Assembly (NCBI GenBank): GCA_013375405.1 | Contig: JABXJU010000021.1 | Span: 1 to 32,283, forward strand | Source: Candidatus Helarchaeota archaeon | GTDB taxonomy: Archaea > Asgardarchaeota > Lokiarchaeia > Helarchaeales > HEL-GB-A | Length of the DNA stretch: 32,283 bases | Direction of reading: 5' to 3' | Shown: positions 1 to 32,283 of the stretch, one piece after another | Position numbering within the stretch: position 1 is the stretch's first letter | Layout of the letters: every line of letters begins with the position of its first letter | Notes under the pieces: generated by a model | What the model was told of the DNA's origin: nothing | The model's input: only the letters and a program-made list of their open reading frames with translations | The model's database searches: none | Program-made: the position numbers and the translations under genes

Positions 1-1005
1 GATATCATTATAACCCTCTTGGACCATTACGAATCGTTCCACTCCAAATCCTATATTGAAAACTGGATATTCGATCTCAAAGTTCGCTAAAGGGACTGGA
101 GAATAGAAGCCCCCATCGCCGATTTCAATCCATTTATTCAAGGTAGGATGCTTGAAAAACACTTCAAACTCAGTTTGCGGAGCGTAGTACTTAGCAGTCG
201 CCTTTTTAATCTCAAATTTCACATCCTCAAATCCAAATCCAGTAAGAATTTTTTTTGCCATATATTGCCCATCTTCTAATGTAAAATCCTCAGCCATTAT
301 AACCGTAGAAATCGTATAAGAGTTATATAAGTGAGTTGCGTCTAGCTTCTGCTCTCTCCGGAATTTTTCTCCAATTGAAAATAACTGGATAGGAAGGGAT
401 TGTTGATACTGTAGCTCTGCCAAAATTAAAAACCATAATGCAGTGAAATGTGAACGTAATGTCTTTTTCGTAGGTTTTGGGGTAAGGTTCCGAAGTTCTG
501 GAAACACTTTCGTCAAAATTTCGGTCGCTTTTTCTTCTTTAACTTCCAATTCAGTAACCATGACCTCAATAAGATCATCAGATTCAATTTGATTCTTTTT
601 ATACCAGCGAAAAATATCTTGGAATTCCTTAACTTTCTGAAAATCTGGGATAATTTCCCGAATTTGTTGTATCTTCTTCTGGCCTAAACCAATGTCAGGG
701 CGGGGTAATCCTGCTAAATAAAAAATTCTATCTAAAATCAGCGGTGCTTCGGGGCCATACTCTTTATACACCGCTGACTCATCCACGATAATGGGCACCA
801 TCACTTCTTCATAGCCTAATTTGAAAAGTATTTGCCGTGCTTTTGCTATGAAGTCAAATACATGATGTGGTTTACCAACTTTTTTCGGCTGAAAGCTACG
901 ACCTGTTATCTTCAACAAATTTCTAGTCTCTAACCATGCTTTCTCGTAATCCTCTTCGGCTTCAGCTTGAATTCGTCTCCAGTCAAATTTTACCAAAAAA
1001 TCCAC
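1..1005 (-). CDS. sepS: O-phosphoserine--tRNA(Cys) ligase (SepRS), C-terminal part cut by the window edge
   Basis: The reverse strand reads 335 codons without a stop from a GTG at 1005 to the window edge. SepRS is a class II synthetase that charges tRNA-Cys with O-phosphoserine, which SepCysS then converts to cysteine. Visible hallmarks are EKAWLET near residue 21, the VIVDE-type strand followed by YKEYGPEAPLILDR, YLAGLPRPDIGL, the FRREQK motif 2 and a C-terminal GFGVERFVM motif 3 close to the edge. They match my memory of methanogen SepRS in order and spacing. The family is about 530-540 residues, so roughly 200 residues (the anticodon-binding part) lie outside. GTG is chosen because a TAA lies in frame eight codons upstream. 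The gene diverges from the membrane protein at 1142. No other Sep-tRNA:Cys gene is in the window. Confidence 0.9.
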   Translation of the reverse strand, partial: MDFLVKFDWRRIQAEAEEDYEKAWLETRNLLKITGRSFQPKKVGKPHHVFDFIAKARQILFKLGYEEVMVPIIVDESAVYKEYGPEAPLILDRIFYLAGLPRPDIGLGQKKIQQIREIIPDFQKVKEFQDIFRWYKKNQIESDDLIEVMVTELEVKEEKATEILTKVFPELRNLTPKPTKKTLRSHFTALWFLILAELQYQQSLPIQLFSIGEKFRREQKLDATHLYNSYTISTVIMAEDFTLEDGQYMAKKILTGFGFEDVKFEIKKATAKYYAPQTEFEVFFKHPTLNKWIEIGDGGFYSPVPLANFEIEYPVFNIGFGVERFVMVQEGYNDI

Positions 1006-1141
1006 CCGATTTTTTCTCTTTTGGACTTATTGAAAATAAAAAAATAATAATAAGTTTTATCTAGTCCTTTCAATTGATATCTTTAAGATTTAACGTCTAA
1101 AATATTATTTTAAAAAATTAAAGAACTCACGTGGATATTAA

Positions 1142-1915
1142 ATGAAGATAGGAAAAGTCGATTGGTTTCTTATAATAGGGTTCGTTATTATAGGTCTTCT
1201 AGCGGTATTTTTCTACTTTTATCCTCAATACGGGGCATGGTTGGATTTTTCGACATGGAAGATTGATAAAAACTTTCTTGGGGGAACTTTATCGATGGTT
1301 TTTCTTGTTTGCGTAATAGGGAATTTATTGCCTATCCCAACACCTTACACCTTCATTATAATCCCCGCAGCATTAAGTTTTCCCTCACATTTCTGGCTGA
1401 TAGGATTAATCGCTTCATTTGCGGCACTAATCGGCGAAATCGTAGGCTATCTAGTTGGTCGGGCTGGGCATGAATCATTGAAACGAAGTGATCGTAATAT
1501 TGAGAAAATCGAAGATTGGAAAAAATTAATCAACCAGCGCCCTAAGATGGTGATGTTTCTTCTTTTCATATTTGGCGCTACGCCCTTGAATGACGATAAT
1601 GTCATGATCCCGCTAGGTTTGGCGGGCTTCGATTTTAAACGCACCGTCTTCAGCTGCTATCTTGGTAAACTCGCTTTGATGATGCTTTTGGCTGTTGGTG
1701 GCGCCTTTGGAATTCCTTGGATTCAAAATCTTGCTGGAACCGGAACACCTTCAGAATTCGCATGGGTTGAAGGTTTAATTATAATTGCCATAACGCTGGT
1801 AATTATTTGGATAATGTTCAAAATAGATGTTAAACGCTTCCTGAAAAAGAAGTATGGCGTAGAAGAATTAGAGGAAGTTAACACCCAAGAAGGAGAAGAA
1901 ATTAATAACGATTAA
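1142..1915 (+). CDS. VTT/DedA-like (SNARE-associated) integral membrane protein
   Basis: 257 residues with hydrophobic segments near 8-27, 47-65, 70-100, 133-155, 165-190 and 208-228, then a charged acidic tail. A G-x-LLPIPTPY stretch followed by GEIVGYLVGRAG near 98-109 and a later FGATPLNDDNVMIPLGLAGF stretch fit the VTT fold shared by DedA, YqaA and TMEM41/VMP1 proteins. In eukaryotes that family includes lipid scramblases, and in bacteria undecaprenyl-phosphate or lipid transporters. The substrate here cannot be told. It stands alone, divergent from sepS and 232 bases before the nitroreductase. Family assignment rests on pattern memory only. Confidence 0.65.
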   Translation: MKIGKVDWFLIIGFVIIGLLAVFFYFYPQYGAWLDFSTWKIDKNFLGGTLSMVFLVCVIGNLLPIPTPYTFIIIPAALSFPSHFWLIGLIASFAALIGEIVGYLVGRAGHESLKRSDRNIEKIEDWKKLINQRPKMVMFLLFIFGATPLNDDNVMIPLGLAGFDFKRTVFSCYLGKLALMMLLAVGGAFGIPWIQNLAGTGTPSEFAWVEGLIIIAITLVIIWIMFKIDVKRFLKKKYGVEELEEVNTQEGEEINND

Positions 1916-2147
1916 ATTTGTGGTATTAAATTAGGGGTAATAGAAATTTAAATATTATGTTAAAAAACTGGAAATCTGTTTTCTTATTTCAGAATCTCTT
2001 TTTTTCCAGCAATGTCTTTTAAGATATATTATATACACTACTCTTATTTACAGATATTACAAAAATATAATTGAGTTCTTAAATGATTTAGGTCATATAA
2101 TAGAACTAGCTTATTAAATCACAAAATAAGTTGATCCGTGGTTAAAA

Positions 2148-2921
2148 ATGAATGTTTTTGAGCAACTCGAACCGGATAGGAAAAAGTATGCTGAAACCGT
2201 TTGGGATATTATTAAGAATCGGCGGGCAATGCGATGGATATATTCGTATGAGGAAAAACCTGTACCGAAGGAATTCATTGAGCAAATTATCGATGCAGGC
2301 TGTCAAGCCCCGTCACCTGAAAATTATCAACCTTGGGAATTTGTTGTCATCACGGAGTTAGAAAAGAGAAAGGCAATTGGAAGATTAGGCGAAATATTTT
2401 GTAAATATATGTTCGGAGGCGGACAAATCTCTTGGAAAGAAGTAGCCACATGGCGTTTTGGTTACATGAAGAAACCTGCGGCAATTGGAATTTCCACAGC
2501 TCTCATGGGTACAGGATGGCTCATGCAATACATTGAAAAATCTATTATTGTTGTGATTGCTAGCCGTTCAGGATTAATTGGGGCGAAACATTTTACCCAT
2601 ATTGTTCCGATTACCGCACAACAGTTAGCAAGCCGGATGGCTATGGGATGCACATTTATGGCCGCTCAGAATATGATGCTTATGGCTCATGCACTAGGAG
2701 TTGGATCATGTTACTTCAATTTCCCAATGTCCAGCCCAGCCGCGGAGACGAAGATTGCCGAGATGTGTAATATACAATACCCCGAATTTTCGATTATTGG
2801 CTTCGTATCGCTGGCCTGGCCGTTATATCCAAGATCCCGCGGTCCCGATCGTATCCCACCATCGAAAAAAGCTTGGTATAATACACTAGGAAATTCTTGG
2901 GAGAACTTTAAGGAGGAATAA
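2148..2921 (+). CDS. Nitroreductase-family flavoprotein
   Basis: 257 residues. The N-terminal RRAMRWI (25-31) is the arginine-rich FMN-phosphate contact of nitroreductases. It is followed by the conserved helix with APSPENYQPWEFVVI (54-68), a middle segment with an MA-G--AQNMML helix, and the C-terminal GFVSLAWP (about 218-225) where this family usually has a G-G-P type strand. Such enzymes bind FMN as dimers and reduce quinones, nitro groups or other electrophiles with NAD(P)H or F420. The substrate is unknown. It ends three bases before the next ATG and carries that gene's ribosome site, so the two are translationally coupled. The insertion around residues 85-120 is longer than in small nitroreductases. 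Confidence 0.85.
   Translation: MNVFEQLEPDRKKYAETVWDIIKNRRAMRWIYSYEEKPVPKEFIEQIIDAGCQAPSPENYQPWEFVVITELEKRKAIGRLGEIFCKYMFGGGQISWKEVATWRFGYMKKPAAIGISTALMGTGWLMQYIEKSIIVVIASRSGLIGAKHFTHIVPITAQQLASRMAMGCTFMAAQNMMLMAHALGVGSCYFNFPMSSPAAETKIAEMCNIQYPEFSIIGFVSLAWPLYPRSRGPDRIPPSKKAWYNTLGNSWENFKEE
2911..2916 (+). promoter_or_regulatory. Strong Shine-Dalgarno site inside the nitroreductase 3' end
   Basis: AGGAGG eight bases before the ATG at 2925, lying within the last codons of the nitroreductase gene. It fixes the start of the cysteine-rich protein and indicates a shared transcript. Confidence 0.7.
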
Positions 2922-2924
2922 AAA

Positions 2925-3728
2925 ATGGGTTTGGAATTACTTCATTTAAAAGTTGTTAAGAAGATATTGAATTCATCAGTGAAATGGGACATTTTAACTA
3001 AACGATCTACTGTCGGAATATGGCAAGCTTTATGCAGCACTCAATATATGATGTATTTAATCTTTAGTGATGTTGGAAAGCTTCTGGTTACTTATCTCAA
3101 ACCGGAAACGAAATCAATTGAACAAGGAATCAATCTCCTAGAATTTACAATTAATTCCTCGTTAGATATCGAATGTAGTATTAAAAATGATGTCTTAGTC
3201 CTCGACCGTTGTCCATATGATAAAATGCGGCAAGAATTTCTGCAAAATGAACAATTCAAAGAAGTACCTTATATCTGGAATTGCGCTTACATGTTTTGCA
3301 GACCTGTTCTTCTCGCAGTATTGAAAAACCTTTCAAAAAATCTAACAATCGAGGTTCTGAAAAATCGCCCTACAGAATTAATCAGAGGAAAAGAATGTGA
3401 CAGCTGCAGTTTCAAGGTCATTGAATGCGAGGATGAAACGTTTGCTCAAGCAATTACCTGCGGCAATGAATTTCGCGTAGGGATATGCAAGAAAGAGATT
3501 CAATGCACCTACGGATTTGGTCTCCTGAAGAGTCCCCGCGACGAGAATTGCCAGCCAGAATTGAAACAAAATTGTCCGTGTTTCGTAAAGATAGGACCTG
3601 ACGAGACTCCAATAATCTTCAGAGAAAGAGAATTCTATAAACGCACACCACATGACTTTTTAGCAATTAAAGATGCACGTGAAGATCCGAAGGATCCCTG
3701 TAGCGATATTACAACTTGGGTTATGTAA
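2925..3728 (+). CDS. Cysteine-rich protein of unknown function, possibly V4R-like
   Basis: 267 residues with 15 cysteines: 37, 84, 96, 120, 125, 158, 161, 168, 179, 188, 194, 209, 217, 219 and 259. I do not recognise the full protein. The stretch 94-168 (DRCPY, then a cysteine-containing helix at 117-130, then a C-x2-C-SF strand) resembles in outline the V4R/4-vinyl-reductase fold, a heme or hydrocarbon binding domain seen in archaeal regulators. That is a weak match. The part after 170 is unlike it and contains a CPCF motif (217-220). No membrane segment or signal peptide is seen, so it should be cytosolic. Coupling to the nitroreductase suggests a redox partner or a metal or heme subunit of the same enzyme. 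Confidence 0.6.
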   Translation: MGLELLHLKVVKKILNSSVKWDILTKRSTVGIWQALCSTQYMMYLIFSDVGKLLVTYLKPETKSIEQGINLLEFTINSSLDIECSIKNDVLVLDRCPYDKMRQEFLQNEQFKEVPYIWNCAYMFCRPVLLAVLKNLSKNLTIEVLKNRPTELIRGKECDSCSFKVIECEDETFAQAITCGNEFRVGICKKEIQCTYGFGLLKSPRDENCQPELKQNCPCFVKIGPDETPIIFREREFYKRTPHDFLAIKDAREDPKDPCSDITTWVM

Positions 3729-3748
3729 TTACTAATCCTTTTCTTTTT

Positions 3749-4207
3749 CTAATGGGAATTATTAAACCTTTCAAAGATTTTTTTCACAATTTTTGAAGAA
3801 CTATTAAAAGAAACATCTCCATATTTCTCGAGACGAACGATCTTCTCTATTTCCAATCCACGCTTGATAAGTTCATCTTGCAATGCATTAATATCTACGG
3901 GTTGATCATACCCTAATACGATTATATTTGGTTTTAAATCTTCAATAATCTTCAATCGATCTTTCCATGTATCCCCTTCATAACCTAATACTGCATCATT
4001 AACGACTTTCAAAGCTTTAATGAGATTTAATCGTTGATCATCTGGAAATATAGGTGGATGTCCTTTCACTTTTTCCGAACTTGAATCTCGCGAAATTACC
4101 ACAATAAGTTCTGCATCTTCTCCTCCTAACTCCTTGGCTTTCTCTAACATTTTTACGTGGCCGTAATGAAGGAGATCAAATGTTCCAAAAGCTACTACTT
4201 TTACCAT
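3749..4207 (-). CDS. ribL: Archaeal FAD synthetase (FMN adenylyltransferase)
   Basis: 152 residues, the usual length for RibL. It transfers AMP from ATP to FMN to form FAD. The nucleotidyltransferase signature is near the N-terminus: FGTFDLLHYGHV (7-18) with the HxGH motif at 14-17. The ISRDSSSEKVKG stretch and the late SSSKIVK segment (the ISSTxI-like motif) follow. The related glycerol-3-phosphate cytidylyltransferases share the fold, but the archaeal RibL pattern fits better here. It converges on the cysteine-rich gene and lies upstream of tRNA-Lys on the same strand. The flavoproteins in this window (nitroreductase, FAD oxidase) would use its products, but no operon link is visible. Confidence 0.88.
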   Translation of the reverse strand: MVKVVAFGTFDLLHYGHVKMLEKAKELGGEDAELIVVISRDSSSEKVKGHPPIFPDDQRLNLIKALKVVNDAVLGYEGDTWKDRLKIIEDLKPNIIVLGYDQPVDINALQDELIKRGLEIEKIVRLEKYGDVSFNSSSKIVKKIFERFNNSH

Positions 4208-4262
4208 TGTTGCACCTTATTAGGGTATTAAAATTACTTTCTTAACATGATTTTAATAGAAA

Positions 4263-4368
4263 TGGCGGGCTCGACGGGAATCGAACCCGCGACCATCGGG
4301 TTAAGAGCTTCATCCAACCTGACTCTATTCAGATTGTCCGACGCTCTGCCTAGCTGAGCTACGAGCCC
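4263..4368 (-). tRNA. tRNA-Lys (CUU) with intron at position 30/31, CCA encoded
   Basis: The 5' end is at 4368. Acceptor stem GGGCTCG pairs with CGAGCCC, discriminator G at 4266, and CCA is encoded at 4263-4265. The D stem is GCTC/GAGC and the T arm is GCGGG TTCGATT CCCGT. After removal of 29 bases (4309-4337) the anticodon arm is a perfect TCGGG/CCCGA stem around CTCTTAA, anticodon CTT at 4303-4305. The mature body is 74 bases plus CCA. G73 is usual for archaeal tRNA-Lys. Confidence 0.93.
4309..4337 (-). other. Noncanonical intron of tRNA-Lys with full bulge-helix-bulge
   Basis: 29-base intron between tRNA positions 30 and 31. On the minus strand the precursor folds as outer helix AGAG/CTCT, 5' bulge GGA, central helix CGTC/GATG (one G-U pair), 3' bulge AAG and an intron hairpin CAATCTGA/TCAGGTTG (one G-U pair) with a six-base loop. 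Cutting after the second base of each bulge gives exactly the exon ends that restore the anticodon stem. Confidence 0.85.
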
Positions 4369-4455
4369 TTGATTGATAATAGAGCGAATAAAAATGATAT
4401 TTCGTTTGGATATACAAATATTTCTAAGATATTAATTTTGCTCTTACCATTGCTA

Positions 4456-5115
4456 TTACTTTTCAGCCATCCATTTCTTACATATCTCAACGGCTTCGAT
4501 TGGATTGGTCGCCGTCGCATCCGCACCAATTTTCTTGGCAAACTCTGGAGTTATTGGGCGTCCTCCAGCAATAATATTGAGAGTATCCCTTACGCCTGCC
4601 TCCTTTAATGCCTTCATAACATCTTTCATATATTCTCGTGTCGTACTTAAAAGTGCAGACATAGCGAGAATATCCGGTTTATACTTCTTAATAGCTTGTA
4701 CAAATTTCGTTGCACTCACCTCAATGCCTATATCATGTACCATAAATCCTGCTCCTATCATGAAAGACGAAACGATTGTCTTTCCGATATCGTGAATATC
4801 TCCTTTCACTGTGCCAAAAACAATAGTACCCAATAGTTTCGTCCCAGTTTCTGCAATATAGGGTTTTAATATCTCAATTGCACTTTTTGCAGTATCTCCA
4901 CACAGCATCAATTCTGAAAGGAAATATTGGTGAGTCTCATATAATCCACCTACCTTATTTAAGGCATCGCCTAAAGCTTTCAAAATATCTTGTGGAGGAT
5001 ATTCTTCCTTTATGGCTTGTTTAATGAGGCTTTCAGCCGTATCCGTATCAAATTCCACTATCGCCTTTTCCAAATCCCTTAGCAACGATTCACTCATACT
5101 CAACCACTGACCCAT
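4456..5115 (-). CDS. Methyltransferase cognate corrinoid protein (MtaC/MtbC/MttC type)
   Basis: 219 residues. An N-terminal helical methionine-synthase-like cap (about 8-90) precedes a B12-binding Rossmann domain with GDIHDIG at 105-111. H108 is the lower axial cobalt ligand. The later SALLSTTREYM and GGRPITPEFA stretches are typical of this family. These small proteins carry methyl groups from methanol, methylamines or methoxylated compounds between two methyltransferases. Neither a substrate methyltransferase nor an activating enzyme is in the window, so the substrate cannot be assigned. The ATG at 5115 and an ATG seven codons in (5097) are both possible starts. It lies between tRNA-Lys (same strand) and tRNA-Thr (divergent). 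Confidence 0.88.
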   Translation of the reverse strand: MGQWLSMSESLLRDLEKAIVEFDTDTAESLIKQAIKEEYPPQDILKALGDALNKVGGLYETHQYFLSELMLCGDTAKSAIEILKPYIAETGTKLLGTIVFGTVKGDIHDIGKTIVSSFMIGAGFMVHDIGIEVSATKFVQAIKKYKPDILAMSALLSTTREYMKDVMKALKEAGVRDTLNIIAGGRPITPEFAKKIGADATATNPIEAVEICKKWMAEK

Positions 5116-5204
5116 TGCTTGATCATAATTTAGTTGAAATTTTAAATAAACCTTAATAAACTTATAATTCTTAATAATTCAAGAATTTAAGACTTTGCAA
5201 GCCC

Positions 5205-5307
5205 GCCTCAGTAGCTCAGTTGGTAGAGCGGCAGCCTCGTAAGCTGTTGGACATGATCAAATCGCTTGGTCATGGATAAATCGCGGGTTCAAATCCCGTC
5301 TGGGGCT
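5205..5307 (+). tRNA. tRNA-Thr (CGU) with intron in the variable loop
   Basis: Acceptor GCCTCAG pairs with CTGGGGC (one G-U), discriminator T at 5307 (U73 is usual for archaeal tRNA-Thr), CCA not encoded. D stem GCTC/GAGC. Anticodon stem GCAGC/GCTGT with loop CTCGTAA, anticodon CGT at 5238-5240. T arm GCGGG TTCAAAT CCCGT. Removing 5251-5280 leaves the normal five-base variable loop TGGTC, the same as in tRNA-Lys, and a 73-base body. Confidence 0.92.
5251..5280 (+). other. Noncanonical intron of tRNA-Thr at position 46/47
   Basis: 30-base intron. It forms a hairpin CATGATCA/TGGTCATG (one G-U) with a seven-base loop, flanked by 5' bulge GGA, central helix TGTT/GATA (two G-U pairs) and 3' bulge AAT. 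The outer helix is not formed, so this is a relaxed bulge-helix-bulge. Cutting after the second bulge base on each side restores the variable loop. Confidence 0.75.
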
Positions 5308-5346
5308 TCATATAACAAAATTTAATTAAATTGAAAGAAAAAAAAT

Positions 5347-5431
5347 GCACGGGTGTCCGAGTCTGGTCAAAGGAGCTGGACCGAGGCTCCAGTGGCGAAG
5401 GCCTGCGAGGGTTCGAAGCCCTTCCCGTGCA
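5347..5431 (+). tRNA. tRNA-Leu (GAG) with cytosine at position 33
   Basis: Class II tRNA of 85 bases, no intron. Acceptor GCACGGG/CCCGTGC, discriminator A, CCA not encoded. Anticodon stem CTGGA/TCCAG around the loop CCGAGGC gives anticodon GAG at 5383-5385. The long variable arm has a GGC/GCC stem, and the T arm is GAGGG TTCGAAG CCCTT. Position 33 (5382) is C instead of the nearly universal U. It starts 39 bases after tRNA-Thr and may share its transcript. Confidence 0.88.
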
Positions 5432-5484
5432 CCTCTTAATTATTTAACGTATCACCATATGAAAAGATATCACAATTTATTCTA

Positions 5485-5498
5485 GAAAAATTTATAAC
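5485..5498 (+). promoter_or_regulatory. Probable BRE/TATA promoter of the RPB5 gene
   Basis: A purine-rich GAAAAA followed by TTTATAAC, the archaeal BRE plus TATA layout. It lies about 75 bases before the ATG at 5573, implying a leader of roughly 50 bases. Confidence 0.4.
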
Positions 5499-5572
5499 AT
5501 TGGATTTATTTTGAAATTCAAAGATTCTAAGAATAGGTTAATTTTGAGTCCTTACAGAAAGGTGTAAGAATA

Positions 5573-6145
5573 ATGGGAAACCCGAAGTCTAAAGTTAATC
5601 CATTAATTGAAAAAACAAAAGTCCTAATGAAGAATCGAGGTTATACTGAAGATCTAGACAAGAAAAAAAGCGAAGAAAATAAAATGGACTTTTTATATTT
5701 TAAAGATGGACAAGGTCAGCAACTTATTGTGCATTGTACTTTTAAGAATGAAACTATCGGAGTTGCCTACATTCGAGATCTCGTAAAGAAGTTTGACAAA
5801 AAGAAAATTAAGCAGCGAATCTTTATTGGAACGGGTAAAGTGACTCGGAGTGCTTTAAATGAATTAGCGGCTAATAAAATTGAATATATTCCTGCAGATT
5901 TAGTTTTAATGGATATTCTCGAACATGAGTTTGTCCCAAAACATGAAATTTTATCTAAGACGGAAACAGCGAATTTATTGGAACAATTAAAGGTTCCAGG
6001 CTCTGCCTTGCCCGGAATTCTAATCACAGATCCAGTAGCCCGAGTTATTGGGGCAGAATTAGGAGATGTTGTTAAAATTACGCGGGAAAGTGAAACTGCT
6101 GGGGAAACCATCATATATCGCTTAGTTGTGAAAGAAGAACTCTAA
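5573..6145 (+). CDS. rpoH: RNA polymerase subunit Rpo5/RpoH with eukaryote-like N-terminal jaw domain
   Basis: 190 residues, more than twice the roughly 80 usual for archaeal RpoH and near the roughly 210 of eukaryotic RPB5. The C-terminal assembly domain (about 112-190) is unmistakable: EHEFVPKHEIL, LPGILITDPVARVIG, GDVVKITRESETAGE and IYRLV. The N-terminal part (1-111) follows the RPB5 jaw layout: an early K-x-LMKNRGY helix, a VGI-like strand-helix (TIGVAYIRDL, 61-70), RIFIGTGKVTRSAL (82-95) and the link into EHE. The same order resembles Mrr-type endonuclease folds, but the Q/E-x-K catalytic position is H-C-T (54-56), so nuclease activity is not expected. The gene stands alone here, away from rpoB and rpoA, which normally follow rpoH. 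ATG start. Confidence 0.93.
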   Translation: MGNPKSKVNPLIEKTKVLMKNRGYTEDLDKKKSEENKMDFLYFKDGQGQQLIVHCTFKNETIGVAYIRDLVKKFDKKKIKQRIFIGTGKVTRSALNELAANKIEYIPADLVLMDILEHEFVPKHEILSKTETANLLEQLKVPGSALPGILITDPVARVIGAELGDVVKITRESETAGETIIYRLVVKEEL

Positions 6146-6368
6146 AATTTTCATTATATCCTATTGATAACACAATGCTGAGACGTTACCCTAAAGATTA
6201 AAAGATGAAAGTTAAAATAGGTTACTTTCATATTTTTTTGTCGAAAATATCGAAATGAAGTAATATTTTTATTTAAAAAGAAGTTCAATAATCATGCCTA
6301 ATAATAGGAGTAAAATTTATGAACTTTTTAGAAATTTTTTTTGATATGAAATAAATTAAGAGGTTTAG

Positions 6369-7565
6369 GTGTCAAATGTGTATGCAATTGGTGAAGCCTT
6401 ACTTGGAAGAGAACCCGAATTGGCGCATGTTGATTTAATTATTGGTGAAAAAAAAGGAAATGTCGGAATAGCTTTTGCGAACGCGCTCTCACACCTCAGT
6501 AAAGGACACACTCCCCTTCTCGCGGTCATTCGACCCAATTTACCATGTAAACCATGGACCGTGATCATTCCCAAAGTTACCATTGAAGGTTTTAGTCAAA
6601 TTACTAAAATCTTTGGCTCGGCTCAATATGCGGTAGCTAAAGCGGTCGCAGACGCAGTTGAGGAAGGTCTTATTCCGAAAGGTAAGATTGAGGAGTGGGT
6701 CATTATCGTAAGTGTCTTTGTTCATCCCCAAGCTAAAAATGATCGGAAAATTTACACGTACAACTACTCGGCCACGAAACTTGCGATTCGACGGGCGCTT
6801 TCGAATTATCCTCCCTATGACAAGATTCTTTATGATAAAGATCGTGCTAAACATCCGGTTCTTGGATTTAGAGTGCCGCGACTTTGGAGACCCCCTTACC
6901 TCCAAATCGCGTTGGATGTTCCTAGCAAAGAACGTACGCTTAAAATTATTAAGATGTTACCGAAAAGCGATCGGATCATCTTAGAAGTCGGAACGCCTCT
7001 GCTTAAACATTATGGCACTCAATTAATTGGTGAGCTCCGCGAATCTGTAAAAGATGCCTTCATTATTGCTGATTTGAAGACGTTAGATGTAGGAAAAGTG
7101 GAAGTCGACTTAGCATTTGAAGAAACTGCTGATGCGGTAGTGGCTGCAGGTTTAGCTTCCATTCAAACTCTAGATAAATTTGTCTATGAAGCAAGACGCC
7201 TTGGGATCTATTCATTTATTGATATGATGGACCTTGAATCTCCTCTAGAAAAACTAAAGAAGCTGAAAGATTTGCCCGATTTAGTCATTATGCATCGCGC
7301 CATTGATACCGAAGCGGATCAAAAACCTCGGTGGGATTTAATAAAAGAAATAAAAGAACTTGGTGTTAAATTAGTAGCAGTAGCTGGTGGAATCCGCCCA
7401 ATGACCACGGTAGATGCTTTGAAAAGTGGCGCTGATATTATTATCGTTGGCCGATATATAACCCAATCTAAAGATGTCGAACGCTCTACTCGTGAATTCT
7501 TAAAGATTTTTGAAGAGAAAAAGTATTGGAGTGATATTGATCTTTTCAGAGTGCATGAAGAATAA
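6369..7565 (+). CDS. fae-hps: Bifunctional formaldehyde-activating enzyme / 3-hexulose-6-phosphate synthase
   Basis: 398 residues, the usual length of the archaeal fusion. The Fae part (about 1-160) has AHVDLIIG with the catalytic-type His20, KGNVGIAFANAL and a middle segment typical of Fae. It joins formaldehyde to tetrahydromethanopterin. The Hps part (about 175-390) is an OMP-decarboxylase-like barrel with LDVPSKERTL, EVGTPLLKHYG, DLKTLDVG, and a closing VAGGIRP and ADIIIVGR. It interconverts formaldehyde plus ribulose-5-phosphate and hexulose-6-phosphate. In archaea it makes ribulose phosphate and captures formaldehyde. The GTG start sits close behind an AGGTTTAGG stretch. The phosphoglycerate mutase follows after 64 bases and a T-rich stretch. 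Confidence 0.95.
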   Translation: MSNVYAIGEALLGREPELAHVDLIIGEKKGNVGIAFANALSHLSKGHTPLLAVIRPNLPCKPWTVIIPKVTIEGFSQITKIFGSAQYAVAKAVADAVEEGLIPKGKIEEWVIIVSVFVHPQAKNDRKIYTYNYSATKLAIRRALSNYPPYDKILYDKDRAKHPVLGFRVPRLWRPPYLQIALDVPSKERTLKIIKMLPKSDRIILEVGTPLLKHYGTQLIGELRESVKDAFIIADLKTLDVGKVEVDLAFEETADAVVAAGLASIQTLDKFVYEARRLGIYSFIDMMDLESPLEKLKKLKDLPDLVIMHRAIDTEADQKPRWDLIKEIKELGVKLVAVAGGIRPMTTVDALKSGADIIIVGRYITQSKDVERSTREFLKIFEEKKYWSDIDLFRVHEE

Positions 7566-7617
7566 TTTTTTCTCTTTTTAATCTTTTATAATCTATTTAT
7601 TTTTTATTTTTTTAATT
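7566..7617 (+). terminator. T-rich stretch, probable archaeal terminator
   Basis: Several runs of five to seven T directly after the Fae-Hps stop, with no hairpin, as expected for archaeal intrinsic termination. It lies just before the GGTGA ribosome site of the next gene, so read-through is also possible. Confidence 0.35.
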
Positions 7618-7629
7618 TGGTGAATTAGA

Positions 7630-8865
7630 TTGAAGTGTATTCTTATTATCTGCGATGGTATGGGTGATCGCCCCTGTAAAGATTACCCTAAAACTCCCCT
7701 TGAAACCGCTAAAACTCCCGCACTTGATCAATTGGCCAATCGCGGACTTTGTGGTATCATGGATACGATTGGTCCAGGTATCCGACCAGGAAGTGATACT
7801 GCCCATCTCGCCATTTTTGGCTATGATCCATATATTTATTACAAAGGACGTGGCCCTTTTGAGGCAATCGGTGCAGGAATTGATGTAAAACCCGGAGAAA
7901 TTGCATTACGAGCCAATTTTGCCACAATTGATTCGAATGACATTATTTTAGATAGAAGAGCGGGACGAATCATTCCTGAAGGAGATCAATTTGCACAATT
8001 ATTACAGGATTTAACCCTAAATTGCGCCCCTGAAGTAAAACTTACGTTTATCCATACGGTGGAGCATCGCGGAGTTCTGAAACTTCAAGGACCAAGCCTC
8101 TCGCATAAGGTTTCAGATATGGATCCCGATATCGCGAATGTAAGGGTTCAAGCATGTCGTCCCCTTGACACAAGTCCAGAATCGCAACGGACTGCAGATA
8201 TTTTAAATGACTTTTTCCAGAGAACGAAACAAATCTTGAGAGAAAGTCCTTTATATGATAAACGACGGCAGAAAAATCTTCCCCATGTAAATTCTATACT
8301 ACTAAGAGGTGCAGGCATCGTTCCTGAATTGCAATCCTTGGGAGAGAAATATAATATCCACGCTTCAAATATCTGTGGTGCCCCTCTCTACCGCGGAGTC
8401 GCAGAAGTTGTCGGGATGAGTTCAATAGATGTTCCAGAAGCCACAGGAACTGTTAACACTGATACTCTTGCCAAAGGGAACGCCGCGTTGCGAAATTTGG
8501 ATACAAATGATCTTATCTTTATTCATATAAAAGGCACTGATAGTGCTTCCCACGATGGAAATTACTCACAAAAAGTAATGATGCTAGAAAAAATTGATGC
8601 GATGGTACAACTTTTACTCGATAACACAAATCAAGATGAAACAATTATCGCAATCACTGCAGATCACGCCAATCCGATAAGTGTGCGTGATCATACCGCC
8701 GATCCAGTTCCGGTTGCAATTGCAGGGGAAGGTATTTTATCGGATGATGTTTCTATTTACTCTGAACGAACGTGCGCCAATGGTGGGCTTGGCCGGATTC
8801 GAGGCTTGGATCTCATGCCTATATTAATGGATTTCATAGATAAAGTCAAAAAATTCGGAGCTTAA
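7630..8865 (+). CDS. apgM: 2,3-bisphosphoglycerate-independent phosphoglycerate mutase, archaeal type
   Basis: 411 residues, the usual ApgM length. It interconverts 2- and 3-phosphoglycerate in glycolysis and gluconeogenesis. The alkaline-phosphatase-type fold shows the metal ligand in IICDGMGDRP (D9), the nucleophile serine in GPGIRPGSDTAH (S55), IFGYDP, GRGPFEAIGAG, and later HIKGTDSASHDGN and TADHANP with the second metal site. The TTG start is supported by GGTGA seven bases upstream. It follows Fae-Hps on the same strand and overlaps the end of the convergent gene by four bases. Confidence 0.95.
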   Translation: MKCILIICDGMGDRPCKDYPKTPLETAKTPALDQLANRGLCGIMDTIGPGIRPGSDTAHLAIFGYDPYIYYKGRGPFEAIGAGIDVKPGEIALRANFATIDSNDIILDRRAGRIIPEGDQFAQLLQDLTLNCAPEVKLTFIHTVEHRGVLKLQGPSLSHKVSDMDPDIANVRVQACRPLDTSPESQRTADILNDFFQRTKQILRESPLYDKRRQKNLPHVNSILLRGAGIVPELQSLGEKYNIHASNICGAPLYRGVAEVVGMSSIDVPEATGTVNTDTLAKGNAALRNLDTNDLIFIHIKGTDSASHDGNYSQKVMMLEKIDAMVQLLLDNTNQDETIIAITADHANPISVRDHTADPVPVAIAGEGILSDDVSIYSERTCANGGLGRIRGLDLMPILMDFIDKVKKFGA

Positions 8866-10292
8866 CTGGAAGCTCTTTCAAGTTCTTTCAATCTCAATTC
8901 CTTTTTAGTTTCTAACAGTTCTTTTTCTTCTTCTTCCCCCGCTTCTTCCTCCACTTTTCTAGATGCCATTACTCGATCGAACTTATGTGAAAGACTATCG
9001 AGTTTAGGGGCTATAAATTTAAATTTTTGTTGTAAAATTATAGCCATAGAGCGAAGAAGCCGGTAAAGATGCCCTCCTGCCACATATCCAACGAGTTTAA
9101 TGCGAGTATTTTGTGGGTATTTTTCAGGATAAGCAATATCATCCAAGCTTTTTAATAAAATTTTTCCTAAACCTGTTGCAACTGTTTCAATTGCCACATT
9201 TGATAGTCCTTCTATTTTTCGTATCCCAATCTTTTTTGAATATCGTTTCGGATCAAGAAAACTCTGCCACTGAATGAAATCTGTTTGATCAATTAGTTCT
9301 GATACTTTGGTCAAAACTTTTGTAATAGGTTCCCAGAAATCAATATCTATCCGCTCTTGCTCGTAAGCTTCTTTCAGCAATTTTCTGATTCCGCGAAGAT
9401 ATTTTTCTTGGTATTTCGGTGCAATATTCCATATGACTGTTTGAAGACAATCTAAATAGTAATATGGGTCATTTTTCTTACGAAAGATCTTCTTAATTTT
9501 TTGAAAGAAGGACAATCTTTTATAGGCTATTTGAATTAACTCGTCTAGCTCAATAACCGCCGCTGCAAATCCATTCCAATCAATATCTAGTTTATTTTCT
9601 AAATCATCATGAGTGATGACGGGGACCTCATCTACTTTGAAATCTGCTCCAACAGCATGATCAAAGAAGGAATCCCTTATTTTCTTCATCCAATGCGGCA
9701 ATTTGAACCAGTTTTTGAACCATTTATGGAGCATTGCAAATGTTGGTTTAGGATAATCCAAAACAAGAGAATGATCACCACGCTCGAACATTACATGAAC
9801 CTTATCATAAAATTCTTGCAAAGAATTAGTATTTGGAAAATATTCCGGCCATATTTCAACATATCCATGCCCAACCGTAGACCACGCGTAAAAATGCCCA
9901 TCTCTTTTTTCAACAATAACTCGCTCGAGATCTCCGAGATGATCATATGACTCAATCATTGCTTTACTAAATGCAAGAATCCCATATAACGTATAACGTT
10001 CAGCACGCTTCCCATTTTTAAGTATTTCCAAACCGGGAACGCGAATATTCACGCATATAATTTCATAAGTCTTCGCATCTGTGAGCCAACGACCCGTAGA
10101 TTCAATCCAATCGAAATCCTCCCCCAATGAATACATAATTTTGCGTAGTTCTTTTAAATCCTTAACATTACGCGCCTTATTAAGGATTCCCTCTTTCCAA
10201 CCCTGATATTGGTCAGTCATCTTCTTCTGAAGATCTTCCTCAAGGATTAATTCTCCTTTTCGAATTTTTACTCGTACTCTCATTCTTCGCAT
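8862..10292 (-). CDS. Large protein of unknown function with acidic coiled tail
   Basis: 476 residues. I recognise no family. The N-terminal third is mixed strand and helix, with a GHGYVEIWPEYFP stretch near 147-159. The middle is helical and rich in tryptophan, lysine and phenylalanine (about 190-340), and the tail (about 440-476) is a charged helix. A short hydrophobic helix with VGYVAGGHLYRLL near 402-414 is not a clear membrane span. No signal peptide is present. The length, long uninterrupted frame and codon use support a real gene. It converges on apgM with a four-base overlap. The starts at 10292 and 10283 are both ATG and cannot be separated. Confidence 0.75.
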   Translation of the reverse strand: MRRMRVRVKIRKGELILEEDLQKKMTDQYQGWKEGILNKARNVKDLKELRKIMYSLGEDFDWIESTGRWLTDAKTYEIICVNIRVPGLEILKNGKRAERYTLYGILAFSKAMIESYDHLGDLERVIVEKRDGHFYAWSTVGHGYVEIWPEYFPNTNSLQEFYDKVHVMFERGDHSLVLDYPKPTFAMLHKWFKNWFKLPHWMKKIRDSFFDHAVGADFKVDEVPVITHDDLENKLDIDWNGFAAAVIELDELIQIAYKRLSFFQKIKKIFRKKNDPYYYLDCLQTVIWNIAPKYQEKYLRGIRKLLKEAYEQERIDIDFWEPITKVLTKVSELIDQTDFIQWQSFLDPKRYSKKIGIRKIEGLSNVAIETVATGLGKILLKSLDDIAYPEKYPQNTRIKLVGYVAGGHLYRLLRSMAIILQQKFKFIAPKLDSLSHKFDRVMASRKVEEEAGEEEEKELLETKKELRLKELERASS

Positions 10293-10354
10293 CCAATTTA
10301 GTTCTCTATTTTATATTTACAGAATTGTTACATTTCATTTCTTATTAAGAAAAG

Positions 10355-10366
10355 AGAGGATCCTCT
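10355..10366. promoter_or_regulatory. 12-base perfect palindrome, candidate operator
   Basis: AGAGGATCCTCT, a perfect inverted repeat 63 bases upstream of the unknown gene at 10292 and about 210 bases beyond the 3' end of the Lrp-type regulator gene. Its place and symmetry would suit a dimeric regulator. A short palindrome can also arise by chance. Confidence 0.25.
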
Positions 10367-10575
10367 TTAATTTACCTCAACTTCTATACATTTTCTAACT
10401 TTTTAAGCTTCATAATACAGGAATATTAAAAATTCGCTTCCATTAAAAGTTAATTGTTGATACTATGAAACTCCACAATTCAGAGATCTGCTGGAATTCC
10501 TTTCAATATAGAACGAAGTTCAAAACAATTTAACCATATTTTTTCCTAAACAACGCAAAAATTAGAAAGAGAAAA

Positions 10576-11091
10576 TTATTGCATAAAACAACCTGGCGCA
10601 ACAGATTTAATAATGAAATTCGATTTAACATCTTTAATTCCATCAATTTGAGTAACCTTTGCTAGGAGTATCGAAAAATCTTCCATATTTTTAGCAAAAA
10701 CATTACAAACAATATTTGGATCACTAGCAAGTATCGATATTTGTGAGATCTGTGTAAAGTCTTGTAAGTGGGTGACAACACCTTCTGTAAGTTTGCTGGA
10801 TTCTAATGTTATCATGAAGAACGCTGAAATGTCTAAATTGTATAATTTTTTATCTACTATTGGCTTGAAATTCCTTATTATCTTTAATTCAATCAATCTA
10901 GTTAATCTATTTCTAACGGTAGCAGGCGTTACTCCAATTGACTCTGCAATTTGGGTATAACTGGCTCGCCCATCTTCCGATAAATATCGTATGATGCGTC
11001 TATCTATTTCATCAGGATTATAATCCTCCGGATCATACTCCCTCATATAAAATTCCAATTTTTTTTCAGTAAATTCCAAGGCTTTTGTCAT
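10576..11091 (-). CDS. Lrp/AsnC-family transcription regulator
   Basis: 171 residues. The helix-turn-helix is at about 25-75 (DEIDRRIIRYLSEDGRASYTQIAE, then GVTPATVRNRLTRLIELKII), and the RAM ligand/oligomer domain at about 80-165 ends in DGIKDVKSNFII. Lrp proteins form dimers to octamers and sense amino acids or related metabolites. A 20-residue N-terminal extension precedes the usual start of the DNA-binding domain. The ATG at 11091 has GAGGT three bases upstream. A separate winged helix gene lies 177 bases further upstream on the same strand. The target is not known. Confidence 0.92.
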   Translation of the reverse strand: MTKALEFTEKKLEFYMREYDPEDYNPDEIDRRIIRYLSEDGRASYTQIAESIGVTPATVRNRLTRLIELKIIRNFKPIVDKKLYNLDISAFFMITLESSKLTEGVVTHLQDFTQISQISILASDPNIVCNVFAKNMEDFSILLAKVTQIDGIKDVKSNFIIKSVAPGCFMQ

Positions 11092-11268
11092 AATACCTCA
11101 CACCAACCTTCTGATATCATTTTATTCCTCAATGAATAATAAAATAGGATCAGATTCCCTACTTTTCTTGTACAAAACCTTTGATACTTTTATGAGAAAT
11201 TTTTGATAAGATCTATTTGTCGAATAATTACAACGCAAAAATAAAAGATAACTGGATTGTAACCGAAA

Positions 11269-11568
11269 CTACATAATTTTAGAAAGTTCTTCAAGTTTTT
11301 GCCTTAAAGAATCTCCTTCTGCTGTAAGTTGTATAATCTTTTTTCTCCGATCTTTATCAGCTGTTATTTCTTGTATAAAATTTTGCATGGCAAGGTCAAA
11401 GATTATATCTTTTATAACAGGTTTACTAATTTGGTTTTTAAATTTATCCCTTATCTCACTCAACTCTGCTGTTTTTCCCCTTCTGGAAAGAAAATTGAGA
11501 ATTTCATATAATTTAGTTGGGAAATGTTTGGTTTTAATGTAGGAGGATTTGGTTTCCAGCTCTGTCAT
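11269..11568 (-). CDS. Small winged helix (MarR-like) DNA-binding protein
   Basis: 99 residues. The order is a helix with LYEILNFLSRRGKTAELSEI (20-39), a recognition-like helix KPVIKDIIFDLAMQNFI (49-65), a basic wing TADKDRRKKIIQLTAEG (69-85) and a C-terminal helix. The wing ending in LTAEG is typical of MarR/PadR-like single-domain repressors. The LSRRGKTAELSEI start of the domain is the usual helix 2. ATG at 11568 with a GGA-containing ribosome site. The AT-rich region upstream (11569-11803) is shared with the divergent cyclin-fold gene, so it could control that gene. Confidence 0.75.
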   Translation of the reverse strand: MTELETKSSYIKTKHFPTKLYEILNFLSRRGKTAELSEIRDKFKNQISKPVIKDIIFDLAMQNFIQEITADKDRRKKIIQLTAEGDSLRQKLEELSKIM

Positions 11569-11803
11569 CTTCCTTACGCGTCGATAAAATTAGGGAAAAA
11601 ATACTTTTCCTATTTCCTAAATTGAGCAATTCTTTATATAAACTTTTCTAAATTTCCCAAATCGCCCATTTTTGGAAATATGTAATTCTAGAAGGATCTA
11701 CATGACATAAGGATATATATCCGAATATTTCTTAATATTGTCGGGAAACTTTGATAACATTTCCTATGGAACTCAAATAATAACAAAATTTGGTGTATTT
11801 ATA

Positions 11804-12397
11804 ATGATTCAGGAATATTTTAATCTACCCATTGCTTTAAAAAATGATTATATTCAGAGTTATGTTAGAGAAGCATATAAATTCTACAAGGATCATGGCG
11901 TAAAAAAAACTTATGCATTTTATGCTATAGATCTCATAATTCGATACCTCATAAAACTTGGATCTTCGTGGCCGAGAGAGCGCAATGTTCTCTATATTGC
12001 TGCTCTCTATATTGCTAGTAGACATCCTTTTTCCCACCCGAATCCCACTTCCCGACTAGAGTTTGCTAAGCGATTTCAAATCAAAACTTCATCCATCAAC
12101 TGGTACGTAACACGAATCACAAATGAGCTAGAATTTTTCAAAGTATACGATTCACATTCTCGTCCTTATTTTATAGATTCTTCTGGCATTATTCATGTTC
12201 TAACTGCTTCTATTTCCAGAACCCGCGTCAATGAACACTTTATACGGCAAGTAGCCTTGGATGAACCAATCGAAATTAATATTATTGCAGATGAAATTGT
12301 TGCTCAACTAGTCGATAAACTTCGGTTAATCCCTTCTATCTTCAAACGAGAACTTCGACGTCTCATTCTTTCCTTTATTGAACGCGAAATTCCTTAA
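11804..12397 (+). CDS. Cyclin-fold (TFIIB-core-like) protein
   Basis: 197 residues from the ATG at 11804. A GGTG eight bases upstream favours this ATG over an upstream in-frame TTG (11738). The protein is all helical. The part at about 20-110 has the TFB/cyclin repeat layout: a hydrophobic helix with IIRYLIKLG, then NVLYIAALYIASR, then P-T-R-EFAKRFQIKTSSINWYVTRI where TFIIB repeats have P-x-T-x-x-EIA and a DNA-reading helix. The second half (about 115-197) is less clear and could be a decayed second repeat. There is no N-terminal zinc ribbon, so it is not a full TFB. It may be a regulatory cyclin-like or TFB-derived factor. The fold call is by pattern only. Confidence 0.55.
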   Translation: MIQEYFNLPIALKNDYIQSYVREAYKFYKDHGVKKTYAFYAIDLIIRYLIKLGSSWPRERNVLYIAALYIASRHPFSHPNPTSRLEFAKRFQIKTSSINWYVTRITNELEFFKVYDSHSRPYFIDSSGIIHVLTASISRTRVNEHFIRQVALDEPIEINIIADEIVAQLVDKLRLIPSIFKRELRRLILSFIEREIP

Positions 12398-12437
12398 ATT
12401 CCTTTTTTTATACACTTTATACAAAAATAATTTGAAA

Positions 12438-13898
12438 CTAAGTTCGGTGTAAGAAATACTTAAGTCCTACAGAAGTAGCTTCAATAAGTCGGGGTATTGC
12501 TGATATCATCCCAACTTTAAAAAAAGGGGGACTTAACCTCATCCAATTGAGAAACTCATTATGTTGCCTGGGATAAATATTAATACCCATTGCATAGGCT
12601 ACTAGCTCTTGGATATCCCATAACCTTATTGGATCGCCCATTTGTTTGAGCCCATCACCGTAGGTAAGAAGACATCCACCACAGACAGTGGTTACATCAC
12701 GAACTCCTCTAGATAGAGCATCATTTACGACTTCTTTTTGGGACTTAAATGCAAGATCTTGATTTAATGGAGATGTAAGGGAAGCCACCTTTTGAATTAA
12801 TTTTGCTGTTATTCCACAACACCGCGAATTCTCCCCTGAAAATGTCAATTCACGATAATCAACACCGGGAATACTTTTTAATATTTCGTGTTGAGATTCA
12901 GATAATTGACCTTTCCCTACTGTTACGTTTCTTTTTCCAGTGGAGCAAGAAGATAAAACCCCAATCGGACGGTTAATTTTTCGTTTAAATTTGATTTGTC
13001 CTGCCTTGATTAACTCTTCAAGATAATCTGAGAGGTATATAACTTCGATCCCTGCATCCTCTAGAATTGTACTTAATGGTAAATTAAATGTTTGATTCCC
13101 TCTTCCTGTTGGAAATTTTTTAGCAGAATACGCCATATAACACCCTGGACAAGCTGTAATTACTCTTTCTGGCTTTAATTTTGAAAGCAATTTCCCAGTT
13201 CGCTCTCCTATCAGGAGCGAACTCTTTATGAATCCAGCAACTAAAAAAAACCCACCACAACAAAATTCTGGTGTCCCAATTGTATGATATTTCACGTCTG
13301 CCTTATCAAATATTGCCATTGTTAACTGAACAAGATTTGGCATACCATATGTATGACCACATCCTGGCATGAATAATGTAGCTCCCTCCTTAATTTGATC
13401 AAACCTCGGATTCTTTGCTCGCTCTAATCGCCTTGTAACTTTTTCTCTATTCTTATCTTCAATCCATTTATTAGGATAGCCAAGATGACCGAAGATTCTC
13501 ATTATAATCCTCTGTATGGGAAAATCTGGATTTTTATACAAATATTTTCTTAATGAATACTCTGCAAATTGAAGTAGAAAAGGAGCTGCTCCTTTTTGTA
13601 ATAGAACAAATCTAAGCCCTATCATCAAAATTGCTTTACTAATCCCTTGCGGACAAAATTGGTGGCAGAATTCATCGACACAACATCTCCATATCACAGT
13701 CTTTGCATTTCCAGAGAGCGATGTTTTAAAATCGCTCATGATATATTCCTTGATTGATTTCATTATCTTTGTAGCAAGTTTAGGGTTAAATTTTTCTAAA
13801 TAACAATTTTGAAGACATAAACCACATACTTCACATTTTTTGACCGCATTTTTAAGTGCAGGGACGACTAAACGTAATTTTTTTTCCAGATCTAACAT
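12438..13898 (-). CDS. Iron-sulfur oxidoreductase of the HdrD/GlcF (CCG domain) type
   Basis: 486 residues. The first 4Fe-4S motif is C22-x2-C25-x2-C28-x3-C32. A second, irregular motif RCCVDEFCHQFCPQG follows near 70-85. Two CCG domains come next: GCGHTYG, FCCGG and CPGC in the first, then SCSTG, RCCG and CGGC in the second. In HdrB/D these bind a noncubane cluster that handles disulfides, and in GlcF/LdhB relatives they pass electrons. A C-terminal tail of about 60 residues has a hydrophobic helix. No flavin subunit is adjacent. GAGGT eight bases before the ATG fixes the start. It is divergent from the first Ras-like GTPase with a 158-base shared upstream region. Confidence 0.85.
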   Translation of the reverse strand: MLDLEKKLRLVVPALKNAVKKCEVCGLCLQNCYLEKFNPKLATKIMKSIKEYIMSDFKTSLSGNAKTVIWRCCVDEFCHQFCPQGISKAILMIGLRFVLLQKGAAPFLLQFAEYSLRKYLYKNPDFPIQRIIMRIFGHLGYPNKWIEDKNREKVTRRLERAKNPRFDQIKEGATLFMPGCGHTYGMPNLVQLTMAIFDKADVKYHTIGTPEFCCGGFFLVAGFIKSSLLIGERTGKLLSKLKPERVITACPGCYMAYSAKKFPTGRGNQTFNLPLSTILEDAGIEVIYLSDYLEELIKAGQIKFKRKINRPIGVLSSCSTGKRNVTVGKGQLSESQHEILKSIPGVDYRELTFSGENSRCCGITAKLIQKVASLTSPLNQDLAFKSQKEVVNDALSRGVRDVTTVCGGCLLTYGDGLKQMGDPIRLWDIQELVAYAMGINIYPRQHNEFLNWMRLSPPFFKVGMISAIPRLIEATSVGLKYFLHRT

Positions 13899-14056
13899 TG
13901 CTCTACACCTCTGCTAATTAAAAATGTGATTGTTTTCCTTTAATAAAAGGAAATTATATGATAGTAAAACTTACAACTACATTTAAATTCCTTATAGAAA
14001 GAAGGCATAAATATCATTTCAATGCGTTAAAACAATATTGTTAGAAGGTCGGAAAA

Positions 14057-14596
14057 TTGGCTGAAAAGCTACTGAGATATAAAATGATTCTCTTTGGAGA
14101 TGCAGGAGTCGGGAAAACAAGCCTAGTTGAACGATTTATCAATAATAAATTTGAAGAATCGTACATCAGTACAATAGGATATAATGTATTCGAGAAACAA
14201 ATCGCTTATTTAAATGTCACAATATCTTTAATGATATTTGACATCGGTGGCCAAGAAAAATTCAGAGACTTAAGAAAAAAATACGCTGATGGAGCTAACA
14301 CGGCTTTTATCGTGTATGATATAACGGATATCGATTCGTTTAAAAACATTAGCCAGTGGATTAACGATTTATCTGAATTTTCTGGAGAAATTCCATTTAT
14401 TATCATTGGAAATAAAGTAGACCTCGAAGCTCAACGCAAAGTTTCCCAAGAGGATGCAAAGAAACATTGCATTTCTGAGATAGGTGCGTTAGATTTTTTC
14501 GAAACCTCGGCTAAGACCGGGCAAGGTGTCGAGGATGCGTTCGTCCAACTCGCTATATATACCTATAAAAAATATTTTCCCGAAAACACCCAATAA
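14057..14596 (+). CDS. Ras/Rab-family small GTPase (first of a pair)
   Basis: 179 residues with all five G boxes: G1 GDAGVGKT (14-21), G2 threonine T39 in STIGYN, G3 DIGGQ (62-66, the glutamine matching Ras Q61), G4 NKVD (119-122) and G5 ETSAK (149-153). The DIGGQEKFRDLRKKYADGA stretch resembles Rab-like proteins, with IGG in place of TAG. The C-terminus ends soon after the fold with no cysteine, so it is not prenylated and should be cytosolic or recruited by a partner. TTG start behind AAGGTCGG. The surface receptor follows after 186 bases on the same strand, and a close paralog lies beyond it. Confidence 0.95.
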   Translation: MAEKLLRYKMILFGDAGVGKTSLVERFINNKFEESYISTIGYNVFEKQIAYLNVTISLMIFDIGGQEKFRDLRKKYADGANTAFIVYDITDIDSFKNISQWINDLSEFSGEIPFIIIGNKVDLEAQRKVSQEDAKKHCISEIGALDFFETSAKTGQGVEDAFVQLAIYTYKKYFPENTQ

Positions 14597-14782
14597 TAAA
14601 ATGGAATTGAAAGCATAATTGAATTGAAATCCTTTTTAAAATATGTCAAATTAATATACTACCTTATAACTTTGTAATTTATAGGATTCTAACGATTTTA
14701 AATACATGAAATATAAATATAGAGCTCTAAAATCATAATAATTTCCTGGTTTTCCAGATTCGAGAAAAAGGGATAAGAAAAA

Positions 14783-17700
14783 ATGAAAATTCTAAAGAAT
14801 TTTATGATTATTTTCCTTTTATTGCTTATAATATTGCCCTTTTTTGGAAATAATTTTCTTTCCAATCAAAGAGAGGAAAATTATAAAGATTCAGAAATGA
14901 TTGAACCAATTCCGAAATTTAAGGAGGATATTTTAAATAAAAATACGGAGACTGAGTCGTTTGACGGAAAATTTATCGGAACTGGTCTGCCTGGCAACGT
15001 TACATTGATTTGTAATCAAAGTGGAAATGCAGGCCTTCTGGCTTCAATCTCAAGTTTTAATGTGCCTATTCCAACTTCTTGGGTAGCTAAACACGCAAAT
15101 ATCACCGTAACCAACGTCCTTAAAGAATCGGAGATTCTGGTAGTTGAAGAAGATGCAGTTGATGGAATATTTAGGGATACTGTTGAAACTAATTATGGGA
15201 TGAGCTTCAACATAATTACGACAGCCTTGTTGTACAACCTCTCAGTTTACTGGGACTCTATATGGAAATGCACGGGTGTCTTTGTAAGTGTTTTTAACGC
15301 AACACAGCAAGGTGCTGATCCCGTTCCTGATACAGAACTTTATAATGAGAGTTATCCACAACCAGCATCTTATAATGCATGGGCTGACTATAGTTTTACG
15401 TCTCCTGTATTATTAGACGCGCAGAATACCTATGCTAATGCCTTTTTCATCGTATTTAACGCTTCTAAGGATGGTAGCCAAGGCAATTGTCAATGGGTTT
15501 ATGAAGATGACGGTCCTGGAGATGATAATGGATACGCTGTGGAGGATCAAGGTTCATCTTGGTTTGTACACCCTTGGGACTTCACTTTAAGGTTAGGTTT
15601 GAGGAATAACTCTAGAACTCCATCAGATGTCGATTTAAAAATTAATGGCTCCTCCGTAATCGATACAACCCAAGCTGATGGGAGTTGGACTTCAACCTTC
15701 GAATTTTCCAATACCACTTTAAACTTTCAATTCTCTGCCAATTCCTCCGCCTATTTTCTAGTAGATTATTTCGTTACTTATAGCCAAACAAACACCCAGG
15801 TTGTGGGTACCACCTTTGAAGGACTGGATTCGAGTGCAATCGTTTGGAATGCGTCCTATGATGCAAATTTTCTGGCAGATTCCTTTGGAGAACGACTGGA
15901 ATTTTCTCTTCCTCCTTGGGAATTGGCAACAACTGTGTGGAACGAATCAAGCCTTCATAGTCAGTGGAACTCGACTAGTGATGGTTCGAAAAGAACAATA
16001 ACAATCTCCAATGCTGAAAATGGGACTTGGACTGTCCAGTGTAACGATACGAATTATGTTGAGAATGTTTATATTAAAAGATCAGGGATCACCGTTTCAG
16101 AAATAAATAGCACTGACACAGTCGAAATTTATGGAAATTTTACTGATATTCTAACAACAGGTGATGCCAATCTAACTATTTTTCCTCTCGTAGCAAATTA
16201 TAACGATACATTTGGGGAGGCTATCACGACCAATAAAACAATTAAATTCAGTCCTTTATGGACACCTACTAATACTTCAACAGGATCATTTATGTCTGCA
16301 AAATTACAGGTTACTTGGTTTAATGGAACATCTGCAGGGATAAAAACTTCCAATCTAACGGTTAATAATATTCCAACCAACCTAACTTACAAATCACATA
16401 CAAGTTCTGTTGACTCAGGGGATTCCATTTTCGTATACGTTAATTATTCCAATGAATATACTGGGGAACCGCTTATTGGTGCCGATTTATTAGTAAAAAA
16501 TAGCACCGACGACACCACGTGGCCGTCGCCCTTCCAAATATCTGAAGACTATTTAAATGGAACCTATAAGATTGAAATTTTAACATTTGGAGTAGTTGGG
16601 GGTACCCATTATTTATCTGTTAATTTAGCAAAGCCGCTCTATCTCTCAAGCGAAATTTCTGATATCAGCGTGACTATTGGGGGTATAGTCTCCAATATAA
16701 GTATCACAGCCCCAAATTGTATAGGATTAGATTCCATTAATCAAACTTATGCTTTGGCAAATCCGGCCCCATATCATAATTCTACCGTAGAAGTGACCAT
16801 ATTTTATTATGATAACCAAACTCTTGAACCGTTGAAAAATGGAATAATAACAGGTTCTTGGATTGGTGGAGGGCCTACAATTAGTTGGGTTCCAGCCTTT
16901 TTTGGCTATTATAATATAACAATTGATGTAATAGGATTTTACTCGGAAACAAATCACACCTTGAATATTCTGATCCAGCAAGGCGGGTATCTAGCCGCAG
17001 AACTAAATATTATTGTCCCTGTTAGGAAACTTCCAACACGAATCGAGCCATTACAACCATCTTATTCAGGATATTTACTAGAATCCCTCATTGTACAAGC
17101 GATATTTCAAGATACTCACCATGATGAAGCAATCCCTACCGTATACGATTTAGGAGGAAATTGCACAATTCGCATTGAAAATACAAGCCAACTCATGACA
17201 ATACTTTCCCCTACAATCGGAATTTATCAAATATTATTAGATCTTTCAATGTTAGGAGTTAGTGAAGGGCAATTTTACAACATGACTATCTCTGCTTTCT
17301 CATCAGAACACGAGTTTGCACTAACAAATGTTTCGCTATTTATTATCCCGCGGAATGAAGTAAATCTAATACTTTTAGCTGAACCTGAATATCTCTTGGC
17401 AGGAATCGACTTCAAATTATATGCAAGATTGACATATCTCAATGGAACCAACATTTCAAATGCAATATTAAACACTAAGGTCATTTTCCAACCTGGAGGA
17501 CTCGAAGATCCCTCAAACCAAATCACAAATTCCTCTGGGATTGCAGAAATAACGGGAGAAGCTCTTGTAAATATGAATTCCACTCAGATAATAATAGAAT
17601 ACCTTGGAACTACTAGTAACCAAAATATCACAATTACTAGCTCTGTTATCCCTATCATAAAGTTAAATAGCTCACTAATATTAAGCCCATTACCAGCCGA

Positions 17701-18817
17701 AATAATGCAGAGAGAAAATTTAGAGGTAACCGCTACTTTACAGATCAATGGAACACCTGCAGCAAATAAAATCATTACCTTTACCTTCGTTTATGATGAA
17801 TCAGCCAGTGATATAAAAGTTGCAGGGACCAATGCAGAAGGAAAGGCAACTATTACTTTAAAAGTACCATCTGGCATAACTAAAATAGGAATAACTGCTT
17901 CATATGATGAAGGCTTGACATATGTTAACGCTAGTAGTACTGAATCCATTGAAATTAATGTTATTTCTTTCTTCACTCTTATTGGAAGATCGTCTCCGAT
18001 CTGGGGGAGTATATTGGTAATGGTGGCAATCGGGGTGGTTACCTATCAATATAGGATTAGACGCCCAAAAAAACGGCGAGAGCTTATACATTTAGAGGAA
18101 ATCTCCTCAAAATTTGAAGATATCCAAAAAATGATTTATATAATGTTTTTACTGAAAAAAGGCGGGGTGGCTTTAGTGGAATATCCAGTATCTTCGACAG
18201 AAATTAACCCCGTACTTATCGCGGGTTTCTTAAATGCCATTACTTCATTTAAAGACGGAATAGTTAAACCCAAAGAAGGAATTCAAACGGGAGAAGCCTG
18301 GGAATTGGATTATGAAAATTTCAAGATCTTGTGGATTGATGGAGAATTGACATACTTTACATTGTTATCAGAAAAGAAACTCTCAAGTGCTACGAGAAAA
18401 AATACTGCCAAGTTGCTGGGAGATTTTGAAGCGCTTTATCGAAAAGATCTCACGAAATTTTTAGGTGACGTAAAAATCTTTCAACCCACTGCGAATAATT
18501 TGATTAAAAAGCATCTTGAAGTGGATTTGATCCTTCCTCATAAAGTTGACCTTACAAAATTGAAAGAAAATGAAAGTTTAACCAAAGTAGAATCAGCATT
18601 AACTGCGCTTGGAATAGCTATCGAAGAAGAAAGGGGGTATTTTTATCTTACTAAACTATTATCAACGGCATCTTCTGCACGTGGCGAATCCCATTTAAAA
18701 CTTCTTGGAGTTATTTATAACTTATGGAATCGAGGCATTTTTGCACCCATTACCACTAAGGAATCGGAATCTGATAGTAAGAAAAAATTAAAAACAGAGA
18801 AAGCGAAAGCGAAATAA
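14783..18817 (+). CDS. Giant cell-surface protein with longin-like cytoplasmic domain
   Basis: 1344 residues. A signal or anchor helix (about 7-23) is followed by about 1040 extracellular residues, rich in Asn, Ser and Thr, with very many N-x-S/T sequons. They look like stacked beta-sandwich (Ig-like) modules; the last, at about 975-1060, has the NAEGKATITLKVP pattern of bacterial Ig-like domains. One transmembrane helix (about 1073-1090) ends in a basic RIRRPKKRRE stop. The cytoplasmic part (about 1091-1344) has IYIMFLLKKGGVALVEYPV, then LIAGFLNAITSFKDGI, a strand FKILWIDGELTYFTLL and a helix LGDFEALYRKDLTKFLGD. This is the strand and helix order of longin or roadblock GTPase-binding folds, followed by a winged-helix-like tail and a lysine-rich end. 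It lies between two Ras-like GTPases. Confidence 0.8.
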   Translation: MKILKNFMIIFLLLLIILPFFGNNFLSNQREENYKDSEMIEPIPKFKEDILNKNTETESFDGKFIGTGLPGNVTLICNQSGNAGLLASISSFNVPIPTSWVAKHANITVTNVLKESEILVVEEDAVDGIFRDTVETNYGMSFNIITTALLYNLSVYWDSIWKCTGVFVSVFNATQQGADPVPDTELYNESYPQPASYNAWADYSFTSPVLLDAQNTYANAFFIVFNASKDGSQGNCQWVYEDDGPGDDNGYAVEDQGSSWFVHPWDFTLRLGLRNNSRTPSDVDLKINGSSVIDTTQADGSWTSTFEFSNTTLNFQFSANSSAYFLVDYFVTYSQTNTQVVGTTFEGLDSSAIVWNASYDANFLADSFGERLEFSLPPWELATTVWNESSLHSQWNSTSDGSKRTITISNAENGTWTVQCNDTNYVENVYIKRSGITVSEINSTDTVEIYGNFTDILTTGDANLTIFPLVANYNDTFGEAITTNKTIKFSPLWTPTNTSTGSFMSAKLQVTWFNGTSAGIKTSNLTVNNIPTNLTYKSHTSSVDSGDSIFVYVNYSNEYTGEPLIGADLLVKNSTDDTTWPSPFQISEDYLNGTYKIEILTFGVVGGTHYLSVNLAKPLYLSSEISDISVTIGGIVSNISITAPNCIGLDSINQTYALANPAPYHNSTVEVTIFYYDNQTLEPLKNGIITGSWIGGGPTISWVPAFFGYYNITIDVIGFYSETNHTLNILIQQGGYLAAELNIIVPVRKLPTRIEPLQPSYSGYLLESLIVQAIFQDTHHDEAIPTVYDLGGNCTIRIENTSQLMTILSPTIGIYQILLDLSMLGVSEGQFYNMTISAFSSEHEFALTNVSLFIIPRNEVNLILLAEPEYLLAGIDFKLYARLTYLNGTNISNAILNTKVIFQPGGLEDPSNQITNSSGIAEITGEALVNMNSTQIIIEYLGTTSNQNITITSSVIPIIKLNSSLILSPLPAEIMQRENLEVTATLQINGTPAANKIITFTFVYDESASDIKVAGTNAEGKATITLKVPSGITKIGITASYDEGLTYVNASSTESIEINVISFFTLIGRSSPIWGSILVMVAIGVVTYQYRIRRPKKRRELIHLEEISSKFEDIQKMIYIMFLLKKGGVALVEYPVSSTEINPVLIAGFLNAITSFKDGIVKPKEGIQTGEAWELDYENFKILWIDGELTYFTLLSEKKLSSATRKNTAKLLGDFEALYRKDLTKFLGDVKIFQPTANNLIKKHLEVDLILPHKVDLTKLKENESLTKVESALTALGIAIEEERGYFYLTKLLSTASSARGESHLKLLGVIYNLWNRGIFAPITTKESESDSKKKLKTEKAKAK

Positions 18818-18866
18818 ATTTATATTGTTAGAAATGAATTCAAATTCTTATTATTAGGTGAAGATT

Positions 18867-19391
18867 TTGGAATCCAATAAAAAAACCTTCCGTTATAAAT
18901 TGATTCTCTTTGGCAATATAGCAGTTGGCAAAACTAGTTTAGTTGAACGGTTTATTCATGATAGATTTAATGAAACCTATATCACTACTTTGGGCTATAA
19001 TGTATTTGAGAAACAGATTGTTCATGATAATAATATCTTATCGTTAATGATTTATGATATTGGTGGACAGGAAAAATTCAGAGAATTGCGGGAAAAATAT
19101 GCTAATGGGGCCGACATGGCCTTTATAATCTATGATGTTACGGATCGAAACTCATTTAACGCTGTCCCAGATTGGAAGAAAGATTTATTTGAATTTGCAG
19201 GAGAAATTCCTTTTATTATTATCGGAAATAAAATAGATCTTGAACATAAAATCCCTGAAGGAGACGCAATGAAACTTTCTTATGAAATAAATGCTTTAGA
19301 TTTCTTCGAAACTTCTGCTAAAACTGGACAAGGAGTAGAAAATGCCTTTAACCTTCTGGCAATAAAAACCTATGAATCAATGTCTAAATGA
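18867..19391 (+). CDS. Ras/Rab-family small GTPase (second of a pair)
   Basis: 174 residues, clearly paralogous to the GTPase at 14057: the same LVERFI, GYNVFEKQIV, DIGGQEKFR, EIPFIIIGNK and ALDFFETSAKTGQGVE blocks. G1 is GNIAVGKT (16-23), G2 T41, G3 DIGGQ (64-68), G4 NKID (121-124), G5 SAK (150-152). No C-terminal cysteine. I place the start at TTG 18867 because GGTGA lies at the right distance. An in-frame GTG at 18858 is itself part of that ribosome site. It follows the receptor gene by 49 bases, so the two are likely co-transcribed. Together they look like a receptor with its own pair of switch proteins. Confidence 0.95.
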   Translation: MESNKKTFRYKLILFGNIAVGKTSLVERFIHDRFNETYITTLGYNVFEKQIVHDNNILSLMIYDIGGQEKFRELREKYANGADMAFIIYDVTDRNSFNAVPDWKKDLFEFAGEIPFIIIGNKIDLEHKIPEGDAMKLSYEINALDFFETSAKTGQGVENAFNLLAIKTYESMSK

Positions 19392-19492
19392 AATTAATAA
19401 AATATTGAATGAAATGTATGTTATAATTAGGATTAGGAGATTTTTCATAAGTTATTATAATGTAATTTTAAATTAAACCTTTCAGCCCGCTC

Positions 19493-19570
19493 GCTTGTAG
19501 AGGAACTATAAGCTAGTTACAATTTGTTATTTCTTAAAATAACACAATCTCAGGCCTATAATACCTTGAG
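19493..19570. ncRNA. Cluster of three hairpins in a gene-poor gap, possible structured RNA
   Basis: Three stem-loops lie in a row: GCTTGTAG/CTATAAGC with loop AGGAA (19493-19513), TGTTATTT/AAATAACA with loop CTTA (19525-19544), and CTCAGG/CCTTGAG with one bulge (19549-19570). A locally GC-rich leader precedes them in an otherwise AT-rich gap. No family is recognised and the strand is open. It could be an untranslated end of the GTPase transcript. Confidence 0.28.
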
Positions 19571-19664
19571 GAACACTATACAACGCCTATAAGAGCAATA
19601 ATTTGAAATCTAATGATGAGATTAAGGCTTAAGGAAAAGTAGATAAAATTTGATATGAAATTGG

Positions 19665-19832
19665 TTATGTACAGGAATCAAAGAAATCGCAGAGGATGCA
19701 ATTCATCAGCTCTTTACGAAATGTTTTCCCATCTTGATAGCATACAGGGGGTGCTTCAACGGAAATTGGTTGTGGTTTTGTGAGACTATCTAAAATGTCA
19801 TCAATGTTTGAGTTTTCTTTCGCACTAACCAA
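19665..19832 (-). CDS. Probable 55-residue protein with C-terminal cysteine motif
   Basis: A short frame in the gap between the second GTPase and the FAD oxidase. A TTG start at 19832 has GGTG eight bases upstream, the ribosome pattern of other genes here, and a TAG lies directly before it in frame. The product begins MVSAKENSNIDDILDSL and ends in a part with four cysteines at 31, 45, 48 and 54, including CILC. That spacing could bind zinc or a cluster. The mixed acidic N-terminus and cysteine C-terminus look protein-like, not random AT-rich translation. No family is recognised. Confidence 0.45.
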   Translation of the reverse strand: MVSAKENSNIDDILDSLTKPQPISVEAPPVCYQDGKTFRKELMNCILCDFFDSCT

Positions 19833-20026
19833 CTAACGAACACCACAAAACATATTAATTTCTATTAATTAATTCTCAATATTCAATTATAAAATTTATG
19901 ATGCTCCTTTGATAATACTACATGTTATTAAGATATTTTTAAAGCGAAAATCTTTATTTTTAGTTTGAACCTCAATAGATAATAATATTATTTTGCCATA
20001 AGCAAAAGTAAGTTTGGTGGATTCTA

Positions 20027-21544
20027 ATGAGTAAAGAAGAGATCTTCAAAAAATTGAGAGAGATTTGTGGCGAAGATGATGTTTCTGTCGATGATGCGGA
20101 TTTAATAGCGACTGGTGACTGGATTGCGAGAGGACTCGAAGCGCTTTATAAAGATATAAGCTTTAAAGCAGGTTTTTTAGTCACCCCTAAAAATAAGGAA
20201 GAAATTGTTCAAATTGTTAAATATGCAAATGCGAACAAAATTCCCATCATTCCTCGTGCTGCCAACACCTCGCTAGGTGGTCAAGTGCTACCCATCAAGG
20301 AAAATACCATTATGATGGATTTTGGAAAACATATGAATAAAATCTTGGAAATTAACCTCGAAGAAGAATATATAGTCGTGGAACCTGGAGTTGAATTTTG
20401 GTACCTCCAGGAGGTTCTCGCAAAGGATGACTATTTTTTTCCAGCTGAGCCAGGAAGTGCGTTCTCTTGTATGATCGGAGGCATGGTTGGGAATAATGCG
20501 AGTGGTGCATCGAGTTTTCGCTTTGGAACTACGCGTGACTACGTACGAGGATTAGAAGTAATCATGGCTGATGGATCAATGATTCATACAGGTCATAAAA
20601 GGAATGAAAAGTCTGTTGCAGGTTATGATCTCACAAGTCTTTTTGTTGGAAGTGAAGGCACTCTGGGAATTTTCACTGAGATTTATTTAAAAATTCAACC
20701 TCTACCGAAAAATGAAGTTTCGATAGTGGTCGCCTTCAAAAATTTGGATAGTGCCGTTAAAGCCATTGAGATTATTCGCAAATTGGATATAGATTTAGCT
20801 TTACTTGAGTACGTCGATAGTATGACTATTGAAGGTATGAATGCAAATTTGAAGTATCGATTGAAGAAGGGCATACTCAAAAAGAAAATTAAAGTACCCA
20901 AACGGGATGGCACATTACTGATTAGACTAATTGGTCCAAGGTATAAAGAAGCTCTACAGAAACTTCAGGAGGCAATGAATAATTCTGAAATTTTTGGTGA
21001 AAATTTACCAAAAAATGTAGTATTAGAGGAATCTATTGACCAAAAATATCTTTGGGATGCACGTCATTATGCTGGCCCTGGCATTGCACGCACCATGGAA
21101 CCCCCAAAAATCCCGAGGATGTTTGTTCCTTCAGTGATGGATATCGCAGTGCCTCCCTCAAAAATTGCTGAATTCCTAAAACAAGCAAAGGCAATTTCAC
21201 AAGAATTTAACATTATCACAATAACATTTGGACACATCTTTGATGGCAATGTGCATATGATTTCAGCTCAGAACGTCACAGAAGAAAATGTAGGTAAAAT
21301 AAAAGCGTATCAAGAAAAAATTTTAGAACATGTATATTCTTTAGGTGGAACTATCACAGCTGAGCACGGCGTGGGATTATGGAAACAACACTTTTTGGAA
21401 AAAGAATATGGAAAAGCCACTATGGACGTTATGAAGAAGATCAAACAAGTATTAGATCCCAATAAAATTCTGAATCCTGATAAAATGGGTGTGGGAGAAA
21501 TCCCTGCAATTGTAAATTTTGAAGGGTTAGGTGAGACAAGATGA
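20027..21544 (+). CDS. FAD-linked 2-hydroxyacid oxidase (GlcD / D-lactate dehydrogenase type)
   Basis: 505 residues, in the GlcD size range. The PCMH-type FAD domain (about 45-225) has FLVTPKNKEEI, IPRAANTSLGG, the GGMVGNNASGASSFRFGTT loop (151-169) and VAGYDLTSLFVGSEGTLG. The C-terminal oxidase domain ends with GHIFDGNVH and TAEHGVGLWK (about 445), the conserved substrate-side histidines of this family. It oxidises a 2-hydroxyacid such as D-lactate or glycolate. The exact substrate is not readable. GGTGG seven bases before the ATG. The stop overlaps the next start (ATGA), so the two subunits are made together. Confidence 0.92.
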   Translation: MSKEEIFKKLREICGEDDVSVDDADLIATGDWIARGLEALYKDISFKAGFLVTPKNKEEIVQIVKYANANKIPIIPRAANTSLGGQVLPIKENTIMMDFGKHMNKILEINLEEEYIVVEPGVEFWYLQEVLAKDDYFFPAEPGSAFSCMIGGMVGNNASGASSFRFGTTRDYVRGLEVIMADGSMIHTGHKRNEKSVAGYDLTSLFVGSEGTLGIFTEIYLKIQPLPKNEVSIVVAFKNLDSAVKAIEIIRKLDIDLALLEYVDSMTIEGMNANLKYRLKKGILKKKIKVPKRDGTLLIRLIGPRYKEALQKLQEAMNNSEIFGENLPKNVVLEESIDQKYLWDARHYAGPGIARTMEPPKIPRMFVPSVMDIAVPPSKIAEFLKQAKAISQEFNIITITFGHIFDGNVHMISAQNVTEENVGKIKAYQEKILEHVYSLGGTITAEHGVGLWKQHFLEKEYGKATMDVMKKIKQVLDPNKILNPDKMGVGEIPAIVNFEGLGETR

Positions 21545-22680
21545 GTGAAGAAATGATCAAATATTATTATCTATGTAATGTTTGCGGAACTTGCCGGCAA
21601 CAATGCACAGTCTTTCGCACCAATCTTGTTGAAACGCTGTCACCAAGAGCTAGAGTCACTCTAGCTGGCGAACTTTTCTTAAATAAAATGGGTATAACCA
21701 AAAAGACTATAGAAGCATTCTTTTCATGTGTCCTTTGTGGAATTTGTGAGAATATGTGTCCATCAGGTGCAAAAGTATTAGAGACCATTAAGGCTACTAG
21801 AAGATATATCATCGAAGAAGGTAAAGGTCCAGAAGGCATTTCTAAGTTGTTCGATAGCATTATGGAAGAAAAAAACATTTTCCTCCTAGATAATGAAGAT
21901 CGAATGAGCTGGGCAGATGATATAGAAGATAAAATTAAGGACAAAATAAAGAAAGAAGCAGAAATCGCATTGTTCGTTGGCTGCCAGGAATCATTCAAAG
22001 GCTCCCTCTATAATATCCCGGAGTCATTAGTCCTCATACTAGAAAAAGCAAATCTCGATTTCACACTATTAGGCGATGAAGAATGGTGTTGCGGCGCTCC
22101 TTATTTTCTTATGGGAATTAAAAACGAGAAAGTCGAAGAAATTATGAAGCACAACATTGAAAAGATGAAGGATTTAGGAGTAAAACAGATTCTCACGACT
22201 TGCCCTGGCTGCTACTTAGCTTGGAACGAAGAATATAAAAAATTCGATAAGGAATTACCTTTTGAAATCCTTCACTCAACTGAAATTATCGCCAACCTTA
22301 TTAAAGAAGGTAATATAAAAATTGAGAAAGAATATAAAAAGAAAGTCATATTTCAGGATCCCTGTGACCTAGCACGACATAGTGACGTGTTTGAGGCGCC
22401 TCGAACGATACTTAAAAGTATCCCTGGATTAGAACTTATCACACTGGAACGTGAAAAAATAGATGCATACTGTTGTGGTGGGGGTGGGCTCTGCAAAGCA
22501 ACTTACCCCGAAATCGCAACTACCATTTCTAAAGACGTTGCTAAAATCTATAAGGACAGTGGTGCTGAAGAAATTATCACTGCGTGCCCAGCATGTTTTG
22601 ATAACTTGATAATTGGGGTTGAAGGAATCGAAGACATCGATGTAATCGATATCCATAGCTTAATTGTCGATTTATTTTAA
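21541..22680 (+). CDS. Iron-sulfur subunit of the hydroxyacid oxidase (GlcF/HdrD type)
   Basis: 379 residues. Two 4Fe-4S motifs are at C12-x2-C15-x2-C18-x3-C22 and C63-x2-C66-x2-C69-x3-CP (C73). Two CCG domains follow: FVGCQES, WCCGAPYF and CPGCY, then DPCDLARHSD, YCCGGGGLC and CPACF. In GlcDEF and related lactate dehydrogenases this subunit takes electrons from the flavin subunit to a quinone or another carrier. It lies four bases into the end of the FAD subunit gene, which fixes the partner. It is related to but distinct from the longer iron-sulfur protein at 12438, which lacks an adjacent flavin gene. No third GlcE-like subunit is present. Confidence 0.92.
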   Translation: MSEEMIKYYYLCNVCGTCRQQCTVFRTNLVETLSPRARVTLAGELFLNKMGITKKTIEAFFSCVLCGICENMCPSGAKVLETIKATRRYIIEEGKGPEGISKLFDSIMEEKNIFLLDNEDRMSWADDIEDKIKDKIKKEAEIALFVGCQESFKGSLYNIPESLVLILEKANLDFTLLGDEEWCCGAPYFLMGIKNEKVEEIMKHNIEKMKDLGVKQILTTCPGCYLAWNEEYKKFDKELPFEILHSTEIIANLIKEGNIKIEKEYKKKVIFQDPCDLARHSDVFEAPRTILKSIPGLELITLEREKIDAYCCGGGGLCKATYPEIATTISKDVAKIYKDSGAEEIITACPACFDNLIIGVEGIEDIDVIDIHSLIVDLF

Positions 22681-22708
22681 TCAAAAAATGTTTAAATCTT
22701 CATTTACT

Positions 22709-22981
22709 CTATTTTTTTAGCTTTTCTTTTTCTAACAACTTTTCAGCTACTTCTTTAGCCCAAATCCCTGTTGCTGAATTCTCAATTATCTTTTGCAGAT
22801 ATTCTAAAAAGGTTAATTCTCCATAACCCTCCTTCCAATCATCATAGTTTTGCATTACATTTTGAAAAGCCACAACATGGTATTTACAATAATTTTCCGA
22901 ATGGATCTCTCTCTCACAGATGATACAGCTTTTGAGATCCTTTACTTTTGCTTTGCTTTTAGATTTAGGCACAAGAATCAA
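22709..22981 (-). CDS. Small zinc-finger-like protein of unknown function
   Basis: 90 residues. A basic N-terminus precedes a compact C19-x2-C22-x9-C32-x2-H35 motif, likely one zinc site. A helical part follows with WKEGYGELTFLEYLQKI and GIWAKEVAEKLL, ending in lysines. This mix suggests a nucleic-acid or protein contact, but no family name can be given. The apparent start is TTG at 22981. A GTG three codons later is also possible, and no clear ribosome site decides. It is convergent with the iron-sulfur subunit gene and sits downstream of hef on the same strand, 84 bases away. Confidence 0.65.
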   Translation of the reverse strand: MILVPKSKSKAKVKDLKSCIICEREIHSENYCKYHVVAFQNVMQNYDDWKEGYGELTFLEYLQKIIENSATGIWAKEVAEKLLEKEKLKK

Positions 22982-23065
22982 CTTTTGTTTTCTTCTTAAA
23001 ATAGAGTTATATCCTTTGTATTAACTCTTAATAATGTTTTTAAAAGTAATCCTCACGGTTTATAT

Positions 23066-25342
23066 TTAGCTAAGAATTTTTCGCATTCGTTCAGCTAATT
23101 TCTTGCCGATTCCATCGACTTCCAGTAATTCTTCTTCTTCAGCTGTGAAGATAGTTTCAAGTGTTTTGAATTTTTGCAGTAAATTCTTTGCACGTATGGT
23201 GTTAATCCCAGGAAGCCCTGCAACCACAAACTCTAATATCTCTGAAAGTTTCTGAGGTGCTTTTTCGATTCTTGTGGGGACGCTTTTTTTCCCTTTCTCT
23301 TTTTCCATTTCGCGTCTTGCAATCGTTTTGAAAAAACTTGCAGTTTCTTTCCCATCCCTCGCCCATAGAATTGGGATATTGAAATCAAGCATTATACTTA
23401 CACAAGCTCCACGAATCGCTTCTGGTTTTAACGTGCTTGCAGTATAAAGATCTTCTCCTTCAATCAAAAGCAGCGGATGAGTACTATTTTGTTTTAATTC
23501 TTTAATCTCTCTGAAGAGCCGTCCATCAATAATCGATTTTGAAAAATCTTGGCTCGTTTTTCTTTCAATTAAAACCCGGTTCCCGAGGCGATAATCGGCT
23601 ACAGGCAGCTGCGCAAGTTTAATTGTAAATCCAGCGGATACTAACTCTTTGACGAGTGAAGATGAGGATTCTCGATGATCCACTACAATTTCAAACTCAA
23701 TCTTCTTCTTTGGGATAAATTTTTCAATTTGAGTTTGACTCTCATCAATATTCCGATATTTTTTACGTGCCAATTCCTGAAGATCATTCAAAATACGATG
23801 CATTTCTCGTTGCTTCCGCTGCGCCGCCCAATAATACCCTTCATCCCGTGTTCTACGTGCCATTAGAATAATTACTTCTCCTGGTTTTCTTCGTCCAGTT
23901 CGCCCCTTCCTCTGCACATATCGGATTTCGCTTGGTACCACATCATAGAAAATTACCAAGTCACATTCAGCTATATCAAGCCCTTCTTCTGCGACTGAAG
24001 TTGCTACCAGTATGTTATATATTCCTTCCTTAAATTGTTCTAAAATTTCTAATTGGAGTTTTTGACCAAGCCCCTTGTCTCCTGGTTTAGATTGTTGGCC
24101 TACAAACCGAACTGGTTTAAGCCCATCGAATTCCTTCAATTTATCTGTGATGAGTTGCGCGGTGACTCTATATTGGGTAAAAACTATTATCCGAGAAGAT
24201 TTGCTCTTTTTAAAATGTTTTTGTAAATATTTTTGAAGGGTTGTATATTTAGGGTGATCCATTCCCTTTTCTAATAAATTATTTACTTTATTTCTGAGTT
24301 GAATAAAAAGAGGCGAATGAATTAATTCTCTCAGCACGCGAGAGGAACGTTTTCCTGAAGCGGTCTTTATAATTTTTTTCAAATAAGTCAGTAAAGAATT
24401 TAATCCTTGTGTTCCTAATAATTCAAGCATATAAGAGAATCGGATAGCCATCGCAACTTGAGCTACCAACTCAAAATCTTCAGCTGTTGGACTCATTGAT
24501 GTTGTTAATGCTTTCCGAATTTGTGTTTGGGCTGCCAATAAGTTTTGTTTCGTCACTCTCGAAACATCGTAAGATTCAAGGTACTTATTCATTTTAAGAA
24601 ATTTAAGAATATCCTTATACTTCTTTTCAATTAATTGTTTAATTTCACGAAATTCTAACGGTAATTCAACTCTTTCCCACCGCATTTCAATTGGTTGAAC
24701 ATAATTTATGACATCCGGACTTTTTTCAGTGCGAACTTCAATATTTTTTATGAATAAATTCTCCAATACCACATTGATTTTCTCTTTTGTTGCACCTGGT
24801 GAAGCAGTCATTCCAAGGAGGAGCGGATGCTTCGCAGTTTTCATGTATTGATCTGCAATAAAATTATACGCATATTCACCTACCGCTCTATGCGCTTCAT
24901 CAAAAATAATAAAACTGACATTTGCTAAATTTGCAACACCTGTAATAATATCATTTTGAAGCGTTTGCGGAGTGTAAAATAAAACTTTTCCATCTCTGAA
25001 GATATTTCCCCGCTTTTCTGATGCAATTGAACCTGTAAGCATATGGAGCTTCTCATCTGACACCAAAATTGCTTTGAAGGTTTGGAAATGTTGTGACACT
25101 AAAGGTTTCGTTGGCGCCAAGAAAATTATTTGTGAATTTGGATATTTCTTTAATCGATTTACTGCAATTAAGGCTGCAATTATGGTTTTACCCAATCCTG
25201 TTGGCAGTATTATTAGACTATTCACATTGGTACATGTGCCGAGAATGGTCTCTTGATATAATCTCCTCTCTATTGCCTTTTTCTTTACTAATGGGTACTC
25301 AATAAAGTCCATCATCATACAATCCGAAATATATAATTTCAC
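23066..25342 (-). CDS. hef: Hef: helicase-endonuclease for stalled replication forks
   Basis: 758 residues, full length for archaeal Hef, the relative of FANCM and XPF. Superfamily 2 helicase part: motif I PTGLGKT (47-53), motif II DEAH (148-151), TASPG (179-183), a long helical insertion (about 215-370), and a C-terminal lobe with VATSVAEEGLDI and QRKGRTGR. The XPF/ERCC4 nuclease part begins at VDHRESSS (about 560) and contains the ERKTSQD catalytic motif (about 590). A tandem helix-hairpin-helix end includes LPGINTIRAKNLL and VDGIGKKLAERM. It unwinds and cuts branched DNA at blocked forks. The GTG at 25342 is the longest start. Three consecutive ATG codons 8-10 codons in are also plausible. 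Confidence 0.96.
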   Translation of the reverse strand: MKLYISDCMMMDFIEYPLVKKKAIERRLYQETILGTCTNVNSLIILPTGLGKTIIAALIAVNRLKKYPNSQIIFLAPTKPLVSQHFQTFKAILVSDEKLHMLTGSIASEKRGNIFRDGKVLFYTPQTLQNDIITGVANLANVSFIIFDEAHRAVGEYAYNFIADQYMKTAKHPLLLGMTASPGATKEKINVVLENLFIKNIEVRTEKSPDVINYVQPIEMRWERVELPLEFREIKQLIEKKYKDILKFLKMNKYLESYDVSRVTKQNLLAAQTQIRKALTTSMSPTAEDFELVAQVAMAIRFSYMLELLGTQGLNSLLTYLKKIIKTASGKRSSRVLRELIHSPLFIQLRNKVNNLLEKGMDHPKYTTLQKYLQKHFKKSKSSRIIVFTQYRVTAQLITDKLKEFDGLKPVRFVGQQSKPGDKGLGQKLQLEILEQFKEGIYNILVATSVAEEGLDIAECDLVIFYDVVPSEIRYVQRKGRTGRRKPGEVIILMARRTRDEGYYWAAQRKQREMHRILNDLQELARKKYRNIDESQTQIEKFIPKKKIEFEIVVDHRESSSSLVKELVSAGFTIKLAQLPVADYRLGNRVLIERKTSQDFSKSIIDGRLFREIKELKQNSTHPLLLIEGEDLYTASTLKPEAIRGACVSIMLDFNIPILWARDGKETASFFKTIARREMEKEKGKKSVPTRIEKAPQKLSEILEFVVAGLPGINTIRAKNLLQKFKTLETIFTAEEEELLEVDGIGKKLAERMRKILS

Positions 25343-25520
25343 GAAAGGTTTATAATCCTCTAACTAGTTTTTCACCTTTAAAGCTAACATAAATCTACTG
25401 ACCAAAGATTTACATTCATTTACATTACCTTCAATAAATTGAAAAAACATTTTATAATATTAAAAACAATTTATAAATTATCATTTCTACAATTGTTAAG
25501 AAATATATTATTCGGTTTTA

Positions 25521-26672
25521 TTAATAATAACACTCAATTCCTCGTTCTCTCAATTTATTTAAAATTACAATGGCGTCCTCCTTTAATGGATTCCGCTTTA
25601 AATGCAGTCTTTTCAGATTCGGAAGTTTTATTAATGAATCCGGAAGGCTTGTTATGCGATTACTAGAAAGACGTAAGATAGTAAGACTTGTGAGACATTC
25701 AATCACCTCAAGATCCCTAATCTCATTACAACTTAAAAGTAGATATTTCAAGTTTTCTAAGTGCTCTAACCCCTTAAGTGTAGTTATTCTATTATAACTC
25801 AGATCTAACTTTTGAAGGTTACATAATGTTTCCAGTCCCTTAATATCTCTAATTTTATTGTTTCCAATAACTAACTCTTTAAGGTTTGTTAGGCATTCCA
25901 ATCCCCTAATTTCATCAAGCCTTTTAGCGTTCCGATAACCTTCATGAAAGTGATTTGATTCCGAACGATCTCGATTATGAACGATATCAATTAAACCTAA
26001 CAATTCTGTCAGACCTTCCTCCTTAAAAATTTCTCTGCCCTCAAATTCCCGTTTAATTATGGGATTGGGCGCACGACCCTCAGAATTTAGGTGATCTTTG
26101 TAACTGCAAAAAGCCTGATTGTGACTTAAGTCTAATTTTTGAAGGTTGCTCAGTGCTTCGAGCCCCTTGATCTCGGTAATGTGATTATGGTTTAGATCCA
26201 AAACCTGCAGGTTCGCTAAAGAGGACAGCCCTTGAATCTCCTCGATATGATTACTGCTCAGATCTAAGATTTGGAGGGCTGATAAATTCTCAAGCCCCCC
26301 GATTGCGGTGAGGCGATTCCCCTGGAAGTCCAGCTCTCGGAGGTTCGCGAATCTATCTAAACCCTTGATTTCTGTAATGTGGTTGCCCCAAAGAATCAGC
26401 TTTTCAAGCGTTTCGAGGTTTTTGAAACGTGTAAAACCCCAAATATCTGAGATATCGTTATTGGTGAGATTTAGTTCTCGAAGATGTTCTAAATGTTCTA
26501 AACCAATGATATCGGATAACTGTCGAAGAGTAAATACTGGAGGGCCATGGCGATTATCATAATAAAAGTCGCCTGCCAAATTTAATTTCCCCTCAATAAT
26601 AGGATACTTCCCCTCTGCTCCCACGATAAATACATATTCTTCATATTCCCTTATATTATTTTCTCCGGGCAA
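25521..26672 (-). CDS. Leucine-rich-repeat protein, SDS22-like
   Basis: 383 residues made almost wholly of 22-residue repeats with the pattern L-x-L-x-x-N-x-I-x-x-I-x-GL, about a dozen of them. Repeats 1-6 (about 50-195) and a second block (about 250-375) are separated by a 45-residue non-repeat insertion with many charged residues and histidines. This form is like SDS22 and other intracellular LRR proteins, which act as protein-binding scaffolds. No signal or membrane segment is seen. TTG start 15 bases after the stop of the cysteine microprotein gene, with GAGGGAG upstream, so the two are one unit. The binding partner is unknown. Confidence 0.88.
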   Translation of the reverse strand: MPGENNIREYEEYVFIVGAEGKYPIIEGKLNLAGDFYYDNRHGPPVFTLRQLSDIIGLEHLEHLRELNLTNNDISDIWGFTRFKNLETLEKLILWGNHITEIKGLDRFANLRELDFQGNRLTAIGGLENLSALQILDLSSNHIEEIQGLSSLANLQVLDLNHNHITEIKGLEALSNLQKLDLSHNQAFCSYKDHLNSEGRAPNPIIKREFEGREIFKEEGLTELLGLIDIVHNRDRSESNHFHEGYRNAKRLDEIRGLECLTNLKELVIGNNKIRDIKGLETLCNLQKLDLSYNRITTLKGLEHLENLKYLLLSCNEIRDLEVIECLTSLTILRLSSNRITSLPDSLIKLPNLKRLHLKRNPLKEDAIVILNKLRERGIECYY

Positions 26673-26687
26673 ATCGAAATTCTCCCT

Positions 26688-26987
26688 CTATATTGTCTCA
26701 AATTTTTCATCTATTTCCTGTATTACTCCACTAATCCTCTCAAGTTCACGTTTATTCTTAATTTTAAAGATTGTCGACCGGGACTTTGTAACAATTTCAA
26801 AACACGCATCCAACTCCTTCAATAGCATCTCCTTCTTATCAAGAAGCTCTTTAACTGCAGGGCGGATTACGTAGGCGCATTTTAGAGTGTGGACAAAATA
26901 GTTCCACCTGAAATCACTACAGTTATGGCACTGGTCGGGGTACATGTCGGGGAACTTGCAAGGTGAATTTAAATTCATAGTATTCAT
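26688..26987 (-). CDS. Cysteine microprotein with helical tail, paired with the LRR gene
   Basis: 99 residues. Cysteines at 10, 20, 23 and 37 (C-x9-C-x2-C-x13-C) could form one zinc site. A likely coiled helix follows (about 43-99) with KELLDKKEMLLKELDACF and a closing basic-acidic helix. I do not recognise the family. The ATG at 26987 is the first in frame. The LRR gene follows after 15 bases on the same strand. A TATA-like TATTTAAATA at 27033-27042 fits a promoter for the pair. Confidence 0.65.
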   Translation of the reverse strand: MNTMNLNSPCKFPDMYPDQCHNCSDFRWNYFVHTLKCAYVIRPAVKELLDKKEMLLKELDACFEIVTKSRSTIFKIKNKRELERISGVIQEIDEKFETI

Positions 26988-27298
26988 TTTTTACTTCCCG
27001 ACATTTCTCTATGATTATAAAGGAGGAGACGGTATTTAAATAAACTGATGATAACCATTTACGCATGTATTAATATATAGACTAAAAAGGAGATTGTTGA
27101 ACTCTTCCCAATGGATAACAAGTATATATATTAAGAAATAAAACTAAAATTATTTATAAACGATAGATCTTACTATTGTTAAAGAAAAGATATAATCGCT
27201 TATTATCACATAAATCATTTTCATTAAACCTCTAAATATGGTTTAGGACTTGGAAAGCGAAGTATATCTTGTTAGATCCAGAATTCGGGTGAATCACC
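26988..27298. other. 311-base divergent intergenic region with TATA-like sites
   Basis: No convincing gene. TATTTAAATA at 27033-27042 suits the minus-strand pair. TTTATAAA at 27153-27160 could serve the plus-strand GTPase, with a leader of over 100 bases. Short frames of about 10 codons are seen but have no support. Confidence 0.4.
27287..27292 (+). promoter_or_regulatory. Ribosome site that decides an ATT start
   Basis: GGGTGA with a six-base gap to ATT at 27299. The same GAATTCGGGTGAA stretch precedes the CBS gene ATG at 29975, which shows this is a genuine local ribosome-site form. A TGA in the GTPase frame overlaps it (27290-27292), so no earlier start exists. Confidence 0.6.
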
Positions 27299-28189
27299 AT
27301 TAATGAGTTTGATTATCTTTTCAAAATAGTCGTTGTAGGTGACGGCGGAGTAGGCAAGACCGCACTTACTGTTAGGTTTGCCGAAGGAGTCTTTAGAGAC
27401 GACTATAAGATGACTATTGGTGTCGATTTTTCTATAAAAACGATAACAGTACCTACCAACGGTGAGAGCCGCCGAGTTAAGCTTCAAATTTGGGACACAG
27501 GTGGGCAAGAGCGGTTTTCTTACGTTAGACCTTTATACTATAAGGGTGCCGTAGGTGGATTAATAGTTTTTGACCTAACAAACCGGAAAAGTTATGAAAA
27601 TTTAGACCGATGGTTCTCTGAAATTGCAAATAATTGTGTCTCAATACCTCTAATGTTAGTCGGAAATAAGGCAGACCTTCCAGATCGCGAAGTTGCACAA
27701 TCTGAAATCCAAGCTATTGCCAATAATCACAATATTACTTATTATGAATCTTCCGCAAAATCCGGTCAGAGCGTTAATACCATATTTGAACAATTATCTA
27801 CAAACCTTGTATTAATAGAAGAGGGGCAAGTTGCCCAAGAAGAGTATGATGCAGAAACATTAAGGCATAAGGAATATATTGAAAAATATATGTCCTTAGC
27901 GGAACAAGCCTATGATAAAATAAACAAACTAGATTATCAATCAGCATTACAGGTTTTAAAGCAAGCTTATTATTACGCGAAAGAGATTGAATATCAAGCA
28001 GGTAAAAAGTGGATAGAAGAACAGACTCAACTCATAATCCAAATTTTAAGACAACAAGAAAGTAAATTAATTCAAGAGGCCGGAGTACATATGTACTGTG
28101 CCTACTGCAACCAGCGTTATCGGGTTTCAAAAGTTGGCAACATTCGGTGTCCTACATGCGGAAATTATCTATCTGGAGAAAAAATGTAA
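27299..28189 (+). CDS. Rab-like GTPase with helical extension and C-terminal zinc ribbon
   Basis: 296 residues if started at ATT 27299, the only codon that both fits the ribosome site and includes the P-loop. The GTPase is at 1-172: MNEFDYLFKI, G1 GDGGVGKT (14-21), T39, DTGGQERF (66-73), NKAD (123-126), SSAK (151-154). This is closer to Rab than the other two in the window. A helical region (about 180-262) has LAEQAYDKINKLDYQSAL and AYYYAKEIEYQAG, like an MIT or TPR hairpin. The end is a zinc ribbon with C267, C270, C284 and C287 (CAYC, CPTC). The fold order GTPase-helices-ribbon is not one I know. No prenylation site. It stands alone, with a coiled-coil gene convergent. Confidence 0.9.
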   Translation: MNEFDYLFKIVVVGDGGVGKTALTVRFAEGVFRDDYKMTIGVDFSIKTITVPTNGESRRVKLQIWDTGGQERFSYVRPLYYKGAVGGLIVFDLTNRKSYENLDRWFSEIANNCVSIPLMLVGNKADLPDREVAQSEIQAIANNHNITYYESSAKSGQSVNTIFEQLSTNLVLIEEGQVAQEEYDAETLRHKEYIEKYMSLAEQAYDKINKLDYQSALQVLKQAYYYAKEIEYQAGKKWIEEQTQLIIQILRQQESKLIQEAGVHMYCAYCNQRYRVSKVGNIRCPTCGNYLSGEKM

Positions 28190-28210
28190 AGTATTTAAAT
28201 AAAAAATAAG

Positions 28211-28729
28211 TTAAATATTCTCCATTTTTTTGACCTTTTGAAATTGTTTGTTAAGAATCTCATAAATCTCTTTTAGATTTTGTTGCGTTTTTTTAGCTAA
28301 TTTTTTATAGGAATTCTGAAGAAAATTAAAATTATCTCGTTCTTGTTTATTGAGCGATTTATCTGTAACTGAAATAGTCTTAACTAGATTCTTTGCAGAT
28401 AATTTCAAATCTCTAAGAAGTTCTTGTTCATCTTTAATACATGGAAGATAGGACTCAATATCCACAAGATCTATTTCAAATCCACCTATAGTTTCAAAGA
28501 CTATCTCCATATTTAATAAAATATTATTATCCATTTCATATTCAAGATCTTCTAAAGCTTTAGCTATCTCAATTTCTTCATGATTTGATTTTAACAATCT
28601 TGAGGATAGATCCAATATCTTCTCTGCATTTTTTTTATGATTCGTCTGTAATTCATTTAAGTCCTTATTGAATTTTAAAATTGCTCTTTCAAGCTTATGA
28701 CTCTTTCTTTCTGGAATCTCCAATTTCAT
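28211..28729 (-). CDS. Coiled-coil protein of unknown function
   Basis: 172 residues, almost all predicted helix with heptad-like spacing: HKLERAILKFNKDLNELQ, LDLSSRLLKSNHEEIEIAKALEDLEYEMD and a long C-terminal helix rich in lysine and glutamine. One cysteine, no membrane span, no motif I can name. AGGAG five bases before ATG 28729 fixes the start. An in-frame TTG one codon earlier is too close to that site. It converges on the Rab-like GTPase with 21 bases between the stops. It could be an effector or bundle protein, but this is only a guess from the neighbours. Confidence 0.6.
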   Translation of the reverse strand: MKLEIPERKSHKLERAILKFNKDLNELQTNHKKNAEKILDLSSRLLKSNHEEIEIAKALEDLEYEMDNNILLNMEIVFETIGGFEIDLVDIESYLPCIKDEQELLRDLKLSAKNLVKTISVTDKSLNKQERDNFNFLQNSYKKLAKKTQQNLKEIYEILNKQFQKVKKMENI

Positions 28730-28984
28730 CAATACTCCTATCTATGATTCTTTTCTAAAAATTAGAGGAAAAATATTTTATAAACATTAAAAGAAAAACT
28801 TCGAATTGAAGAAAAACTTTTTGATTTTAAAAAAAACTTTTATTACCAGTCCCTCTACTACTAATAATAGTAACTAATTTGTTCTTTTCGAGAATTAGAC
28901 TATTTTACGCTAAGATAAGGCGATTTTAATAAGTCTTTTCGAGTATAAAGCGAGTTTATTCTATATGTAACGGTGTTTCATGGT

Positions 28985-29494
28985 ATGCGCACAATTCCAA
29001 TATGTAAGATCTGTGCAAAAACAGAAGTTTTATGTAATTCATGCGAAACTAAATTAGAGACCGGCGAAATAACACAACTAGACATAGATCTTGCTAATTA
29101 TTTAACCGAATTAGAAGCCAGATTTTCGAGCTTAAAGAATGCAAATTTTTACAAATCTATTGATGTTGGTTCAGTTTTAATCGTCCTTGTTGGGACAGGG
29201 GAAATTTCATCCTTTATAGGACCCCGCGGAAAAGTCATCAAACTATTACAGGAGAAATTCGGTAAGAATATTAGAATAATTGAGAAAATTACCGATCTAA
29301 AGAAAATTATAGAAGATCTTATCGTTCCTGCAGAATTACTGGGCATGAATAAAATATATCTTCCAACAGGCGAGATAGAAAGTAAAGCTCGATTAAAATG
29401 GGGTGATGAAAATCGTCTTCCTGCAAATCCTGAAGTTCTAGAAGAGGTTATTTATCGCCTCACAAACGAGCGAATTCGTATTGCTTTTGAATAG
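28985..29494 (+). CDS. Zinc-ribbon plus KH-domain RNA-binding protein
   Basis: 169 residues from ATG 28985, which has GGTG nine bases upstream. A GTG at 28973 opens the frame earlier but is part of that site. The N-terminal PICKICAKTEVLCNSCE has C7-x2-C10-x6-C17-x2-C20, a zinc site. Helices follow, then a KH-like unit with SSFIGPRGKVIKLLQEKFG (the GxxG loop is GPRG) and IRIIEK, and a short C-terminal domain. I know this as a conserved archaeal family described as KH/NusA-like RNA-binding protein. Its exact role is not established to my knowledge. The frame ends inside the repeat shared with the pth2 tail. Confidence 0.8.
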   Translation: MRTIPICKICAKTEVLCNSCETKLETGEITQLDIDLANYLTELEARFSSLKNANFYKSIDVGSVLIVLVGTGEISSFIGPRGKVIKLLQEKFGKNIRIIEKITDLKKIIEDLIVPAELLGMNKIYLPTGEIESKARLKWGDENRLPANPEVLEEVIYRLTNERIRIAFE

Positions 29495-29521
29495 AAGTAG
29501 ATCTTTAGTGACCTTATCTAT
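29490..29521 (-). repeat. Diverged copy of the pth2 3' end
   Basis: 32 bases that match the pth2 tail segment at 29534-29565 at 27 positions, in direct orientation with a 44-base offset. Read in the pth2 frame three of the five differences are synonymous. It overlaps the last five bases of the KH gene. Confidence 0.7.
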
Positions 29522-29529
29522 TTTTCCTT

Positions 29530-29892
29530 TTACAATAAAGGTAGATTTTTGGTGACCTTATCAATTTCTATTTCTGGTGCTGGACCTATTCCTAAACAGG
29601 TATAACTTCCAGGCGGAATTTCTGTTAAACCCCTATCTTGAATAAGAACTGTAGGTATATCAAACTTTTTTGCTTTATCGTAAAGATTGAACAATTCTTT
29701 TTCATTATGTGCCTTTACAACTACTTTTTTTTGCCCCTCATTGATCCATTTATTCAACCATTTCTTGTATTTTCGGTTCTTTTTTGCGCCTTCATAGAGG
29801 GCTATCGCAGCATGTGCTACTTGTGCAGAAATCTTACCGCAAGTCATTCCTAAATCTTTGCGTATAACTAATACTTGTTTATATTTGAACAT
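29530..29892 (-). CDS. pth2: Peptidyl-tRNA hydrolase, Pth2 family
   Basis: 120 residues, the archaeal and eukaryotic Pth2 length. It cuts peptidyl-tRNA released from stalled ribosomes. Conserved residues: R11 K12 D13, GK-x3-AQ-x2-HAA (G19, K20, Q24, H27), the central KVVVKAHNEKEL (about 56-67), QDRGLTEIPPGS (85-96) and the closing GIGPAP (101-106). The ATG at 29892 is chosen because GAGGT lies just upstream; the frame also runs 28 codons further up but the extra part is unlike the family. The segment coding the last dozen residues occurs a second time downstream (29490-29521). Confidence 0.95.
   Translation of the reverse strand: MFKYKQVLVIRKDLGMTCGKISAQVAHAAIALYEGAKKNRKYKKWLNKWINEGQKKVVVKAHNEKELFNLYDKAKKFDIPTVLIQDRGLTEIPPGSYTCLGIGPAPEIEIDKVTKNLPLL
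29534..29565 (-). repeat. pth2 tail copy of the 32-base direct repeat
   Basis: The copy inside pth2. It codes for the last residues from IDKVTKNLP to the last leucines. The pair with 29490-29521 suggests a short tandem duplication, followed by divergence. Confidence 0.7.
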
Positions 29893-29974
29893 TTGGAAAC
29901 CTCTTAAAGTACAAAAGATATATTTTGATAAGCAATTATATTTTATAAATAATTGAATTCGGGTGAAATAAACC

Positions 29975-30379
29975 ATGTCAGTATCTGATTTGAAAGCACG
30001 CGATCTTATGTTAATCGATATCGTTTATGTACGTCCTGATGAAAAAGTGGCAGCTGTAGACCTTCTTATGGTGCGAAAATCACTTGGAGGCGTCCCAATT
30101 TTAGAATATAAAACCGATAAATTAGTCGGAATTGTTACTCAGCGTGATATCATGTTATCTAGATTTCGTACAAGTATAGCTGGGATGTCAGTATCGAATT
30201 TAATGACGAAAAATCCCATCACAGTTGCACCGAATGCTTCTATCAAAGAAATCCTTAACTTAATGCTAAGTCATCACATTGAACGGTTACCTGTTATTGA
30301 TAATGATAAATTAATTGGAATAATCGAGCCAGAGTCCATTCTCTATGCAGTTCACAAAAAAATATCTTCGAAAGAATAG
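29975..30379 (+). CDS. Two-CBS-domain protein
   Basis: 134 residues, just a pair of CBS domains. The first (about 5-63) has MLIDIVYVRPDEKVAAVDLLMVRKSLGGVPIL then LVGIVTQRDIM. The second (about 67-130) has VSNLMTKNPITVAPNASIKEIL, HHIERLPVIDNDKLIGII and a closing helix. The tandem binds adenine nucleotides or similar ligands and regulates a partner. No catalytic or membrane domain is attached, so it acts in trans. GGGTGA eight bases before the ATG. It diverges from pth2 and precedes truD by 30 bases on the same strand, possibly one transcript. Confidence 0.9.
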   Translation: MSVSDLKARDLMLIDIVYVRPDEKVAAVDLLMVRKSLGGVPILEYKTDKLVGIVTQRDIMLSRFRTSIAGMSVSNLMTKNPITVAPNASIKEILNLMLSHHIERLPVIDNDKLIGIIEPESILYAVHKKISSKE

Positions 30380-30409
30380 ATAATATTTGGGTATTTGGAA
30401 TGGTTCTGA

Positions 30410-31759
30410 ATGGATGCCCACCCTATTGAGAAGGGAATAGGGATTAAAACTTATTCTACCCAGATCTCTGGAATTGGAGGGAACCTTCGAACAAAAATTG
30501 AAGATTTTTTTGTTGAAGAAATTACTAGTGAAGGAAAAATAATAAAACGTCTTAATAAAACTGATTTGAATTTAGAGGATTTACCAAATAATAGATTTAC
30601 ATACAATTTAGTACTTGAAAAGTATAATGAAGAAACGCTTAGGGCAATTCGAAGGCTCGCAACCTTTCTTCAGATACCTCTGAGGAACGTTGGATTCGCT
30701 GGAGTGAAAGATAAACGAGCTATTACCGTTCAACAAATTTCTATTTCAGGGGCAGATCCAAAGCTATTAACAACATTTCAAAGCAAGAGCAGCTATTTAA
30801 ATCGCATTCGCCCTGGTAGACCGATTAGATTAGGAAATCTCAATGGAAACCATTTTCAAATTACGGTACGCCACATTCATGATTCTTATGACGTGATTCA
30901 ACAAAGGCTTCAACAAATCAAACACGCGATTCTTTCATCCTACATTCCAAATTATTATGGCCCTCAACGCTTTGGCGCTCTTCGCCCAATCTCCCATAAC
31001 ATAGGGAAGGTCTTGCTTTTCGATGATTATGAGGCTGCTCTAAAAATCTATTTGACTACTACCTTTCCCCAAGAAAATAAACAAATTCAAGATATACGAA
31101 CCTCCTTACAAGATTCTTGGCCTCATGCTGATTTAACTTTCCCTAAAGGATTTTTCTATGAGAATAAAATCATTCAATATTTGAAAGAAAATAATTTAAA
31201 ATTTAAAAAAATTTTTAAAAATTTATTTCCCTTTCGCTTTATCCTTTTTTTTCTTCATGCCTATCAATCATATTTATTTAATAAGTTATTAACTGCTCGA
31301 ATAAGCGCTAACCTTTCACTGGATCAAGCTTTTGAGGGTGATTATGTCGCATTATCAGATCTGTATTCTCTGCCTTCAAAAGTAATCTATGAAGTAAATT
31401 CTAAAAATATAATTTCCTTGAATAATGCGATAAATAAGGGAAAAGCCATAGTAATGGCCCCACTTTTCGGATATAATTTTAATTACTCTCACCATCCCCT
31501 TCTTGATGATATTAATCAATTACTTGATGAAGAAAATTTGGATTTATCTCATTTTAAATCATCTTCGAATGAAAAATTACATCTCAAAGGTTCCTATCGT
31601 CCAATTTGTTTCAGGCCTAGGGCCTTTAACATAGAACTAAATCAATCATCCAACGATTATCAGAATATGAATGTTAAATTTACCTTTTCGCTTAATAAGG
31701 GATGTTATGCAACTCTACTTCTCCGTGAATTTATGAAGACTTCCCCTTTAAACTATTAA
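30410..31759 (+). CDS. truD: tRNA pseudouridine synthase D
   Basis: 449 residues, typical for archaeal TruD. It makes pseudouridine at position 13 in tRNA (eukaryotic Pus7 works at more sites). Landmarks: the N-terminal GNLRTKIEDFFVEEI (24-38), the catalytic VGFAGVKDKRAITVQ (D101), YGPQRFG (about 184-190), a variable insertion and the C-terminal YRPICFRP and TFSLNKGCYATLLLREFMK, the last being a family signature. The ATG at 30410 is the first in frame. It follows the CBS gene on the same strand. A lysine- and phenylalanine-rich stretch around residue 265 reflects the AT-rich coding. Confidence 0.95.
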   Translation: MDAHPIEKGIGIKTYSTQISGIGGNLRTKIEDFFVEEITSEGKIIKRLNKTDLNLEDLPNNRFTYNLVLEKYNEETLRAIRRLATFLQIPLRNVGFAGVKDKRAITVQQISISGADPKLLTTFQSKSSYLNRIRPGRPIRLGNLNGNHFQITVRHIHDSYDVIQQRLQQIKHAILSSYIPNYYGPQRFGALRPISHNIGKVLLFDDYEAALKIYLTTTFPQENKQIQDIRTSLQDSWPHADLTFPKGFFYENKIIQYLKENNLKFKKIFKNLFPFRFILFFLHAYQSYLFNKLLTARISANLSLDQAFEGDYVALSDLYSLPSKVIYEVNSKNIISLNNAINKGKAIVMAPLFGYNFNYSHHPLLDDINQLLDEENLDLSHFKSSSNEKLHLKGSYRPICFRPRAFNIELNQSSNDYQNMNVKFTFSLNKGCYATLLLREFMKTSPLNY

Positions 31760-31834
31760 GGAAAATCTTTCTTAAAAAGACTCGAACACTTCACCAATAA
31801 GAAAAAAATGAAAATAAAAGTTTAAAAGAATTTA

Positions 31835-32283
31835 TTACTCCGAAGGCGTTTCTTCTTTTCTCTCTTTTCGCACTTTTTTTGCTCTCTTTTGGAGATCTTT
31901 TGCTTTTGCAGTGAATTGCGCTGCTAGTTTTTTTTCTCCCAAATCTACAGATAATGCTCCAGCTTCTTTATAAATTACTGCCGCACGCGCCCAATCTTCT
32001 TTTTCTTCAGCATTATCTGCACGCATTAGAATTTCCCTCCGCTCTTCTTCCAACTTCTCCCTACGAGCTGTCAATTCTTCACGCTTTCGCTTCTCTTCCG
32101 CTTCCAATACTGCTTGAATTGCCACCTCACGAATCTCGCGAGCTTTGGCAAAATATTCTGATGCTTTATATTCTTCTCTAAGTTTCATGGAAATATCGCC
32201 TGCTTGAGCGTACAATTTAATGGATTCATGTGGTTTCCCTGTCCGCTCTGCAGTATCAGCTTTAGCAAGGGTCTTAGATCGGA
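31835..32283 (-). CDS. Helical-repeat (TPR-like) protein, N-terminus outside the window
   Basis: 149 codons open to the window edge, so the start is not seen. Two helix-hairpin units, one at about 1-50 (with SIKLYAQAGDISMKLREEYKASEYFAKAREI) and one at about 95-130 (RAAVIYKEAGALSVDLGEKKLAAQFTAKA), flank a long charged coil with many E, R and K. The form resembles TPR or SNAP-type hairpins, which bind other proteins. The tail is basic then acidic. It converges on truD. A TTG-initiated shorter form beginning at MYAQAG would be a fragment of the same frame and is less likely. Confidence 0.6.
   Translation of the reverse strand, partial: RSKTLAKADTAERTGKPHESIKLYAQAGDISMKLREEYKASEYFAKAREIREVAIQAVLEAEEKRKREELTARREKLEEERREILMRADNAEEKEDWARAAVIYKEAGALSVDLGEKKLAAQFTAKAKDLQKRAKKVRKERKEETPSE

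Follow-up and report, generated by a model that had tools for sequence, protein, structure and literature searches.

In eukaryotic cells longin parts dock small GTPase switches, and roadblock and longin domains usually pair. Asgard archaea are the group closest to eukaryotes. MglB, the roadblock protein of the MglA-MglB system of Myxococcus and Thermus, is soluble; SR-beta, the partner of the SRX longin of the alpha subunit in the SRP receptor, is Arf-like; and both TRAPP and Ragulator-Rag are multi-subunit complexes. The closest working analogy to the locus described here is the actinobacterial conservon, which groups the genes of a sensor, a roadblock GAP, a likely GEF and a Ras-like GTPase (PMC13343842, PMC4316618); MfpD (a CvnB homologue) acts as GAP and a CvnC homologue as the likely GEF (PMC13343842). 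Asgard archaea have roadblock and longin proteins too (8yqg, 9jue), described in PMC10933270 as separate proteins and as fusions to GTPases. The main text of that report never has the word ‘transmembrane’, whereas the longin domain described here forms the tail of a receptor. We found no published description of longin-tailed Asgard receptors; this is a weak absence, as preprints and subscription literature were thinly covered.

The locus lies in a stretch of 32,283 nucleotides of Helarchaeota DNA, called the window. Three genes on the + strand encode a first GTPase, a protein of 1344 aa and a second GTPase, separated by intergenic gaps of 186 and 40 bp. We read this trio, with moderate confidence, as an Asgard locus of Helarchaeota type in which small-GTPase signalling is coupled to a receptor. 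The initial annotation had noted two Ras-like GTPases on either side of a longin-tailed surface protein, and our analysis confirms this observation. The features are as follows.

12438-13898, strand opposite to the trio: CCG/Fe-S protein gene, neighbour of the trio
14057..14596, +: GTPase 1, Rab/Ras-like, 179 aa (TTG start assumed; Pfam Ras 2.1e-49)
14783..18817, +: surface receptor-like protein, 1344 aa (open reading frame; aligned with five full-length relatives)
14783..14866, +: residues 1-28, a hydrophobic N-terminus resembling a signal peptide (hydropathy up to 2.6)
14867..17995, +: ectodomain, residues 29-1071, rich in N-glycosylation sequons (sequon count against shuffles)
17741..17935, +: membrane-proximal MG4-like macroglobulin domain, residues 987-1051 (26.9 bits with Pfam MG4, against a cut-off of 24.7)
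17996..18052, +: the one membrane-spanning helix, at residues about 1072-1090, followed by basic RIRRPKKRRE (read from the sequence)
18131..18532, +: longin domain, residues about 1117-1250 (predicted structure)
18539..18748, +: winged-helix-like module, residues about 1253-1322 (model secondary structure, high pLDDT)
18858..19391, +: GTPase 2, Rab/Ras-like, 177 aa (GTG start assumed; Pfam Ras 3.1e-44)
20027-22680: FAD-linked oxidase and another CCG/Fe-S protein, neighbours of the trio

Metabolic genes flank the trio on both sides. The adjacent genes match Fe-S and FAD oxidoreductase families, and separate genes of the CvnB/CvnC type are absent beside it. Promoter-like and terminator-like sites occur near shuffle level and carry no weight. 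Elsewhere in the window a third Ras-like GTPase is encoded at 27293-28189, and its C-terminal stretch resembles HypA at a score below cut-off; this GTPase probably starts at a non-ATG codon, since its P-loop lies upstream of the first ATG, and a leucine-rich-repeat protein of 383 aa is encoded close to it (25521-26672, - strand). Three tRNA matches fall in 4266-5433, of which ARAGORN recovers only one; two of them (4266-4368, - strand, and 5205-5307, + strand) span 103 bases each and may hold introns. At 6369-7565 a formaldehyde-activating enzyme is fused to a domain of the OMP decarboxylase/HUMPS family.

Like the conservons (CvnA-D), the locus encodes a putative membrane sensor and candidate regulator together with Ras-like GTPases. 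However, conservon sensors are histidine-kinase-like and their roadblock protein is separate, whereas here sensor, longin and winged helix form one chain with no kinase, accompanied by two GTPases. Neither a kinase domain nor a CvnA-type histidine-kinase-like sensor was found among the Pfam matches of the 1344-aa protein, and for all the analogy the locus is no member of the conservons. Unlike MglB, the candidate regulator is a receptor tail and has a predicted longin topology. Unlike the SRP receptor, the protein has no NG GTPase domain behind its longin, where the winged-helix-like module stands instead, and no targeting role is indicated. The two GTPases (179 and 177 aa) are without the Rag-type C-terminal roadblock dimerisation domain and without Rab-type prenylation cysteines. 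The initial annotation had stated that neither GTPase carries a prenylation site, which is borne out by the absence of Cys from the last six residues of both.

Five full-length relatives are 49-73% identical to the 1344-aa protein, and the named ones (P0003, P0004) are from Helarchaeota. The protein is built of ∼1040 outer residues, one membrane helix, a basic stop and a tail of 254 aa. Residues 27-1062 contain 46 sequons compared with 17.3 ± 3.6 in shuffled sequence, which suggests that the outer part is glycosylated. Against the PDB the ectodomain gave weak matches only, the best being intimin (E 0.028). The membrane helix at about 1072-1090 falls below the 1.6 hydropathy cut and was assigned by reading; in 99 of 104 receptor-length homologues the 75 aa that precede the longin domain contain a hydrophobic helix (cut 1.3).

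The fold of the tail was predicted from an alignment of 47 rows (pLDDT 91.9), a model that replaced a first AF2 model made from six close tails (pLDDT 49.8). It shows a helix, followed by beta-beta-alpha-beta-beta-beta-alpha-alpha, the order that defines the longin fold, and then helices and a strand; from the order of these last elements in the model we read a winged-helix-like module. The structural matches are led by Sec22b (12.0), Vamp7 (11.7), synbindin (11.1), Ykt6 (11.0) and Fuzzy (11.0); a Lokiarchaeal roadblock-longin protein follows at 10.8 and roadblock proteins come after, from 9.9, all with alignment rows (VIA) that cover model residues 13-151 only. The initial annotation had proposed a longin- or roadblock-like domain on a single-pass surface protein with a long glycosylated stalk. 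Model, structural matches and topology support a longin fold on a single-pass, sequon-rich protein, the closest structures being longins. At the cuts used the tails match no longin or roadblock family model in Pfam or NCBIfam, and they have no sequence relatives in the PDB under E 0.1. A weak similarity to PF20740 (TP0453) in three of six close tails (best 6.8e-6) and in one of 29 diverse tails was treated as chance; on the window tail it scores 21.3 bits, under the 27-bit cut-off.

Conservation is strongest in the first longin helix, in which L-x-x-G-F-x-x-A is invariant and the mean top-residue frequency reaches 0.65; the other longin elements range over 0.35-0.63 and the winged-helix elements over 0.34-0.39. 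Roadblock proteins dimerise through their central helix region (PMC10933270), and hence it is a fair inference that the tail dimerises as well. The winged-helix-like module in the model could also mean that the protein is a membrane-held gene regulator, whose winged helix binds DNA and whose longin serves only as a dimeriser. One of the 29 diverse tails matches MarR (E 0.05), and the source of one of the 104 homologues (P0224, which covers 52% of the query) calls it a winged-helix transcriptional regulator. However, the window tail itself matches no DNA-binding family, its winged-helix elements are weakly conserved next to the longin elements (0.35-0.65), and winged helices are also used for protein contacts in ESCRT-II and PCI proteins. 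We regard a gene regulator as highly improbable.

The receptor tail belongs to a very common Asgard family that has no name in the Pfam and NCBIfam copies searched. At E<=1e-10 its profile finds matches in 152 of the 227 genomes of the phylum, and at E<=1e-3 in all 83 genomes of the class of G001, where some matches span the longin part alone. A region search with the tail gave the 104 proteins mentioned above, 69 of them with an N-terminal hydrophobic stretch and one (P0218) named roadblock/LC7 domain-containing by its source. The same longin-winged-helix pair occurs in a second, apparently soluble class of about 457 aa with 388 matches. In a third form the longin part is C-terminal and follows several membrane helices (computed for L103 gene 11 and L104 gene 3). 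Alignment links this form to the receptor tails with a probability of 98.9, and the soluble longins of 251-252 aa at L105 align to them less surely (51.5 and 84.0).

The main rival to receptor-coupled GTPase signalling is that the longin-winged-helix tail is a sorting or scaffold tail, for ESCRT-like or cytoskeletal partners or for receptor dimerisation, with the GTPases in the same pathway but without contact. An MIT part (PF04212) is precomputed for 13 of the 120 members listed (P0007-P0126) of the 388 in the ∼457-aa class, which might point to a link between GTPases and ESCRT, and one of the 29 diverse tails matches Pfam PCI (1.5e-5). The accessible literature describes Asgard longin joined with Vps28-C, adaptin appendage, IG-like and HTH/PCI domains (PMC10936438) as well as longins without a GTPase role (PMC10933270). 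We consider such a tail unlikely, on balance with the linkage data given below.

The gene neighbourhoods of the tail family add to the case for this rival. Among 62 tail genes at 60 loci picked by tail score (L041-L100), 44 of them with a gene call on both sides, none has a small GTPase within two genes; hence most of the receptor family does without a linked GTPase. A neighbour with a weak GTPase score at L041 was rejected, as its sequence resembles a translation factor of the IF-2 type. One (L120, in G008) of nine further tail loci has a GTPase-domain gene two genes away, a gene of 358 aa upstream of a tail-bearing protein of 3031 aa. For 19 of the 62 tail genes, at 18 loci, an Arf-like GTPase with a partner of about 186 aa lies no more than five genes away. 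This pair was not counted as support, because in the maps examined it is encoded on the opposite strand and was probably inherited from one ancestor. In the Loki class, at L050:12930-14017 and at 17 further loci, the Arf-like GTPase gene overlaps or abuts the gene of a 187-aa protein, which has no Pfam match and reads like a longin/roadblock plus winged helix; of 21 homologues of this protein, 19 adjoin a GTPase-scoring gene. The strict three-gene order, expected from the initial annotation to recur in relatives, is therefore not a conserved unit of the receptor family. A looser form of the expectation did hold, namely that GTPases of the window clade lie beside longin genes.

This form emerges when the GTPases are followed instead. 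Both window GTPases score well above the Pfam Ras cut-off (matches ending at residues 166 and 169) and have intact G1-G5 motifs of Ras superfamily small GTPases, with P-loops GDAGVGKT in GTPase 1 and GNIAVGKT in GTPase 2. The best PDB match of GTPase 1 is Rab-1A (6.2e-35), and the two are 65% identical to each other. In a tree of 48 rows, made of fetched GTPases only and hence judging membership among those, they fall into a starred clade of eleven (95/84), whose inner eight are starred as well (100/97); the nine members besides the window pair come from G003, G004 and G005. All six GTPase matches above 190 bits in the scan of 227 genomes also lie in these three, the only further genomes in which the clade was seen and chosen for that reason. 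G003 is probably a Helarchaeota-like genome, as one of its tails shares 65% identity with its counterpart in P0136, a named Helarchaeota protein; the nearest tails for G004 and G005 are also from named Helarchaeota proteins (39% and 32% identical, respectively). The free tree joins GTPase 2 to L101 and L102 (97/90), and a sister constraint on the two window GTPases gave AU p 0.142, so that a sister origin is neither rejected nor shown. For the paired or heterodimeric outputs suggested by the initial annotation we found no evidence in these single-domain proteins.

G003-G005 hold eight of the 15 best GTPase matches, and for seven of the eight a separate longin match lies no more than 3 kb away. 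The seven make up five of six loci, the exception being L101, a clade member with no longin match within 3 kb. Five of the other seven matches, at L106, L107, L108 and L110 in other genomes, likewise have none within 3 kb; at L108 a 21-bit longin match lies seven genes off the GTPase. It might be argued that the trio is a local accident, GTPase copies having landed on either side of a surface-protein gene to which they have no relation. Such GTPases abound in Asgard genomes (G004 has 69 that score at least 98 bits), the window GTPases may be sister copies, given the AU result, and the gene order is not conserved in the tail family. However, against the five of six loci with the clade beside longin genes stands a background of 25 of 126 within 3 kb for the other GTPases of the same three genomes (hand count), and we think an accident improbable. 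Nor does a sorting or scaffold tail explain why the clade lies beside longin genes of different membrane types.

In G004 the linkage reaches further. Within 1 kb of a separate longin match are 17 of the 69 Ras-like GTPases, where rotation gave a mean of 3.9 ± 2.1 and none of 1000 rotations reached 17; within 3 kb there are 23 against 8.2 by rotation. Five of the 17 belong to the window clade, and the linkage is therefore wider than the clade. These counts use 69 of 81 GTPase rows (98 bits or more) and 117 of 143 longin rows (50 bits or more); the longin rows left out include three on contig C1, none of them within 3 kb of a listed GTPase. Distances run from one matched stretch to the other, and a longin counted as separate when its open frame and that of the GTPase differed in length. 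Contig extents were set by the last match except for C3, C5 and C11, which slightly overstates chance. In other genomes the linkage is weaker: at 1 kb it amounts to 1 of 21 in G003 and 4 of 45 in G005, with at most 0.43 and 1.29 expected as simple products, not simulations; one close pair each was read by eye in G042 and G043 (E-value cuts of 1e-20 and 1e-12 for these four genomes). The case for linkage thus rests on the window clade and on G004 and is no rule of the phylum, in line with the statement, in the available text of PMC10933270, that operons of the GTPase-longin type are not general in MK-D1. The genomic link of the clade with longin genes in related genomes is non-random, and in this respect the initial annotation is borne out.

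Several loci look like the window. L121 in G004, which stays outside the seven of eight because it was chosen for its adjacency, encodes a receptor of 1570 aa with a signal-like start, 49 sequons, a helix at 1102-1128 and a longin at 1140-1264, and the gene that follows 12 bp on encodes a GTPase of the window clade; by reading, this receptor also ends in helical repeats, which would fit a sorting or scaffold tail. At L103 a pair of clade GTPases encloses two longin membrane proteins, and two further ones follow. At L132 in G005 a longin protein of 140 aa stands between two GTPases of another clade (gaps 16 and 190 bp). What these look-alikes share is GTPase and longin, whereas their membrane parts and the domains that follow the longin differ, and this is the trace that a working GTPase-longin contact would leave. 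At L104:1351-8645 six membrane proteins with C-terminal longin domains are encoded on one strand beside two GTPases, with a short opposite-strand gene among the six. At L105:8418-13332 (G004) a gene that reads as a Vps4-like AAA ATPase adjoins a GTPase-GTPase-longin-GTPase-longin cluster, and at L122 (G004:C5:944000-958000) a GTPase-like gene of 216 aa (65 bits) lies tail-to-tail with a protein of 1488 aa ending in a longin.

The two flanking GTPases and the longin-like inner end suggest a receptor that controls Rab-like switches. Beyond predicted fold, topology and gene association, each step of the following mechanism is a proposal. The presumably glycosylated outer part would meet a ligand, a surface or another cell, and the single helix would pass the signal inward to the cytoplasmic longin domain. 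There the longin domain may pair through its conserved first helix and offer a docking face to the two neighbouring GTPases. Because these have no lipid-anchor cysteine of their own, docking on the receptor would put them at the membrane, as we propose. A ligand-dependent change in the receptor could then alter their nucleotide state, with the tail acting possibly as GEF or as GAP, and the winged-helix-like module may bind an effector or supply the rest of the GTPase site. In this reading the outer part controls the tail, at which the neighbouring GTPases most likely dock to the membrane and are regulated. Less probably, receptors of this kind might be phylum-wide in Asgard archaea, with varied outer parts, one interchangeable longin-winged-helix tail and a Rab-like readout, most of the GTPases being unlinked and a few, as here, lying next to the receptor gene.

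Asgard archaea have dozens of Rab-like GTPases without known partners or inputs, and a few loci still show which GTPase belongs to which longin protein. The locus and its look-alikes offer concrete receptor-GTPase pairs. If the pairing holds, receptor-coupled control of small GTPases predates eukaryotes. A phylum-wide receptor class would mean that Rab/Ras signalling under receptor control existed before eukaryotes arose, and it would provide a source for membrane-tethered longin regulators.
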